From positions 1,993,654 to 2,057,653 of the forward strand of contig NZ_CP007201.1 in assembly GCF_000568815.1 (NCBI RefSeq): a stretch of 64,000 nucleotides of DNA, given 5' to 3'. The position numbers and the translations under genes were made by a program. Shown piece after piece: positions 1 through 64,000 of this stretch. Each line of letters opens with the position of its first letter. The stretch's first letter is position 1. Origin of the DNA: Sulfurospirillum multivorans DSM 12446 (lineage in GTDB: Bacteria > Campylobacterota > Campylobacteria > Campylobacterales > Sulfurospirillaceae). The notes beneath the pieces were generated by a model that worked only from the letters and a program-made list of their open reading frames with translations, did not search any database and was not told the origin of the DNA.

Positions 1-662
1 ATCTTAAAACGCCACTCTCTTCCATCTTGGGTTCCATTACACTGCTGTTGGAAGACCGAAAAATGAGCGAAGAGACTCAAAATACGCTACTTCAAGAGAT
101 CAAAAATGGTTCTGAACGAATGAACCGCCTCATCAATAACCTTTTAGACAACGCTCGCCTGAAAGACAAACACCTGGAACTGAAGATGGAATGGTGCGAT
201 CTAGAAGATATTTTAGGCGTTGCTTTGCAAGATTTTGATGAAGCCCAAATACAGCGCTCATTGCGTTTACATGTAGACGCGCATTTGGAGCTTTTCTGGG
301 GCGATTACAACCTTTTGGTGCGGCTTTTTGCCAATCTTTTAGACAACGCGTTTAAATACTCCAACCAAACCAAGCAGATCAGTGTCACGATCAAACAAGA
401 AGACAAAAGTGCTCAGATTACATTCTTTAACGAAAGTAATCCGCTTAAAGAGCAAAATTTAGAAACCATTTTCGATAAATTTTACCGCCTTGAAAACGCG
501 AAAGATATTTCAGGCAGTGGCATTGGTCTTTTCATCTGCCAAAGCATCGTCGCCGCACACCATGGAAAAATCAAAGCGTACAACCACGAAAATGGCGTCT
601 GTTTTGAGATAACCTTACCAAGGCTCAAACAGCTCAGTGCGCTTCAAAAAGAGGCTGAATGA
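1..662 (+). CDS. kdpD: KdpD-type sensor histidine kinase, C-terminal part (5' end outside window)
   Basis: Partial gene, open in frame from base 3. The first visible residues are LKTPLSSILGS, the H-box just after the phospho-accepting His, which lies off the window. The rest is the dimerisation helix and HATPase domain: N-box LFANLLDNAFKYS, F-box region FDKFYRLENAKD and G-box SGSGIGLFICQS. Helix and ATPase sequences resemble KdpD, which senses potassium or turgor; the input domains cannot be seen. The stop overlaps the next start by ATGA, so kinase and regulator are translationally coupled. The downstream genes encode a KtrB/KtrA uptake system, which supports a potassium role. The exact KdpD assignment is inferred from the C-terminus and context. 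Confidence 0.8.
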   Translation, partial: LKTPLSSILGSITLLLEDRKMSEETQNTLLQEIKNGSERMNRLINNLLDNARLKDKHLELKMEWCDLEDILGVALQDFDEAQIQRSLRLHVDAHLELFWGDYNLLVRLFANLLDNAFKYSNQTKQISVTIKQEDKSAQITFFNESNPLKEQNLETIFDKFYRLENAKDISGSGIGLFICQSIVAAHHGKIKAYNHENGVCFEITLPRLKQLSALQKEAE

Positions 663-1366
663 AACCCAATGAGCTGATCTTAATCGTAGAAGATGACGAT
701 GCCATCTCCAAACTGTTAACCATTTCGCTGTTTGAATACGGCTATAAAACACGCTATGCCAATACCTTAGCACTTGCAAAACGTGAATACATCAGCCACA
801 ATCCGATGCTGATCATTTTAGATCTTGGACTGCCCGATGGCGATGGAAAAACGCTGATCAAAGAGGTGCGCAAAGAGAGCAAAACGCCCATCATTGTCCT
901 CTCCGCACGAAGTGAGGAGAAAGAGATTATCGCGGCTCTTGATTTGGGTGCGGATGACTATGTGACGAAGCCCTTTTCTGCGAGTGAACTGCTTGCACGT
1001 GTACGCTCAACACTCAGGCGCGTGCATCATGACATTGCGCCCCAGCGGCTTACATGTAAAGATCTCAGCGTCGATTTTACCAAGAAAGAGGTCATGCTAA
1101 ACGGCACTCCTTTAAAGCTCACGCCCACCGAATACACACTTTTGCGCTACTTGATGCAAAACGCTAACAAAGTCCTTGCGCATCAGCAGATTTTAAAAGC
1201 CGTTTGGGGTGTCGGGTATCAAAACGAGATGCAGTATCTTAGAACCTATATCAACTCCTTGCGTAAAAAGATTGAAAAAAGCTCGACCCGACCGGAGTAC
1301 ATCACAACCGAGTCCAGCATTGGGTATCGTTTTTGCCAGTGTGACCACGAAAAAGGAGATGAATGA
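659..1366 (+). CDS. kdpE: KdpE-like OmpR-family response regulator
   Basis: A 235-residue regulator. The receiver domain shows acidic EDDD near residues 11-14, the phospho-acceptor Asp in LDLGLPDGDG (about residue 55), Ser/Thr in VLSARS and the conserved Lys in DDYVTKPFS. The C-terminal winged helix ends in the usual YRF motif after the DNA-binding loop. KdpE normally activates kdpFABC; here the gene overlaps ktrB by ATGA, so its natural target is probably its own operon and potassium uptake. A TTACATGTAA palindrome lies inside the gene at 1050-1059. The start follows from the 4-bp overlap with the kinase. Confidence 0.85.
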   Translation: MKPNELILIVEDDDAISKLLTISLFEYGYKTRYANTLALAKREYISHNPMLIILDLGLPDGDGKTLIKEVRKESKTPIIVLSARSEEKEIIAALDLGADDYVTKPFSASELLARVRSTLRRVHHDIAPQRLTCKDLSVDFTKKEVMLNGTPLKLTPTEYTLLRYLMQNANKVLAHQQILKAVWGVGYQNEMQYLRTYINSLRKKIEKSSTRPEYITTESSIGYRFCQCDHEKGDE

Positions 1367-2694
1367 ATCAAAAAACCTTAAGGATCATCCTTTTTAGCTA
1401 TTTAGCGGTTATCTTTTGCGGTGCCATTGTCTTGATGCTTCCGTTTGCCCATGTGGGGAAACTCGCGTTTATCGATGCACTTTTTACCTCGACATCCGCA
1501 ACCTGCGTGACAGGGCTTATTGTCAAAAGCACCTCGGAGCATTTTACTTTTTTTGGGCAATGCGTTATTTTGATTTTGATGCAAGTGGGTGGTGTGGGCT
1601 ACATGAGTATCGTCACCCTCTTCTTCTTGTTTATGAAAAAAAACCTGACCATTCATGAAAAGAACATGGCAAAAGATTCGCTCAATTACGCGCACAATCT
1701 TGACATTCAAAGCTTTTTAAAAAAAGTCTTTTTATTTACGTTTATCATAGAAGGGCTGGGCATTGGCATTTTAACCGTACGTTTTGGTTTCGATATGTCT
1801 TTTAAACAGGCGTTATGGCAAGCCATTTTTCATGCGGTATCTGCTTTTAACAACGCGGGTTTTTCCCTCTTTACCGATAGTTTTATCAGCTACAACCATG
1901 ATTTCACCGTGATTGGAACGATTGGAGGGTTAATTATCTGTGGGGGTATTGGCTATTTGGTTTTGGTGGAACTTCACGCCAAAGCAGTCCATAAACGTTT
2001 CATGCTCTCTGCGCACACGAAAATCACTCTTTTGGGTACAGTGATTTTACTGATCTCAGGCATTATCCTCTTTTTAGCCATTGAGTGGGACACGAAAGGT
2101 CTTTTTGCGCACATGTCGCTTTATCGCAAGCTTCTGAATAGTTTCTTTCTCTCTGTCAACTTTAGAACCTCTGGTTTTAACAGCCTTGATCTTTCACTTC
2201 TCAGCGACGCATCGCTTTTTTGCTCGACCATTTACATGATGATCGGAGGAGGGGCAGGCAGTACCGCCGGTGGTATTAAGATCACGACTGTTGCTGTGCT
2301 CATCATCGCAACCATGCACACGATGAAGATCAGCAATCAAGCGCCACATGCCTTTAAGCGCACCATCTCGCAAGAGATCATCAACCGCTCTTCTGCGATC
2401 ATTTTAGTCGCTTCGTTTATTACAATCACCGCCACCATTGTTTTAGTCGAAACCCAACACTCTAACTTTATGAAAACACTCTTTGAAGTTGTATCGGCTT
2501 TTTGTACGGTGGGAGTTTCAGCTGGCAATGGCGATATTTTAAGCCTCTCAGATACATTTAACCCTTTTGGCAAATCCATTATTATCGCCCTTATGCTCAT
2601 CGGACGAATGGGCATTTTTGCCTTTGGATTTCTCATCATCGGCAGAGAAAAAATTAAACACGTACAATACCCAGAAGGAAGGATTTTATTATGA
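1363..2694 (+). CDS. ktrB: KtrB/TrkH-family potassium uptake membrane subunit
   Basis: A 443-residue polytopic inner-membrane protein with the four-fold membrane-pore-membrane plan of the SKT superfamily. The four filter segments are visible: SATCVTGL (about residue 46), VSAFNNAGFS, VNFRTSGFN and VSAFCTVGVSAG; each keeps the filter Gly. Length and spacing fit KtrB better than the longer TrkH. It should form a dimeric K+ (possibly Na+-coupled) channel gated by the KtrA ring encoded next. It overlaps kdpE and ktrA by ATGA at each end, so the four genes form one transcript. No truncation or missing key residue is seen. Confidence 0.88.
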   Translation: MNQKTLRIILFSYLAVIFCGAIVLMLPFAHVGKLAFIDALFTSTSATCVTGLIVKSTSEHFTFFGQCVILILMQVGGVGYMSIVTLFFLFMKKNLTIHEKNMAKDSLNYAHNLDIQSFLKKVFLFTFIIEGLGIGILTVRFGFDMSFKQALWQAIFHAVSAFNNAGFSLFTDSFISYNHDFTVIGTIGGLIICGGIGYLVLVELHAKAVHKRFMLSAHTKITLLGTVILLISGIILFLAIEWDTKGLFAHMSLYRKLLNSFFLSVNFRTSGFNSLDLSLLSDASLFCSTIYMMIGGGAGSTAGGIKITTVAVLIIATMHTMKISNQAPHAFKRTISQEIINRSSAIILVASFITITATIVLVETQHSNFMKTLFEVVSAFCTVGVSAGNGDILSLSDTFNPFGKSIIIALMLIGRMGIFAFGFLIIGREKIKHVQYPEGRILL

Positions 2695-3353
2695 AAACAT
2701 ACGCCGTTATAGGTCTTGGAAAATTTGGCTTTCACATCGCCAAAGGTTTAGCCGAGCAAGGCATGGACATCATCGCCATCGACAATGACCCCCACAAAAT
2801 TCAACTCATCAGCGACTACATCGAAGATGCGCTCATTTTAGACAGTACGGACATCAAAGCCCTTCAAGAAGCGGGCGTTGTGGGGCTTGATACGGTTATT
2901 ATCAGCATTGGCGAGAACATTGAGGCGAGTATTTTAACCCTGATGGCGCTCAAAGAGTTGGACAATAAAACCATCATTGCCAAAGCGATCACGCTCACGC
3001 ATGGTGAGATTTTAGCACGCTTGGGGGCGTTTAAAGTCATCTATCCTGAGAGGGAATCGGCTAAAAAATTAGTTGAAAACCTTGTCGGAAACGTGGTCAT
3101 CGATCAGATTGATTTTAGCAGTACGATCAAAATTGCAAAATTCACCGTCACCAAATCACTGATAGGTAAAATGGTGCAAGAGATCGAACTTATGTTCGAA
3201 AATGAGATCCACCTTGTTGCCTGCAAAACCAGAGATACATGGACGTTTGATGTCGATAAAACTTACAAAGTTCGCGAAAACGACATGCTCTCCTTTATCG
3301 GTAAAAAAGTCTTCATTGAGAAGCTGAGAAACCTCACCAAAGCGGAGAGCTAA
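2691..3353 (+). CDS. ktrA: KtrA/TrkA-type RCK regulatory subunit
   Basis: A 220-residue soluble protein with an N-terminal Rossmann RCK_N domain: the nucleotide-binding loop GLGKFGFHIA starts at residue 8 and the acidic AIDND closes beta-2. A RCK_C domain follows at roughly 135-215. In this family the protein forms an octameric ring that binds ATP/ADP or NAD(H) and c-di-AMP in some species, and gates KtrB. One RCK pair, as here, is the KtrA layout; TrkA has two. It is the last gene of the kdpDE-ktrBA unit, and is followed at once by two TTACATGTAA palindromes. Confidence 0.88.
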   Translation: MKTYAVIGLGKFGFHIAKGLAEQGMDIIAIDNDPHKIQLISDYIEDALILDSTDIKALQEAGVVGLDTVIISIGENIEASILTLMALKELDNKTIIAKAITLTHGEILARLGAFKVIYPERESAKKLVENLVGNVVIDQIDFSSTIKIAKFTVTKSLIGKMVQEIELMFENEIHLVACKTRDTWTFDVDKTYKVRENDMLSFIGKKVFIEKLRNLTKAES

Positions 3354-3357
3354 TCTT

Positions 3358-3408
3358 TACATGTAAAGCCTCTTTTAGCACAATGGTGTTATAACGGTTT
3401 ACATGTAA
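3358..3408. repeat. Two TTACATGTAA palindromes after ktrA
   Basis: Exact copies lie at 3358-3367 and 3399-3408, 41 bp apart, in the short gap between ktrA and msrB. Each extends to CTTTACATGTAAAG or nearly so. They could pair with each other in RNA and help end the ktr transcript, but no clear T-run follows, so a terminator role is only possible. Confidence 0.6.
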
Positions 3409-3484
3409 AGAGGTTTTGACTCACTTTTTAACGATTTTGAAAACCTCAGTGCACTATTTTTCATCACACCCTAAAGGAGTGCGT

Positions 3485-3850
3485 ATGCAGCTTCGTTCCC
3501 TTAGCCCAGAAGAAGAGCGTGTCATCCTTCACAAAGGTACAGAAATGCCCTATTCTGGGCAATACAACACCTTTCACGCGCAAGGCATTTACCACTGTAA
3601 ACAGTGCAATGCGCCACTGTATACCTCCCAAGACAAGTTTGATTCAGGCTGTGGCTGGCCGAGTTTTGATGATGAGATCAAAGGGGCAGTCAAACGCGAA
3701 ACAGACAAGGATGGTAGACGCACCGAAATACTCTGCAACGCCTGTGGTGCGCACTTAGGACATGTGTTTGAAGGGGAGAGATTGACTGAGAAAAACACAC
3801 GTTATTGTGTCAATTCTATCTCGCTCACATTCGAGCCTGTAATCAAGTAG
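3485..3850 (+). CDS. msrB: Peptide methionine-(R)-S-oxide reductase MsrB
   Basis: A 121-residue protein. It reduces the R-sulfoxide of oxidised methionine in proteins, using thioredoxin. Seen: zinc-binding CKQC and CNAC pairs, the family signature [16 protein letters not shown], and the catalytic Cys in RYCVNS near the C-terminus. An upstream ATG at 3416 is in frame, but the one at 3485 has AAAGGAG seven bases before it and matches the usual MsrB N-terminus, so it is preferred. Stand-alone MsrB; no msrA lies nearby. It probably acts in the cytoplasm because no signal peptide is present. Confidence 0.9.
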
Positions 3851-3864
3851 TTTTTACTTTATGC

Positions 3865-3870
3865 TATAAT
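3865..3870 (+). promoter_or_regulatory. -10 box for the sORF/CNNM transcript
   Basis: TATAAT sits in the context TATGCTATAATACG, 30 bp before the small ORF at 3901. There is no convincing -35 box, which is normal for sigma-70 promoters of this class. Confidence 0.6.
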
Positions 3871-3900
3871 ACGACACAAATTATTTTAAAGGAATTCTGT

Positions 3901-3966
3901 ATGACCCAAAGCGAACCGGACTCGTGTAGCTTTAACCTTGCTTCTTCTATAGGGGCTCTTCTATGA
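3901..3966 (+). CDS. 21-residue upstream ORF coupled to the CNNM gene
   Basis: ATG at 3901 follows AAAGGA with a spacing of seven bases. The ORF encodes 21 residues (MTQSEPDSCSFNLASSIGAL plus a final Leu). Its TGA overlaps the next ATG as ATGA, so ribosomes finishing it can restart on the CBS protein. The peptide has no recognisable family, is not a clear membrane helix and has only one Pro. It may be a leader that couples or attenuates translation of the downstream ion-transport gene. The good ribosome site, correct distance from a -10 box and exact overlap argue that it is translated; its function is not known. Confidence 0.55.
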   Translation: MTQSEPDSCSFNLASSIGALL

Positions 3967-5039
3967 CGCTATTGATTACGTATCTTTCTATCGCGCTTAT
4001 TATCTCATTTATGTGCTCGATCCTTGAAGCTGTTTTGCTCTCAAGTACGCACTCCTACATTGAAACCCTTCCCAAAGAGACGCACGAAAATGCTATTGTC
4101 CTGCTCAAAGAGCTCAAAGCAAACATCGACAAACCGATCTCTTCGATTTTAACGTTCAATACCTTCGCACACACCATGGGTGCTGCAGGTGTGGGTGCAC
4201 AAGCACAAATCTTGTTTGGACAAGAGTGGCAAACAGCGGTTGCTTTTGCTATAACACTGCTTATTTTGTATGTTTCGGAGATTATCCCTAAAACCATCGG
4301 TGCACTTTACTGGAAAAAACTCTTGATTCCCTCAGCGTACCTGATCTCATTCTTAGTCACGGTCACCACGCCATTTACATGGGTTTCATCGCTTTTGACC
4401 AACTTTATTTCAAAAAACAAAAAACACCAAAACAATTTCTCGCGTGATGAGATCATGGCAGTTGTTGCGATGGGTGAAAAAGAGGGATCGATTCTCAGTA
4501 AAGAGAGTGACCTCATTGAAAATCTTTTAAAACTTAAAAACATTAAAGCCAAAGACATTATGACTCCTAGAAGCGTTGTGTTTGCGCTTCCTGCTACAAC
4601 GACCATTGAAGATGCGATTGAAGATGATCGTATGTACATTCATTCACGTATTCCTGTTTTTGGTGAGACGCTTGATGATGTCGTGGGCATCGTCTTTAAC
4701 CAACGCATCTTAGAGGAGAGCGTGGAAGACCATGATACAACAACGCTTGAACACATCGCGCACGAAGTGCATATGGTTTCTGAAAATCTTCCTGTGCCAA
4801 ATTTGATCGACCAATTCATCAAACGTAAAACGCACCTCTTTGTGGTGTTTGACAGCTACGGACAAACCGCTGGTGTTGTCACACTTGAAGATGCGATTGA
4901 GACGCTTTTGGGTGTTGAGATCGTGGATGAGATGGACGAAGTCGAAGACATGCAACTCTTCGCCAAAGATCGTAGTAAAAAATTCCAAGACCGCATGAAA
5001 GTCGAGCGTAAAAAGCTCGAAAAAGCAAAGGTTTACTAG
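3963..5039 (+). CDS. CNNM/HlyC-like membrane protein with CBS pair
   Basis: A 358-residue protein. The N-terminal DUF21 (CNNM) transmembrane domain spans residues 1-150, with SILEAVLLSS near the start and the conserved EIIPKTIG. A cytosolic CBS pair follows at about 195-325 (IMTPRSVVFALP; VFDSYGQTAGVVTLEDAIETLLG). It ends soon after the CBS pair in a charged tail, with no CorC/HlyC C-terminal domain, so this is the short form. Relatives (CorB, YfjD, YhdP, bacterial CNNM) transport or regulate Mg2+, some affect Na+. The ATGA overlap with a 21-codon ORF suggests coupled translation. It ends at a strong bidirectional palindrome. Confidence 0.8.
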   Translation: MTLLITYLSIALIISFMCSILEAVLLSSTHSYIETLPKETHENAIVLLKELKANIDKPISSILTFNTFAHTMGAAGVGAQAQILFGQEWQTAVAFAITLLILYVSEIIPKTIGALYWKKLLIPSAYLISFLVTVTTPFTWVSSLLTNFISKNKKHQNNFSRDEIMAVVAMGEKEGSILSKESDLIENLLKLKNIKAKDIMTPRSVVFALPATTTIEDAIEDDRMYIHSRIPVFGETLDDVVGIVFNQRILEESVEDHDTTTLEHIAHEVHMVSENLPVPNLIDQFIKRKTHLFVVFDSYGQTAGVVTLEDAIETLLGVEIVDEMDEVEDMQLFAKDRSKKFQDRMKVERKKLEKAKVY

Positions 5040-5040
5040 T

Positions 5041-5072
5041 GTAAAGAGGCTTTACATGTAAAGCCTCTTTAC
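5041..5072. terminator. 32-bp perfect palindrome between convergent genes
   Basis: The two 16-base halves, GTAAAGAGGCTTTACA and its complement, form a perfect palindrome centred on TTACATGTAA (5052-5061). It lies between the plus-strand CNNM gene and the minus-strand phosphatase gene and overlaps the latter's stop. It should act as a terminator in both directions. Confidence 0.7.
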
Positions 5073-5650
5073 AAAATGTTTCGATACTCCCACTGCAACC
5101 GTTCACAATCCCACGTTAATTCATTGATACATGAAAAAGGCTGGACGATGCTAAACATATCGTTGATCTCAATGCCAAAGAGGTGTGAGAGGATCATGCG
5201 ATTGACCCCTGCGTGCGCAACGATGAGTATGGTACCTTCTTCACTCTGTACGATTTTGGCAAACGCCTGCCTCACACGCTGTGCCATCATATGAAAACTC
5301 TCGCCATTGGGTGGGGTAAAGTACTCTAAATTTTCACCTCGTTGCGCGTACAGTTTGGGGTAGAGTGACTGAATATGCGCCATTGGGACATTTTCCCAAT
5401 CCCCCATATCGATCTCGGACAATGCCTCAACAACCTGATACGTCTTAGAGATCATCTCTGTTGTTTGCACACAACGATGGAGGGGACTGGTAAAAATGGC
5501 ATCAAAGTGGATCGCCTTAAAATAATCACTCAACGCTTGCGCTTGTTCTACTCCTAACGCATCCAGTGGCACATCAGTACGTCCCAAATACCGCTTTTCA
5601 CCCCCATTATCAACGCTCCCATGACGAAGCAGATAGACTTTTTCAACCAT
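5069..5650 (-). CDS. Histidine phosphatase family protein (CobC/GpmB-like)
   Basis: About 193 residues from the preferred start at 5650. The RHG catalytic motif (VYLLRHGSVD) lies at the N-terminus, the second phosphate-binding Arg in TSPLHRCVQT, and the distal His in LIVAHAGVNRMIL. Family members dephosphorylate small metabolites or phosphoproteins; alpha-ribazole phosphatase CobC is the closest named type by motif, but the operon has no cobalamin genes. It is the last gene of the MOP operon and overlaps the MocA-HD gene by eight bases. Its substrate may be a phosphorylated intermediate of that pathway; this is inference. Confidence 0.75.
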   Translation of the reverse strand: MVEKVYLLRHGSVDNGGEKRYLGRTDVPLDALGVEQAQALSDYFKAIHFDAIFTSPLHRCVQTTEMISKTYQVVEALSEIDMGDWENVPMAHIQSLYPKLYAQRGENLEYFTPPNGESFHMMAQRVRQAFAKIVQSEEGTILIVAHAGVNRMILSHLFGIEINDMFSIVQPFSCINELTWDCERLQWEYRNIL

Positions 5651-6749
5651 AAGGAAACACCTTACATGTAAGCTTTTCGATCTTGGCAATAATCATGCGT
5701 GTGGCGTTTAAACGTTGGGTGATGTTGCGTTGTGCTTCGAGGTTTCCTTCGCATTTTTGAAATGCCCGAGTAAAACGCTTTTCAAAACCGCACACCTCAT
5801 CTTCATCCACCAATTTATCGGCTAAGAAGAGCAGTTCGTTGGCAGTTAAAGGCACATTCTCATCGATTTCAATATCCATATGTGTTGCAACAATCTCACC
5901 GATGGCACCATAGCCCATCGAGCGAAGCTTTTGCGCACCCACCAACGCATGATTTTTCTCTTTACGAGCGATGTCGTGCACCCATGCCGCCGCACTTAAA
6001 GCATTTTTGTCGATTCCAATCCCAAAACAGACGATCTGTTCATGCAGATTGGATGCCATTTTTTCCACCGCTTCGCAATGCTTGATAATGTGGGGTGGCA
6101 CCTCGTTTTGAAGCATCATTGCCAAACACTCTTCTTTATTAGGAGCACCCAGCGCTTCGTAGCGCAGGAGATTTTCATAATCTTCCTTCGTATCCATATC
6201 CATTAAAACCGACTGCTCGCAGACGTTTACATGTAAAGCATCCGCATGAAACGCTTCAAGCACTTTTTTCAGCCCACCTTCGCCGTTACTAGCAAGAATC
6301 TGCGCTTTATACTTCATATCAATCAGCGGTGGATGCCCTTTATGCCCCAAAAAGGTCGGGTAAATCACGCCCTTTCGTGTGCTTGCATACGCCTCATACA
6401 ACCGCTCAAGGCTTTGAGTTTTGATGAGGGGAATATCCACAGGCTGCATGTAAAACGCATGGATCATTTCATCCATCGCACGAAGCCCTTTTTGAATCGA
6501 GCTAAACATCCCTTTATCGTACTCCTCATTGTAAACGATCGTGACATTTTCCTCTTTTAAAACCTCTCTGATCTCGTCTTGGCGATGCCCAACCACCACG
6601 TAAATATGTTCTAGCCCATGCGCTTGGTAGGTTTGAATGAGTCGTTTTAAAGCGCTCGTTTCTCCAAAAGGCAACAGCGGTTTAAAGTCGTGCATACGCG
6701 AAGAGTACCCTGCGGCGATGATAAGAACAGCCATATCGCTTTTTGTCAT
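5643..6749 (-). CDS. MocA-like nucleotidyltransferase fused to HD domain
   Basis: A 368-residue two-domain protein. Residues 1-195 form a MobA/MocA-type NTP transferase: AAGYSSRMHDFKPLLPFG carries the P-loop-like G-x-S-x-R-M and K of this family, and MQPVDIP the metal-binding Asp. Residues 205-360 form an HD phosphohydrolase with WVHDIARKEKN and a downstream THMD. MocA-type enzymes add CMP to molybdopterin to make the MCD cofactor that xanthine-dehydrogenase-family enzymes need, which fits the MOP oxidoreductase in the same operon. I recall the fused form from database families named after Desulfovibrio locus DVU_1551 (memory, unchecked). The HD domain's role is unknown. TTACATGTAA occurs at 5662 and 6228. 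Confidence 0.8.
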   Translation of the reverse strand: MTKSDMAVLIIAAGYSSRMHDFKPLLPFGETSALKRLIQTYQAHGLEHIYVVVGHRQDEIREVLKEENVTIVYNEEYDKGMFSSIQKGLRAMDEMIHAFYMQPVDIPLIKTQSLERLYEAYASTRKGVIYPTFLGHKGHPPLIDMKYKAQILASNGEGGLKKVLEAFHADALHVNVCEQSVLMDMDTKEDYENLLRYEALGAPNKEECLAMMLQNEVPPHIIKHCEAVEKMASNLHEQIVCFGIGIDKNALSAAAWVHDIARKEKNHALVGAQKLRSMGYGAIGEIVATHMDIEIDENVPLTANELLFLADKLVDEDEVCGFEKRFTRAFQKCEGNLEAQRNITQRLNATRMIIAKIEKLTCKVFPYG

Positions 6750-6752
6750 TGT

Positions 6753-7787
6753 CTAACTTCTTTTGACTTGGGTTAATTCGGCAACGATGCTAATGGCGAT
6801 CTCCTCAGGTGTTTGCGCATTGATAGAGACACCGATAGGACAATGCACAACGTCTAACTCTTTTTGCGCAAAACCCTCTTTCAACAGCTCCGCATACACA
6901 TAATTGCGTTTGGTTTTACTCCCAATCATCCCAATGTATTTGGCGCGCATACGAAGGGCTTGCTCAAGCACAACTTTATCAACGCCTCTGGTCACGATGG
7001 CAATGTAACTGTTGGGAGGAATACCTACCTCTTGGAGTAATCCCTCATACGTCGAAGAGACCACATGAATTTCATCGGCGGAGGGAAATCGCTCTTTATT
7101 GGCAAACGCTTCTCTATCATCAATGACAACCGTGTAAAAACCAAGCGATTTAGAGAGTAAGGCGATTTGCTGAGAGACATGCCCAGCCCCCACGATGTAG
7201 AGCCGATCCATCGCGTAAAAAGGCTCGATCATGTACCGATTTTTTCCTACATGTAAATGAAACTTAACATGGTAAAAATTCTCCCGAAGCTCACGTACGA
7301 TGCCTTGTACCTCTTTGTCCTCTTCGCCAAATAGCTCCGTTTCAGTGCATATCCATTTATGCTTGCCACTCATACGCCTGTTCGTCTGCGAAATATTCGT
7401 AATCATGATAAAATCCGTACCCACGGTTTTAAGCTCTTTGGCTTTATGGTAGATGTTGAGTTGCGAAATATCGAGCGCATCGATGTGCTCTAAAAGCACG
7501 CTAACTTCGCCACCACACACCATACCAGCAGCTCTTGCATCATCATCGGTCAGTTCAATATCTTCGATGGAACTCTGTTTGGTTTTAAACACCTCTGGGG
7601 CTAACTGCATCGCCATGGCTTCAAGTGTACCGCCACCGATCGTTCCTTCAATGGAGGTATCTTTGCGAATCACCATCTTCGTGCCCGCTTCTCTAGGGGC
7701 TGAACCGCTTTTGTGTAATATGGTTGCTGTAACGATTTCATGTTGTTCATTTAAACTATCTACAATGTGTTCTACAATGGTTTTCAT
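6753..7787 (-). CDS. xdhC: XdhC/CoxI-family molybdenum-enzyme maturation protein
   Basis: A 344-residue protein. The N-terminal XdhC_CoxI domain carries SGSAPREAGTKM and TIGGGTLEA; a mid-protein CGGEV follows. The C-terminal Rossmann domain has IVGAGHVSQQIALL and the later IGMIGSKTKRN. In Rhodobacter, XdhC binds molybdopterin, protects its sulfuration and delivers it to xanthine dehydrogenase. Here the client is almost certainly the MOP-type oxidoreductase encoded upstream. It overlaps the PaaK-like gene by ATGA and lies 3 bp from the MocA-HD gene. Confidence 0.88.
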   Translation of the reverse strand: MKTIVEHIVDSLNEQHEIVTATILHKSGSAPREAGTKMVIRKDTSIEGTIGGGTLEAMAMQLAPEVFKTKQSSIEDIELTDDDARAAGMVCGGEVSVLLEHIDALDISQLNIYHKAKELKTVGTDFIMITNISQTNRRMSGKHKWICTETELFGEEDKEVQGIVRELRENFYHVKFHLHVGKNRYMIEPFYAMDRLYIVGAGHVSQQIALLSKSLGFYTVVIDDREAFANKERFPSADEIHVVSSTYEGLLQEVGIPPNSYIAIVTRGVDKVVLEQALRMRAKYIGMIGSKTKRNYVYAELLKEGFAQKELDVVHCPIGVSINAQTPEEIAISIVAELTQVKRS

Positions 7788-9088
7788 ACCGTTGCTCCTT
7801 GTCTGTTATCGTGTAATTTTCGTTTGATCATGCTATGGATTACTTTGGGGGAACGATCATCTTCTTGGGCGTCAATCCGAAGCGTAAACTCAAAAGAAAA
7901 ATGCTCTCTGATACGCCGAATAATCTCCTCTTTAAGCGCCACGGAGCGCTCTTTGTTGGCAAGCATCAGCTTTACATGTAAAGTGTCATTTTCCTCCACA
8001 CGCAGCGTATAATCTAAAATAGAATCAAACTGTAAAAGAATCTCATCTAACGCGCGTAAATGAATCTCATGCCCCTGAATACAGACGCTGTTTTCCATGC
8101 GCCCCAACACTTTTTCCATTCGGCGCAAAAAGGTACCGCACCCACAAGGCTTCGTTAAAAATCGCGCCCTATCGCCCGTTTTATAACGAATCAGCGGCAT
8201 CGCTTGACGATTCAGCGTGGTAAAAACCACTTCACCGTACTCTCCGTCTTGCACAGGCTTGCCTGAAATCGGATCGATAATCTCAAAATAGAGATCGTTC
8301 TCCCGTAAATGATACCCATCCAAACACGCGCACTCAACGCCTCCACCATAGCCCATCTCTGTCATACCGTAATGGTTAAAAACTTTACATGTACCCTTAA
8401 AACTCAGTGCTTCGACCAATGCGTCAGGTACATAGTCGGTGCTTAAAAGCACTTTTGTGATATGGCGGTAAAAAAGTTCTGGCTTAACACGACTGAGGTA
8501 AAGCACTTGCATTGGTATGCCTACAATGCAGGTAATGTGATTTTTCTCAATACACTGCGCCGTTTTTTTAACATCGCTAAGAACACCATGCACGATGCAC
8601 GAAATGCCGCTTTTTGCCAACGCTTTGTGAAGCAAATCCCCGATGCTTCCATAAGCAGGGCCTGGAAGTAAAACCATCACCGTATCGCTTTGATCCACCA
8701 GACACTTCATCCCGTACTGAAAAAAGTCAATGGTCGCTTCCAAATCTTCGTGCGTAAAAAAGATGCGTTTCTCATCGCCCGTCGTACCAGAGGTATTTAA
8801 GGTCACAATACGCTCAATGCCAGAACTGGGAACACAAGCAAAATCAAGGCTGTTTTGTTTCATCTCCGCAGGTGTCGTAAACGCAATGCGCTCAAAATCT
8901 TTCAGCGACGTGATTGCACCGAGGTCAACCGCTTTGAGTCTTTCGTGGTAAAACCGACTCTTCTCTTTGGCATACGCTAAGGTCTGAATGATCTTTTCAA
9001 GCTGATACGCCCTCAAAGCGTCTTGACTTTTTGAAGCCAGTTGTGTTCGCTCAAGTATCCAGTTTTCCAATGGTGTTATGGTCATCAT
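7784..9088 (-). CDS. PaaK/F390-synthetase-like AMP-dependent CoA ligase
   Basis: About 434 residues. Start chosen at 9088 because ATGA overlaps the radical SAM stop and AAAGAGGG lies just upstream. The adenylation motifs are present: TLNTSGTTGDEKRIFFT (P-loop-like, Ser/Thr/Gly-rich), NHYGMTEMGYGGG, YKTGDRARF, and a CGCG segment before the C-terminal lid. PaaK-family enzymes activate aryl or other acids as acyl-AMP and then acyl-CoA. In this operon the product of an aldehyde oxidase would be an acid, so a ligase that activates it makes sense, but the substrate is not known. I recall a family named after DVU_1553 in this setting (memory). Confidence 0.8.
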   Translation of the reverse strand: MMTITPLENWILERTQLASKSQDALRAYQLEKIIQTLAYAKEKSRFYHERLKAVDLGAITSLKDFERIAFTTPAEMKQNSLDFACVPSSGIERIVTLNTSGTTGDEKRIFFTHEDLEATIDFFQYGMKCLVDQSDTVMVLLPGPAYGSIGDLLHKALAKSGISCIVHGVLSDVKKTAQCIEKNHITCIVGIPMQVLYLSRVKPELFYRHITKVLLSTDYVPDALVEALSFKGTCKVFNHYGMTEMGYGGGVECACLDGYHLRENDLYFEIIDPISGKPVQDGEYGEVVFTTLNRQAMPLIRYKTGDRARFLTKPCGCGTFLRRMEKVLGRMENSVCIQGHEIHLRALDEILLQFDSILDYTLRVEENDTLHVKLMLANKERSVALKEEIIRRIREHFSFEFTLRIDAQEDDRSPKVIHSMIKRKLHDNRQGATV

Positions 9089-10422
9089 GCCCTCTTTGCG
9101 TCTCGATACAGAGACTTCCCATCCATGTTGGTGATGTTGTACATGCAAAACGGAATCAGTTTTCCTTCCACGGTAGAGACATGAATACAACAATCCCGAA
9201 TACGCTCCAAATTGACATTCCACGCATCTTGAAATGCCATGCCTGAGAGGCTAAACGCATTGTTGGCGATGGCGCTTAAGATTTTGTCCCAGTCGGAAAG
9301 TTTCTCTTCGTGAATCTGCTTTTGATACGACCAGTTACGCGCTACAAAGGCTTTGGCTTTATTCGCCCCCTCTTCTGCTTTTTCACTTTCACTCGAACAA
9401 CATGATCGTTTGGTCACAGGCTTTAAGCTGCCCTCTTCGATCAGATAATTACCATGAAACGAACAGAGCGCATTTTCGCAACCGGGGGGTTTCATACTCT
9501 GCATATCTACCATGTGATCGGTTTGCTCGCAAATCTGCTCCATCACTTCAGGTAATGTGATGCGATCATCATCTTTAGGAGCTTCAGGAATACGCCCAAA
9601 ATAACTCACAGGCTGAAAATGCACCCCTCGGACGGTAGGCGTTTGGCTTATGCCAAAACGGACAATGTCACCAATACTCTGCACATTAACATTGGGAACG
9701 ATGGTAGGAACCAGCACCACACCAATGCCGTATTTGCGGCAGTTTTCAATCGCTTGAGCCTTAATATCAAAGAGCGCACGACCGCGCAGTTTTTCATAAA
9801 TCGCATCATCGATGCCATCAAATTGTAAAAAAATCGAGCTAAGCCCTGCCTCTTTTAAAGCTTTCACATACGCTTCATCTTTTCCCATACGAATACCATT
9901 CGTATTGACCTGAATAAACGGGAAACCAAGGTTAACACCGATGCGAATAATCTCTGCTAGATCATCCCTTACCGTTGGCTCACCGCCTGAGAGTTGGATA
10001 TTGCACTTTCCTGAGGCTTTCAAAATGCTCTCAAACTGAAACCGCACCTGCTCCAAGGTTGGGTCGGTACTTTTCGCATCCAGCGCATCCGCAAAGCAAA
10101 AACGACAGTTAAGATTACACCGTGAAGTCACTTCAATCAGTGCGGTGCAGGTGCATTGTCTGTGCGCACTGCACAAGCCGCAATCAAACGGACACCCTTT
10201 GTCGATCTCGGTCATAGGGTTTTTAATGGTCGCTCTCTCTTTGGTGCGTATCCATTCACGCATCGGCGTTTTGCTTCGCCATAAAACCGTCTCAAACGAT
10301 CCGTGTTCTAGGCAGGTTTTCAGCATCAGCGCATGATCGTTTTCTTCGACGATAAACGCCTCAAGTACGCGCAAGCAGACAGGACATAAACTCTCCGTGT
10401 GCATCAAAGATTCATGCGTCAT
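9085..10422 (-). CDS. trsS: Radical SAM protein, TrsS-like, cysteine form
   Basis: About 445 residues from 10422; an in-frame ATG at 10455 is the alternative. An N-terminal CPVC and a second Cys-rich stretch (CPFDCGLCSAHRQC) come before the radical SAM core. The core has CNLNCRFC for the 4Fe-4S cluster and QLSGGEPTVR for SAM binding. A CCSS cluster of cysteines follows later. The layout matches a family I recall as TrsS, often a selenoprotein; here no in-frame UGA is present, so it would be an all-Cys version. The substrate is unknown. Its stop overlaps the CoA ligase start by ATGA. Confidence 0.75.
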   Translation of the reverse strand: MTHESLMHTESLCPVCLRVLEAFIVEENDHALMLKTCLEHGSFETVLWRSKTPMREWIRTKERATIKNPMTEIDKGCPFDCGLCSAHRQCTCTALIEVTSRCNLNCRFCFADALDAKSTDPTLEQVRFQFESILKASGKCNIQLSGGEPTVRDDLAEIIRIGVNLGFPFIQVNTNGIRMGKDEAYVKALKEAGLSSIFLQFDGIDDAIYEKLRGRALFDIKAQAIENCRKYGIGVVLVPTIVPNVNVQSIGDIVRFGISQTPTVRGVHFQPVSYFGRIPEAPKDDDRITLPEVMEQICEQTDHMVDMQSMKPPGCENALCSFHGNYLIEEGSLKPVTKRSCCSSESEKAEEGANKAKAFVARNWSYQKQIHEEKLSDWDKILSAIANNAFSLSGMAFQDAWNVNLERIRDCCIHVSTVEGKLIPFCMYNITNMDGKSLYRDAKRA

Positions 10423-10426
10423 CGCA

Positions 10427-10873
10427 TTACGCTCTATTTCCGTAGTCGTAGCCATGCTCTAACAAAATCTCATAGACTTTGACATACGCTTTTTGAATAA
10501 TTCCTGCGCAAATGGGTTTGAAACTTTGGTCACCACTGTGAAAATCTCGCACACCAATCAGCGTCGCACACTGTGTTGAGCCAAATTCCGTTTTGAACCA
10601 TTCATGAAACGCCTGAACCATCGGTTCAAAATCTTCATGAGCACTCTCTTCATTTTTTGCTTTTGCCGCATACAATCCTAAAACGCCAATGCCGCCACTG
10701 AGAACACCACAGGTTTGTTGCGTATCGGCGATGCCACGGCAGAGTCCTTGTGCCGAGCGCACTAAGTCATCATTGCAAGCGCCTTCGTCTTCAAGGGCGA
10801 GTTTGTACATGATTTGCGCACAGCAAAATCCTGCTGATGAGAGTTTAAATAAACGTAGTGATACATCATCCAT
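10427..10873 (-). CDS. C_GCAxxG_C_C family redox protein
   Basis: A 148-residue protein of the family named for its Cys pattern: FCCAQIM near the N-terminus, CRGIADTQQTCGVLSGG in the middle, then TQCATLIG and PICAGIIQ. Members are thought to bind metal or Fe-S and often sit beside molybdoenzymes; none has a firmly known job. It overlaps the methyltransferase stop by eight bases and is nearly contiguous with the radical SAM gene. I recall a subfamily named after DVU_1555 in the same operon type (memory). Confidence 0.75.
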   Translation of the reverse strand: MDDVSLRLFKLSSAGFCCAQIMYKLALEDEGACNDDLVRSAQGLCRGIADTQQTCGVLSGGIGVLGLYAAKAKNEESAHEDFEPMVQAFHEWFKTEFGSTQCATLIGVRDFHSGDQSFKPICAGIIQKAYVKVYEILLEHGYDYGNRA

Positions 10874-11597
10874 TGTTTGCTTCTCCTTTTTTAGCGATTA
10901 ACATAAAATAACCCGGTTTGCACTGTTTAATGTTTTGATTAAAAGAGCAACTCGTGTGAGCTGCTTCGCCTTCGATGGTTTTACCCCAAAAGGCACCCAT
11001 AGAGCCGTGTGAAAAGATGATTTTGACCATAAGCTCTTTCAGCAGTTGGCTGCAATCTTCTACAAGCATGATCTCAAAGCCAATCTTCTCCAACATCTCT
11101 TTTAAAGAGAGCAGATCGTGCATTCCACGCATACACGATGTCATGGAAAAATTATCCATCGAACTAAGTGCCTCAGGGATTTTTGCATACACATCGTTAA
11201 TCACGAACCAACCGCCATTTTCGAGCACTCGGTAGACCTCTTTAAGGCTTACATGTAAATCATTCATCAAGGACAAAGTACACTCCGCCAAGACACACTC
11301 AAACTGATTATTATCAAACGGTAGCGCATCACCTGAGCCTTTCACAAAGGTCGCAAAAGGGTTTTTCGCTTTGGCGATGTCGAGCAATTTTGGGGAGGGA
11401 TCAATGCCGACTAGCTTTATTCCATACATTTGGTAAAGATACGCAGCCGTCGCACCCATACCACACCCAAGATCAAGTATGCGCATCTGTTTATTTAAAG
11501 CGCAAAAATGAACAGCCTGTTCGGTCAGTTTAAATCCTCCCGGACGCAAGGTTTCACCGGTGGCTTCTTGCATGCAGCTGCTCTCATAGACATTCAC
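10866..11597 (-). CDS. SAM-dependent methyltransferase (TrsM/DVU_1556-like)
   Basis: About 243 residues. GTG at 11597 is preferred: GGAGG lies nine bases upstream and it begins 1 bp after the previous stop. The class I methyltransferase motif I is ILDLGCGMGATAAYL, the acidic motif II is LVGIDPS, and motif III is VLAECTLSLM. Several Cys residues near both ends (SSCMQEATG, SCMRGMH, HTSCSFNQ) are unusual for a small-molecule methyltransferase and suggest metal or thiol chemistry. The substrate is unknown. It lies in the middle of the MOP operon, between the zinc-ribbon protein and the C_GCAxxG_C_C protein. Confidence 0.75.
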   Translation of the reverse strand: MNVYESSCMQEATGETLRPGGFKLTEQAVHFCALNKQMRILDLGCGMGATAAYLYQMYGIKLVGIDPSPKLLDIAKAKNPFATFVKGSGDALPFDNNQFECVLAECTLSLMNDLHVSLKEVYRVLENGGWFVINDVYAKIPEALSSMDNFSMTSCMRGMHDLLSLKEMLEKIGFEIMLVEDCSQLLKELMVKIIFSHGSMGAFWGKTIEGEAAHTSCSFNQNIKQCKPGYFMLIAKKGEANNG

Positions 11598-11598
11598 G

Positions 11599-11805
11599 CT
11601 ACTTGTCCTCCAAGCTTTTTTCGACTTCAAGAATTTTCCCTAAAGCCAAATCTTCACTGATAAAGACCATGTTACAGGTAGGGCATTTTAAAAGCTCGAC
11701 TTCAAAATTTCCTTCCAAATAGCGCACTTTAACCTTTTGTGACACCAATGCTTTTTGGCATTTATCGCACATCCATGGGCTTGTTGTATCGATTTTAGTT
11801 TCCAT
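11599..11805 (-). CDS. Small two-CxxC redox/zinc-ribbon protein
   Basis: 68 residues from ATG at 11805, one base after the preceding stop and behind a GGAGG site. It has two CxxC pairs, WMCDKCQKA and LKCPTCNMVF, in a rubredoxin- or YgiT-like zinc-ribbon arrangement. It may carry electrons or bind zinc. A family named after DVU_1557 (redox protein) fits from memory. It is too small to say more. Its position between the dicluster flavoprotein and the methyltransferase shows it belongs to the operon. Confidence 0.7.
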   Translation of the reverse strand: METKIDTTSPWMCDKCQKALVSQKVKVRYLEGNFEVELLKCPTCNMVFISEDLALGKILEVEKSLEDK

Positions 11806-11806
11806 C

Positions 11807-14170
11807 TTAGTCCTCCACCACTTCCATGCGATGGCTGTAGACATCTTTCACCGTGATGTCACTGCCGCTTTCTTCGTACTTCACCCAAAAGGTCACATTG
11901 TCAACTCTAAGGCGTGCAAGAAAATCCAAGGTTTCAGGATTGTAAAATCGCTCTTTACATGTAAGGGAGTGTTCCACCACTTTTTCAACATCACTGAGCA
12001 AAATAAATCGTTTTTCCATAAGGGCGGTGATTTCATCGGAAACATGCAGGGTAAAATCATAGGTCTTGCTCATATCGCTCTCCTCTTCGTTCCAAATCTC
12101 TTTAAGCAACTGCTGTTTGAGGTGTTTTCGATTGTTTTGGCGCTCGGAGAGTGTGGGCATTTTTTGAGGGGTATCGTGGTTAACTTCATTGCCATAAATG
12201 ATGTCCAAAATGTGATACGCCCGTTTATTGCCTTTGACCAACATATCCTTGCACATCGCGCAATACACCAGCACATCGTGCTCGCTCTCATCAATGCGGT
12301 CTTTAACAAAATCCTCCGCCTGCTCAGGATTGGCGCAAGCAACCAAACCACCATAACCGCAACATTTCGCTTTTTCTTTGGCGTATTCAAGCTCTTGGAT
12401 GGTATAACCTAACGTTTTCACAATGCTTCGTACACTTTCATGAATCGCCGAATTATGCCTCGTCGCGCACGCATCGTGAATGCAAAGCTCACGCTTACCT
12501 TTTTTAATATCCACCTCAGGCAAACCGAATGAGGCAAACACTTCCCATAACGAGATGGTTTTGATCATCGGCAGGTATTTCTCAAACGTCGAAGCACAGC
12601 TCGAACAGGCTAAAATGAAGGTCGGCTGACCCATCTCTTCCCATGTTGTGTGAATTTTTTCAACACTCTCAGGCATCAGATCAAGCCGTCCTGCCCAATC
12701 CGCAGGAGCGCCACAACAGCCTAAATAAAGCCCCACATCGTTATCGGCATCTTTCTCTTTGATGACGCCCACCAAATGTTTGTAAATAGCGCCAATATAA
12801 TCGGTGTGTGTGGAGCTGAGCTGACAGCCTGGGTAAAAAAGATAACCCGTTTTTCCAGAGCCTTTGTACAAACCTCGTGCGTACTGAGAAAAAGCAATGA
12901 CGGGGTAATAAAAGAGATTTTTGGATTGCTCTTTGCTCGGTTGTTTGCGCACTAAGGAAAAGTAATCGCTATGGCTAAACTGCATATCTTTAAGGGCAAA
13001 ATCATGCGCTGAGATGGGCATTTTTTTACGCTCTACCATACTTTGTCTCGTAGCGTGAATAATATCTGCCATACCAATGCCAATAGGACACACCTCTTTG
13101 CACAAGCCACACTGTGTACAAGAGTTAATCATCAAATTGGCGCTTCTGTTTCCTAAAACGATACGTTCATTATGATTGATACTTCGGATATAACGATCAG
13201 GAGTGATGTTGAAGCGTTGCATATGCACACAGGCTTTAATACAGGCATCGCATTGGCATTTAAGACACCTGCTTGCTTCCTCTTGTGCTTCATTTTCAGA
13301 GTAAAGAGAGGCTCTTTTTACCACGGTCTGAGTCGGTTTTACCGTATCAATTTTATAGTCTAATTTCGTTTCAAAAACACCCTCTCTCTCCCTAGAAGCA
13401 AGCATGGAAGTTTTCGTAATGTGGCGATCTATCGAAACCGCTGCTCTTTTGCCTGAACTCGCCGAAAAAATAAGCGAATGGTTTTGTAGTTGAAGTTTTC
13501 CACCGATAAACAAGGAAGCATCATTGACTTGAAATGTTTCAGGATGGATAGCATACGCTTTGCTCCAAACCCCAGTCCCTAAATAAACAGCATCGTATGT
13601 TTCACTATAATTTTTCAGATTTTCTTCAGTCACTTCCGTGTTATAACAAACCGTAATCCCTTTTTTAGAAATAATGGAGAGCTCTTCTTCGATGATGGCG
13701 GTCTCTAACCCTTTACCTTCATAATCCCAAAGGCTTCCACCTAAACGGTCTGTTTTTTCATAAATGGTGACTTTGTAGCCTTTTTTATCCAGTTCAATCG
13801 CCGTCACACAGCCACTAAGTCCCCCGCCAATAATCGCAACGGTGCCTTTATTTTTAGGCAAAAGCAGTGGTTTTTTGGGAGTTGTGTAGCCTAAATCAAT
13901 CACCGTTTTTTCCAGTTCGCTGATGCGAATACTTCCACCCACCTCTTTTCGTACACAGCGACTCTCACAAGGATGGTCGCAGATTTTCCCCATAAGTCTG
14001 CTAAAGGGTATTTTGGTTTCCATCACCTTATACGCTTTAGCAAAATCACCTTGTTCAATTTCGTGCGCAAAAGCAATCACATCCATATGAACGGGACACG
14101 ATGCTACGCATACGGGAGGTTCTGAATGAATACAGTGATTGCTAATCTCTAATAATGCGTCTAAATCCAT
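11807..14170 (-). CDS. Pyridine nucleotide-disulfide oxidoreductase/dicluster-binding protein
   Basis: 787 residues from ATG at 14170 (AGGAAATAAGA just upstream). In order: an N-terminal Cys-rich GltD-like Fe-S segment (CVASCPVH; CDHPCESRC); an FAD/NAD Rossmann domain (AIIGGGLSGCVTAIELD; YEKTDRLGGSLWDYEG); a ferredoxin-like part (CLKCQCDACIKAC; CTQCGLCKEVCPIG); then HdrB/CCG-like repeats (YPGCQLSS; LGCCGAPADW; HDACATRHN; KCCGYGGL). The C-terminus may be a separate small domain. It looks like an electron-transfer hub passing electrons between NAD(P)H or ferredoxin and the molybdenum oxidoreductase, in the cytoplasm. Only an 81-bp gap with one TTACATGTAA separates it from the mop gene. Confidence 0.82.
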   Translation of the reverse strand: MDLDALLEISNHCIHSEPPVCVASCPVHMDVIAFAHEIEQGDFAKAYKVMETKIPFSRLMGKICDHPCESRCVRKEVGGSIRISELEKTVIDLGYTTPKKPLLLPKNKGTVAIIGGGLSGCVTAIELDKKGYKVTIYEKTDRLGGSLWDYEGKGLETAIIEEELSIISKKGITVCYNTEVTEENLKNYSETYDAVYLGTGVWSKAYAIHPETFQVNDASLFIGGKLQLQNHSLIFSASSGKRAAVSIDRHITKTSMLASREREGVFETKLDYKIDTVKPTQTVVKRASLYSENEAQEEASRCLKCQCDACIKACVHMQRFNITPDRYIRSINHNERIVLGNRSANLMINSCTQCGLCKEVCPIGIGMADIIHATRQSMVERKKMPISAHDFALKDMQFSHSDYFSLVRKQPSKEQSKNLFYYPVIAFSQYARGLYKGSGKTGYLFYPGCQLSSTHTDYIGAIYKHLVGVIKEKDADNDVGLYLGCCGAPADWAGRLDLMPESVEKIHTTWEEMGQPTFILACSSCASTFEKYLPMIKTISLWEVFASFGLPEVDIKKGKRELCIHDACATRHNSAIHESVRSIVKTLGYTIQELEYAKEKAKCCGYGGLVACANPEQAEDFVKDRIDESEHDVLVYCAMCKDMLVKGNKRAYHILDIIYGNEVNHDTPQKMPTLSERQNNRKHLKQQLLKEIWNEEESDMSKTYDFTLHVSDEITALMEKRFILLSDVEKVVEHSLTCKERFYNPETLDFLARLRVDNVTFWVKYEESGSDITVKDVYSHRMEVVED

Positions 14171-14237
14171 TCTTATTTCCTCAAAATATCGTGTTAAAAG
14201 CAAAAACAGGCGTGAGATACACACGTATCCCACGCTT

Positions 14238-14247
14238 TACATGTAAA
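14238..14247. repeat. TTACATGTAA in the mop-flavoprotein gap
   Basis: CGCTTTACATGTAAAGCG, a perfect 18-bp palindrome at 14234-14251, lies in the 81-bp gap between the mop stop (14252) and the next gene. It could form a hairpin that partly separates the two cistrons. No T-run follows on the minus strand. Confidence 0.6.
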
Positions 14248-14251
14248 GCGA

Positions 14252-16972
14252 TTACGCCATCGCTGCTAAAACTTTCTCAGGGCGTGCTGGTAAGTGTGTC
14301 ACTCTCGCACCACACGCATTGTAAATCGCATTGATAATCGCTGCATGAGGCGCAGCAAGAGGCATTTCACCCGCACCTGAAGCACCTAATAAGCTGTTTG
14401 GTCTTTGGTATTCTGTGTAGATAAGATCCAAAGAATCAGGAACATCTTTGATTTTAGGAATACCGCACCCTGTCAAGGTGGTATGTTTTTTAAGATCATC
14501 AAAGTCTTCAGTAAGCGCTAAACCAATGCCTTGCACCAAACCGCCGTACATTTGCCCATCAACAACGAGTTTATTGATGATCGTACCGACATCCGAAGCG
14601 AGTGTCATTTTTTCAACATTGGTTTTACCCGTTTTCGTATCGACCTCGACTTCCGCGATACAAACACCGTACATGTAAGCCGCAAATGGGTTACCTTGAC
14701 CATCCGTTGGTGGTGTATCGGTGCATGGTGCTGTCCATTTACCCATGTATTTGAGCTCTCTTCCTTCGGCTACCATCTCATCATAGGTTCGGTATGTGCC
14801 ATCTGTTTTTTTCATCGCTTCAAGCAAATTGCGGCATGCCACAACGGTTGCATTACCCGTAACCACATTGGAGCGACTTCCACCTGCTGGGCCACTGTTC
14901 GGTGTTTTGGTCATATCATTCAGTACCAAATCAATTTGCTCTGGCTTAAGATGCAGAGGTTTTAAGGTTTCATGTGCAAACGTAAGCGTGCCAATATCAG
15001 CACCTTGACCGTGATCTTCCCATGAATTGCCGACTGCGACACCGTTTTTGGTCAGCTCTGCCCACGCTTCGGAAGAGTCAGGGCCATCTAAGCCACACCC
15101 GTAGATATTGACCGAAACGCCCACACCGTATTTTTTATCTGCTGCTGCATTGGCATTCTTTTTCGCCGCTGTCTTTTTCGCTAATGTGTACACTGGTCGG
15201 CTTTTATCAAACAGCTCTTCTAAACAAAAAACATCGGGAGAACATCCTGTTGGGGTTGTATCGCCTGGTCTGTAAATATTTTTGAATCTAAACTCAAACG
15301 GATCCATGCCGACTTTTTCAGCCAACTCATCAATAAGCACTTCGGAAGGGAACATGATCTCAGGTGAACCATATCCGCGAAATGCTGAGCCCCAACCATG
15401 GTTCGTACAAACGGTTCGCCCATTACCACGAATGTTAGGGATCATATAGCCCGCTCCACCAAATTGGAAACCGCGTTGTGTTAACAAGTCACCAAATTCA
15501 GAATATGGTCCATGATCCACACTCCAATCAGACTCTAACGCTAAGATTTTGCCATTTTTGTCTGCTGCCATTTTCATCGTTGTCCAAAAAGGTGATCGTT
15601 TACCCGTATAGGTGATCTGTTGTTTCATATCAAACTCAAGGTACACAGGTCTTCCCGTAGCAAGGGTTGCAACCCCAAGTAAACCTTCCATCGTCGGGCT
15701 AAATTTATAACCAAACGTAGCTCCCGTATTGTTTTGAACGATGAAAACGTCTTCGGCTTTCATACCCACACCCTCTGCAATCATCAACGCATGAAAGTGA
15801 AGCGCAATACTCTTAGAGTGAACAATCAATTTTCCCTCATCATTAACATACGCAAAACCAACATCGGGCTCTAAGGGTAAGTGAGGTTGTCGTTGTGTAT
15901 AAAAGCTATCTTCCACAACATAAGGTGCCTCTTTCATGATAGAGCTGGTTTCGGCTCCTTTGCTGATGTGGTTGGTAAAGTAAACATTCGGAGTACCTGG
16001 GTGAATCTCAATCGCATCATCTGCCATCGCGTCAGGTGCATTCATGTACGCAGGTAAGACTTCAAGTTCGACTTTGACTTTCTCGACACCCGCATGCGCC
16101 GCTTTTTCATTTTCAGCCAAAACAATTGCAATCGCATCGCCGTATTGAAAGATTTTTTTATCATTTAATATTGGTCGATCTAAGCCATCACCCTTATTGG
16201 TAGGAAACGCCAAACCATTGATGCGGTTGGTTCCCTTGACATCTTTATAGGTAAGAACGGCAACAACACCCGGAACTTTTTTGGCTTCTTCAGTATCAAT
16301 CGATAAAATATTGGCATGAGAAACTTCGGCTTGAACGAGTTTGGCATGAAGGGTATTGGATGGTAGTTTTAGACCCAAATCGGCACCAAAATCCCATGTT
16401 CCCATGACTTTTGCCAGTGCGGAAGGACGGATAAACTCTGAACCCACCAACGAAGCACCCTCTGGAAGCTCTTTCCAAATATCTTTGATCGTGATTTCAC
16501 CGCGCATTAATTTAGCAGCGTCCATCACCGCGTCGACTAAAGGAATATAGCCTGTACAACGGCAGAGGTTTTTGTTTTTTTGGAACCAATCACGAACTTC
16601 TTCGCGTGTTGGGTTGGTGTTTTGATCTAAAAGACCTTTAGCTGAGACGATAAAACCAGGCGTACAATAACCGCATTGCGCCGCGCCATGCACCATCCAT
16701 GAAACTTGAAGTGGGTGAAGTTTATCTTTTGTACCCACCCCTTCAATCGTGATGATCTCATCATTGTCTACAATTTTTTTCATTTTCAAAATACACGATC
16801 TCACGACCTTGCCATTGTAAATAACGGTACACGTACCGCATTCACCACTATTACAGCCTACTTTTGTGCCTGTGAGTCCTAGCTGTTTTCGCAGCACATC
16901 GGATAGTTTCTCTTCGGCGTCTGTCACCAAAGTGGTTTTAACGCCATTAATGATTAAAGTTCTTTTTAACAT
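14252..16972 (-). CDS. mop: MOP-type molybdenum aldehyde oxidoreductase
   Basis: 906 residues from ATG at 16972 (AGAGGGAAAC upstream); this matches Desulfovibrio gigas aldehyde oxidoreductase, about 907 residues. The N-terminal plant-type [2Fe-2S] domain has CNSGECGTC; the second helical [2Fe-2S] domain has CGYCTPG and CRCTGY. The molybdenum domains follow, with GATFGYKFSPTMEG, GWGSAFRGYGSPE and the catalytic Glu in GASGAGEMPLAAPH near the C-terminus. It should oxidise aldehydes to acids with water at an MCD cofactor, in the cytoplasm: there is no signal peptide. No FAD domain is fused; the dicluster flavoprotein encoded next may play that part. First gene of the ten-gene operon. Confidence 0.9.
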   Translation of the reverse strand: MLKRTLIINGVKTTLVTDAEEKLSDVLRKQLGLTGTKVGCNSGECGTCTVIYNGKVVRSCILKMKKIVDNDEIITIEGVGTKDKLHPLQVSWMVHGAAQCGYCTPGFIVSAKGLLDQNTNPTREEVRDWFQKNKNLCRCTGYIPLVDAVMDAAKLMRGEITIKDIWKELPEGASLVGSEFIRPSALAKVMGTWDFGADLGLKLPSNTLHAKLVQAEVSHANILSIDTEEAKKVPGVVAVLTYKDVKGTNRINGLAFPTNKGDGLDRPILNDKKIFQYGDAIAIVLAENEKAAHAGVEKVKVELEVLPAYMNAPDAMADDAIEIHPGTPNVYFTNHISKGAETSSIMKEAPYVVEDSFYTQRQPHLPLEPDVGFAYVNDEGKLIVHSKSIALHFHALMIAEGVGMKAEDVFIVQNNTGATFGYKFSPTMEGLLGVATLATGRPVYLEFDMKQQITYTGKRSPFWTTMKMAADKNGKILALESDWSVDHGPYSEFGDLLTQRGFQFGGAGYMIPNIRGNGRTVCTNHGWGSAFRGYGSPEIMFPSEVLIDELAEKVGMDPFEFRFKNIYRPGDTTPTGCSPDVFCLEELFDKSRPVYTLAKKTAAKKNANAAADKKYGVGVSVNIYGCGLDGPDSSEAWAELTKNGVAVGNSWEDHGQGADIGTLTFAHETLKPLHLKPEQIDLVLNDMTKTPNSGPAGGSRSNVVTGNATVVACRNLLEAMKKTDGTYRTYDEMVAEGRELKYMGKWTAPCTDTPPTDGQGNPFAAYMYGVCIAEVEVDTKTGKTNVEKMTLASDVGTIINKLVVDGQMYGGLVQGIGLALTEDFDDLKKHTTLTGCGIPKIKDVPDSLDLIYTEYQRPNSLLGASGAGEMPLAAPHAAIINAIYNACGARVTHLPARPEKVLAAMA

Positions 16973-17451
16973 GTGTTTCCCTCTTAAAATAGTTGTCAGC
17001 ACTTTCTTACATGTAAGAAATATGCAAAATGTGCACATTTTGATACATAAGCTTTTTGAAAATCTCACTTTAAATGCCTTCAATATGCTTCTTTTGCATA
17101 TTCACCACCATGATTTATCAAAAAACTCACCCCTAAAACCCACCATGAAGCACGTCGATACGTTTTGTATTCATGTTCTATAGAATTTTTTGGCCTCCCA
17201 TAACTTATGTGTTTTTATTAGATTTACTTTTTAACTATCTGTGAAGATTATATAGTAGGATTGTAGCATGAATATAGCAATGGCATTGATTGTAAAGTGT
17301 CGTATCAAAAAAAAATTTGGGAGGAGTAAATCGGTAATCTATTGACATGTAACGCTCTTATTTTTGGGCTTTGTATTAAAAAATATCTTCCTTATAAGCT
17401 GCTATTGGGTATCTTTCAAACACGTGAAAATGCGCTTGGGAGAAAAGGTTT
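16973..17451. promoter_or_regulatory. 480-bp divergent control region, mop versus FIST kinase
   Basis: No gene is seen here. On the mop side lie two adjacent perfect 18-bp palindromes: TTTCTTACATGTAAGAAA (17003-17020) and CAAAATGTGCACATTTTG (17025-17042), and an inverted repeat AATATGC/GCATATT (17082-17102). They are 30-130 bp from the mop start, where operators would be expected. A lone TTGACA occurs at 17342-17347 on the plus strand without a well-spaced -10. The length and symmetry suggest that both transcripts are regulated here. Confidence 0.6.
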
Positions 17452-19341
17452 ATGAAGACATACAATTTTTGTTATGAAACAGGTTCGGTGCACAGCATCA
17501 TTGATTTTTCGCTCTTTGAAACGGAAAAAAATGTTTTAGTCCAACTCTTTTGTGGGCAAGGAAAAGCTGTACTGCAAGAGATCAGCGACATTATCCTCAC
17601 CCAAATTCCCCATGCCATTTGTATCGGAACGACCACCGATGGAGAGATCTTTGGTGAGGCGATCACGACACTTAGAACCGTCATCTCCATTAGTATTTTT
17701 GAAAATACTTTCATTAAAACGGCCTACAGCAACCATGAAGACTCTTTTCAATGCGGTGTGAACATTGCCTCTGATTTGGTGAGCTCCAACACAAAACTCC
17801 TCATTCTTTTCTCCGATGGCACACGTATGAATGCCGAAGAGTTTTTAAAAGGAGTGGAATCGTATGATGCGACCATACCCATTTGCGGTGGCATGGCAGG
17901 TGATAATGGGAAGTTTGAGCAAACCTATATTTCATCCCAAAAGACCCTTTTAGGCGAAGGTGTGGTCGGGATTTCATTAAATTCTGATGCTTTACATGTA
18001 GCGACCGATTATAAGTTTGATTGGAAACCTATCGGGCTTAAGCATACCATTACGAAAGTAACAGAAAATAGAGTTTACCTGATCGATGGCATGAAAGCGG
18101 CTGAGTTTTACGATAAATACCTCGGCGGTAACTTCTCACAAACAGAATTTCCCCTCATTCTCGAAAAGTATGGCGTCACCATGGCAAGAGCCGTCATCGC
18201 CAAACATAACGATGGAAGTCTGAGTTACAGTGGCAATTTTAGCGAAGGTGACAAAGTCCGCATCGGCTTTGGCGACGCTGAGTCGTTGATGAAAGATCCC
18301 ATAGACGTTTTAGAAAACTTGCACACGATCAACGCAGAAACGTATTATGTCTTCTCCTGTATGGCACGAAGACGGTTTATGCCGTTTTTAATTAAACTGG
18401 GCATTGGCTCGTTTTCAAAAACAGCGGCAACCTCAGGGTTTTTTACCTACTCAGAGTTTTACCACCAAAACGGCCACAACAAGCTGCTCAACCAAACACT
18501 CACCGTCGTTGCCCTCAGCGAATCCATCACAAATACAGCTATGGCAACCTCTTCAAACAAAGAGGAGATTAAAAAGAAAACCCCCTACTCTAAAACGATT
18601 GAATCGTTAACCCACTTGATTGAGCAGAGTGCGCGCGATTACGACGAGCAGTCTAAACGCTTAGAGAAACAAAGACGCTACTCCAACACACTTTTAGCAT
18701 CCCACAAACAGTTTTTGCGCTACACCGTTCATGAGATGAACACGCCTCTGAGTGTCATCATGAACAATATTGAACTGCATGAGATGGAGTTTGGGAAAAG
18801 TACTTACTTGGAAAATATCGAAGTTGCGGCGAAAAGCATCTTTTCGATGTACGATGATTTGAGTTATTTGGTGAAAAAAGACCAAATCAACTATGTGAAG
18901 CGTCCCATTGATTTGATCGATTATATCCGCTGTCGCATCGACTTCTTTGCGCAAGTAGCGGACAAAGCCAAATCCATGTTTCTCTTTGAAACCAATTGCA
19001 ATGAAGCGATGATCTTCTTTAATGAGACCAAATTACAACGCATCATCGACAACAATCTCACCAATGCGATCAAATACACCTTTGAAAATGAAAAAATTGT
19101 CATCTCTATCTACAAAGATGCGGACAGCTGTCATTTTTGCATCGCGTCGCATTCGCGAAAAATTCAAAAACCCGAGAAAATCTTTGAAGAATTCTACCGT
19201 GAAGAAGAGGCACAAGACGGCTTTGGGCTCGGACTCAATCTCGTTAAAAGAATCTGTAAGGAAGAAAACGTGAAAATTACACTGCACTCCGATGAAGCCA
19301 TCACATCCTTTTCATACCAATTTAAAATCGAGGACGCATGA
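17452..19341 (+). CDS. FIST-domain sensor histidine kinase
   Basis: A 629-residue protein without membrane segments. FIST_N covers about residues 25-210 (IGTTTDGEIFGE; GGMAGDNGKF; GEGVVGISL), FIST_C about 215-360 (YDKYLGG; PFLIKLGIGSFSKT). A coiled coil leads to the kinase: H-box YTVHEMNTPLSVI (His near 424), N-box DNNLTNAIKYTF and G-box DGFGLGLNLV. FIST domains are thought to bind small ligands such as amino acids in the cytoplasm. It overlaps its response regulator by ATGA. Divergent placement from the mop operon suggests that the ligand belongs to that pathway; this is inference. Confidence 0.85.
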   Translation: MKTYNFCYETGSVHSIIDFSLFETEKNVLVQLFCGQGKAVLQEISDIILTQIPHAICIGTTTDGEIFGEAITTLRTVISISIFENTFIKTAYSNHEDSFQCGVNIASDLVSSNTKLLILFSDGTRMNAEEFLKGVESYDATIPICGGMAGDNGKFEQTYISSQKTLLGEGVVGISLNSDALHVATDYKFDWKPIGLKHTITKVTENRVYLIDGMKAAEFYDKYLGGNFSQTEFPLILEKYGVTMARAVIAKHNDGSLSYSGNFSEGDKVRIGFGDAESLMKDPIDVLENLHTINAETYYVFSCMARRRFMPFLIKLGIGSFSKTAATSGFFTYSEFYHQNGHNKLLNQTLTVVALSESITNTAMATSSNKEEIKKKTPYSKTIESLTHLIEQSARDYDEQSKRLEKQRRYSNTLLASHKQFLRYTVHEMNTPLSVIMNNIELHEMEFGKSTYLENIEVAAKSIFSMYDDLSYLVKKDQINYVKRPIDLIDYIRCRIDFFAQVADKAKSMFLFETNCNEAMIFFNETKLQRIIDNNLTNAIKYTFENEKIVISIYKDADSCHFCIASHSRKIQKPEKIFEEFYREEEAQDGFGLGLNLVKRICKEENVKITLHSDEAITSFSYQFKIEDA

Positions 19342-20006
19342 AAATTTTACTCCTAGAAGATGACATTCTCCTGAACGAATCAATTACAAAATACCTCACT
19401 ACCATCGGTCATGCCATGACATCGGTGCGAGATGGCAATGCCTGTTTAAGCATCTTGGAAAAAGAGCGGTTTGACCTGCTTGTTTTTGATATTAACGTAC
19501 CCAACATGGATGGACTTAGCATTTTAGAGACCTTGCATGCGCAAAAAAAAGTCATGCCCGTCATTTTTATATCAGCACTCATCGACATTGAAGACATCTC
19601 ACGAGCGTTTGAGCTGGGCTGTTTTGATTATCTGAAAAAACCGTTTCATCTCAAAGAGCTCAATATCCGAATCGACCGCATTTCAAAAACCTTAAAAAAA
19701 GAGAGGCATCACAAAAGACTCTCCACCTCTTACAGTTTTGATTGTGACGCGATGACGCTCTATTTTCATGAAGAGCCCCAAGTTTTATCCAAACGACAAC
19801 TGCAAATCATCCAATTCCTCACCCATAACCGAGGATTTGTCTGCAGTTACGACATGTTTCGAGAAAATGTATGGAATGATTTTGATATGGACGTCGACGA
19901 AGCCACCATCCGAACAGAAGTAAATCGCCTGAAAAGTCATTTGAAAGAAGATTTTATCACCAATATTAGAGGGATCGGGTATATGGTAAAAACCCCTTCG
20001 ATGTAG
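19338..20006 (+). CDS. OmpR-family response regulator, FIST-kinase partner
   Basis: 222 residues. The receiver domain has LLEDDILL, the phospho-acceptor in LLVFDINVPNMDG (about residue 51), VIFISAL and the Lys of DYLKKPFH. The winged-helix domain ends in IRGIGYMVKTP, close to the usual GxGYxx signature. It is translationally coupled to the FIST kinase. Its target could be the divergent mop operon, where two perfect palindromes lie; direct repeats typical for OmpR-type binding were not found by eye. Confidence 0.85.
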   Translation: MKILLLEDDILLNESITKYLTTIGHAMTSVRDGNACLSILEKERFDLLVFDINVPNMDGLSILETLHAQKKVMPVIFISALIDIEDISRAFELGCFDYLKKPFHLKELNIRIDRISKTLKKERHHKRLSTSYSFDCDAMTLYFHEEPQVLSKRQLQIIQFLTHNRGFVCSYDMFRENVWNDFDMDVDEATIRTEVNRLKSHLKEDFITNIRGIGYMVKTPSM

Positions 20007-20076
20007 CGACATCCATACCGAATAAATTATTATTGTATTTTAGTGTTATCAAAAAACATGTAACATAAAAAAAGAA

Positions 20077-20099
20077 AAACCTTACGAAAAGTAAGGTTT
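20077..20099 (-). terminator. Intrinsic terminator of the cytochrome c gene
   Basis: AAACCTTAC and GTAAGGTTT flank a five-base loop. Read on the minus strand the hairpin is followed by TTCTTTTTTT. It overlaps the cytochrome gene stop and lies between convergent genes. Confidence 0.75.
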
Positions 20100-20553
20100 A
20101 TTTCATAACGTATTTGACATGATCTTTATAGGCTAAATGGCATGAAATACAGCTGTTTCCTAACTCTTTAACATTATCATACGCACCAATCCAATCTTTT
20201 TTTTGGACCGCTTTTTCAATCAAAGCAACATCCTCATCCATCTTTTCATCATGATACACCAGCATGGCTTTAAACCCTTCTTGGCTATCTTTATCCATAA
20301 TGAGCCATGGGTTTTGTTTAGGCGCTGGATGGGTTCTGATAAAATCAATACCACGATCGACGAGGAGTTTATTCATAGTAATGACACCTTTTTGAATGTT
20401 ATCATACGCCATACCCATACCGCTCATCAGTTGTGCGTAGGTAATATCCTCTTTTTTCATACTTTTTACAAGATCTTCAGCACTTTTTTCTTGCGCCACC
20501 AATGTCAATCCTGCACACACTAAAAGTGTGCCTATTTTTAATAATTGTCTCAT
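20098..20553 (-). CDS. Periplasmic monohaem cytochrome c (c'/c556-like)
   Basis: About 151 residues. Two adjacent ATGs lie behind AAAGGAG; the second (20553) has better spacing. A signal peptide (RQLLKIGTLLVCAGLTLVA) is followed by a helical domain and a single C-terminal haem site CISCH (near residue 139). One C-terminal CxxCH in a four-helix protein is the cytochrome c'/c556 layout. It probably carries electrons or binds a gas in the periplasm. It lies just downstream of the b561 gene, so the pair may move electrons across the membrane together. Confidence 0.75.
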   Translation of the reverse strand: MRQLLKIGTLLVCAGLTLVAQEKSAEDLVKSMKKEDITYAQLMSGMGMAYDNIQKGVITMNKLLVDRGIDFIRTHPAPKQNPWLIMDKDSQEGFKAMLVYHDEKMDEDVALIEKAVQKKDWIGAYDNVKELGNSCISCHLAYKDHVKYVMK

Positions 20554-20563
20554 CATTGCTCCT

Positions 20564-21076
20564 TTAAAACCACATGCGTTTGATAATATTGTTCTTACTT
20601 TTAATGGCATACGAGACCACACCTGCAACGTGCATAACGATTAAGAAGAGAAGCACTTTGGTTAAAAATCCATGGACAATGCCCACGCCAAAATCTTTAA
20701 AACTACCGTAAAGCTCTTTTTCTAATCCGAAGAAAATAATCTGCCCTAAAGAAGCACTTTGTGCAAGCACAAATCCACTCACCCCAATCGCAATAATGAC
20801 ACCATAGATGGCGATATGATTGGCTTTCATCATCATGGCTCTAAAAGGGCTCATGGAAAGGGCTTCTGGCTTTGGCGCTCTTACAATCACCCAGATACGA
20901 ATCAGGCTTAAAAGCGTTGCAATAATGCCTAAAATCATATGGATTTTTAAAGAACCTAACTTTTCAACCGTATTGGGCATGTTTGACAAAACAAATGTTC
21001 CTGTCATCAAAAGAAAAATAAGCAATCCTCCACTAAGCCAGTGAAGGATAACAGAGCGTGATGTGTAGCGTGTCAT
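20564..21076 (-). CDS. Cytochrome b561-family membrane protein
   Basis: 170 residues, four predicted membrane helices. Haem-ligand candidates are His in VILHWLSGG (helix 1), KIHMILG (helix 2), NHIAIYG (helix 3) and VMHVAG (helix 4), as in diheme b561 proteins. In this family the protein takes electrons from quinol to a periplasmic acceptor. The likely acceptor is the cytochrome c encoded 10 bp downstream. A short gap to the Spy-like gene upstream suggests one transcript of three. Confidence 0.82.
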   Translation of the reverse strand: MTRYTSRSVILHWLSGGLLIFLLMTGTFVLSNMPNTVEKLGSLKIHMILGIIATLLSLIRIWVIVRAPKPEALSMSPFRAMMMKANHIAIYGVIIAIGVSGFVLAQSASLGQIIFFGLEKELYGSFKDFGVGIVHGFLTKVLLFLIVMHVAGVVSYAIKSKNNIIKRMWF

Positions 21077-21087
21077 AATCTCTCCTT

Positions 21088-21531
21088 TTAAATTGCAAGT
21101 TTAGTGGCTAAGGTTTTGCGTTGTTCGGTTGTCAAAACACTCAAAACTTTTTCAATGCTCTTGGCTTGAACATCGATCATCTCTTTAGACAAAGAAGCTC
21201 TGTTTTTGACAAAACCCTCTTTATCAAAGGTGCCATCTTTGTTGATGATAACGACCGCTTCTTTGGGTTCGACTTTGTCAAAACGCTGTTCACGTAGATC
21301 AAACATCACTTTTCGAATCTCATTCCATTGTGTTTTAGACAAATCCATATTGGAGAGTGTCATCATAACCTCTTGCATACCATTGCCACTCATTGCCATC
21401 TGCTTTTGAAAAGGCATTTTTCTAGATTGGCTATCGCAGTCCATAAAACCTTTTGGTCCTCCAAAAGCGTAAACTGAGCTTGATGCCACCATAAGCGCTA
21501 GACTAAGTGTGATGAGTTTTGTTGTTTTCAT
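21088..21531 (-). CDS. Spy/CpxP-like periplasmic protein
   Basis: 147 residues with a signal peptide ending near SSVYA. The mature part is rich in Met, Lys and helix-forming residues; LSKTQWNEIRKVMFDLREQR and LTTEQRKTLATKL resemble the two LTxxQ motifs of Spy and CpxP. Those proteins act as periplasmic chaperones or negative regulators of envelope stress kinases. Here the two-component genes lie next, on the same strand, as cpxP lies next to cpxRA. A role in sensing metal or membrane stress is inferred from this arrangement. Confidence 0.65.
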   Translation of the reverse strand: MKTTKLITLSLALMVASSSVYAFGGPKGFMDCDSQSRKMPFQKQMAMSGNGMQEVMMTLSNMDLSKTQWNEIRKVMFDLREQRFDKVEPKEAVVIINKDGTFDKEGFVKNRASLSKEMIDVQAKSIEKVLSVLTTEQRKTLATKLAI

Positions 21532-21618
21532 CGTGAATCCTTTTTTTGATTTGTGATGAAAGTATAAGAGACGAAGGTAATCCTTAACCCAAGCGAAGGT
21601 AAACAGAGGTAAATAAGG

Positions 21619-22839
21619 TTATTTTGGGGAAATTATTAAAGTGACATGAGCGTTCTCATAAGTATAGTCTATCGTATAGCCATTAAGATGGACGGTTTTT
21701 TGAATGATAAAAAGACCAAATCCATACCCCGTTGAGCTCTTATGTCTTTGTGTTTTATCCAATTTCCAACTGTGTAAATTCTGAGAAATATCAATAGGAA
21801 GCGGTTCTCCTACATTGGAAATGTAGAGTTTATTTTCCTTACATGTAAGAGATACTGTATGGTTTTTGGAATATTGCAAGGCATTGTCGAGTATATTTTT
21901 TAAACAAACCAACCACAACTCTTTATCTCCGTACAGCGTATAGCCTTCACACCCCTTTGTTTGTATAGCGTCCGTATCCTTTACATGTAAGGTTTGTGAA
22001 ACTTCTTCTAAAAGGGAGTTTAGCGCATGAGGGTGAGGCAGAATCGTTTCATTTTTACCAATAAGCTCTTCTAAGGTCTTAAAGGTGTTGAGCTGAGTGT
22101 TAATCGCCTCAAACACCGTGTGGATTTGTTCATGTGTTTTGAGCGAGGGCTCATTTTTAAGGTAAAACATTCCTTTTGCCAAAGGTGTTTTCATCTCATG
22201 CATAAATATTTTATTAAACATCTCGCGCGTTTCTAATAGGTAGCTAATGTGACGGATGGCTTTGTTGTAGGAGTGGGTGATTTGATTGATTTCTTTATAC
22301 TGCGAGGTGATTGCCACTTCAGAATAATCCCCACCTTCCATTCGTGTAAAGTGTCGCTCCACATCCATAAGCGGTGTGAGCATTTTTTTTGAAACCATAA
22401 ATAAAATCGTTTGAAGTCCCAACAAGATAGCAAAAATGGAGTGAATCAAAATGAGCGCATAATCCTCTTCTAAATCTTCCAAATAAAGGGAGCCTATAGG
22501 ATTGTACACATACATCACCTTTTTCCCTTGGTACGAAAAGAGGCTGAAGCCTTTAAATTCATCTCCTTTATGATAGAGCATTTTTGCTTCGCTCGAGGGC
22601 TTTTGGGTGAATATTTTAACGTTATACTCTTTCAAATCTTCATCACTCACACTAAAAGATTGAAGCAGTACGGGTTGCAGTGAGCTTGCGATACTAAAAT
22701 AACGCGCCATATTGTGTTCGTCTTGCAGGTGTTTTTGGCGAATATAAAAAAATCCCCACAGTCCAAGAATGACCACAAGGGAGATCACAAATAAAAGCCT
22801 GATTTGTACGATTAATGAGGTTTTGATATTACTCCACAA
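21619..22839 (-). CDS. Membrane sensor histidine kinase (ArsS/CprS-like)
   Basis: About 406 residues. The frame stays open to an ATG at 22905, but that overlaps the regulator by 77 bases; TTG at 22839 has GAGGG seven bases upstream and gives a short overlap, so it is preferred. An N-terminal membrane helix, a periplasmic loop and a second helix (SIFAILLGLQTILFMVS) are followed by HAMP-like DNA-proximal sequence, H-box MHEMKTPLAKGMF and G-box STGYGFGLFII. The H-box with KTPLAKG is typical of epsilonproteobacterial ArsS/CprS kinases. It probably controls the Spy-b561-cytochrome genes next to it. TTACATGTAA at 21839 and 21981. Confidence 0.82.
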   Translation of the reverse strand: MWSNIKTSLIVQIRLLFVISLVVILGLWGFFYIRQKHLQDEHNMARYFSIASSLQPVLLQSFSVSDEDLKEYNVKIFTQKPSSEAKMLYHKGDEFKGFSLFSYQGKKVMYVYNPIGSLYLEDLEEDYALILIHSIFAILLGLQTILFMVSKKMLTPLMDVERHFTRMEGGDYSEVAITSQYKEINQITHSYNKAIRHISYLLETREMFNKIFMHEMKTPLAKGMFYLKNEPSLKTHEQIHTVFEAINTQLNTFKTLEELIGKNETILPHPHALNSLLEEVSQTLHVKDTDAIQTKGCEGYTLYGDKELWLVCLKNILDNALQYSKNHTVSLTCKENKLYISNVGEPLPIDISQNLHSWKLDKTQRHKSSTGYGFGLFIIQKTVHLNGYTIDYTYENAHVTLIISPK

Positions 22840-23488
22840 GGCGGTACCCTCGACCACGAAGGGCGATGATGTGCTCTTTAGGTGAATAGGGTTTGATTTT
22901 CCCACGAATTTTGCTGATAATCATCTCTAAACTTTTCCCATCCATCGAGGATATAGCGGGTGAATCGTAGAGGAGTTGCTCTTTGGAAACCACATTGCCA
23001 TTATGTTTGACGAGCTGTGAAGCAACTTCAAATTCTGCTTCGGTGAGCAACAAAGGGTGTTCCAAGTAGAGCACATCATGGGCTTTAACATCCACAACAA
23101 ATACTTTTTTGGGTTTATCATCGGCAAAGGCACGGACTCTGCGCAACAAACTGCTAATGCGTGCATACAGCTCATCAGGGTCATAAGGTTTTGGCAAGTA
23201 ATCATCCGCACCGATTTGAAGTCCCATCACTTTGTCGCTGGTACTGTTGCGAGCGGAGGAGATAATAATAGGAATCTGGCTTTTTTTGCGTAGTTCACGA
23301 CACACTTCAAGCCCATCCATCCCTGGAAGCCCCAAATCCAAAAGTACTAAACTGTACGCATCAAGAGATGTAACGATAGCGTTAAAAGGGTCATCGCAGA
23401 TATCTACATGTAAGCTTCTTTGCTCCAAAAACGCTTGAATCAAAGAGGCAAACTCTTCATCATCTTCAATCAATAAAATCTTTTGCAT
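22829..23488 (-). CDS. OmpR-family response regulator
   Basis: 219 residues. The receiver has LIEDDEEF, the phospho-acceptor in LVLLDLGLPGMDG (about residue 51), IIISSARN and the Lys of DDYLPKPYD. The winged-helix domain ends in ALRGRGYRLVE. It precedes the kinase with a short overlap, the usual order for this class in Campylobacterota. It starts only 4 bp from the end of the DmeR gene, but that gene is a metal regulator with its own promoter, so linkage is uncertain. Confidence 0.85.
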   Translation of the reverse strand: MQKILLIEDDEEFASLIQAFLEQRSLHVDICDDPFNAIVTSLDAYSLVLLDLGLPGMDGLEVCRELRKKSQIPIIISSARNSTSDKVMGLQIGADDYLPKPYDPDELYARISSLLRRVRAFADDKPKKVFVVDVKAHDVLYLEHPLLLTEAEFEVASQLVKHNGNVVSKEQLLYDSPAISSMDGKSLEMIISKIRGKIKPYSPKEHIIALRGRGYRLVE

Positions 23489-23492
23489 CGCC

Positions 23493-23765
23493 TTACCTCA
23501 AATACGTTTTTAAAAGACTCGCAAGGTTAAGTATCTCTTTTTCACGATCAGCTTCACTGACGTGATTTCCAAGATGTTCTTTAATATGCCCATCAAGTAC
23601 CTCGCTCATTAACGAGTGTATTGCACCTCGTGCCGCGCTGATTTGCTGTAATATTTTAAAACACTCTTTTTCGTCTTCCAAAGCTTTTTCAAGACTGCTC
23701 AATTGCCCTTTGATTTTTTTAACCCGCAAAAGCAGTTTCTCTTTATTGGCGATCGTATGAGACAT
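23493..23765 (-). CDS. dmeR: RcnR/DmeR-type metal-responsive repressor
   Basis: 90 residues of the CsoR/RcnR/FrmR (DUF156) family: LLLRVKKIKGQLSSLEKAL, then CFKILQQISAARGAIHSLM, then DGHIKEHLG. The single Cys and the His residues (MSHTIAN at the N-terminus; H-x3-H near 60-64) point to the nickel/cobalt-binding RcnR/DmeR branch, not the copper branch, which has C-H-C. It is divergent from a DmeF exporter, with a matching operator between. Metal binding should release DNA and open dmeF. Confidence 0.82.
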   Translation of the reverse strand: MSHTIANKEKLLLRVKKIKGQLSSLEKALEDEKECFKILQQISAARGAIHSLMSEVLDGHIKEHLGNHVSEADREKEILNLASLLKTYLR

Positions 23766-23791
23766 TTTTGACCTTTAGAATTTTATTAGAT

Positions 23792-23808
23792 ATACTGGGG
23801 TATAGTAT
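23792..23808. promoter_or_regulatory. RcnR-type operator between dmeR and dmeF
   Basis: ATACTGGGGTATAGTAT: TACT, a G-tract, then AGTA, which is the design of RcnR-family operators (TACT-Gn-N-AGTA). It lies in the 69-bp gap, 27 bp from each gene, and can block both promoters. Confidence 0.7.
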
Positions 23809-23834
23809 CAAAAAAAAATTTAAAAAGGTCTAAA

Positions 23835-24755
23835 ATGAACACGCTAGAATCGCTCAAATGTCTTGCACATTCGCACAATTTCGATACCTCCAATCCGATC
23901 GCACAGAAAAATACGCTTTATGCTACTCTGTTGACGTTTGCTATGATGGTCTTTGAAATCGTCGGCGGTCTTTATTTTAACTCAATGGCACTTTTAGCGG
24001 ACGGATGGCATATGAGTTCGCATACTTTGGCACTTGGCATGGCGTTTATAGCGTACGTTATGGCACATAAATTCGCGAAAGACTTTCGCTTTAATTTCGG
24101 AACGTATAAGATAGAAGTGCTAGGTGGCTACACCAGTGCGATTTTACTTTTGGTCGTCGCTTTTTTTATGGCATTCCACTCGTTTGAACGCCTTTTCAAT
24201 CCGGTGCAAATTGCCTATCAAGAAGCGATCGCCATAGCTGTTCTCGGATTGATCGTCAATCTTATATGCGCATGGCTTCTCCAAGACGATCATCATCGTC
24301 ACCACGGACACGAACATCATGAACATCATAACCACCGTCACGATATGAATCTTAAAGCTGCTTACCTTCACGTTCTCGCCGATGCGATGACGTCGGTTTT
24401 AGCGATTGTCGCACTTTTAGGCGGCATGCTATGGGGTGCAAATTGGCTTGATCCGGTTATGGGAATCGTCGGTTCAATCTTGGTTTTCGTATGGGCGATA
24501 GGGCTGATCAAACAATCGGGGAAAATACTTTTAGACGCAACGATGGACGAGCCGATCGTTCAAGAAATCATCGACGTTATCAATACTTTGGAAGAAAAAA
24601 TTTCGATTAAGGATTTGCATGTATGGCAAGTCGGCAAAGGCAAATATGGCTGCATTCTAACGCTTTACGCTCAAATGACCCTTAACATCGAACGTATCAA
24701 ACACGAGCTTTCCATTCATGAAGAGCTGGTACATGTATCGATCGAACTCGCATAA
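23835..24755 (+). CDS. dmeF: DmeF-like cobalt/nickel CDF exporter
   Basis: 306 residues, cation diffusion facilitator family. The N-terminal HSHNFD is typical of DmeF. Helix 2 has the metal site ALLADGWHMSSH; helix 5 has HVLADAMTSV. Between helices 4 and 5 lies a His-rich loop (HHRHHGHEHHEHHNHRHD, residues about 154-171). A short cytosolic C-terminal domain follows. It should export Co2+ and Ni2+ into the periplasm by proton antiport. The neighbouring DmeR and the operator support this. It has no exact TTACATGTAA, only one near copy (TACATGTA at 24731). Confidence 0.88.
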   Translation: MNTLESLKCLAHSHNFDTSNPIAQKNTLYATLLTFAMMVFEIVGGLYFNSMALLADGWHMSSHTLALGMAFIAYVMAHKFAKDFRFNFGTYKIEVLGGYTSAILLLVVAFFMAFHSFERLFNPVQIAYQEAIAIAVLGLIVNLICAWLLQDDHHRHHGHEHHEHHNHRHDMNLKAAYLHVLADAMTSVLAIVALLGGMLWGANWLDPVMGIVGSILVFVWAIGLIKQSGKILLDATMDEPIVQEIIDVINTLEEKISIKDLHVWQVGKGKYGCILTLYAQMTLNIERIKHELSIHEELVHVSIELA

Positions 24756-24802
24756 AAAGCTTCCTTAAAGGTGCCAACACACGTTATCGGCACCGTAGAA
24801 CA

Positions 24803-25294
24803 TTATGATTTAGCAGAATTTAGCTTTTTAAGCAGTCTATTTGTGTTGTAAATACTGATAAACAACGTCGCGCCCAGAAGCACAAATGCCAAGCCAAGGC
24901 AAACACTGAGTGCGAGTGGTACGCTTTGGCTCATCGCTTTTGCGGGAGAAGCTGGCTCATTTTTGATTGCTGTTTTTTCAAACCCATCTTTGGGAGCGAT
25001 GCCTTTACGACTAACTTGATGACCAGGACCTCCATCTAAAATTACCTCGTACGGCACTTTAGGGATGCTCAAAATAAGTTCACTGCTATCGGGCAGTCTT
25101 TGTTGGAGCAAAATCTCTTGGCTTCCTAAGGCTTGCAGTTTCACCAAAGCTCCAGGAGCGCCCTCACCTGTGCTAAATTCGCCTTTGATGTTGATCGTGT
25201 CATCGTCATTGTCGCTTACATGTAACAACAACGTATGCGCGCACATCAGCGTTGGCAACATCAATCCCATCATCCACACCATCAATTTTTTCAT
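24803..25294 (-). CDS. Periplasmic protein with C-terminal membrane anchor (CbiL/NikL-like)
   Basis: 163 residues: a signal peptide to about MCAHTLLLH, a beta-rich domain (NIKGEFSTGEGAPGALVKLQ; VPYEVILDGGPGHQVS), a linker, and one C-terminal membrane helix (LALSVCLGLAFVLLGATLF). The Ala-His at the mature N-terminus and the Ig-like domain resemble the extra subunits of Ni/Co uptake systems (CbiL, NikL, DUF4198), but identity is low by eye. It overlaps the PepSY gene by ATGA, so it works with the TonB locus. That raises the chance that this locus imports nickel or a metallophore, not only iron. Confidence 0.55.
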   Translation of the reverse strand: MKKLMVWMMGLMLPTLMCAHTLLLHVSDNDDDTINIKGEFSTGEGAPGALVKLQALGSQEILLQQRLPDSSELILSIPKVPYEVILDGGPGHQVSRKGIAPKDGFEKTAIKNEPASPAKAMSQSVPLALSVCLGLAFVLLGATLFISIYNTNRLLKKLNSAKS

Positions 25295-26880
25295 GCTCTC
25301 TCCTTTTTTCTAATCCAAAATGATTGCGCCTCTTCAGGCATACGTGGCAGTTTTCGTGCACTCCAAAGCAATACGCATCCCAACACCAAAAGCCAAATAT
25401 CGACCCCTAAAATAGAGCTAAAAGGGAAAAATCCTAGCATAAACCAGTGCAGCAAAACGGAGCCTGTAAACAACGCACCGCCCAAGGCTAAAAACTCTTT
25501 GGCGGCTTGGTAGGTGTTGAAGCGGTAAAATGCCCAGAAAAGCGTTGCCAGCCACGCATTGTAAAAGAGTCCTTTTTGCCATAAAAGCCGATCACTCAGA
25601 TCAAACGGCAAAAGCCATTGCAACACAAAAAGCACGCCTGTTGCAGGAATGACGCCAACCATGATGCTTAAAGAGAGTTTTGCCATCCAGTGGTAAAAAG
25701 GAATGCGTTCATCAAACTTTTTCGCCTGTTTTTCAAGCCACAACATCACGCCAAAGCCAATCGCAAAGGCAGATGCAACCATCACCAACGCAATCAATGT
25801 TCGGCTAATCATATCCACGCCTGCTAAGAAGTGCAGAAAAAAGGTCGCTTCCGCAAAGAAAACGCTCCACGAACGATCCAGTGCTTTTTGCTCTGAGATA
25901 AGCGAGCCATCGACCGCACTGAGGGTTAAACTCGGCTTATTAAAGGCACCTCCGTTTAAAAATGGCTTGGTAACATCGTACCCTTTGAGCTCGATCTGGG
26001 CATTTGTAGCGTTCCAGTTGACCAGCTTTAATTGCTGAAAGTTGATCTGCGGATTGAGGGTTTGCGCTTTTGCGATTAATGTCTTAATCGGTAGCATCGG
26101 CGCTGTTTCACCAGAAGCGATACGCGCCTCTTCTTTGGGAAACAGCACAGGACCGATGATCGCATCGATGCGGCTCTCTTTGCCGCCACTTGCTAGTTTT
26201 GCCATCGGGACGGAGCTCAGAAGCGAGAGATTCATAAAAGCGCCGCTGAGTGTAATCAGCAAAAAGATAGGAAAAATCCACGTAAAAATCTTTACATGTA
26301 AACGTGAAAAAAGCGCTTGCGGCGTTTTGGGTTTGTTCGTGTAGGAGAAGATGATGATCAAAATAACGCCTGAAATAACGATACTCATCACGCCCACAGC
26401 CATAAATCCAAAGAGCAAACGCCCAAAAAAGCTAAAGGCGACTCCAAAAAGCTCTTTGTCAAAATCCAGCACTTTGCCGTAATGAAGCTTGTTTAAAAAA
26501 CTTGCTAGCTGCGACTGCGCTCCTTCATCCTGAATTTTCGCTCCACTCAGGGGATTGAAAAAAAGTGGGGCACTAAAACGGTGCGAAATGCTCAACGCCG
26601 TCTCCCCTTTTGTACCGGGAAGCGTGATAAGCAGATTATTTTTGGGACAATTGGGGTCTTCTAAAACCCGATTGAGCATCATTTCATACTCAATCTGCGT
26701 CACATCTGCCATTTCAATATGACGCGATGGCTTTTCCCACACCTGAAGATAAGGCAGAAAAATGGCAAAAATGCCAAAGAAAACGCTGATGTACATGACC
26801 AGCGATACGACCATACCAAGAGCTACATGAAGCCTTAAAAGACGTTGTTTCCATAATTTGGATGCGTTGATCTCATTCAT
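25291..26880 (-). CDS. PepSY-associated membrane protein (siderophore reductase-like)
   Basis: 529 residues with the PepSY_TM plan: helix 1 after RLLRLHVALGMVVSLVM, a large periplasmic part, further helices, and a C-terminal bundle of four. His pairs such as RLHVALG, FFLHFLAG and YHWMAKL could hold haem. Relatives sit beside TonB-dependent siderophore receptors and are thought to reduce ferric chelates in the periplasm or inner membrane. It overlaps genes at both ends (ATGA with the CbiL-like gene, eight bases with the small membrane gene). TTACATGTAA at 26292. Confidence 0.8.
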   Translation of the reverse strand: MNEINASKLWKQRLLRLHVALGMVVSLVMYISVFFGIFAIFLPYLQVWEKPSRHIEMADVTQIEYEMMLNRVLEDPNCPKNNLLITLPGTKGETALSISHRFSAPLFFNPLSGAKIQDEGAQSQLASFLNKLHYGKVLDFDKELFGVAFSFFGRLLFGFMAVGVMSIVISGVILIIIFSYTNKPKTPQALFSRLHVKIFTWIFPIFLLITLSGAFMNLSLLSSVPMAKLASGGKESRIDAIIGPVLFPKEEARIASGETAPMLPIKTLIAKAQTLNPQINFQQLKLVNWNATNAQIELKGYDVTKPFLNGGAFNKPSLTLSAVDGSLISEQKALDRSWSVFFAEATFFLHFLAGVDMISRTLIALVMVASAFAIGFGVMLWLEKQAKKFDERIPFYHWMAKLSLSIMVGVIPATGVLFVLQWLLPFDLSDRLLWQKGLFYNAWLATLFWAFYRFNTYQAAKEFLALGGALFTGSVLLHWFMLGFFPFSSILGVDIWLLVLGCVLLWSARKLPRMPEEAQSFWIRKKERA

Positions 26881-27172
26881 ACAGCCATCCTAAAATACCC
26901 ACAATGATCAGCGTTGGAAGCACAAAACGAAGCAGTGCGCCAAGTTTGGTAGGAGCTAAGGCGATCCACAAAGCGACCGCCGCCCACGCCAACGTGTTGT
27001 ACAAAAGAGCGATCACGGCGAAATCGTTTTTGAAAGGCGAGTCAAAAGCAACCAAAACACACAGACTAAGATACGAAAGCACCAAACCGCCAAAGATGGC
27101 GGTGATGATGCGAAAGAGTCCAATTTTTTTACCATTGGGCTCAGGAGTGGCTAAATAGCGATAAAGGCTCAT
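26873..27172 (-). CDS. Small three-helix membrane protein (DUF3649-like)
   Basis: 99 residues with three hydrophobic segments (IITAIFGGLVLSYLSLCVLV; AVIALLYNTLAWAAVALWIA; FVLPTLIIVGILGWL). The size, helices and place between a TonB receptor gene and a PepSY gene match the DUF3649 iron-uptake-associated proteins. Its role is unknown; it may be a partner of the PepSY protein. Confidence 0.6.
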   Translation of the reverse strand: MSLYRYLATPEPNGKKIGLFRIITAIFGGLVLSYLSLCVLVAFDSPFKNDFAVIALLYNTLAWAAVALWIALAPTKLGALLRFVLPTLIIVGILGWLYE

Positions 27173-27186
27173 GTGTACGACTTCCC

Positions 27187-29202
27187 TTAAAATCGGTAAT
27201 CAAACGTCACGCCAAAGGTGCGCGGTTGACCCACTTGCAAGTTTGTTCCTCGATACGAATAAAGCACATCTTCATCCAACGCATTTTTGACGTAAGTGCG
27301 AATCGTATAGCTTTTGGTTTCATAGCCAAAATTGGCATTGACCAGCGTGTATTTGCCTGCGGTGTATGCTTCGTTGTTATCGATGCCTGAGTAGTATTCA
27401 CCCACATACGAGAGGTCGCTTCCAAAGAAAAAGCCTCCACCAAAGTGTTGCGTAAAGCCAACATTACCCGTAAAATGAGGCGCGTAATTGAACTCATTTC
27501 CTTTATAACTCGTACCCGTTGGCGCTTCGGTGATTTCAGATCGTAAAAGACCAAACCCGCCGTGTAGCTCCAAATCAGAGCTCAAACGGTAACTCGCTTC
27601 GGCTTCAAAACCGTAACTTTTACCCTCAGGAATGTTGGTAATACGATTACTTAACAAGCCTTGGTAACCATCATAATCGTTGTAGAAAAGGTTGGTATTG
27701 AGCGTTAGACTTTTATTGAGCATTAACGAGCGCGTTGTCGCTTCATACGTCCACACCTCTTCTTTATCAAACTCATAGTAGGTGTAAGGCACAGCACTCA
27801 CATAGATGGAGCCACCTCCTGGTGTGTAGCCTTTGCGAATCGTAAAACCTAAATTGTGTTCTGGAGTAAGTTTGTAGTTGATGCCTACTTTTGGCAGGAA
27901 AATCGTTTCAGCCGTATCGGTATCGGTGGAGGCCATATTGGCCCCTCTTTGATACGAAACGTCTCTTTCTTGTTGCTCTCTCTCAACACGTCCACCAAAA
28001 ATTACATCTAAAGAGTCGCTTACATGTAAAGACTCTTCAGCAAATAAAGCGGCCGTTTTGATCTCATCATCACCACTCAACAGTGTGATACCATCGGTTG
28101 CAATATCTTGCGTACGGTTGTAAAAATAAAGCCCCACCATGCTCGTCAACAACCCACCTTTGGGGTCATGCACCAAACGCGTTTCAAGGGTATTGCTTTT
28201 TTCATCCAAGTCCAAAGGCATCACAAGTGTTGCTTGTTCAAACGAGGCTTGATAATCGCTATGACCGAGTAACGTATAAAGCTTTAGATCATCATTGATC
28301 GCGTATTCGACATCGACACTTACGGTTGTGGTGGTGGTATCGGTGTAACGCACAGGGTTGGAAGATGTGACGACATCTTGGAATAATGAAATATCAGGGT
28401 TGCTGATTTCATTCATATATTCGCCCTCTTGGCTACGATGCGATACGGTCGTCTTGACGATCAACCCTTCAATATCTTTAGGAATCCAAAGCATTTTTCC
28501 CCGCACACTGCCTTGCTTGATCTCTGAAGGGTCCCAAGGCGTACTCGCTCCCGTATAATTGATAAATCCATGTCCGTAAACGCCCTGCGCAGCAAGTCGT
28601 AATGCCAACTCATCCTCTACGATGGGGCCTGAGATCATCGCGGCAAGCAGCGCTTTGTCATCTTCGTTTTCATAACCAACGCGCACAGCACCCTCAGGCT
28701 CAAACGTCGGATCTTTGGTATTGATGACAACCGCACCACCGATGCTATTGCGTCCTTGTGTGGTCGATTGAGGGCCACGAAGCACTTCGATCTGTTCAAT
28801 ATCCCAAGCGCCAATGTCCAAATAACGCTGTCCGCTCCAACTCTCACTCAAACCATCCACACTCGTACTAATGCGTGGACGCGCCCCCGAGATAAACGCG
28901 TGCATTCCCGATGCAGGGCCTGCGCCACTGACACCACGAATGACGGGAAGATCTGAGGGATTATTGATCATATTGGGTACTTGCGCCGCTACATCGTACG
29001 CCGATTTTGTTTGTGAAGCATCAATGGTATCGCCCTTGAAAACACTGACCGCAGTTGTTGTCTCTTGCAAAGAACGCTCAATTTTTTCGCCCGTAACGGT
29101 TACTTCTGAGAGTTCCACCGTGGTAGTGTTTTCTGAAAATGCAAGTGACGGTAGCAGTAAACATACAGCCAAACTCATTTTCCACAATTTTTTGTCTAAC
29201 AT
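27187..29202 (-). CDS. TonB-dependent outer-membrane receptor
   Basis: About 671 residues from ATG at 29202 (AAGGACG upstream). Signal peptide KMSLAVCLLLPSLAFS, then the TonB box region TVELSEVTVTG, the plug (VPNMINNPSDLPVIRGVSGAG; IEVLRGPQSTTQGRNSIGGAVVINTKDP) and a 22-strand barrel ending in the usual aromatic terminus FGVTFDYRF. The plug sequence RGPQSTTQGRNSIGG is of the siderophore-receptor type. The substrate is not certain: a ferric siderophore is likely, given the Fur-like boxes and AraC regulator. TTACATGTAA at 28020. Confidence 0.87.
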   Translation of the reverse strand: MLDKKLWKMSLAVCLLLPSLAFSENTTTVELSEVTVTGEKIERSLQETTTAVSVFKGDTIDASQTKSAYDVAAQVPNMINNPSDLPVIRGVSGAGPASGMHAFISGARPRISTSVDGLSESWSGQRYLDIGAWDIEQIEVLRGPQSTTQGRNSIGGAVVINTKDPTFEPEGAVRVGYENEDDKALLAAMISGPIVEDELALRLAAQGVYGHGFINYTGASTPWDPSEIKQGSVRGKMLWIPKDIEGLIVKTTVSHRSQEGEYMNEISNPDISLFQDVVTSSNPVRYTDTTTTTVSVDVEYAINDDLKLYTLLGHSDYQASFEQATLVMPLDLDEKSNTLETRLVHDPKGGLLTSMVGLYFYNRTQDIATDGITLLSGDDEIKTAALFAEESLHVSDSLDVIFGGRVEREQQERDVSYQRGANMASTDTDTAETIFLPKVGINYKLTPEHNLGFTIRKGYTPGGGSIYVSAVPYTYYEFDKEEVWTYEATTRSLMLNKSLTLNTNLFYNDYDGYQGLLSNRITNIPEGKSYGFEAEASYRLSSDLELHGGFGLLRSEITEAPTGTSYKGNEFNYAPHFTGNVGFTQHFGGGFFFGSDLSYVGEYYSGIDNNEAYTAGKYTLVNANFGYETKSYTIRTYVKNALDEDVLYSYRGTNLQVGQPRTFGVTFDYRF

Positions 29203-29255
29203 CCATCGTCCTTTTTGTATCATGTTTGTTTTGATGGTGGAAGTGTGCCATTTAT

Positions 29256-29269
29256 GAGGATGATTATCA
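29256..29269 (-). promoter_or_regulatory. Fur-like box upstream of the TonB receptor
   Basis: On the minus strand TGATAATCATCCTC matches 12 of 14 bases of the core of the 19-bp Fur consensus. It lies about 55 bp before the receptor start, in the gap to the AraC gene. Confidence 0.55.
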
Positions 29270-29325
29270 ATAAATAAAGAGTCACGAAAGGGAAAAAAAG
29301 AGATGAAAAGAGGAAAAAATGCGAT

Positions 29326-30312
29326 TTATAAGAGTTGTTTACGATAAACGCTCGGAGATATGCCAAAATGCTCCACAAAACGTTTGCTAAAATTGCCCGT
29401 ATGTTTGTAACCGACTTTAAACGCCGCTTCTTTCACACTGAGATTTTTTTGAAGCAAGGTCTTTGCCACATCTAAGCGCTGCTTTTGAAGCATCTCATAC
29501 ACGGTCATACCGTAATACGCTTTAAAATCTTTTTTCAAATAGCACTCATTAATTGCCGAACGATAGGCAATCTGCTTAATCGAAAGCTCTTTATCGTACT
29601 CGTGCAAGATGATATGTCTCGCCTTTTCAAGTGAATGAATCGTCTTAATATCCAACGAAAAATCGGCAATCTTGTGCATCGTGCTCATCATACGTTCAAT
29701 CGTATAGTGCGCCAAATACATAATATGCGCTTCCAAATAGAGCACATTCAAAAGATTTTCATCCATTGCGTGTTCATCAAACGCCTTTAAAATCTCCAGT
29801 TGCCGCAGGTCAATCTCACCACCTTCTAAAACGGCATAACCATTCTGTTGCGTCTCCTCAGCCATCTTTGTGTACACCTCTTGATAATTTGAGATGAGAT
29901 GAAATAGCAGCTCTTCTTTGATGCCAATCGTAATCGTACGGTAGCGCTTGTCTTTTTGCATCTGCATCTCCATACAAAACGCATGCGATGAAAAACCGAT
30001 AAAAAAGCTGTTTTTCTTGATGAGGTATTGTGTCTTATTTTTAAACACGTGCGTAAAGTCATCGCCAAGGTTGAACACCAACACAGCCCCAGGAATATCC
30101 GAAGAGAGCGATGTTATCGTGTCTTGATGCAAAACATACGCATACGTATACGCTGCCACACCGTTTCCAAGGTTATACCAAATAAACGTCCCATCACCCA
30201 GTTCGGGTTTGACCTTTGCTAAAAAATTTTCACGCGAAAAAGGGTACTGCTTTGTTTGAGCGATCTGCAACAGATCATAAGCATTGATACGTAAAACAGA
30301 ACTTTCGCTCAC
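29326..30312 (-). CDS. AraC-family regulator (PchR/AlcR-like)
   Basis: 328 residues. The N-terminal 200 residues form a sensor part; the C-terminal 110 form two helix-turn-helix motifs (LSIKQIAYRSAINECYLKKDFKAYYG and VKEAAFKVGYKHTGNFSKRF in part). FGISPSVYRK closes the domain as in AraC proteins. PchR/AlcR-type members switch on siderophore receptor genes when the ferri-siderophore is present. Its own promoter also has a Fur-like box. Confidence 0.82.
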   Translation of the reverse strand: MSESSVLRINAYDLLQIAQTKQYPFSRENFLAKVKPELGDGTFIWYNLGNGVAAYTYAYVLHQDTITSLSSDIPGAVLVFNLGDDFTHVFKNKTQYLIKKNSFFIGFSSHAFCMEMQMQKDKRYRTITIGIKEELLFHLISNYQEVYTKMAEETQQNGYAVLEGGEIDLRQLEILKAFDEHAMDENLLNVLYLEAHIMYLAHYTIERMMSTMHKIADFSLDIKTIHSLEKARHIILHEYDKELSIKQIAYRSAINECYLKKDFKAYYGMTVYEMLQKQRLDVAKTLLQKNLSVKEAAFKVGYKHTGNFSKRFVEHFGISPSVYRKQLL

Positions 30313-30343
30313 CCTCTTCCCCTAAAATAAAGTTACCATTAGT

Positions 30344-30357
30344 TGATAAGCATTCTC
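30344..30357. promoter_or_regulatory. Fur-like box upstream of the AraC regulator
   Basis: TGATAAGCATTCTC matches 12 of 14 core bases of the Fur consensus. It lies 32 bp before the AraC start codon and resembles the box before the receptor (both TGATAAnCATnnTC). Confidence 0.5.
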
Positions 30358-30440
30358 AAACAAAGGTATTTTATATTGTAGCAAATCTTCGCCTTAAAAT
30401 ATAAAAGGTTCTTACATGTAAAGCCTACATCTTTCAAAAA

Positions 30441-31508
30441 TCACGCTTCTTCTGCATTTTTACGGATAAAAAGTGTGTGTGTTGGGTAGGCAAATTCGAT
30501 CCCTTCTTTGCCAAAAGCTTCAAATATCGCCATATTAATCGACTCTTGAATATCCATATAGATCGTGTAATCATCGCTATTGACGTAGTACACAAATTCA
30601 AAATTCAAACTTGAATCGCCATAGCTTGCAAAATGCCCTCGATCATACGTTGTCGTATCTATCATGGTAATAATCTCTTTCACAATGGTCGTGATTTTTT
30701 TGAGCTGTTCTGGCGCAATCTGATACGTCACTCCCAAGGAAAACACAACCCTTCGTTTTTCCATTCGTTTATAATTATGCACGCGTGAATTCGTCAAATC
30801 GGTATTGGAAAAGACAAGTTGTTCGCCACTGAGTGCGCGAATACGGGTCGTTTTGATGCCAATATGCTCCACAACCCCTATTTTATCGCCAACCATGATA
30901 AAATCACCCGACTCAAAAGGTTTATCAAAAAAGATGACAAAATAGCTAAAAAGATCCCCAAGAACGGCTTGAGCGGCTAACGCAACAGCAATACCACCAA
31001 TGCCAAGACCTGCCACCACGGCTGATATTTTTACCCCAAGATTATCAAGGAGAAACATGATGGCAATCATCCAAATAGCAAAACTCACCAGTCCACTAAT
31101 CCCTTTGAGTTGATCTTTCTTTTGTATCGAATCAACCGATGTTTGTAAATAGCGTTGCAAACTATAATGCGCAATAGCAATCACAATACGAACAGAGAAT
31201 AGGGTAAGCACCACAAAGATCATCACATCAAGGATATGTTCAAATTTTGAGGACAACACAAGAAATTTGAGCGACAGATAAAAGATGGAAAAGTAAAAAA
31301 CAGGAATAAAATAGGTCTCGATGACACTGATGATTAAACCACTCACGTGTGTGGGAATCGCATTGATCCATATTTTCAGCTTTGTCAAAATGTAATATTT
31401 AAAGATAAAAACAGATAAAGAACCTAATGTAAAAAAGCCAAAGGCAATGCAATAGTCCAAAAATGGATTGCCCATAATCGTATAATCTAAGAGTAAATTG
31501 ATCGTCAT
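30441..31508 (-). CDS. MscS-family mechanosensitive channel
   Basis: 355 residues. Several N-terminal helices, then the pore helix VVAGLGIGGIAVALAAQAVLGD with the Gly/Ala pattern of MscS TM3, then the beta-domain FDKPFESGDFIMVGDKIGVVEHIGIKTTRIR and a C-terminal alpha-beta region. It should release solutes after osmotic down-shock. It overlaps the upstream osmolyte-synthase gene by ATGA, so the making and release of a compatible solute may be made from one message. A TTACATGTAA follows the gene at 30412. Confidence 0.88.
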   Translation of the reverse strand: MTINLLLDYTIMGNPFLDYCIAFGFFTLGSLSVFIFKYYILTKLKIWINAIPTHVSGLIISVIETYFIPVFYFSIFYLSLKFLVLSSKFEHILDVMIFVVLTLFSVRIVIAIAHYSLQRYLQTSVDSIQKKDQLKGISGLVSFAIWMIAIMFLLDNLGVKISAVVAGLGIGGIAVALAAQAVLGDLFSYFVIFFDKPFESGDFIMVGDKIGVVEHIGIKTTRIRALSGEQLVFSNTDLTNSRVHNYKRMEKRRVVFSLGVTYQIAPEQLKKITTIVKEIITMIDTTTYDRGHFASYGDSSLNFEFVYYVNSDDYTIYMDIQESINMAIFEAFGKEGIEFAYPTHTLFIRKNAEEA

Positions 31509-33771
31509 GTTATCGTACGATTAGGAATCACCGCACGCATGAATCCTTCGCCCCATGTGTGAACATCGTTACTTCGCACAATCGCATTCATACGCGTCAT
31601 TCGGTACGTTCTATCATCTTCACCTAATGTTAAGGCAAGATACAACACCTCTTCCATACTTTTCGCATCGTAAGGATTGGTCAGCAATGCACCATGAAGC
31701 TCAACCGCCGCACCTGCAAACTCAGAGAGAACAAGCGCACCATTTCCCCCTAAATGCCCTTGTGTTGCCACGTACTCTTTGGCGACAAGGTTCAGTCCAT
31801 CGCGCAACGGGGTAATCCACGCCACATCTGCCATAGCGTAATATGCAATCACCTCTTCATAAGGAATGGAGCGGTAAAAGTAACGCACAGGCGTCCAATC
31901 CAGCGTTGAAAAGCGACCGTTAATGCGCCCAACCAAGGTATCAACTTCCACTCTAAGTGCCTCGTACACTTCCATACCAGGCGCTGCGGGAGTGACAAAA
32001 TTGAGCAAAACCAACTTTCCAACAAACTCAGGGTGCTTCTCAAGTAAAGTTTCAAACGCCAAAAGTTTTTCAAGCGCACCTTTGACGTAGTCCAGTCGCT
32101 CCAACGAGAGAATGGCACGTTTACCCGAAAATTGAGCGCGAATATCTTCGATTTTATGACGCACTGTCGTTTTGTGAAGCAAACGATCAATCTGCGCACA
32201 ATCAATCCCCACAGGATGCGCACCCAACCTCACCCTCTTTCCTAAAACCTCAATCTCATCGCTCATCAAATCCACCCCAAGCGCGCAACCATAGGTCATA
32301 AACCGTGGAGCGCAGGGGACGTGGGAAAGTATTTTTGTTGGGGCATAACTGCGCACGACATCGACAAAATTTTCCACATAACGAGGAATATGAAAGCCTA
32401 TATAATCGCATTGCAACAGACTTCCGATGATCTCACGACGCCACGGAATGATATTGAAAATATTGGAAGGGGGAAAGGTTGTGTGGTGAAAAAAGGCGAT
32501 TTTCAGATCGGGGCGTAACATACGCAAAAACGCAGGCACCATCCATAAATTATAATCATGAATCCAAACCAAAGCGCCTTTTGAGGCTTCAAGGGCAGCT
32601 TGTTTGGCAAAAATTTCATTAATCTCAAGGTAATGTTCCCAGTGTTCTTGCTTAAATTCCGCCTTATCGGGAAAGGAAAAGATGATGGGCCAAAACGCCT
32701 CTTTGGAAAATTTCTTATAAAACAGATCCACATCTTTGGCTAAAAGAGGAATGCGTGCGGCTTTTAATTTGGGGTATTTTTCCACATCCACGTCGACATG
32801 CACTTCAAAGTTTGAAGGCTCGCGCGAACTTTGTTGCGACCACGCAACCCATGAGCCCTCAACGCCTGAGGAGAAAAAATTTAACAGTGTTGGCATAATG
32901 CCATTGGGACTTTTAGGTTTTCTCCTCTCTCCATTTGCCAGCTCATCAAAAGGTAAGCGATGGTACACCATGACCAAATCCGACGTTCCCTCTTCATGCA
33001 CCACACTTGGCTTCTCACTTTTCAAAAATTGATAATGCGCAAGCCCCTCAATAATCCCCGCACACCCCTCGCCCGATGAAAGATAAACCCCTTTGTCATC
33101 ACGAACCGCGTGAACAAGGGCTGGCTCTGCTCCACCCACAACGATGCTAGAGAAGCCTTCTTGAAACATCGACAAATCATTCATCGTGTCACCCGCAGTC
33201 ACAACCGTTTCGTGAGCAAATTCAAGATGCGCACACAGCTTCCGCAAGGTCGCACCTTTTCCAACGCCTTTGGGCAAAACATCAAGGTATTTTCGTGCGG
33301 AGAAAAGAAGCTCGCACCCCAAAGAGGCAACAACGGCTCTTAATGCATCATCGATCATCGCTTCATGCACCAAAACGAACACCGACGCTCCTGTGGAACA
33401 CTTTGGCGCTCTAAATAGGAAAAAGATTCCAGTGCATCTACCACCGATTGCGTGCCAGGCCAAAGATCGGAAATCTCTTGTTGCAACGGAAAAACAGGCA
33501 ACAACGTATCACCATAAACCACTGTTGCCCCCACATCCGCGATAATATAATCAGGTCTGGGAACCATCGGGTCATTTAAAACAGGCAAAATCGACTCTAA
33601 GCCTCGTCCTGTGACAAAAACAAGTTTAGCATAAGGAATATTTCCGCTAAAAAGTTCACGTAAATGCCGTCGTGCGGACAGTGGACCTGCGAGTAAAGTA
33701 CCATCCAAATCCGTTGCTAGAACAACGCTTGAGTTTGAATGTAAAGAAGAAGAAAGTAATTTTTTAAGCAT
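31505..33771 (-). pseudogene. ggpPS: HAD-GT20 bifunctional gene, frameshifted; probable GgpPS
   Basis: An N-terminal HAD phosphatase (TDLDGTLLAGP; FVTGRG; later GDTMNDLSMF) is fused to a GT20 synthase (HDYNLWMVPAFLRM; FFHHTTFPPSNIF; CDYIGFHIP; PLRDGLNLVAKEY). The reading frame changes near 33378-33392: the first frame runs from 33771 to a stop at 33355, the second carries on to 31505. One missing base (a -1 shift) would restore a protein of about 755 residues. Phosphatase-first, synthase-second is the order of glucosylglycerol-phosphate synthase/phosphatase (GgpPS) in proteobacteria, which makes the osmolyte glucosylglycerol; trehalose-phosphate synthase is the alternative. The shift may be a real mutation or a sequence error. 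Coupled to mscS by ATGA. Confidence 0.72.
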
Positions 33772-33979
33772 CTATGCCTCCATTGCATTTTGTTGTGCAA
33801 AACCCTTTGGTGGGGCAACATTTATGTAAAAACACCTCGTCATGTTGAATTAATAGCCATATAATAGCTTCGTATGTCAATCTATTGTAGCTAAAACTTT
33901 TACATTCTAGCTTAGGGGATGCGGTGTAAATGTGTGTCGTAAATCTTTACATGTAATTCACAAAGCGCTCAATCTTCGC
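33772..33979. other. Gap before the first HEPN/MNT module
   Basis: About 200 bp without a gene. It holds the divergent promoters of the HAD-GT20 gene and the toxin-antitoxin module, and one TTACATGTAA at 33948-33957. Confidence 0.5.
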
Positions 33980-33985
33980 TATAAT
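33980..33985 (+). promoter_or_regulatory. -10 box implying a leaderless MNT mRNA
   Basis: TATAAT ends six bases before the ATG at 33992. A start site seven bases downstream would be the A of that ATG, and no ribosome site lies between. Confidence 0.5.
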
Positions 33986-33991
33986 TTTTTT

Positions 33992-34300
33992 ATGAAAAAA
34001 GAAACCATTCTTCAACAGCTTAAAAGCATGAAAAATAATTATTTACCTGAAGGCTTTGTTATAGAGGGCTTATTTGGCTCTTACGCTCGTGATGAAGCCG
34101 ATGAGACAAGCGACATTGACATTCTCATCGAAGCCAAACCCTCCTTTGTCGAACGCTACGGCATTAAGTCTATTGAGCGTATCGAAGAAATCAAAAAAGA
34201 GATGAGTTCTGTTTTTGGAATTTCCGTTGATTTGGCTGATAAAACAGGGATGGGTAAAACCGCTCAAAAATTTATTATCGATAGAACAATTTATGTCTAA
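33992..34300 (+). CDS. mntA: MNT-type nucleotidyltransferase antitoxin (MntA-like), copy 1
   Basis: 102 residues from ATG at 33992; an earlier in-frame ATG at 33932 would place the -10 box inside the gene. The minimal nucleotidyltransferase motif is intact: GLFGSYARDEADETSDIDIL, with GS and the two catalytic Asp. In HEPN/MNT systems MntA AMPylates the HEPN toxin and silences it. The stop overlaps the HEPN start by eight bases (ATGTCTAA). A sister module lies beyond the IS element at 35.7-36.4 kb. Confidence 0.8.
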   Translation: MKKETILQQLKSMKNNYLPEGFVIEGLFGSYARDEADETSDIDILIEAKPSFVERYGIKSIERIEEIKKEMSSVFGISVDLADKTGMGKTAQKFIIDRTIYV

Positions 34301-34664
34301 AGAAAGCATTAGTAAAATCTATCTCATTCTTGAAAAAATAGAGTATATTGAAGCAATTGTTTCAAATGCTGGCTCTATTACCAACGCTTTGCATGACTTA
34401 ACAACCTATCGCCCCGCTATTTTGATGCACCTTACTTCCATTGCTGAACAATTTGACAAACTCCGTAAATCTTCCAACAATACATTTCTTGAATATTTTG
34501 AAGCTGACGATCTTAAAGGCATTTACGATGTTAGAAATTATATCGCCCATGATTACGAAGGCGTTAACCTTGCTATTATTGAGTGGATTATAAGGCATAT
34601 TTTGCCGAAATTTAAAGAGCAGTGTTCGAAGATTATTGAAAAAAGTTCTAAATTTTACATGTAA
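34293..34664 (+). CDS. hepT: HEPN toxin (HepT-like), copy 1
   Basis: 123 residues, all helical. The RNase motif R-x4-H is present as RNYIAHDYEG (about residues 83-92), with the tyrosine two or three residues after the His that MntA modifies. HepT cuts RNA when released. The stop codon is formed by the palindrome TTACATGTAA: the last codons read TAC ATG TAA. It pairs with the MNT gene upstream. Confidence 0.8.
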   Translation: MSKESISKIYLILEKIEYIEAIVSNAGSITNALHDLTTYRPAILMHLTSIAEQFDKLRKSSNNTFLEYFEADDLKGIYDVRNYIAHDYEGVNLAIIEWIIRHILPKFKEQCSKIIEKSSKFYM

Positions 34665-34723
34665 AGACTTACAATAAGTCACTCACAACTTTTGCTTCAC
34701 AACTTTTGGAAAACATTAAAATT

Positions 34724-35655
34724 ACCCAAACTGCTAGTTAAACAGAAGAGCTTTTTTGTCATCACTAAGCTTCAAAAAGCAGTTGATAGCATACGCAGTG
34801 ATGAAAAGTCTAAGCTTTGTTAAAAAGCCACCAATGGTTGTAGCCTTAATCACTTTACCAAACTTAGCAGTGATCATAGAAAAGGCAGTTTCAACACCTT
34901 TTCTAATTCTACGCTTGGTAAAATACTCTTCTTTGTTTTCTTGTTGCATGTTGTTACGCCCAATGGGTGAAAGTACAATCTCAAACTGTTTTAAAAAAGC
35001 TTCTAACTTTGATGAAACATACCCTTTATCTCCAATCGTGATTGATTTTTGGGGTAGATAGTGCATAAATTGATACCCCGCCGTAACATCGTGTATGGAG
35101 CCTTCTGAGATATGTACCATTACAGGCTCTTTATCGGCTGTGACTACCATATGGACTTTAAGCCCATAAAAGAATCTTCCTTTGGATGCATTATACCCCT
35201 TCAAAGATGGATCACTCCACAATCTGACTCTGCTTTGCCTTGTGATTTGGCACAATTCAACAGGAAAAGAATCAACAGAGTAAATCTTTGCACCGTTTAA
35301 TCGCTGAAACAATGAGCCTAAAAACAAAAAAAGTGTGGACAACACGTCATTTATTTTTACTAAGCGGCGCAAAAATCTCGTGTAGTCAATCTCTTTCACC
35401 AAGTGCATCATCTTAACATACTGATGTGCTTTGAAATAGTTGCCATTAAAATCATTCACTGCCATATACCCGATAAGCAGCACTTCTGCATTACTAATCT
35501 TAGCTCTAACATCATCTTTTATCCCTGATACCTTCAAATACTCATCAATTAAACAATAAACGGTTATAATATCTCGCTCCATAATCTCGCCTCCCACGGC
35601 TTTTTATGGAGTTTAAAGCAACTTTCAAACCATCTTCTCAACTAGCAGTTTGGGT
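34724..35655 (-). mobile_element. IS982-family insertion sequence, left copy
   Basis: 932 bp bounded by inverted ends ACCCAAACTGCTAGTT (34724-34739) and its complement (35640-35655). Ends beginning ACCC, the length and the transposase fit IS982. No clear target duplication is seen (flanks AAAATT and TATAAT). It sits between the two HEPN modules. Confidence 0.8.
34734..35582 (-). CDS. IS982-family transposase, left copy
   Basis: 282 residues from MERDIITVYCLID. The DDE residues are visible: D in SVDSFPVELC, D in IGDKGYVSS and E in GVETAFSMITAK, with YFTKRRIRKG between. The gene is intact. It is similar to the right copy at about nine residues in ten by eye, and identical over the last 50, so the two are not fresh copies of each other. 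An ATG 15 bases upstream is possible but less like the right copy. Confidence 0.85.
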   Translation of the reverse strand: MERDIITVYCLIDEYLKVSGIKDDVRAKISNAEVLLIGYMAVNDFNGNYFKAHQYVKMMHLVKEIDYTRFLRRLVKINDVLSTLFLFLGSLFQRLNGAKIYSVDSFPVELCQITRQSRVRLWSDPSLKGYNASKGRFFYGLKVHMVVTADKEPVMVHISEGSIHDVTAGYQFMHYLPQKSITIGDKGYVSSKLEAFLKQFEIVLSPIGRNNMQQENKEEYFTKRRIRKGVETAFSMITAKFGKVIKATTIGGFLTKLRLFITAYAINCFLKLSDDKKALLFN

Positions 35656-35732
35656 TATAATAGTATCTTCATATGCGGTTATTTCTAAATTTTGCATTAC
35701 TTCTCTCAATGATTTTTTAATAATAGGCTTCT

Positions 35733-36107
35733 TTATTTTTTACAATTACCTCTAATATCCAACAAATCATCCACGACAGCCTTGATTTTAGGGAGTTTTA
35801 TTCTAATGACCATTTCGATAATGGGTAAGTTTACACCCTCATAGTCATGCGCTATAAAATTTCTAATATCATAGCTACCTTTGAGGTCTTCTTTATCAAA
35901 TTTTGAGAGTATGTCAAACGAACTGTTGTCTTTGAGTCTATTGAACTGTTCTGACATGGAGAGCAGGTGCATCATTATTGAAGGTTTTCCGCTCTTTTTA
36001 TCTTTAAGCGCACTTTGTATTGAGCCAAAATCATTGGTGATTTCGTTAATAAGATTTATTTTTTCTGCAATTCGTTCAAGTTTTTGAACATCTTCAGGAT
36101 TAAACAT
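35733..36107 (-). CDS. hepT: HEPN toxin (HepT-like), copy 2
   Basis: 124 residues from ATG at 36107, chosen because it gives the same eight-base overlap with its MNT partner as copy 1. The R-x4-H motif is RNFIAHDYEG. LKGSYDIRNFIAHDYEGVNL is nearly the same stretch as in copy 1 (DLKGIYDVRNYIAHDYEGVN), so the toxins are paralogues. The rest has diverged. It lies 78 bp from the left IS982. Confidence 0.78.
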   Translation of the reverse strand: MFNPEDVQKLERIAEKINLINEITNDFGSIQSALKDKKSGKPSIMMHLLSMSEQFNRLKDNSSFDILSKFDKEDLKGSYDIRNFIAHDYEGVNLPIIEMVIRIKLPKIKAVVDDLLDIRGNCKK

Positions 36108-36411
36108 AGATAGCTTCTTTTTGTATTTGAGACAAGTAAGGTGAGTCACTTTGCTCATCGACGATATCTACATGTAAAGCAAAATAGCTTGATACATCGT
36201 TTTTTATATGTGTCAATGTATTAAAATAATCCCAAGGGTCACATGAATTTATGTAGTCATTTTCAAATTTCAAAACCAAATCTATATCACTGCTAAAGTG
36301 CTCGCTATCGTGTGCATAAGAACCAAAAAGCCCTATTTTTTCAACATGATATTCTTCTTGCATTTTTCTTTTATGTAATTTGAGGTAGCTAAGTACATCT
36401 TCTTTTTTCAT
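36100..36411 (-). CDS. mntA: MNT-type nucleotidyltransferase antitoxin (MntA-like), copy 2
   Basis: 103 residues. Minimal nucleotidyltransferase motif GLFGSYAHDSEHFSSDIDLVL with both Asp. It is followed by the HEPN gene with an eight-base overlap. AGGA lies upstream at a normal distance, unlike copy 1, which looks leaderless. The near copy CTACATGTAA lies in the gene at 36168-36177. Confidence 0.78.
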   Translation of the reverse strand: MKKEDVLSYLKLHKRKMQEEYHVEKIGLFGSYAHDSEHFSSDIDLVLKFENDYINSCDPWDYFNTLTHIKNDVSSYFALHVDIVDEQSDSPYLSQIQKEAIYV

Positions 36412-36504
36412 GATATATCCTAAAAGTTCTTTGCGTACGAAATGATTATATCACATTTATGAACAGAAGAAGAGGCTGGATTTACTTTTAACTTTTGACG
36501 CTTT

Positions 36505-36514
36505 TTACATGTAA
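36505..36514. repeat. TTACATGTAA between MNT copy 2 and the cobB remnant
   Basis: Exact palindrome inside an otherwise gene-free gap of about 130 bp. The rest of the gap shows nothing definite except TATAAT on the minus strand about 36450, a likely -10 for the MNT gene. Confidence 0.5.
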
Positions 36515-36539
36515 AAGCTCAGCTCTTTCTAAAAACCTC

Positions 36540-37133
36540 TCCACATCCCCAACTATCTCATCCACAGCCTCAGTAGCCTTTTAATGCAACACTTTCGTAT
36601 AAACCCGCTCATTTATGGCATCACTTGGCTCTAAATTATTGAGGATGGAAACTTTTACATGTAAAGCAAAATGATCCATTGCAACGACGTTTCCGCTTGA
36701 GCCGATGATGACTAAAAATTGGCACTCTTCCATCGCTTCATAGAGGTGTTCGTACATGGGAGCGGGTTCGCCGAAGAAGACGATGTCGGGGCGAAAGGAG
36801 CCACCGCAGTTTTTACATGTAAAGGTTCGATCTTGTTTGGCGTAACCGATAAGCTGGGTTGTACCACACTGTTCACAGCGAAGGCGTGGTAAAAAGCCGT
36901 GCAAATGTAAAATGTCCTTGCACCCTGCTCGCTCGAAAAGATCGTCGACGTTTTGGGTGATGAGTGCGATGTCGTTGGGGTATTTTTCTTGAAGTTTAGA
37001 AAGAGCGTAGTGCGCGGCATTGGGTGTGACGGAGCTTAGTTGTTCGCGCCTTGCGTCGTAAAATGTTAGGGTGTTTTCACGGTTCCAAGAAAGACATCCC
37101 GCTTGACAGATCTCTTCGATGCGGTACTTTTCC
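36540..37133 (-). pseudogene. cobB: Truncated cobB (Sir2) remnant
   Basis: About 590 bp match the intact cobB at 42500-43195 in the same order and strand. It keeps the Y-x-x-R motif (FYDARREQL), NVDDLFERAG, HLHGFLPRLRCEQCG and the second zinc pair. It lacks the first 28 or so residues with the NAD-binding GAGxSxxSG. A nonsense change (CAA to TAA in rc at about 36583) also shortens the C-terminus. Both TTACATGTAA copies (36655, 36813) are in the same places as in the intact gene. It is not functional. Homology stops near 37133, where the nosZ side begins. Confidence 0.85.
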
Positions 37134-37193
37134 CTTTGCTGTATCCTAGACTGCTTTGTATTATAACGTCTTTGCTATGTTTTATGATACAGA

Positions 37194-37270
37194 AGCTAAA
37201 CTTTGAGAAGTTGACTTTTTATGTCTTTACATGTAAAAAAATGAAATTTCAAAAATTAAAAGTTTAGCTC
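37194..37270. repeat. Left inverted repeat region of the nos segment
   Basis: TTAAAAGTTTAGCTC at 37256-37270 is the exact complement of GAGCTAAACTTTTAA at 41495-41509; with one mismatch the match grows to about 20 bp. An extra copy, AGCTAAACTTT, lies at 37194-37204 in the other direction, so a local 11-bp inverted repeat surrounds a TTACATGTAA (37228). These could be ends of a mobile segment. Confidence 0.55.
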
Positions 37271-37312
37271 CGACTCCTTTTATATGGCTCTCGTTCATAT
37301 CCATTTTGGGAA

Positions 37313-37338
37313 GAGAAACAAAAAAATCAATGTTTCTC
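37313..37338 (-). terminator. Possible terminator after nosZ
   Basis: GAGAAACA and TGTTTCTC form an eight-base stem round a ten-base AT-rich loop, 12 bp past the nosZ stop. The run after the stem on the minus strand is weak in T, so it may be inefficient. Confidence 0.4.
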
Positions 37339-37349
37339 CTCTCTTATAT

Positions 37350-39944
37350 TTAGAAAAAATCAGCGTTTTTGTCTACCCATTTAAAATACTCAATAATATC
37401 TGTAATCTCTTGATCGTTCATATTTTGGTTCGGCATTTTAAGATTGAAAAATTCGATCAGCTTTTTCATATAAGGCTCTTGAAATTTGCTCTCAGGATTT
37501 TTGACATATTCGGCAACCCATTGTTCCGCATTTTTGTGACGTTTTAACACACCCGTTACGTCTGGTCCGGAACTCACTTTCCCGACGACATGACATCCCG
37601 AACACCCGCCTTCTTTAAAAGCGCCCTCTCCTCGTTTAGCGGCGGCAGATTTGGGAGAAGCCAAGGTGTTAACCAACAGATCTTTCGCTCTAATTGCCGA
37701 GTCTGCGGTTTTAATGAGGTACTGCCATGCCATATTCTCAAGAAGAATCGCATTTTCAAAATTATTTTCTTTATATGCTTTTGTCGCTTTCTCTTTCTCC
37801 GGAAGAATTTTCGCATATTGGTCTTTCGCGTCTTCTAGTAAGTTATTCACGGTTGGATACTTCGAAGCTTGGTTCTCTTTTAAAAATGCAAAAAGAGCAT
37901 CGACGACTCTTTGAGTCGCTTCGTTATTGGCCGTAATTTTTTTATACTCTTCTTGCAGTTCTGCTGGGGAAAGATTTTTGATTTTTGATTTTTGGCTCCA
38001 ATCATAATCTTTTTTCGGATCTTTGACTAAAAAATACCCCATCATTTCCAGATGTAACGCCGAACAAAATTCCGTACAATAGTAAGGGAAAACGCCTTCG
38101 ATATCGGCAACGAAATCGATCTGCGCCGTTTCACCCGGTTCGACGGAGACGTGAATATCGTGATGGTCGATCGTAAAGCCGTGCGTTTCGTCTTCGGCAC
38201 GTTCGACGTTGGTAATATACATCGTAACTTTATCCCCTTTGTTGACGGTAATATGCTCGGGATTGATATGTGAGCGCACCATCGTCGCATAAATATACAT
38301 ATGATCTCCTTTGCGAACGATATGCTCCTCTCCCGCAAGCGTTTTACCTATATGCGGTTGATTCGTTTTCGGGTTCGTTCCCATAGGGTATCTGACTTCG
38401 GGGTGTATTTTACTTGCGCGAATGGATGCGGCTTGATGCGGCTCGCCTAAAGGTATCGGCAAGTCGTATAAGAGTTCCATTTTCTTATCGCCGATATCGA
38501 TCAGCTGATTATTTTGCGGGTGCAACGGGCCTACCGGTAAAAATCTATCGATCGCTAATTTATTTAAAGCGATCAGATATTTTCCTTGCGGATCGGCGGA
38601 TTTACCCTCCATCGCTTCGAGGTGACCGACATTGTAGTGAATATTGACCCTATCGTATATCTTCAAGTTTTTATAGTCCCATTTGACGATTTGAGAGTCG
38701 ACGTATAAAGAGCTGTACACAATCCCGTCTTCTTTTCCGAAGCTGTTATGAAGATGCCCCAATCCCAATTCCAGTTGACCGTGCAATGATTTCTTTAAAT
38801 CGAGGATTGGTATACCGTAAGAATCCTTGCCGACGAACTCTTTATTGTCTATTTGTTGAAGAATTTTTTTAAAGTCATAGACGGACGCATGCGTATCGAG
38901 CTTTCCGGAAACGATAATGTATTGACCGTTTGGATTCACGTCGACGCCGTGCGGAGATTTATTTTCCGGAATCAAAAAAAGTGCATTATTTTTAACTGCC
39001 ACATCAATAGGAATTACTTTGTGATTATTAATGATTTTTACATTTTTTGCATCTTTTGCAAGCTCAGCTAATTTTTTCCAATTGTAAACATGCAAATAAT
39101 CTGTATCGCTACGACTACATCCCGCTTCGAAGGGAGGGAACCCTTTTTCAATTCCTCCCGTATAAAGTTCGGAATTAAAAGAATTAGTAAATCCCCACCC
39201 ATCTGAGATACCTTTTCCAGCATCTGTCAAATCTTGCATATAAGGAGGAAGTTCTAACGTAAAAGATTCTTCTGGCAAAATTCTTCCTTTTTCTTTGTCA
39301 AATTTCCAAAAAGTCACTCCCCCTCTATAAGTATCTTGATAAGCTTCCATAGGATAATAATCGTTTGTTAAAGGTGCGGCATATTGACATGATTCGAGAA
39401 TGTATTCGGTATTTGGCGTTACGAATGCACCGCCATGATCTGATTTAAAAAGAGGATTAACGACAATTTGCGAAGTTTCAAAATACTTCAGGTTAATCAC
39501 GGCAATTCTCGCATTGGCTTTATCGTTAATAAAAAGGTATTGCCCGTCATACACGCCGTTGGTTTCGGAAAGTGCGGGATGGTGCGTATCGCCCCAATTA
39601 ATTTCACGACCTCTTACATTGCCTTCGCGTAAAATTTCTTTTGAATCTGTATCAAAACCGTATCCTTGCCACGGTTCGGGAGTAAAAACGCTGATATATT
39701 TCAATATCCGCATAGAAGGAACTCCATAAACCAACACTTGCCCCGATTGTCCGCCGCTGGCAAACACATAGTATTCATCATGCTTACCGCTTGGCTGATA
39801 AACTTTTAATGCTGCAATCGCGTCTTGTTCGGAGAGTCCGCGTTGTTGCATCACGTCTTGAAATTTTGATTGAGCCTCTATAGATTGTGCTAAAAACAGC
39901 CATCCCGCTATCATGCTATACATCAGCCATACGTACTTTTTCAT
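37350..39944 (-). CDS. nosZ: Clade II nitrous oxide reductase with cytochrome c domain (cNosZ)
   Basis: 864 residues. A Sec signal peptide (MKKYVWLMYSMIAGWLFLAQ...) without twin Arg marks clade II. The seven-bladed propeller with CuZ has DTHHPALS, KSPHGVDV and GLGHLHNS histidines; the cupredoxin CuA site is CTEFCSALHLEMMG with His upstream (DETHGFTIDHHD). The extra C-terminal domain has CSGCH and a distal Met, so electrons enter through its own haem, as in epsilonproteobacteria. It should reduce N2O to N2 in the periplasm. The accessory genes for CuZ (nosD, F, Y, L) and quinol electron supply (nosG, C, H) are not in the window. Confidence 0.92.
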   Translation of the reverse strand: MKKYVWLMYSMIAGWLFLAQSIEAQSKFQDVMQQRGLSEQDAIAALKVYQPSGKHDEYYVFASGGQSGQVLVYGVPSMRILKYISVFTPEPWQGYGFDTDSKEILREGNVRGREINWGDTHHPALSETNGVYDGQYLFINDKANARIAVINLKYFETSQIVVNPLFKSDHGGAFVTPNTEYILESCQYAAPLTNDYYPMEAYQDTYRGGVTFWKFDKEKGRILPEESFTLELPPYMQDLTDAGKGISDGWGFTNSFNSELYTGGIEKGFPPFEAGCSRSDTDYLHVYNWKKLAELAKDAKNVKIINNHKVIPIDVAVKNNALFLIPENKSPHGVDVNPNGQYIIVSGKLDTHASVYDFKKILQQIDNKEFVGKDSYGIPILDLKKSLHGQLELGLGHLHNSFGKEDGIVYSSLYVDSQIVKWDYKNLKIYDRVNIHYNVGHLEAMEGKSADPQGKYLIALNKLAIDRFLPVGPLHPQNNQLIDIGDKKMELLYDLPIPLGEPHQAASIRASKIHPEVRYPMGTNPKTNQPHIGKTLAGEEHIVRKGDHMYIYATMVRSHINPEHITVNKGDKVTMYITNVERAEDETHGFTIDHHDIHVSVEPGETAQIDFVADIEGVFPYYCTEFCSALHLEMMGYFLVKDPKKDYDWSQKSKIKNLSPAELQEEYKKITANNEATQRVVDALFAFLKENQASKYPTVNNLLEDAKDQYAKILPEKEKATKAYKENNFENAILLENMAWQYLIKTADSAIRAKDLLVNTLASPKSAAAKRGEGAFKEGGCSGCHVVGKVSSGPDVTGVLKRHKNAEQWVAEYVKNPESKFQEPYMKKLIEFFNLKMPNQNMNDQEITDIIEYFKWVDKNADFF

Positions 39945-39970
39945 CGTTTCTCCTTTCTAGTGAACCCGAC

Positions 39971-41254
39971 TTACCTGTCTTCAAACCGACTAATCTCGTC
40001 GATAACGCTTTGTATCTCTTCTTTTGACATGTGATCAAGCACGGCAATATGCATCTCTTCTTGTTGTTGCTTATAGTCCAATAGCTTTTGCACCATAGCG
40101 TCTTGTTTTAACCCAAGCAATTTTGTTCCCATCGCTCCTTCTCCGTTAACGCCATGGCAGGGAGCGCAATTGCTTTTATAGAGTTGGCTGACTTTAAACT
40201 TTCCAAGAGAGCCTGCTCTGTCTTCTAAAGCTTTGACTTTGAGCGCTTGTTTTTTTTGTTCGGCTTCTCTTTCTTTTTCGATCGCTTCTTGCGTATTCAC
40301 GGACGGGGTTTGAACGATCACTTCCGTTACGGGTTTTTGTTTCGTAGTACCGACGATAGCGGAAATTTTTGCCAAGATATTGACGTTAATATCCGTAATT
40401 AACATATAAAGCCCTGCCGATAAACTCGCTATCACGACAAATGCCGCCAAAACATGGCGAAGAAGCGTCGCTTTACGATCGACTTGGTTTTTGCATGCTT
40501 TGACTTTAAATATCCAAGCCGCTAAAGACAATGCGCTAATAGACGCCAATGCCCAAAAACCGATAACGGGATAGGCATGTGTCGTAAATTGAGCAACTTT
40601 TCCGTCTCCAAGCAGTATAGGCATAAACGGTTTTATCGTAATCGCGCCGTTTTGAAGCGTATGCCCGAACCAATAAAGCCAATACCCGTAAATTCCCATA
40701 AACAAAAAAGGCAAAAGTACGGGAATCGCCATCAAAAAATCAATCCATTTATAATCGTAAATCATAAATAAGGCAAGCAACAGCGCCAGCATAATCAAAG
40801 CGTAAGGAGCAAGCGCACGTTCGTAAATGCCGCCTCTTTCCATATGCGCCATACCGACATAGTGGTTAATCGTATTCATCTCGTGTACCTCGCCGCTGAG
40901 TCCATCAAAATGAATAAAGACGGGTAGCCCGTAAGGGAAAGCTTCTTTGGGATAGTTCGGGGCTTCAAGCGAAAATTTCCATACCGGCATAGACGGGACA
41001 CCGATCTCTTCGGATATCTCTATCATTTTTTTAAGATCGCCTCGTACTTTTTGAGGTGTATTGATACTGATATACCGATCTTTTTGATAAAAATTCCACA
41101 ACGGATAGACGTAAGCGGGGATATCTCCGACTTTACCGTCTTTGATACGCTCCAAAGTTCCATGAAAACCTACCGAAGGAACGACAAATCCGTACATTAA
41201 AACGATCAAAGCCAACCCCGTCAGTATTTTTGATAGCCAATACGCTACTTTCAT
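39971..41254 (-). CDS. NosB-like membrane protein with C-terminal cytochrome c domain
   Basis: 427 residues. One N-terminal helix, a periplasmic part, then about five helices (APYALIMLALLLALFMIYDY; LMAIPVLLPFLFMGIYGYW; YPVIGFWALASISALSLAA and others). A coiled segment rich in Glu/Lys leads to a monohaem domain (CAPCHGVNGEGAMG). It lies 26 bp upstream of nosZ. Epsilonproteobacterial nos clusters have a membrane protein NosB next to nosZ; I think this is its relative, though in Wolinella nosB follows nosZ. It may pass electrons to NosZ. Name held as tentative. Confidence 0.6.
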   Translation of the reverse strand: MKVAYWLSKILTGLALIVLMYGFVVPSVGFHGTLERIKDGKVGDIPAYVYPLWNFYQKDRYISINTPQKVRGDLKKMIEISEEIGVPSMPVWKFSLEAPNYPKEAFPYGLPVFIHFDGLSGEVHEMNTINHYVGMAHMERGGIYERALAPYALIMLALLLALFMIYDYKWIDFLMAIPVLLPFLFMGIYGYWLYWFGHTLQNGAITIKPFMPILLGDGKVAQFTTHAYPVIGFWALASISALSLAAWIFKVKACKNQVDRKATLLRHVLAAFVVIASLSAGLYMLITDINVNILAKISAIVGTTKQKPVTEVIVQTPSVNTQEAIEKEREAEQKKQALKVKALEDRAGSLGKFKVSQLYKSNCAPCHGVNGEGAMGTKLLGLKQDAMVQKLLDYKQQQEEMHIAVLDHMSKEEIQSVIDEISRFEDR

Positions 41255-41494
41255 AATGAGCTCCTTTTGACTTATTATAAAATTTTTTTAATTTTATTTT
41301 TTAATTTTATAACTTCATTAGTTTCTTTTTGGTCGCTAATAAGAAAAAATATAGAAAATTATTTTAATTATTTATATTGATGGAGTGAAAACTATCTTTA
41401 AGAAATATTGAAATGTATTAATCAAAGCCAAGACACTTATTAATATCGAATGCTTGCTATTATCGAGGAAGGAAATAAGAAAAATAAGAAAAGA
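41255..41494. other. AT-rich leader of the nos pair
   Basis: About 240 bp without a gene, very AT-rich, holding the presumed nos promoter on the minus strand (TATAAT at about 41273-41278, perhaps too close to the start to be the main one). No exact TTACATGTAA and no clear FNR box. Confidence 0.5.
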
Positions 41495-41515
41495 GAGCTA
41501 AACTTTTAACTTTTT
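41495..41515. repeat. Right inverted repeat of the nos segment
   Basis: GAGCTAAACTTTTAA (41495-41509) followed by C and a T-run. It mirrors 37250-37270 and lies nine bases before the right IS982 end. Confidence 0.55.
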
Positions 41516-41524
41516 TATCATTTA

Positions 41525-42457
41525 ACTCAAACTACTAGTTAGAAAAGATGGTCTAAAAGTTGCTTGAGACTCCATAAAAAGCCGTTGGAGGCGAGATTAT
41601 GGAGCGAAATATTATAACAGTTTATTGTTTAATTGATGAGTATTTGAAGCTAGTAGGAATAAAAGATGATGTTAGAGCTAAGATTAGTAACGCAGAAGTG
41701 TTGCTGATTGGGTATATAGCAGTGAATGATTTCAATGGAAACTATTTCAAAGCTCATCAGTATTCCATGATGATGCATTTAGTGAAAAGTATTGATTATA
41801 CGAGATTCCTAAGACGTCTAGCAAAAATCAATACTGTATTATCAACACTTTTTGGTTTTCTAGGAACGTTATTTCAAAAGCTCAATGGTGTAAAGATTTA
41901 TTCTGTTGATTCATTTCCTGTTGAGTTATGTCAAATTACAAGGCAAAGTAGTGTCAGATTGTGGAGTGATCCATCACTTAAAGGTTACAATGCATCAAAA
42001 GGAAGGTTCTTTTATGGATTCAAAGTGCATATGATAGTGACAACGGATAAAGAACCTGTGATGGTTCATATCTCTACAGACTCTATCCACGATGTTACTG
42101 CTGGGTATAAATTCATACACCATTTACCCAAAGAATTGATTGCTATTGGAGATAAAGGATATGTTTCATCAAAACTCGAAGCGTTCTTAAAACGATTTGA
42201 TATTTTACTATCACCTATTAGGCGTCATAACATGCAACGAGAAAATAGGGAAGATTATTTTACCAAACGTAGAATCAGAAAAGGTGTTGAAACAGCTTTT
42301 TCTATGATAACTGCTAAATTTGGTAAAGTAATCAAGGCTACAACCATTGGTGGCTTTTTAACAAAGCTTAGACTCTTCATCACTGCTTATGCTATCAACT
42401 GCTTTTTGAAGCTTAGTGATGACAAAAAAGCCTTACTGTTTAACTAGCAGTTTGGGT
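41525..42457 (+). mobile_element. IS982-family insertion sequence, right copy
   Basis: 933 bp. The left end ACTCAAACTACTAGTT has two changes from the right end ACCCAAACTGCTAGTT (complement at 42442-42457). ATTTAA lies at both outer edges (41520-41525 and 42459-42464), a possible target duplication if the ends are drawn one base differently. It is inverted relative to the left copy. Confidence 0.8.
41599..42447 (+). CDS. IS982-family transposase, right copy
   Basis: 282 residues, MERNIITVYCLIDEY at the start. DDE residues in SVDSFPVELC, IGDKGYVSS and GVETAFSM. Intact. Differences from the left copy are spread over the first four fifths, and the last 50 residues are the same at protein level with only silent base changes. 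The element is probably an older resident, not a recent copy. Confidence 0.85.
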   Translation: MERNIITVYCLIDEYLKLVGIKDDVRAKISNAEVLLIGYIAVNDFNGNYFKAHQYSMMMHLVKSIDYTRFLRRLAKINTVLSTLFGFLGTLFQKLNGVKIYSVDSFPVELCQITRQSSVRLWSDPSLKGYNASKGRFFYGFKVHMIVTTDKEPVMVHISTDSIHDVTAGYKFIHHLPKELIAIGDKGYVSSKLEAFLKRFDILLSPIRRHNMQRENREDYFTKRRIRKGVETAFSMITAKFGKVIKATTIGGFLTKLRLFITAYAINCFLKLSDDKKALLFN

Positions 42458-42499
42458 TATTTAACCTTTTATATATGAAGACTCAACATTACTAAAATA

Positions 42500-43195
42500 T
42501 CACCCTTGCATAAATCGCTCAATATCCTCAACGATTTCATCCACCGCCTCAGTCGCTTTTTGATGCAACACTTTCGTATAAACCCGCTCATTTATGGCAT
42601 CACTTGGCTCTAAATTATTGAGGATGGAAACTTTTACATGTAAAGCAAAATGATCCATTGCAACGACGTTTCCGCTTGAGCCGATGATGACCAAGAACTG
42701 GCACTCTTCCATGGCTTCGTAAAGGTGTTCGTACATGGGAGCTGGCTCGCCGAAGAAGACGATGTCGGGGCGAAAGGAGCCTCCGCATTCTTTACATGTA
42801 AAGGTTCGCTCTTGCTTGGTGTAGCCGATGAGATGGGTTGCGCCACACTGTTCACAACGCAAACGAGGCAAAAAACCGTGTAAATGCAAAACATCTTTAC
42901 ACCCTGCTCGTTCGAAAAGATCGTCGACGTTTTGGGTGATGATCGCAATATTATTGGGGTATTTTTCTTGCAGTTGAGAAAGAGCGTAATGCGCGGCATT
43001 GGGTGTGACAGAACTCAGTTGTTCGCGCCTTGCGTCGTAAAATGTGAGGGTATTTTCACGGTTCCAAGACAGACACCCAGCCTGACAAATCTCTTCGATG
43101 CGGTATTTTTCCCACAGTCCATCCGTATCACGAAAGGTGGAGAGTCCACTCTCCGCGCTGATGCCTGCTCCTGAGAATATTACAACCCGTGCCAT
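42500..43195 (-). CDS. cobB: NAD-dependent protein deacylase CobB (Sir2, SIRT5-like)
   Basis: 231 residues, full length. The NAD-binding loop is FSGAGISAESGLSTFRD at residue 7 on; the class III (SIRT5-like) Y-x-x-R is FYDARREQL; ITQNVDDLFERAG and the catalytic His in LHLHGFLP follow; zinc pairs CEQC and CKEC. It removes acyl groups (acetyl, succinyl) from lysines. The remnant at 36.5-37.1 kb is its broken paralogue. Two exact TTACATGTAA (42634, 42792) are inside, read as LHVK and FTCK. Confidence 0.9.
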   Translation of the reverse strand: MARVVIFSGAGISAESGLSTFRDTDGLWEKYRIEEICQAGCLSWNRENTLTFYDARREQLSSVTPNAAHYALSQLQEKYPNNIAIITQNVDDLFERAGCKDVLHLHGFLPRLRCEQCGATHLIGYTKQERTFTCKECGGSFRPDIVFFGEPAPMYEHLYEAMEECQFLVIIGSSGNVVAMDHFALHVKVSILNNLEPSDAINERVYTKVLHQKATEAVDEIVEDIERFMQG

Positions 43196-43208
43196 GGCTT
43201 ACACCTTT

Positions 43209-44000
43209 TTAAAGTTTTGCTAAAAATGCTTTGATTGCCTCGTTGCAATCTACGGGGTTTTCAACCACGCTCATGTGTGCCGCGTTTTTGATGAGCACAA
43301 ATTCAGCATTAGGTATCTTTTCAGCCATCGCTTTCACTTTAGCAGGTGGCGTTATGGTGTCGTGTTCACCGCACATGACTAAAGTTGGAAGGTTGATGGA
43401 AGGAAGAAATGATGTCATGTCATTGCGCGTCAATATCGCAAACAGACACCCTTTAACGCCGATGGAGTTAAACTTTGTCGACTTGGCGATGCGTTTATCG
43501 ACCACCTCTTTGTGCGCTTTTTTATAGCCATCGCTGAAACAGTGTCCGATGAAATTTTTGGAAAACGTGGTCAAGCCTTGCGCATTGATGCGTCTGATGA
43601 CATCGGAGCGGTTGAGTTTTCCTTCGTTATCATCGGCATTGGAAGCCGTGTCACATAAAATGACCGCGGAAAAAGCATTTTCCATCCGTTCAAGTGCGCG
43701 AAGGGTAATGTAGCCACCCATTGAAAACCCGCACAAGATCGATGGTTTTTCGATCCTCAACTCGTTGATCACCAGTTCAAGATCATCGACAAACGACTCC
43801 ATCGTAAACTGTCCATCACCAACAGAAGAGCCACCGAGTCCTCTGATGTCGTACGCCACACAGTAGTAATTTTCACTCAGCGCTGCAATTTGCTCATGCC
43901 ACATGGTGTGGTCATACGGGAAACCGTGTAAAAAAATGATTGCTGTATCTTTTTGATTGCCTTCTACTAAAACCGATAATCCGCCGATATTTTTTTTCAT
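43209..44000 (-). CDS. Alpha/beta hydrolase
   Basis: 263 residues from ATG at 44000, which has AAAGGAC upstream; an earlier ATG at 44030 overlaps the metH stop. The oxyanion region is IFLHGFPYDHTMW, the nucleophile elbow CGFSMGGYI (Ser), the acid Asp in CGEHDTITPP, and the His in NAAHMSVVENP. These fit an active hydrolase such as an esterase, lactonase or 3-oxoadipate enol-lactonase; the substrate is unknown. It follows metH closely and may share its message. Confidence 0.82.
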   Translation of the reverse strand: MKKNIGGLSVLVEGNQKDTAIIFLHGFPYDHTMWHEQIAALSENYYCVAYDIRGLGGSSVGDGQFTMESFVDDLELVINELRIEKPSILCGFSMGGYITLRALERMENAFSAVILCDTASNADDNEGKLNRSDVIRRINAQGLTTFSKNFIGHCFSDGYKKAHKEVVDKRIAKSTKFNSIGVKGCLFAILTRNDMTSFLPSINLPTLVMCGEHDTITPPAKVKAMAEKIPNAEFVLIKNAAHMSVVENPVDCNEAIKAFLAKL

Positions 44001-44029
44001 AATGTGTCCTTTGTATAGCTCATTATACA

Positions 44030-47000
44030 TCAGACATTAAAATATAAAGCCTCCCTGTGATGCATCACGATGGCAGTGGTACTTTGCTCGGGGTGAATCT
44101 GAAATGTTTCACTAAGATTTATGCCAAATTCCTCAGGTTTAAGCAGATCAAAAATGATTTGCGTGTCTTCCAAGGCAGGGCATGCTGGGTAGCCAAACGA
44201 GTAGCGACACCCAAGGTAGCGCTTCATCTGCACATCACGCAGACTATGCCCTTCAAGCTCTGCAATGCCAAGATCGAGGCGTATCTGTTTATGCACGATC
44301 TCAGCTAATGCTTCAGCCAGTTCAACGCCCAGCCCATGCACAAAAAAATACTCGGTAAAATTGCCCGCGTCGTAAAGTTCTTTCTCATACGCTGAAAATT
44401 TTGAACCCGCACTCACACACGTCAAAGCCAAAACATCGTGACGATCAGGGTGAATAAAATCGCTTAGACTTCGGTACGGATTTCTGTTTTGACGTGGAAA
44501 ATCAAACGTCTTGATGGCGCGATCTTTGATGGCGTCGATGTTTTCACGATTGACCTGTGACTCACTAAAATAGCCTTCATTCTCGTCAAAAAGATAAAGG
44601 TTGTTTTCGCTTGATCGTGCAGGATAATAGCCGTAAATCAGCGTCGGCTCAAAAAGTCCCAGTCGTTCGATGTCCGCTTTGATACGCTCGTAAGTTGGCC
44701 ACAAAACCTCATCAAGCTGTTTTTGTTTCGCTTCTTTGCTCTGCCCTTTGCCACTGTAACCCCAACGTTGCGCAAAAAGGATTTTGTGGTTGATCCACGA
44801 AAATGCTAACTCTTTGACATCGGTTTTTAAAACACGTCTGCCCCAAAAGGGCGGTGTCGGAATGGCAATGTCACGGCTTGGCATTTTAAGCTCATGAAAC
44901 GGTGGAATTTCTTTAGCTTCTTTAGTGGCGCGATTGACACTGTTTTCAAGAACGATGCGACTAAACGAGGTGTCATAATTTTTCGCTTCGATGCGCGACA
45001 TTGCCGTTATGCCCTCAAAAGCATCTTTGCAGTAATAAATCGGTCCATCGTAAATCGGACGGCAAAAGTCTTCCACAAAGTTGTCCGTAAGTGCGGCACC
45101 GCCTAAAATAACAGGGATGGTGATGCCCATTTTCTGCATCGCTTCTAAATTTTCTTTCATCACATTGGTCGATTTCACCAAAAGTCCGCTCATACCGATG
45201 GCATCAGCGTTGTGCTCTTTTAAAGCTTCTAAAAATTGATCCAAATCCGCTTTAATGCCAATATTGATGACTTTAAAACCGTTGTTGCTTAAGATGATGT
45301 CCACAAGGTTTTTACCGACATCGTGTACATCGCCTTTGACGGTTCCGATGATGAGCGTGGTAGTGGTGTTCTTTTCCGTCTTTGGAAGGTAAGGTTGCAG
45401 ATAATCCACCGCAGCCTTCATCACTTCAGCCGATTGTAGCACAAACGGTAACTGCATTTTTCCACTGCCAAACAGCTCACCCACGACTTTCATCGCATCG
45501 ATTAATATCTCATTGACGATGACTTCTGCGGCTATTTCATCTTTAGCGGTGGGCAGAAGCACCAACATACGCTCTTTATCGCCATCGATGAGCAAGGTTG
45601 AGATCTTCTCTTTGGTATCCATCGCAAGATACGCCGCGTCACTCTCGTCTTTGTTCTCCACAACCCCTTCAAAATGGTCAATGAATTTAAAGAGTGGATC
45701 GCCCTCTTCACGGTGGTTAAAAAGTAAATCTTCACAGATTTTTTTATCAATGTCACTGATCTTGTGCATCGGGAGCGTATTTTTAACATTGACGATCGCC
45801 ATGCTAAGCCCTGCTTCGACACAATGGTGTAAGAAGACCGAGTTTAGGTATTCACGAGCGTGTTTTGCCAAACCAAAGGAGATGTTTGAAACACCCAATA
45901 CAAAGCCCACTTCGGGGTGCAGTGCGTGAAATTCACGGATCGCTTCGATGGTCTCAATCGCCGCGGTATGGTACTCAGCATCGCCACTGCCCACGGTAAA
46001 AGTTAAGAGGTCAAACACCAAATCTTCAGGGTGAATGCCGTGTTTCTCTGTCGCTAATGTATAAATGCGCTCTGCAATCGCTACTTTTTGCTCTTTACTT
46101 TTTGCCATGCCCACTTCATCGATGGTCAGACAGACGAGTGCGGCGCCAAAGCGTTTCGCTAAAGAGCAGACTTTGTCGAACTTTTCGATGCCGTCTTCTA
46201 GGTTCACGGAGTTGATGATGGGCTTTCCACCGATGAGTTTGAGGGCGACTTCAAGGGCTGGCACTTGCGTGGTGTCAGGCATGAGCGGCAAGAGAATTTT
46301 TTGCACATAACGTCCCATCACCGCTTTAGTGTCTTTGTGCTCATCACGCCCTGCAAAACCAACACTCACATCAATGCCATGCGCGCCACTGCGTACTTGT
46401 TGTTGCGCAACGCTCAGTGTACCATCGTAGTCTTCCGCAAGAAGTAACTCACGAAACGCTTTGGAACCTGTGGCATTACTGCGCTCACCAATCAAAAACG
46501 GTGCTGGGTCTTGTTTAAGGGCTCTTGTTTCAAACAACGAGGCGATGCTACGAGGCATCTCACCTTTGGGAGCAAGGGGCTTTTTACCTTCGACACGTTT
46601 GGAAAGTTCCAAGATATGCTGAGGCGTTGTACCACAACATCCTCCAAGAATCGCAACGCCTGCAATTTCGGTGAATTTTTCTTGAAGTTCGGCAAATTCA
46701 CGAGGTCCCATCGGATAAAAAGTATAACCACCACGGTTTTGAGGAAGTCCTGCATTGGCGTGTACACTAATGGGTTTTGACCAAACGGAACTGAGCGTTT
46801 TAACATGCTTTTCAACCTGTTCTGGACCTGTGCCACAGTTAAAGCCAAGGCTTAGGATGTCAAAGGGTTCCAAGATCGCAGCAATCGTTGTCGCGTCGGT
46901 TCCAATGAGCATCGTTCCACTGAGTTCAATCGTGACAGAAACCATGATGGGAAGTTTTACATGTAAAGCTGTTTGAGCATCGGTGATGGCATGCAAAGCG

Positions 47001-47500
47001 GCTTTGATTTGGAGTGGGTCTTGTGCCGTTTCAATGAGAAAAAGATCGCATCCACCTTCAATCGCGCCGCGTGCCGCCTCTTTGTAGCCCTCAAACATCT
47101 CATCGTAACCGATATGCCCTAAGGATGGTAGTTTCGTCCCTGGACCAAACGCAGCGGCGGTAAAACGTGGCTTTTCGGGCGTTGAAAACGATGCACACGC
47201 CTCTTTAACGATCTCAATACCTGCTCGGGCGAGTTCATACGCCCTCTCACCGATACCGTAATCGTCCAAAACCCACGGCAATGCGCCAAAGGTGTTGGTC
47301 TTGATGATATCCGCACCTGCTAATAAATAGCCACGATGAATTTTTGAAATTTCATCTTTACATGTAACGTTTAACAGTTCGTTACATCCCTCTTTACCTT
47401 CCCATTTTTCCGAAGGAATCTGCAAAGCTTGGATCTGCGTACCCATCGCACCGTCGATGACTAAAATTTTTTCTTTGATAAGTTCTTGAAGTGTTGCCAA
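44030..47500 (-). CDS. metH: Cobalamin-dependent methionine synthase
   Basis: 1156 residues with the full MetH order: homocysteine-binding domain ([10 protein letters not shown]; zinc Cys in GFNCGTG and GGCCGTTP), pterin-binding domain ([19 protein letters not shown]), cobalamin domain ([19 protein letters not shown] with the cobalt His) and activation domain ([10 protein letters not shown]). It makes methionine from homocysteine and methyl-tetrahydrofolate. The activation domain looks complete, so a flavodoxin-type reductase should serve it. TTACATGTAA at 46958 and 47358, read as LHVK and VTCK. Confidence 0.95.
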
Positions 47501-47559
47501 ATGATATTCCTACTCTTTTATAACATAAAAATATCATATCAAAACTCTAATAAAGGAAG

Positions 47560-47586
47560 ACTTTACGGGAAGAACTCCCGTAAAGT
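47560..47586 (-). terminator. Hairpin after the SUMF1-domain gene
   Basis: ACTTTACGGGA, a five-base loop and TCCCGTAAAGT form an 11-base perfect stem right after the stop at 47587. The tail on the minus strand is CTTCCTTTATT. Confidence 0.7.
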
Positions 47587-48372
47587 TTAATTTTTGGTTA
47601 CAACAACACGAAAGCCAACAGGGAAGTAACGATAGTTTGAAGAGTAGTTAAAACGAAAAATCGCATTACATTCATCCGAGAGATTAACCCAACAACAGGT
47701 TGTACATTTTGGCTCATCACTTAAAGAAGCATCACTCTTTTTCATTGAAGTCGTTGGAATGTAACAATCCTTTGTCCACTCCCACACATTGCCTCGCATA
47801 TCGTAAATTCCCCAATCATTAGGTATGCCACTGGCAACGGGCGACGTAGGATTAATATTTTTTAAATTTAAGATATTCACACAACGATCAGAGTCCTCTT
47901 CGCAACTGTATTCAATGGATTTACCTGCACAAGAAACATACTCCCATTGCGCTTCTGTTGGAAGGTCATACTTCGTTGTGTTCTCTTTCTCATTCAAAAG
48001 TTTGATAAATTTTCTTGCCTCATTAAAACTAATTTGCTCGACGGGCATAGAAGGATTTCCCGTTTTAAATTTTGAAGGGTTTGTTCCCATAATTTCATAC
48101 CACTGCTTTTGAGTAACTTCCGTGGTTTGCATATAAAAGCTTTTAAGATGAACAACATTTTTAGCTTTTTGATCCTTTTTAATCGCATCTAAACAAACCT
48201 GTTGTTCATTGACCTCAGTATACGGATTGTCTTTAGGACATGTTGCAGCTTGATTTCCTGTGGAAAACTCACCCTCAGGAATCTCGATAAATGTCATACC
48301 AATCGAATTGGTAAAACTATCCCCAAAAAGCATACTGACTAAAACGCACCCTGAAAAAAGTATCTTTTTCAT
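47587..48372 (-). CDS. Secreted SUMF1/FGE-domain protein
   Basis: 261 residues: signal peptide (KKILFSGCVLVSMLFGDSF), then one formylglycine-generating-enzyme-like domain (MTFIEIPEGEFSTGN; TEVTQKQWYEIMGTNPS; LPTEAQWEYV; YDMRGNVWEW; PVGFRVV). The fold is shared by true sulfatase activators and by many ligand-binding proteins. It has several Cys, among them a TTCC pair, but the active-site pattern of FGE was not recognised. It acts in the periplasm. I do not know its partner; the 52.8 kb sulfatase-fold protein is not a likely client. Confidence 0.75.
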   Translation of the reverse strand: MKKILFSGCVLVSMLFGDSFTNSIGMTFIEIPEGEFSTGNQAATCPKDNPYTEVNEQQVCLDAIKKDQKAKNVVHLKSFYMQTTEVTQKQWYEIMGTNPSKFKTGNPSMPVEQISFNEARKFIKLLNEKENTTKYDLPTEAQWEYVSCAGKSIEYSCEEDSDRCVNILNLKNINPTSPVASGIPNDWGIYDMRGNVWEWTKDCYIPTTSMKKSDASLSDEPKCTTCCWVNLSDECNAIFRFNYSSNYRYFPVGFRVVVTKN

Positions 48373-48606
48373 TTTTACTCCTTTTGATTGAGATTTTTGA
48401 ATTTAAAATTATAATTTTTACTAAAAACTATCATCTTATTTTCTTATAATATTTAGATGCTATCACTAAATATCATAGCTGTCAATATTTGGAAATAAAG
48501 GAGTAAAAAAATAGACGGAGAAACAAAAAAACAGAAGAATTGTAACACGTAGAAACAGACCTACACAAAGAGGCAAAAATGCCTCTTTGCTTTTTACGTG
48601 TAACGA
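48373..48606. other. Gene-free stretch with a plus-strand TATAAT and hairpin
   Basis: No CDS of note. A TATAAT near 48445 on the plus strand is followed about 140 bp later by CAAAGAGGCA/TGCCTCTTTG (48566-48589) and a T-run, so a short RNA could be made. The minus strand must also hold the SUMF1 gene promoter. Confidence 0.4.
48566..48595 (+). terminator. Hairpin with T-run
   Basis: A ten-base perfect stem, four-base loop, then CTTTTT on the plus strand. On the minus strand it lies just after the LivJ-like stop, but the following bases (TGTAGG) are not a T-run. Confidence 0.65.
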
Positions 48607-49725
48607 TTAAGGATTGACCGTTGATTTGTAAACGGCTTTGCCATCTTTAATCTCTTTGATAATGGCTGAGCGAGTTGCATTACCTTTATCATCAATGGAA
48701 ATAAAACCTGAAACACCTTCGTATTTGGAGGTTTTACGAATTTCTGTGTTGATACACACGCTGTCTTCTGCATTAACACAACGGTTCATTGCATCCACCA
48801 TCACGTTATACGCATCTGCACCAAGTGCAGTAAAAGAGTTCAACTCTTTTTTGCCTGTTTTTTTCTCATACGCAGCGATAAAGTCTTTTGATTTTTGAGT
48901 TGGAGGTGCGCTGTGATCGAACGCATCAGTAAACATATATCCCTCAACCGCGTCCCCACCTAAATCGATAAAGGTTTGATTGGCAACACCATCTCCTGAG
49001 ATAAACGGTTTATTGAGGTCAATCTGTTTAGCTTGACGTTTAATCATTGATGCTTCTGTGTGATAAAGTGGGAGGAATACAAAGTCCGCATTCAGTGCTT
49101 TGACTTGAGAAACGACCGCTTTAAAATCTTTATCGCCTGAGCTGATGCGAATCTCTTTGAGCACTTTACCACCGTTTTTAACAAACGCTTGCGTAAAGGC
49201 TTTGGAGAGTCCTAATGAATACACTTGTGCTTGATCGGTTACGATAACAGCTGTTTTTAGACCTAAATCTTTGGAAGCATAATTGGCAACGACCGTTCCT
49301 TGAAACGAATCACTAAAGCAGACGCGGTTTGCGAACGCTCTCTTTTCGGTCAATTTATCATTGGTCGCAGCAGGTGCGATGACGGGAATTTGCTTTTTAT
49401 CGGCAATGGAGATAATCTGAGCCGTATTGGTGCTGATCATCTCACCGATAATGCCAACGACTTTATCGGAAGTGATAAGTCTGGTTGCCGCGTTGGCAGA
49501 CTCGACTTTATCGCCTTTGGTGTCGACTAAAATGAGCTTGACGCTATCGCCATTTTTGAGTTTGGGTTGAAGGGCATTTGCAAGCTCAGCTCCCTCATAC
49601 GCCACTTGCCCGTACCCTGCAAGGGTTCCACTCATCGGTAAGATAAGACCTATATTGATCTCTTTCGCTAACGCACTTGTCGCCATAAGGACGGCAAGAC
49701 TTAACAGTGTCCTAAAAAAACGCAT
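48607..49725 (-). CDS. Branched-chain amino-acid-type ABC substrate-binding protein (LivJ-like)
   Basis: 372 residues. Signal peptide RTLLSLAVLMATSALA, then a two-lobe type I periplasmic binding fold: INIGLILPMSGTLAGYGQVAYEGAELA, IIGEMISTNTAQIISIADKKQIPVIAPAATND, AVIVTDQAQVYSLGLSKAF. It should bind a branched-chain amino acid, amide or similar for import. No permease or ATPase genes lie beside it here, so its transporter must be encoded elsewhere. Confidence 0.85.
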   Translation of the reverse strand: MRFFRTLLSLAVLMATSALAKEINIGLILPMSGTLAGYGQVAYEGAELANALQPKLKNGDSVKLILVDTKGDKVESANAATRLITSDKVVGIIGEMISTNTAQIISIADKKQIPVIAPAATNDKLTEKRAFANRVCFSDSFQGTVVANYASKDLGLKTAVIVTDQAQVYSLGLSKAFTQAFVKNGGKVLKEIRISSGDKDFKAVVSQVKALNADFVFLPLYHTEASMIKRQAKQIDLNKPFISGDGVANQTFIDLGGDAVEGYMFTDAFDHSAPPTQKSKDFIAAYEKKTGKKELNSFTALGADAYNVMVDAMNRCVNAEDSVCINTEIRKTSKYEGVSGFISIDDKGNATRSAIIKEIKDGKAVYKSTVNP

Positions 49726-49849
49726 CGTTTCTCCTTTAAAAGATTACGGCAAAAGTTTAACACACTCTTGATTATGATCGGCTCAAAGGAGGAGAAAAAT
49801 GCAGCAAAAAGAAGCGTTTTGAGGGCTTCTTTCGTTTTACATGTAAAGA

Positions 49850-51031
49850 TTATTCGGGGTGATTTTCTGCGACATTAAGCGCTTCGGAGACATCGACAAT
49901 GACTTGAAGCTTTTTGATGATCTCACTCATCGCTCGGCTCTCTTCTTGAGCAGCGAGGCTAATACGCTCCACTTCGGCTTGTGTTTTGATGATCTCATCT
50001 ACGGTGCGTTGCAGTGCAGGGACGATTTGATCAACGACCTTTTGGACATCCATGATGGAGATGCGAATGTTATCGGTTGATTTATTGCTTTGATCGGAGA
50101 GTTTGCGCACTTCACTAGCCACCACGGCAAACCCACGTCCATGATCTCCTGCGCGCGCTGCTTCGATGGTGGCATTGAGCGCCAAAAGATTGGTTTCACT
50201 GGCAATGTATTTAATCGCGGTTGTGATGTTGCCGATCTGCTCAACCGCCTCACTGAGCTCTTTTGCCATACCGTTGGTCACTTGAACATTTTTAACTTCA
50301 GCGGCGAGTTTGGTGTTGACCACTACGATCGTATTGGCAGTGTCTTCGATGGACTGAGAAGCGCTTTGGGTGATGAGTGAAATCTCTTTGGTCTGCTCCG
50401 CCAATTTTTTGGAGATGTCGCGCGCCTCTTGGAGTGCTTTATCGCTGTTAATCGCCGTGACAATTTGCGCCAAACCACTCACACTCTCCGCCGTAGCAGA
50501 ACGTGGAGGACTTGGCATCACGTGCACATCAGGGCGCAAAAGATGGCTGTATTTGGTGTAAAGCGCTTTGCCTGAAGAGACATAACCATCGGTTCCGATG
50601 ATGTATTTTGCATTGCTTAAAGCCTCTTTGGTTTCCGTGTCACTGCATTCATCAAATGGGATCACTTGGTAGGTGACGTGACCCAGTTTGTAAAATTTTA
50701 GAAATTTTAACAGGACATTTGCCCCCGAAGTACTGTTATTAAAAATAATGACATTTTCGCCCTCTGGGATGCGACTCACCCCCACGAAAAAGTCGGTCGG
50801 TGGCACAAATTCAACGGCAACCACTTTTTCTTTGCCATATTGTTTCACCATTTCGTCATAGCGGTTCGTAAAACAGACGATGAGATCATAATTAGCAGCA
50901 TCATAATTGTGATAGTTACTTAAAGTAGCTTTTTGATAAACAGCGGTGGTCGAAAGTGTTGCATCCACCAAAGAGACAAGCTCCGCCGTGGTGGCATCAT
51001 TGGCCCCGATTAACAGTAGATTAACGCTCAT
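49850..51031 (-). CDS. Soluble methyl-accepting chemotaxis protein
   Basis: 393 residues from ATG at 51031 (AAGGGGAAG upstream); a much earlier in-frame ATG has poor support. No membrane helix is seen, so it is cytoplasmic. The N-terminal 200 residues look like a tandem Rossmann ligand domain of the PrpR_N type ([34 protein letters not shown]). The C-terminal part is the signalling coil with hairpin tip [35 protein letters not shown] (shown in two pieces). It may sense a cytosolic metabolite. Confidence 0.82.
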
Positions 51032-51231
51032 GTACTTCCCCTTGCCCCGTATTCGTATCGATGAGATCGTATTCGTTGTTTTATAGTACTCGCATTCTAT
51101 GCCATTCTTGATAAAGTCACGCTTTATTTGGACATTATAAGAAAAACACATGACAAAAAAAGGACGAAAAAGAGGCAACACTTTTTTTTGAGTCGTAGTA
51201 TAATGAGCGCAATTTTCAATAAGGAGTCTGT

Positions 51232-51852
51232 ATGTTTGAAATTCAAAACTATTACAGTTTTATTGTGGCGATTGTACTTTTTCAACTTATCCCTGGAGCT
51301 GGAACCATCGCGATCTTAAATGCCACGGCGCGCAATGGCGTAGGAGCGGGAATGGGCGCCGTTTTTGGCACACTCTTGGGTGATTTTGTTTTTATGATCG
51401 CAGCCCTTGCGGGACTTGCCGCCCTAATGCAGCAAAATCCTTTTTTGTTTGAGCTGTTGCAATACTTCGGTGCGGCGTATTTGGTCTGGTTAGGTATTGG
51501 ATTAGTGCGTGCGAAAATCGAACCTGATTCTGGAAAAATTGAGCCTAAAAAATCGGCTTTGGTTTATTTTAAACAGGCGTTTTTTGTAAGCATCACCAAC
51601 CCTAAAGTCATGCTGTTTTTTGTGGCGTTCTTTCCACTCTTTTTGCGCCCCGATGCAACCAACGTGACCTTAATCGCGATGATCTTACATGTAAGCCTTA
51701 TCAGTCTTATTTACCAAGCCCTTTTGGTTCTTTTGGGCAATAGCTTAGCACGCAAACTTAAAGCGTTTCCTCTGGCGCGCACCATCGCGACACGCCTTGC
51801 AGGCGTCGCACTGGTTGGCTTTGGCATCAAACTTGCTAGTAGCAACCGTTAA
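51232..51852 (+). CDS. LysE/RhtB-family exporter
   Basis: 206 residues, about six helices. The family start [33 protein letters not shown] is clear, as are [16 protein letters not shown] and the C-terminal [14 protein letters not shown]. It should export amino acids or homoserine-like solutes. AAGGAG lies just upstream. TTACATGTAA at 51685 is read as LHVS. The EamA gene follows by 12 bp on the same strand. Confidence 0.85.
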
Positions 51853-51864
51853 AAGTGAGCATTA

Positions 51865-52740
51865 ATGCCTCTTAGACATATTTTACTCGCCCTTGGTGTA
51901 GTCGTCATTTGGGGAGTCAATTTTGTGGTGATTCAAGTCGCACTCACAGAGATTCCTCCCCTTTTGCTAACGTTTTTACGCTTCTTTTTTGCGACATTCC
52001 CCGCAATCTTTTTCTTCAAAAGACCTACAAATACCTCGTGGAAAATGCTCTTTTTCTATTCACTGAGCATGTTTGTTCTTGATTTTGCCTTCCTGTTTTC
52101 AGGAATGTACGCAGGAGTGAGTTCAGGCATTGCCTCCCTCGCCCTTCAAACCCAAGTCTTTTTTACTGCCATTTTAGCGGTCATTTTCATTAAAGAGAAG
52201 ATGACGATTGCTAAAACACTCGGAGCCATCATTGCATTTTCGGGCATTGTCTTTGTAGGGTTTCATGCAGGAGGCGATGTCAATCTTTTGGGACTTTTTT
52301 TGGTGGAATGTGCCGCCCTTTCATGGGCGATTGGCAATCTCGTCTCCAAACAGATTGGCAAGGTGGATATGCTCAGCCTCGTGGTGTGGGGAAGTCTTAT
52401 CTCGCTTCCTTTTTTACTGGCACTTTCCTATATCTTTGAGTCGCATCTGTGGAGTTTTGAGATCTTTACGCACCTCTCGGGTAAAAGTATCGGTGCCATT
52501 GCTTATCTTGCGTATCCAGTTACGTTTTTTGGTTTTGGTATTTGGAGTTGGCTACTGAGTCGCTACCCTGCAACAACCGTAGCCCCTTTTACACTATTAG
52601 TACCTGTGGTTGGATTTTCCTCTTCGGCTCTTTTAGTAGGCGAAGCACTACCCACTTGGAAGCTTTTTGCAGCGTTTTTAATCGTTCTAGGACTGATCAT
52701 CAACCTCTACGGCGATCGTTTTTTCAAACGTTTCACCTAG
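51865..52740 (+). CDS. EamA-family (DMT) transporter
   Basis: 291 residues, ten predicted helices in two EamA repeats: IWGVNFVVIQVALTEIPPLLL in the first, ECAALSWAIGNLVSKQIGKVD in the second. Members export amino acids or other metabolites. It lies with a LysE exporter in a two-gene unit, so the pair probably manages solute efflux. The stop is followed by TTACATGTAA (52743) and a perfect 24-bp palindrome. Confidence 0.82.
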   Translation: MPLRHILLALGVVVIWGVNFVVIQVALTEIPPLLLTFLRFFFATFPAIFFFKRPTNTSWKMLFFYSLSMFVLDFAFLFSGMYAGVSSGIASLALQTQVFFTAILAVIFIKEKMTIAKTLGAIIAFSGIVFVGFHAGGDVNLLGLFLVECAALSWAIGNLVSKQIGKVDMLSLVVWGSLISLPFLLALSYIFESHLWSFEIFTHLSGKSIGAIAYLAYPVTFFGFGIWSWLLSRYPATTVAPFTLLVPVVGFSSSALLVGEALPTWKLFAAFLIVLGLIINLYGDRFFKRFT

Positions 52741-52752
52741 CGTTACATGTAA

Positions 52753-52776
52753 AGAGAAGTAAGCGCTTACTTCTCT
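52753..52776. terminator. 24-bp palindrome between convergent genes
   Basis: AGAGAAGTAAGC and its complement, without a loop, right after a TTACATGTAA and overlapping the stop of the minus-strand gene. It should end transcription from both sides. Confidence 0.65.
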
Positions 52777-54704
52777 TCGATCTTCATCAAATTTTCCCGT
52801 CTTTTCACTGCTTTTTCATCTTCATACGGAAGGGTGAGCGTTTGGTTTAAAACCTCTAAACTAATCTTTTTAGGAGCATTTAAATTCTCTAAGCGTATAT
52901 CCGCACCCAATTTTCCAAGCGCGTAACAATACTTACCTTTAGCACTGACATTACTCTCAGACGCTAAGGCACTCAGGCGAGAACATTTATCGACCCATAA
53001 AAAGGCATCATTCGCATGGTAATCGTACAGATAACCAAAGAGTTTAGCCGTCTCAAAAAACTTGAGCTTGACCTCAAAGAAAGGACTCACTTCCAAGTTG
53101 TCACTCAAACGTAATAAAATAGGAAATTTATAGAGCGTTTTGCCAATTTTGAGGTTATTTTTCGTTGTGTCCAAAACCAACTCCTGCTCTATTTTTGGAA
53201 ACTCCCAAAAACGGCTTAACTCTTTCAACCAAGCACTTAAGATTTTATCAAACGCATCCAAGGAAGCCTCGAGCGAATCTTCCTCGCCTAAAAGATCGCG
53301 CCCCAATCCTAGTGTTGCTTTATAGCCTAAAAACGGCAGAAGCGTTGCTCCAATATCCAGCGTTGTACCGACTTTATCCACCGTTTGAGCACTGTCTAAA
53401 CGAGGATCGATAATCATAAATTGATTACGACGCTCACCCTTCATCAGTGTCTCTATCGCCATATTGTGCATCGCAAGATGGTCTGAAGCAACCACAATAA
53501 TCGTATTTTTGCCGTACGGAGATTCACCAATTTGCTTGATAAATTTTGCGATCAACTCATCCGAACACGCCACAGCATTCAGCATCGAGTTACTGCCATC
53601 TTGATACTTTTGTGTTTTGCAACTTTTAGAGACATGCCCATAAGGGTGATGCGTGTCCATCGTGGAGAGAAACATCGCAAATTTTTGTCTGCTTTTGGAG
53701 AGCTTTTTAAAATCATTCATCGCAATCCCTAAAAGCGTATCATCGTACAATCCCCACGGTGTTTGATAGTTAGAATGGGTGAGGAGAGGTTTGAGCTCTT
53801 TAATGCCTTTGATGTCATCAAAGTGGTGGGTACGGTACAACTTATCGACACCTGCAAACTCCAAAGGGGAGCCGCTACGGTAGATCAATTTGTAGCCCTC
53901 TTTATGAAGCATATCGCTCATGCACACAGCCCCTGAGTAAAACGTACTCATCTTGGACATCGAGTTTCCCTGCAGTGAATGCGCGTTTGCTGAGGGTGTA
54001 ACCAAAGGAATACCACACTGCACCGCCGTCATCCCCGCGATCGTCCAACTGGTGCCAAGGGCTTGCTTTATCTGTGTAAAAGCAATGCTTTGCTCCCTGA
54101 TAGAGCGTAAATTCGTTACAAGCGAAGGAAAGAGCGCCTCATCATAATACGTCTCTTCGAAACTCTCAGCAAAAATATAGACCAAATTGGGATGCTCTTC
54201 GCTTAAAGGTGTTAACGCTGGGTCTTGGTAATAGTCGCTAAAACGATACTGAAGGCTTAGTGGATTTTCAATACCAATGGCTTTAAGCGCACTTTCGCCC
54301 AAAAAACGCACCGTAGGATGCAACACTATAGAAAGGGCTAATGCGCTTAGAGAAAGTGCGTATTTTAGCTTCTGATGATGCTCGAAGACATCATTTTTGA
54401 CCAAGCGATAGTAGAAAATTGAGAGGGCTAAGCTAGCGATTAAGAGTCCAAAGCCGATACCAATGATTAAATAATAATCACCAAACCCTGAACCTTCTAA
54501 CCCGTAGCGTAGGTGAAAGATCACAGCATCGTTAATGCCTTCTCCGGTAAAATAGTTCGAGATAATGTAAAAAGCACTGAGTAACATATAAATGAAAATG
54601 GTTCCCGCACCAATGAGCGCACTCTTGCGTGTACGCGTTCGATTTTTAGATGTAAACAAGGCAACGAGAAAAAGTCCTGCAGATAGCCATAGCATGTAAT
54701 TCAT
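52767..54704 (-). CDS. OpgB/MdoB-like phosphoglycerol transferase (alkaline phosphatase fold)
   Basis: 645 residues. Four to five N-terminal helices, then a periplasmic sulfatase-fold domain: NLVYIFAESFEETYYDEALFP, then GTSWTIAGMTAVQCGIPL with the catalytic Thr, STMDTHHPYGH and SDHLAMHN. These are the MdoB/OpgB signatures; it adds phosphoglycerol (from phosphatidylglycerol) to a periplasmic glucan or another glycan. Related enzymes (LtaS, EptA) differ in this core. A roughly 150-residue C-terminal part is beta-rich and unfamiliar. Confidence 0.75.
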   Translation of the reverse strand: MNYMLWLSAGLFLVALFTSKNRTRTRKSALIGAGTIFIYMLLSAFYIISNYFTGEGINDAVIFHLRYGLEGSGFGDYYLIIGIGFGLLIASLALSIFYYRLVKNDVFEHHQKLKYALSLSALALSIVLHPTVRFLGESALKAIGIENPLSLQYRFSDYYQDPALTPLSEEHPNLVYIFAESFEETYYDEALFPSLVTNLRSIREQSIAFTQIKQALGTSWTIAGMTAVQCGIPLVTPSANAHSLQGNSMSKMSTFYSGAVCMSDMLHKEGYKLIYRSGSPLEFAGVDKLYRTHHFDDIKGIKELKPLLTHSNYQTPWGLYDDTLLGIAMNDFKKLSKSRQKFAMFLSTMDTHHPYGHVSKSCKTQKYQDGSNSMLNAVACSDELIAKFIKQIGESPYGKNTIIVVASDHLAMHNMAIETLMKGERRNQFMIIDPRLDSAQTVDKVGTTLDIGATLLPFLGYKATLGLGRDLLGEEDSLEASLDAFDKILSAWLKELSRFWEFPKIEQELVLDTTKNNLKIGKTLYKFPILLRLSDNLEVSPFFEVKLKFFETAKLFGYLYDYHANDAFLWVDKCSRLSALASESNVSAKGKYCYALGKLGADIRLENLNAPKKISLEVLNQTLTLPYEDEKAVKRRENLMKIEEK

Positions 54705-54874
54705 TGATATTCATGTCCTCTTTTATTTTAGGATAGTATTATAGCTTGTTGTTAAAAGTTTGAAGAAAAAGGGTCTCTTTTTTCAAACTGATTAAAATTT
54801 AATCAGTGGTATGCGTAGATTAAAATCCGTGAAGTGATACAATTTCATCAGTTCAACATTATTAGGAGGAATTC
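54705..54874. promoter_or_regulatory. Divergent region with a 21-bp operator before amtB
   Basis: ACTGATTAAA-A-TTTAATCAGT is a perfect inverted repeat at 54787-54807. A -10 like TACAAT lies at 54838-54843, so the repeat would be near -50 of the amtB promoter, a fit for an activator or repressor of nitrogen control. AGGAGG lies just before the amtB start. Confidence 0.6.
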
Positions 54875-56191
54875 ATGAGAAGTAAACTACTCTCTCTCGC
54901 AACTTTGTTGCCGTTATCAACATTGTGGGCTGCTGAAGAAGCGGCTGCCGAGGTCGCAGAAGCGGCTCCAACACTTGACGTAGGAAACACGGCATGGGTT
55001 TTAACAGCAACTGCGCTTGTTATGTTTATGACCCCAGCGGGTTTGGCACTTTTTTATGGCGGTATGTCTCGCTCTAAAAATTTACTCAATACTATTGCGA
55101 TGAGTGTTATGGGATACATTGTTGCATCCATTGTATGGGTAATTGCTGGCTACACGTTAGCGTTTGGTACCGATATTGGTGGCATCATCGGTTTTGACAG
55201 CCTCTTCTTAAGTGGCATCAAGGTGACTGACCTTTGGGCAACGGGTAACATTCCTGTGCTTCTTTTCGTAGCGTTCCAAATGACCTTTGCGGGTATCACC
55301 GTATCGCTTGCAAGTGGTGCAGTGATTGAGAGATTGAAATTTTCAACATGGCTTATCTTTGCAGCACTTTGGATCTTAGCGGTTTATGCTCCTGTGGCTC
55401 ACTGGGTATGGGGTGGCGGATTCCTTTCAAAACTTGGCGTTCTTGACTTCGCTGGTGGTACCGTTGTTCACATCAACGCAGGTGTTGCTGGTCTTGTTAT
55501 CGCACTTATGTTAGGTAAACGTGCCGATTACGGTAAAGCGATGTTCCCTTCATCTGTAACACTTACAGTACTAGGTGCTAGTATGTTATGGTTCGGCTGG
55601 TTCGGATTCAACGCAGGTAGCGAATTGGGTGCGGATGGTATTGCTGCGAGTGCATTCCTTGTAACCAACACAGCAGCGGCAATTGCAGCGCTTTCTTGGA
55701 TGACAATCGAGTACATTACGTATAAAAAATTCACCCTTTTAGGTATCGCTTCTGGTATCGTTGCAGGTCTTGTTGCGATCACTCCAGCGGCAGGTTTTGT
55801 TGATACAGGTGCTTCATTGATTATTGGTGCGGTTGCTGGTATCGTTGCATTCTATGGCGTAAATGGCTTGAAAAAAGCACTTAAATACGATGACTCACTT
55901 GACGCATTTGGAATTCATGGTGTTGCTGGTATCTGGGGCGCACTTGCTACGGGTATTTTTGCAAACCCAGAAGTCAATGAGCTAGGAACGGGTTTACTCT
56001 ATGGTAACGCGGATCAAGTCATGATTCAAATCGAAGGTATCATCGTAACGATTGTCTATACAGCGATCGCTACAGCGATTGTCTTTAAAATTGCTTCTAT
56101 CTTAACCGGTGGTGCAAGAGTAAGTGCGGATGCAGAGTCTCAAGGTTTGGATGAAGTAGAGCACGGCGAAAAAGCCTTCAACTTAAGATAA
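54875..56191 (+). CDS. amtB: Ammonium transporter AmtB
   Basis: 438 residues. Signal peptide (RSKLLSLATLLPLSTLWA), eleven helices. The twin His are seen: AGGTVVHINAG in helix 5 and FGIHGVAGIWGAL in helix 10. The gating Phe region GLALFYGGMSRSKN and GWFGFNAGSELGADG are conserved. It moves ammonium/ammonia across the inner membrane as a trimer. glnK follows by 12 bp; the pair is the normal amtB-glnK unit, though the order is the reverse of E. coli. Confidence 0.95.
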   Translation: MRSKLLSLATLLPLSTLWAAEEAAAEVAEAAPTLDVGNTAWVLTATALVMFMTPAGLALFYGGMSRSKNLLNTIAMSVMGYIVASIVWVIAGYTLAFGTDIGGIIGFDSLFLSGIKVTDLWATGNIPVLLFVAFQMTFAGITVSLASGAVIERLKFSTWLIFAALWILAVYAPVAHWVWGGGFLSKLGVLDFAGGTVVHINAGVAGLVIALMLGKRADYGKAMFPSSVTLTVLGASMLWFGWFGFNAGSELGADGIAASAFLVTNTAAAIAALSWMTIEYITYKKFTLLGIASGIVAGLVAITPAAGFVDTGASLIIGAVAGIVAFYGVNGLKKALKYDDSLDAFGIHGVAGIWGALATGIFANPEVNELGTGLLYGNADQVMIQIEGIIVTIVYTAIATAIVFKIASILTGGARVSADAESQGLDEVEHGEKAFNLR

Positions 56192-56194
56192 TAA

Positions 56195-56542
<348 letters not shown>

Positions 56543-56550
56543 TTCTTCTA

Positions 56551-56576
56551 GGTGGGGATTTTTCCCCACCTTTTTT
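56551..56576 (+). terminator. Terminator of amtB-glnK
   Basis: GGTGGGGA, TTTT loop, TCCCCACC and a run of six T. Textbook intrinsic terminator. It lies between convergent genes. Confidence 0.9.
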
Positions 56577-56578
56577 CC

Positions 56579-57832
56579 TTATACTTTTTCGATTAACTCT
56601 AAAAGTCTATATTCTTTATCATTCTTCACAAAACATTTCTTTTCTACATCAAAAAAGAGAGTATTTAACACTAAAGAACCCTCCTTCTCTTTATTAAAGA
56701 CGAATCTTCTAGTATTAATGTCATTATCTTTTGGATAGATAAGATACATTTCTTGACATGCTTCATACTTTGTACCATACGCATAAAGCTGGTACATATC
56801 AGGTTGAGATATGCCTTCATTTGTCTTTTCTTTTGAGAGTATTTTCCATTTGGTATCGGCGATTAAAAGTTCTTCTTCATCGTAAATGAGTATATCTGGT
56901 TTAAGCCTAAATCGACCGCTTTCATTTTCATACGCTAAATGGTGTTTTGCATCTTGCAGCTTTACATGTAAACCTTTTTTCTTGAGATAATCTCCCACAT
57001 AGCTCTCAAAAAGCAGGTTCATATCAAACAAAAGTGCAAAAGCAATATCGTTACCTTTATAAGGGCTAAATGAGTTTTCTAGTAAAAAAGTTTTACACCA
57101 TAAAAGTACGTGTTCATAGTCTTTCATCTGACGATTTGGCTTTACATGTAAGAAGTCATTTTTTATATCTTTGCACACAGAAATTTCATCGAAAACAAAT
57201 AAAAACTCTCGTATGCGTTGTTGATTGGCGTTGAGTTTGGATTTTTTATAAAGGTATTGAAGGGTGGTTTTAATCAGCCTGTTTTCGGCTCTATCACTCA
57301 AAAATTCTTGGAACTCCACAAAAAATCGTTCTTTATGGATGGTGTTTTGTTTGATTTGCTCGCCTATCTTGAGTTTGCCTTTTAGGAATTTAAGATTTTC
57401 TTCTTTGGTAATATAGTCGCTTTTGATACCTTTACGAACAAGAGCTGCTAACTCTTCCAAAAACATCGTAATAAATATCTCTAATAAGGGCATTTTTGCG
57501 CTTTTAAGATGTGCCATATTGCAGTTTTTAAAAGGAGATTTTTTCAGAGTTTTAAGCATTTTTATCAAAATGTCTTTTGATTTTTCTTCGCTTATATTTT
57601 GAATTTTGGGCAATATTTCTATGGTCGTTCCATCTTTTGTTTGAATAACACCGACATAATTTTGAGCTTGAAGCACTTTCCCAAACCCTTTTTTGGTGGT
57701 TATTTTGAGGTACTGCGCTGTTTCTTCATTGTCTAAAACAAACTTTTCAATGGCTAAAAATGTCTCTTCTTTGATAAAATGAGGTTTTGCTTTATCTTTG
57801 TACTGAAGTGACTCATACTCTTTTAAAATCAT
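56579..57832 (-). CDS. mcrC: McrC, nuclease subunit of McrBC
   Basis: 417 residues of the 5-methylcytosine-specific restriction endonuclease partner family. A N-terminal domain (YVGVIQTKDGTTIEILPKI), a central helical part (LSDRAENRLIKTTLQYL) and the PD-(D/E)xK nuclease at the C-terminus: RLKPDILIYD then LLIADTKWKIL. It cuts modified DNA when bound to the McrB GTPase ring. ATGA overlap with mcrB. Two TTACATGTAA (56962, 57142) are inside, read as LHVK. Confidence 0.88.
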   Translation of the reverse strand: MILKEYESLQYKDKAKPHFIKEETFLAIEKFVLDNEETAQYLKITTKKGFGKVLQAQNYVGVIQTKDGTTIEILPKIQNISEEKSKDILIKMLKTLKKSPFKNCNMAHLKSAKMPLLEIFITMFLEELAALVRKGIKSDYITKEENLKFLKGKLKIGEQIKQNTIHKERFFVEFQEFLSDRAENRLIKTTLQYLYKKSKLNANQQRIREFLFVFDEISVCKDIKNDFLHVKPNRQMKDYEHVLLWCKTFLLENSFSPYKGNDIAFALLFDMNLLFESYVGDYLKKKGLHVKLQDAKHHLAYENESGRFRLKPDILIYDEEELLIADTKWKILSKEKTNEGISQPDMYQLYAYGTKYEACQEMYLIYPKDNDINTRRFVFNKEKEGSLVLNTLFFDVEKKCFVKNDKEYRLLELIEKV

Positions 57833-59271
57833 GCGTAAAACGTGCTAAAATCAAAACTGTCTTTGATGGTATATTTTGATTTTTCCTCTTCAATATACTC
57901 TGTATTTCTAAACTTTTCATCAAAAATATCAGATTTTATTTCACTTTTTTCAATAAATCCATCGCCCAATACCATCACTATTTTTTCCCAATCATCATAA
58001 AAATACTCTTGCAATAGTGGAATGATTTTATTTCTAAAGATATATGATACTGTCTCAAGCGTTTGTTTATCTGGCTCTTTCAACTCCATAAAATACGCAT
58101 GTCCGATGGTGTGGTCACGGTCGTAAAGATACTCAATGCGTTTGTTAATCGCCTCAAGCATACTCTTTACATGTATGCCCTCAATACTAAAATCTAGTAA
58201 CTCAGTACGAGGCATCATTTCTGTAAAATCAAACCTTCGTCTCAGCGCAGTATCCATCAAAGCAATGCTTCTATCGGCGGTATTCATCGTGCCGATGATG
58301 TAGAGATTTGAAGGAACGCCAAAACTTTCATTAGAATACGGAAGTCTAACATGTAAAGATTCCTCCGCTCCTATACGCTTACTTGGCTCGATAAGCGTGA
58401 TAAGTTCTCCAAAGATTTTAGAGATATTGCCACGGTTGATTTCGTCGATGATGAGGATGTAGTTTTTTAATTCATTGTTTGGAAATCTTTTATGGATATC
58501 TTCAACTATAAATTTTCCATAAGTGCCATCAGGTTTGCTTGATAATTTTCCATCATTTATTTCTATCAATTTATTGATACTAAAAGAATGATTTGTCTGT
58601 GTAGTTATGCCAGAATCACTTTTCGATAACTTAAAAGGAACGCCCGTAATAGTTTTTAAAATTATCTCTTCATTCTGTAATAATTCACGATGTTTTTCGA
58701 TTTTTTCTTTAAAAGAAAAACTTTTATCGTTTGTCTTTTCACAAAGATTTTTAAAAATACCACTGACAACTTTATAAATCATTTCAAGACCATTTTCATT
58801 CCCTTTTTCTTTGGGAGGTATGGCTTTTATCCCTTCCACAAACTCCTCATAGCCATAGCTTTGATGAAAGGTGACAAATTCAATCTGTCCTGCTTGTTTG
58901 TAAACTTCAAACTTTGCTTTTAAAGATTTTCTATTTTCAGGTGTTTCTTCTCTGTGCCTTTCAAAAAAATCATTATCGATAATCTCAATCGCTTTAGTAA
59001 TAGTATGGTACGTTTTGCCTGTGCCTGGAGGGCCATAAAGAATTTGATTTAGAGATTGTAGTTTTTTCATATTCTCTCCTAATTCACCGTAAATGACTTT
59101 TATGACATAGTTATAGAGCTTTTCATTATTATTAAGAATATAGTTGATGGTTGATGGTTTTAGTCCATTTTCGACCAATTTAACATAAGTCAATCGTTTT
59201 CTTGTTTCTTCATCTAATTTTTTGACTAATTTTAAATCAATCGAGTCTTCATAAACATTTACAACTTGCAT
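57829..59271 (-). CDS. mcrB: McrB, AAA+ GTPase subunit of McrBC (N-terminus displaced)
   Basis: 480 residues from ATG at 59271. Walker A is LYGPPGTGKT, Walker B LIIDEINRG; the GTPase signature is GTMNTADRS with ALRRRFDF after it. The frame stays open before the ATG to a run of six G (C6 at 59347-59352) where a second frame, with its own ATG at 59482, ends. Removing one G would join both into about 550 residues. The joined N-terminus looks like a modified-base reader of EVE/ASCH type (IDQLALIYISKSVREIQYIM). So this gene is either phase-variable, broken, or misread at one base. Confidence 0.85.
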   Translation of the reverse strand: MQVVNVYEDSIDLKLVKKLDEETRKRLTYVKLVENGLKPSTINYILNNNEKLYNYVIKVIYGELGENMKKLQSLNQILYGPPGTGKTYHTITKAIEIIDNDFFERHREETPENRKSLKAKFEVYKQAGQIEFVTFHQSYGYEEFVEGIKAIPPKEKGNENGLEMIYKVVSGIFKNLCEKTNDKSFSFKEKIEKHRELLQNEEIILKTITGVPFKLSKSDSGITTQTNHSFSINKLIEINDGKLSSKPDGTYGKFIVEDIHKRFPNNELKNYILIIDEINRGNISKIFGELITLIEPSKRIGAEESLHVRLPYSNESFGVPSNLYIIGTMNTADRSIALMDTALRRRFDFTEMMPRTELLDFSIEGIHVKSMLEAINKRIEYLYDRDHTIGHAYFMELKEPDKQTLETVSYIFRNKIIPLLQEYFYDDWEKIVMVLGDGFIEKSEIKSDIFDEKFRNTEYIEEEKSKYTIKDSFDFSTFYA

Positions 59272-59329
59272 GATATATTGAATTTCTCGTACACTTTTTG
59301 AAATGTAGATTAAAGCTAATTGGTCAATT

Positions 59330-59482
59330 TCAACATTGATCGCTTTCCCCCCAACCTTTATACAATCCTTGTTCTATTGTATCTCGAACATCACCCCATT
59401 TTCCCTTGGGATTGTGTGTTAAAACGATAATTTGTGATTTATGTATTGATGCAAAATTTTCATTTTGTTTAAATTCACTCAT
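59330..59482 (-). CDS. Detached 50-codon N-terminus of McrB
   Basis: An ORF of 50 codons starting six bases after the stop of the upstream gene. It ends soon after the G6 run at 59347-59352. Its residues IIVLTHNPKGKWGDVRDTI fit the front of a base-reader domain whose rest lies in the mcrB frame. As printed it would give a short peptide with no known function. Confidence 0.6.
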   Translation of the reverse strand: MSEFKQNENFASIHKSQIIVLTHNPKGKWGDVRDTIEQGLYKGWGESDQC

Positions 59483-59487
59483 CGCCT

Positions 59488-60213
59488 CTACTCCTCATTT
59501 TCCAATACATTATCCTGCTCTATTACTCTTTGCTCTTCTTTCATACGGTACGTCATCACCAAGTTAAAACAGAGCTCGCTTAGCATCAAAAGATCCCACA
59601 TCGTAAGTATCTCTAAAAAAGGCATTCCTTCTTTAAGGCTTTCAAAATCAATCTTACATGTAAAGACATACGCATCGTTGGGAGCGCCTAGTTCTGGGAG
59701 ATTGAGGGAGTATTGAAACGCAAAGCTCATGTCAGCTTTTCGCCCCATGCGGCGAATGCGTTTGAGTGTGCCATCAAAATCTTTTTCATTGAGACGAATC
59801 TCGGAGTGAATGTTATGCGAAAGGACATTGCGCACAAACGAGACAATATCAAAAAAGTTTTCGTACTGTTCGCCAAAGAGTTTTTGCATAAAGATTTTAA
59901 ACGGACTCTCGAAACGAAGGCTCTCCACCATCGCCATGCAGATGCCGCGAAAAGCGTTAAACTCAACAAAATACTCAAAGAGCGAAATGTCCTCTTTTTT
60001 GGTTTGGCGCGCATTGATCAACAACTCTTGAATGATCTCGGCATTGAAGTAGTACGCTTTGTCATCTTCGTACTTTTTCACCACAAACAGACTGCGATCA
60101 CTCAGGTCTTCCGTTTTGGTAAGCTTGCCTAAAAACTCGCCCATGTGTAAAAAGTAGAAGTTTTGCTCCACGAGCAAAAGGGCATCATCGAGTAAAATTT
60201 CCGTATCGTTCAT
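59488..60213 (-). CDS. Uncharacterised helical protein coupled to the molybdoenzyme
   Basis: 241 residues from ATG at 60213, which overlaps the molybdoenzyme stop as ATGA. Mostly helical by residue pattern. RNVLSHNIHSEI resembles the R-x4-H of HEPN proteins, but the rest is unlike the small HEPN toxins. The link to a molybdopterin enzyme would suit a chaperone, yet TorD motifs were not found. The function is not known. TTACATGTAA at 59654 is read as FTCK. Confidence 0.6.
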   Translation of the reverse strand: MNDTEILLDDALLLVEQNFYFLHMGEFLGKLTKTEDLSDRSLFVVKKYEDDKAYYFNAEIIQELLINARQTKKEDISLFEYFVEFNAFRGICMAMVESLRFESPFKIFMQKLFGEQYENFFDIVSFVRNVLSHNIHSEIRLNEKDFDGTLKRIRRMGRKADMSFAFQYSLNLPELGAPNDAYVFTCKIDFESLKEGMPFLEILTMWDLLMLSELCFNLVMTYRMKEEQRVIEQDNVLENEE

Positions 60214-61955
60214 GTGACTTTTTCCAATTTCACTTTCATCTCTTGATAAATGGCACACTGTCCCTTTTGACTCATCGCGTGCGGGGTGAGTTGGTTCGCA
60301 TTTTTAGCACCGCTATACAGTAACAGACAGTCATTGCGCAGTGTATCGCTCGGCATCACGGAGTATTCACAGCTTCCATAACGATTGGTCAGTCTGACGC
60401 GATCTTCTTGCACGAAGCCTAAAGAGCGTGGAACATAAAGGTAGTCATCGGTAACAAACTGTGAATTGAGCGACTTATTTTGTTTCGCAGCAATCAGAAA
60501 AAAGCCCTCCTCTTCCAGCGGTTCATCCTCATACTCATCTAAAAATTCAAACTTTCCACTTGGTGTGTAAAAGGTTTTTTCATAGGGCAGATCTTCGTAG
60601 GTTTTCGAGATCAAAAAACCCTCTTTGAGGGTGCTATTAGAAGCAATAACACCCTCAATAATGCTCTCCTCACTCTGCAATGCTTCATGCCCAAACGCTT
60701 TAAGCATTGCCTGAGCCAACCCGTACTCACTGATGCCCAGCGCACTTTCAACCAGCTTTGGCATTCGTCCAATAAAGTGATGCCCGTAACTCAGTTTCAA
60801 ATCCTCTTTTTCTAAAAAGCTTTTGGCAGGGATGATGAGATGCGCTTTTGCTGATGTCTCATTTTCATGCAAACCAAAGTAAACAATGCATTTGGCTTTA
60901 TCCAGCCCTTCTTTCACTTTTGAAGTACAGGGCATTTGACTCAGAGGATTGCCTCCTTGAATGAAGATGAGATCGTACTTACCAAAATTAGCAATGGGCA
61001 GAGGCTCTGTTTTAGCGCTTACTTTAAAAGGAGCGTTAAAGCCAAAACCGCTGTTGGAGAGATAGCTCACGCCACAGCCCACTTTTCCAAACAGTCCAAG
61101 CATCGCACCAAAAGCGTCGATAGCACGTAAAACACTGTGACCAAAGCTGTATTTTTGCACACCAATGCCAACCAAAATAGAGACTTTTTTACCCTGAATC
61201 AAGCGCAATAACGCACCCACATCGTCTAAATGAACCTCAGATTTATCGAGCAGTTTTCGCATCGGAATACCACTAATGTACTCTAAAAAATCTTTAGGAT
61301 TAAGCGTGCGTTCGTTTAAAAACGTTTGATCTTCCATATCTTCTATCGCGATCAAACGACAGAGTAAGAGGGCTAAGTAAAGATCTCCCTTGGGTTTGAT
61401 TTGGATGTGAAGTGCGGCATTTTGAGCAAGATCAATCTTAATGGGATCGATCACGATTAGAGTTTTACCTTTGAGGGCAGGAAGCATGTGTGAGTTGGTC
61501 ACCGTAGGGTTTCGACCCCATAAAATGACAACTTCAGCTTCTTTTACATGTAAAGGTGACAAGCACAAATTTGCCCCTCTGCTCTCATTTACCCCAGCGT
61601 CTCCTGCTTCATCGCAAAGAGACCCGGAAGCGAGAACTGCCTTATGCTCAGCAAAAAAGCGCTTGGTGACACCTTGCATCACGCCAAGATTTCCACTGCC
61701 TTTAAAATAGAGCGTTTTGGAGGGTTCATGTGCTCTTAACTTCTCTTCTAAAATCCTCAAAGCCTCTTCCATGCTAATGCTTTGCCCCAAATAACGTGGC
61801 TCTTCAATGCGTTCAAAGGTATGGTAGTGATTCAAGTGGTGGCAGAGGTAGCCTTGCGTGATGGGATGGTTTTTGTTGCCTTTGAGTTTGAGCTCTTCGT
61901 TCACAGCGATGCTGCACCCATCAAAACAGTCCAATGGACAGGTTGTAAAACGCAT
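60210..61955 (-). CDS. Molybdopterin-dependent oxidoreductase (DMSO reductase family, short)
   Basis: 581 residues, shorter than most family members (700-900). N-terminal [4Fe-4S] motif CPLDCFDGC with a further Cys in QGYLCHH; then FKGSGNLGVMQGV, GSLCDEAGDAG with a Cys that may bind Mo, ILWGRNPTVTNSH, IQGGNPLSQMP, and a C-terminal MGD-binding domain (RLTNRYGS). No signal peptide, so it is cytoplasmic. The substrate is not clear; family members act on formate, biotin sulfoxide or related compounds. It overlaps the next gene by ATGA. TTACATGTAA at 61544 is read as LHVK. Confidence 0.8.
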   Translation of the reverse strand: MRFTTCPLDCFDGCSIAVNEELKLKGNKNHPITQGYLCHHLNHYHTFERIEEPRYLGQSISMEEALRILEEKLRAHEPSKTLYFKGSGNLGVMQGVTKRFFAEHKAVLASGSLCDEAGDAGVNESRGANLCLSPLHVKEAEVVILWGRNPTVTNSHMLPALKGKTLIVIDPIKIDLAQNAALHIQIKPKGDLYLALLLCRLIAIEDMEDQTFLNERTLNPKDFLEYISGIPMRKLLDKSEVHLDDVGALLRLIQGKKVSILVGIGVQKYSFGHSVLRAIDAFGAMLGLFGKVGCGVSYLSNSGFGFNAPFKVSAKTEPLPIANFGKYDLIFIQGGNPLSQMPCTSKVKEGLDKAKCIVYFGLHENETSAKAHLIIPAKSFLEKEDLKLSYGHHFIGRMPKLVESALGISEYGLAQAMLKAFGHEALQSEESIIEGVIASNSTLKEGFLISKTYEDLPYEKTFYTPSGKFEFLDEYEDEPLEEEGFFLIAAKQNKSLNSQFVTDDYLYVPRSLGFVQEDRVRLTNRYGSCEYSVMPSDTLRNDCLLLYSGAKNANQLTPHAMSQKGQCAIYQEMKVKLEKVT

Positions 61956-61999
61956 TCAAAGCCCCTCTTCGTAATTGATATGTACAATTATACCGCGTT

Positions 62000-63673
62000 C
62001 TATAAATGAAGTAGTTTATCTTCCAACGTTTCTAATGTTAACGTTTCATCGATGCCAAAGGCAACATGTTGATACTGCATCACCAAACCATGTTCGTGCA
62101 TCAAACTATCAAGGTGTGTGTAATCCATGGGCTCATTTTCATTTACATGTAAAACCAAAAAATTGTCACTGTGAACACGTACGATAATCGCGTCAGGATA
62201 GATCGTAGAAATCGTTTTTGCGATCAAACATAGCAATTCATCGCCTTTTTTCCAGCCGTGCTTTTTGTTATACACCGCAAAATCCGTGCAGTTAAGATGA
62301 TCCATTTGAAAGACTTTTAGCTGATAATCTTGGGCATGGTTGAAGATAAATTTGAGGTAATTGACATTGTAAAAGCCGGTCAGTTGATCGCGAAAAGAGT
62401 ACGAAAACCGCATCTCTTCGAGAAGATCTTTTGGCATTTGGGTTGTGTTTTCAGGAAGAGTTGCCTTCATAAAAATCTCCTGAGCAATATCGACAATGAG
62501 TGGATGAAACTGTTTTCCTCTCTCCTCATTTAACACAGCCAAAGCCGCCTCACGGCTTAAACTTTTACGATACGCTCGATTCGTTGTCATCGCATCAAAC
62601 GCGTCTGCTACGGCAATGATTTGTGAGAAAAAGGGGATCTGCTCCGCTTTTAGCCCATGCGGATAACCACCGCCATCGTAGCGTTCATGGTGCGACAACA
62701 CCACTTCGGCAAGAAGCGTAAAAGGTTCACGTGAGAGTAACTCATAACTTGCCGTCACGTGGCGTTTGATCAGGGAGTACTCAATGTCTGTGAGTTTATC
62801 GGGTTTAAGCAAAATGGCATCGGGAATTTCAATTTTTCCGATGTCATGCAACATCCCTGCTTTATAGATAAAATCCGCCTCATCACTGCTATAGTCCATG
62901 GCAAGGACAATCATTTTGGCGTATTCGGCGACGCGTTGACTGTGACCTGCGGTGTAGCTGTCGCGCTTTTCCATCATGTCGACGAGTGCATACATACTCT
63001 CTTCATACATCTTAGTTTTTTCATTGAGATAGTCACGACCACGCGCATGAATCCACCAAATGGCAAAAAGTCCTAAAAGCCATGTTCCAAGGTACGTCAC
63101 AACGAGAAAATAAAAGGTTTGAGGATTGGCTTCTTTAAACGTCGGCACTTTCATCTGAAGCGTCGTATAGCCCATCAACGATCCCACCGTGTATTCATGG
63201 TGAACATGACACGAGATGCACGCACTGTTCGCTAACATCGGTTTGACATAAAAGAGGTGTTTCTCCCCTGCTTTTTCAAAAACGATATAGCCATCTTCTT
63301 TATGCTCTTTGACTTTAAGCACAGTATCTAAAGCTGAGGGTGAAAGGTTAAGTGTTTTTGCGGAAGAGGAAATATCAAGTTCCATATCGCTGTGTTTTGC
63401 AAGAACGGCAAGAAGCTCTTTGAGGGAAAAGTTACTGCGAATGGTGTACTTTTGCTCATCACTCAACGCGTTTGCTTTTTGCTCATACGCCCAATAAATA
63501 AAGGCAACCGACTGTTCTGCAAATCCTTTGATTTTCTCTAATGAACTCTCTTCAATGTGTTTTTCTTCGTTGTAAAATTGATAGATCACAAAACAGGTTG
63601 TCAGCAGTGTCCAAAAGATGGTGAGTAAAATGGCGAGCTGTTTAAAGTATTTGATGCGTTTACTGACTGACAT
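62000..63673 (-). CDS. Haem-sensing HD-GYP phosphodiesterase with degenerate GGDEF
   Basis: 557 residues. A membrane helix (LAILLTIFWTLLTTCFVIYQF), a periplasmic DUF3365-like domain with haem site CISCH, a second helix (FYFLVVTYLGTWLLGLFAIWW), then HD-GYP: AGHSQRVAEYA, AGMLHDIGKI, SHHERYDGGGYPHGL. A GGDEF-like tail follows (LTGFYNVNYLKFIF; RVHSDNFLVL), where the GGDEF motif is HSDNF, so it cannot make c-di-GMP. It should break down c-di-GMP in response to redox, NO or O2 at the c-type haem. TTACATGTAA at 62143. Confidence 0.85.
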   Translation of the reverse strand: MSVSKRIKYFKQLAILLTIFWTLLTTCFVIYQFYNEEKHIEESSLEKIKGFAEQSVAFIYWAYEQKANALSDEQKYTIRSNFSLKELLAVLAKHSDMELDISSSAKTLNLSPSALDTVLKVKEHKEDGYIVFEKAGEKHLFYVKPMLANSACISCHVHHEYTVGSLMGYTTLQMKVPTFKEANPQTFYFLVVTYLGTWLLGLFAIWWIHARGRDYLNEKTKMYEESMYALVDMMEKRDSYTAGHSQRVAEYAKMIVLAMDYSSDEADFIYKAGMLHDIGKIEIPDAILLKPDKLTDIEYSLIKRHVTASYELLSREPFTLLAEVVLSHHERYDGGGYPHGLKAEQIPFFSQIIAVADAFDAMTTNRAYRKSLSREAALAVLNEERGKQFHPLIVDIAQEIFMKATLPENTTQMPKDLLEEMRFSYSFRDQLTGFYNVNYLKFIFNHAQDYQLKVFQMDHLNCTDFAVYNKKHGWKKGDELLCLIAKTISTIYPDAIIVRVHSDNFLVLHVNENEPMDYTHLDSLMHEHGLVMQYQHVAFGIDETLTLETLEDKLLHL

Positions 63674-63706
63674 TTTTCTCTTTTTTCGCGTTGTGAAGGA
63701 GTAAAA

Positions 63707-63734
63707 GAGTCTAAGTCCCTTTGGATTTAGACTC
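63707..63734 (-). terminator. Terminator of glyS
   Basis: GAGTCTAA and TTAGACTC form the stem, which extends inward with GTCC/GGAT including one G-T pair. On the minus strand CTTTTAC follows. It lies 11 bp past the glyS stop. Confidence 0.7.
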
Positions 63735-63744
63735 CAAACATGGG

Positions 63745-64000
63745 TTAAATGCTAATTTCTTTAATATCAGCAATGGCTTTGAACGCATTGTAAATCGAAG
63801 CAATCAGATTGTGACGATTGGCTCGGACATTTACATCTTCCGTGTTGACCATGACATTGTTAAAGAAGGCGTCGATTTGAGGTTTGAGCGCGAAAAGTGC
63901 ATCCAAATTCTCTTCAAAAGAGGCATAGTTTTTAGAGACAACCGCGGTAAAAGCAGCATAAAGCTCTTTTTCGTAGGTGGAATCAAAAAGTGTTTCATCT
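63745..64000 (-). CDS. glyS: Glycyl-tRNA synthetase beta subunit, C-terminal part
   Basis: Partial: the gene continues beyond the right edge. The last 84 residues read in frame and include DALFALKPQIDAFFNNVMVN and RANRHNLIASIYNAFKAIADI, which match the conserved end of GlyS. The subunit carries the anticodon and tRNA-binding parts of the alpha2beta2 enzyme. A terminator follows. Confidence 0.9.
   Translation of the reverse strand, partial: DETLFDSTYEKELYAAFTAVVSKNYASFEENLDALFALKPQIDAFFNNVMVNTEDVNVRANRHNLIASIYNAFKAIADIKEISI

Follow-up and report, generated by a model that had tools for sequence, protein, structure and literature searches.

A frame break at a six-G run in mcrB of a Sulfurospirillum multivorans McrBC locus and a predicted internal start before the McrB P-loop

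The mcrB gene of the window (the whole 64-kb stretch of DNA analysed) was split by a frame break at a run of six G (59347–59352, minus strand), while its nearest intact orthologue, found in Sulfurospirillum sp. SCADC, had five G and an uninterrupted frame; an in-frame ATG at 59070, preceded by a strong Shine-Dalgarno (SD) match, lay between the two domains of the broken gene. We gave about an even chance to the following account of the locus: a type IV operon was inserted between torD and glnB, a recent gain of a single G broke its reader domain, and an AAA+-only product would be left with restriction off.

The mcrBC locus and the break in mcrB

The locus was a McrBC type IV restriction system, for which cleavage of modified DNA is predicted. 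McrB displayed an AAA_5 match (E 1.5e-11), P-loop GPPGTGKT, and motif MNTAD, and the adjoining McrC matched PF10117 (E 6.5e-102), a pair that identified type IV mcrBC genes; PADLOC returned general restriction-enzyme matches only. The mcrC gene (56579–57832, minus strand; nuclease subunit) was intact and overlapped the mcrB stop in an ATGA. The operon was bordered on the left by a torD-like gene (named here; 59488–60213, minus strand) just upstream of mcrB and on the right by a glnB-like gene for P-II (56204–56542, plus strand). This placement was found in two genomes, those of the window and SCADC; in most relatives in which both neighbours were compared, the torD-like gene and glnB were adjacent without mcrBC, and the nearest relative G017 (torD 96% identical) had such an empty site. 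The mcrBC pair would thus be an insertion common to the window genome and SCADC at one site, or would have been lost elsewhere. Terminator-like hairpins were present at the torD|glnB junction of empty and filled sites alike (window 56204–60213, L030, and L111–L130).

The split of mcrB at the six-G run, as claimed in the preliminary description, was confirmed at the same coordinates, and the window had just one other G/C run of at least six bases. Two pieces of mcrB were recognized: (i) a 5′ piece (59330–59482, minus strand), which was a 50-codon ORF opened by an ATG at 59482 (the true start, with a strong SD), ended at 59330, and encoded residues 1–45 of the EVE-like domain protein; and (ii) a 3′ open frame (57829–59373, minus strand) of 514 codons plus stop, which was open back past the six-G run and held the remainder of the EVE-like domain plus the AAA+ GTPase. 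The 480-aa ORF from the ATG at 59271 differed in frame from the 50-codon ORF. With one G fewer, the joined McrB had exactly 550 residues, in agreement with the earlier figure of about 550.

SCADC encoded an uninterrupted McrB of 560 aa (L030:4866–6548), and the joint read GGCTGGGGGAAAGCG in SCADC (five G) versus GGTTGGGGGGAAAGCG in the window (six G). Residues 1–135 of the joined window McrB had 86% identity to SCADC, well beyond chance, with 45 of the 50 codons of the 5′ piece aligning with SCADC McrB. The homologues from Aliarcobacter, Sulfuricurvum, and other Campylobacterota likewise kept a continuous frame through the break point, where the G run was encoded by conserved Trp-Gly-Lys codons; across six aligned homologue sequences, 38 columns were invariant and spread over both sides of the break. 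The proposal that deletion of one G restores one continuous domain was thus borne out by SCADC and by conservation across the break, and none of the homologues found with the domain started at the 59271 ATG, the arrangement that had been named as contrary to it.

The EVE-like (PUA-fold) reader domain spanned approximately residues 17–133 of the joined reading (59083–59434, minus strand) according to a structural model of the intact SCADC copy (six sequences; mean pLDDT 85.7), and the break at residue 45/46 fell mid-domain, where a predicted strand ends. Foldseek and VIA-align gave EVE structures as the best matches of this model (2gbs, Z 11.2; 1zce, 10.9; 2eve, 10.2), with human THYN1 bound to 5-methylcytosine DNA at Z 10.6; ASCH and YTH folds came next at Z 8–10, and EVE was not sharply separated from them. 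The N-terminal domain matched no Pfam family, EVE included, even with the E threshold relaxed to 10, and sequence searches of plasmids, phages, and PDB with it gave nothing useful; its family was small and seen in Campylobacterota only in the searches made here. The earlier label of a base-reader domain therefore held at the level of the predicted EVE/PUA fold, and the fold shared with the model says nothing on which base, if any, the domain reads. The feature positions supported the earlier statement that the break would cost McrB its DNA recognition, here the reader domain, but spare the GTPase.

Age and nature of the break

The arrangement of an EVE-like reader plus McrB AAA+ GTPase, followed by McrC, would make an ordinary type IV restriction operon, in which a single G gained recently within a coding five-G run (Trp-Gly-Lys codons) would have broken the reader domain and abolished full-length McrB. 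A recent date was suggested by low dN/dS throughout the gene and by the absence of any further lesion from mcrB and mcrC: dN/dS relative to SCADC was 0.14–0.23 in the mcrB pieces (the piece upstream of the break included) and 0.20 in mcrC, each value being an average over both branches that says little on a very young lesion.

The conservation of the remainder of mcrB would equally suit a consensus error, in which case the true genome would have five G and encode an unbroken McrB of 550 aa, and we regarded this as a substantial possibility while leaning to the other side. The window genome was complete (3,175,729 bases), and it was compared with the sister genome G017 over 596 orthologous genes (~800 kb; one of the three window-genome blocks was almost without G017 counterpart). 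Breaks were flagged eight times in the window genome and three times in G017; one of the eight concerned an ORF of just 123 aa and another involved distant segments, leaving about six clean one-base breaks in the window assembly versus about two in G017, where one of the three flags mirrored the otsAB break of the window genome. This surplus, together with the finding that several of the breaks examined were length differences in short homopolymers, spoke for residual errors, but the broken genes were all of usually losable kinds (sensor kinases, chemoreceptor, GGDEF-EAL protein, trehalose synthesis, and channel), as real lesions would be, which leans slightly towards real lesions, although six cases prove little. 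With about 1% of genes broken, the rate is compatible with residual errors and with real lesions alike.

The other breaks, in genes whose names were all assigned by reading their sequences, were as follows: (i) a trehalose-phosphate synthase/phosphatase-like gene (window 31505–33771, minus strand) with a one-base break near 33374 (TT versus TTT in G017); and (ii) one-base breaks relative to G017 at G000:C1 (the window genome) 1985558, 2290755, 2295347, 2419163, and 2518387, in genes for a hybrid sensor kinase, a channel with a TrkA-N-like part, a GGDEF-EAL protein, a chemoreceptor, and a histidine kinase.

Phase variation, in which the G run would slip reversibly and turn the reader domain on and off, had been suggested in the preliminary description and was found very unlikely. 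It would suit a G homopolymer within a defence gene in a member of the Campylobacterota, an off state that leaves an AAA+-only product, and a genome that also has one G9 tract in a methyltransferase-like gene. The six G of mcrB, however, fell below the Campylobacter cut-off of at least seven for G/C tracts, most of which have 9–10 (PMC6321876); no conserved repeat tract was present in the homologues, the run being of five G in SCADC and of fewer in the other aligned sequences, as dictated by the conserved Trp-Gly-Lys codons; and the genome had 53 exact G6 runs, most of the 30 inspected lying within long open frames. Tracts of at least seven G numbered only five in the whole genome, the longest being G9. 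This G9 tract (G000:C1:1799058–1799066; L137:1501–1509), located outside the window, split an ORF whose translation has a DPPY motif resembling that of methyltransferases, and the frame beyond it continued CAWNSGGIGKMLGFE...HHGGWHNDTIVTVEVK; the 155-aa piece at the tract matched no Pfam entry, and the family contained no relative. Phase-variable G tracts of Campylobacter usually have this length, and judged by sequence the gene would be a better phase-variation candidate than mcrB.

Some full-length McrB might also be yielded by recoding, through a ribosomal +1 shift at GGG-G or polymerase slippage, which we judged extremely improbable. The mcrB frame was open beyond the G run, and GGG GGA lets glycyl-tRNA re-pair after a +1 move, but the homologues encoded McrB in one frame with five G or fewer and gave no conserved recoding site; programmed frameshifting was set aside on the ground of this single frame.

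The internal start in the window gene and across McrB genes

Three ATGs of mcrB were compared for SD strength, which was −8.9 kcal/mol at 59482, −7.3 at 59070, and −3.0 at 59271; of the 2442 internal Met codons counted over 400 kb of the window genome, only 1.7% attained −7.3. The ATG at 59070 was preceded by an SD-like AGGAG (59076–59080, minus strand), was placed in frame between the reader and AAA+ domains, and opened a predicted internal ORF (57829–59070, minus strand) for an AAA+-only, McrB-S-like product of 413 aa, starting ten codons before P-loop GPPGTGKT. The surviving start was thereby moved from the ATG proposed earlier (59269–59271, minus strand), which lay within the EVE-like domain and was rejected as a real start by its weak SD and by the homologues, to 59070 as the likely one. 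In E. coli, internal initiation produces an AAA+-only McrB-S, which withdraws McrC and so lowers restriction (PMC12707154; PMC3874153). If the break is real in cells, an AAA+-only product from ATG 59070 would probably still be made and would pair with McrC, unable to find modified DNA, with restriction off as the outcome; the six-G allele would probably be S-only and restriction-off by this analogy, since ATG 59070 would yield an AAA+-only protein, as does the McrB-S start that lowers restriction in E. coli.

A census was applied to McrB genes of two sets for an ATG with SD of −5 or stronger located 4–25 codons before the P-loop. Such an ATG was present in 21 of the 67 dereplicated McrB ORFs of the first set (2.4 expected, judging by other parts of these ORFs), which were the genes where the pattern was first noticed and after which the threshold and codon range were chosen, and in 17 of the 46 McrB genes of the held-out set (2.3 expected), which was fetched later, filtered against the first set, and searched with both values unchanged. 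Fisher p for the held-out set was 1.6e-8 versus other in-frame ATGs and 0.005 versus out-of-frame ATGs of the same linker; the excess was clear in Campylobacterota (6/9) and the Enterovibrio phylum (8/20) but weak in the Exiguobacterium phylum (3/16).

Synonymous-codon shuffles alone gave 23.5 of 67 ATGs versus 38 observed, with none of 500 shuffles reaching 38, and part of the predicted SD signal is supplied by Gly/Glu-rich linkers. Stricter dereplication left 24 observed versus 14.6 ± 2.3 in shuffles (0/300 on the mean), the strictest left a small excess (14 of 300 shuffles as extreme), and a scrambled anti-SD control gave no excess. One census match list included the window's own mcrB, and some N-termini were taken stop to stop, of which a few were maybe untranslated; the effect was kept when 150 codons were required. 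The annotated E. coli McrB-S start, used as control, had SD −2.7 and lay 39 codons before the P-loop, outside the range searched; the census misses this proven case and is therefore read as marking a different, tighter position.

Internal initiation was accordingly predicted to be common in the McrB family, and this prediction, made from sequence, has been replicated once. The broadest form of this proposal, to which we gave somewhat less than an even chance, is that in several phyla, and beside unrelated N-terminal domains, an SD-preceded start before the P-loop makes McrB-S as a general part of the system, so that a break in the reader would amount to an S-only, restriction-off allele.

Five loci (L092, L235, L100, L056, and L262) harbored McrB ORFs that themselves started just before the P-loop, so that an AAA+-only McrB can exist as an independent gene. 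Two of these loci, L092 and L235, had an ORF upstream (of 357 and 251 codons, respectively) that ended one codon earlier in the same frame; here a stop may split reader from motor, or each may have its own gene.

McrB-S is already well known from E. coli, and the window mcrB is a known kind of gene with an apparent recent break, which is a routine matter of loss of function or assembly and bears on any inference of McrBC activity in the strain. Internal initiation for McrB was discussed for E. coli only in the literature found by a non-exhaustive search, and the SD signal in about one third of diverse McrB genes lets the reader-less subunit be tested as a general McrBC regulator.

Comparison with known systems

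SCADC McrB and the window McrB shared the torD-like/glnB site, the domain order, and the internal SD-preceded ATG (SD −7.3 in SCADC), but SCADC had an intact frame with five G and a different mcrC N-terminus. The EVE-McrB fusions (PMC7641849; PcdA, PMC10602043) likewise displayed a PUA/EVE-fold domain before the McrB AAA+ domain with a McrC partner, while the window domain had no Pfam EVE sequence match and belonged to a small family.

The E. coli K-12 gene for McrB-L and McrB-S resembled the window gene in yielding a full-length and an AAA+-only product from one gene (predicted in the window), but its reader was DUF3578/SRA-like rather than EVE-like, and its internal start had a weak SD and lay 39 codons from the P-loop, compared with a strong SD and ten codons in the window; because of these two differences in the start, the comparison was taken as an analogy of position and product only. 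Intact McrBC of C. jejuni is reported to confer functional phage resistance, and in some C. jejuni strains, as in the window, mcrB is frameshifted while the neighbouring mcrC is intact (PMC8713573), although the N-terminus of C. jejuni mcrB differs from that of the window gene.
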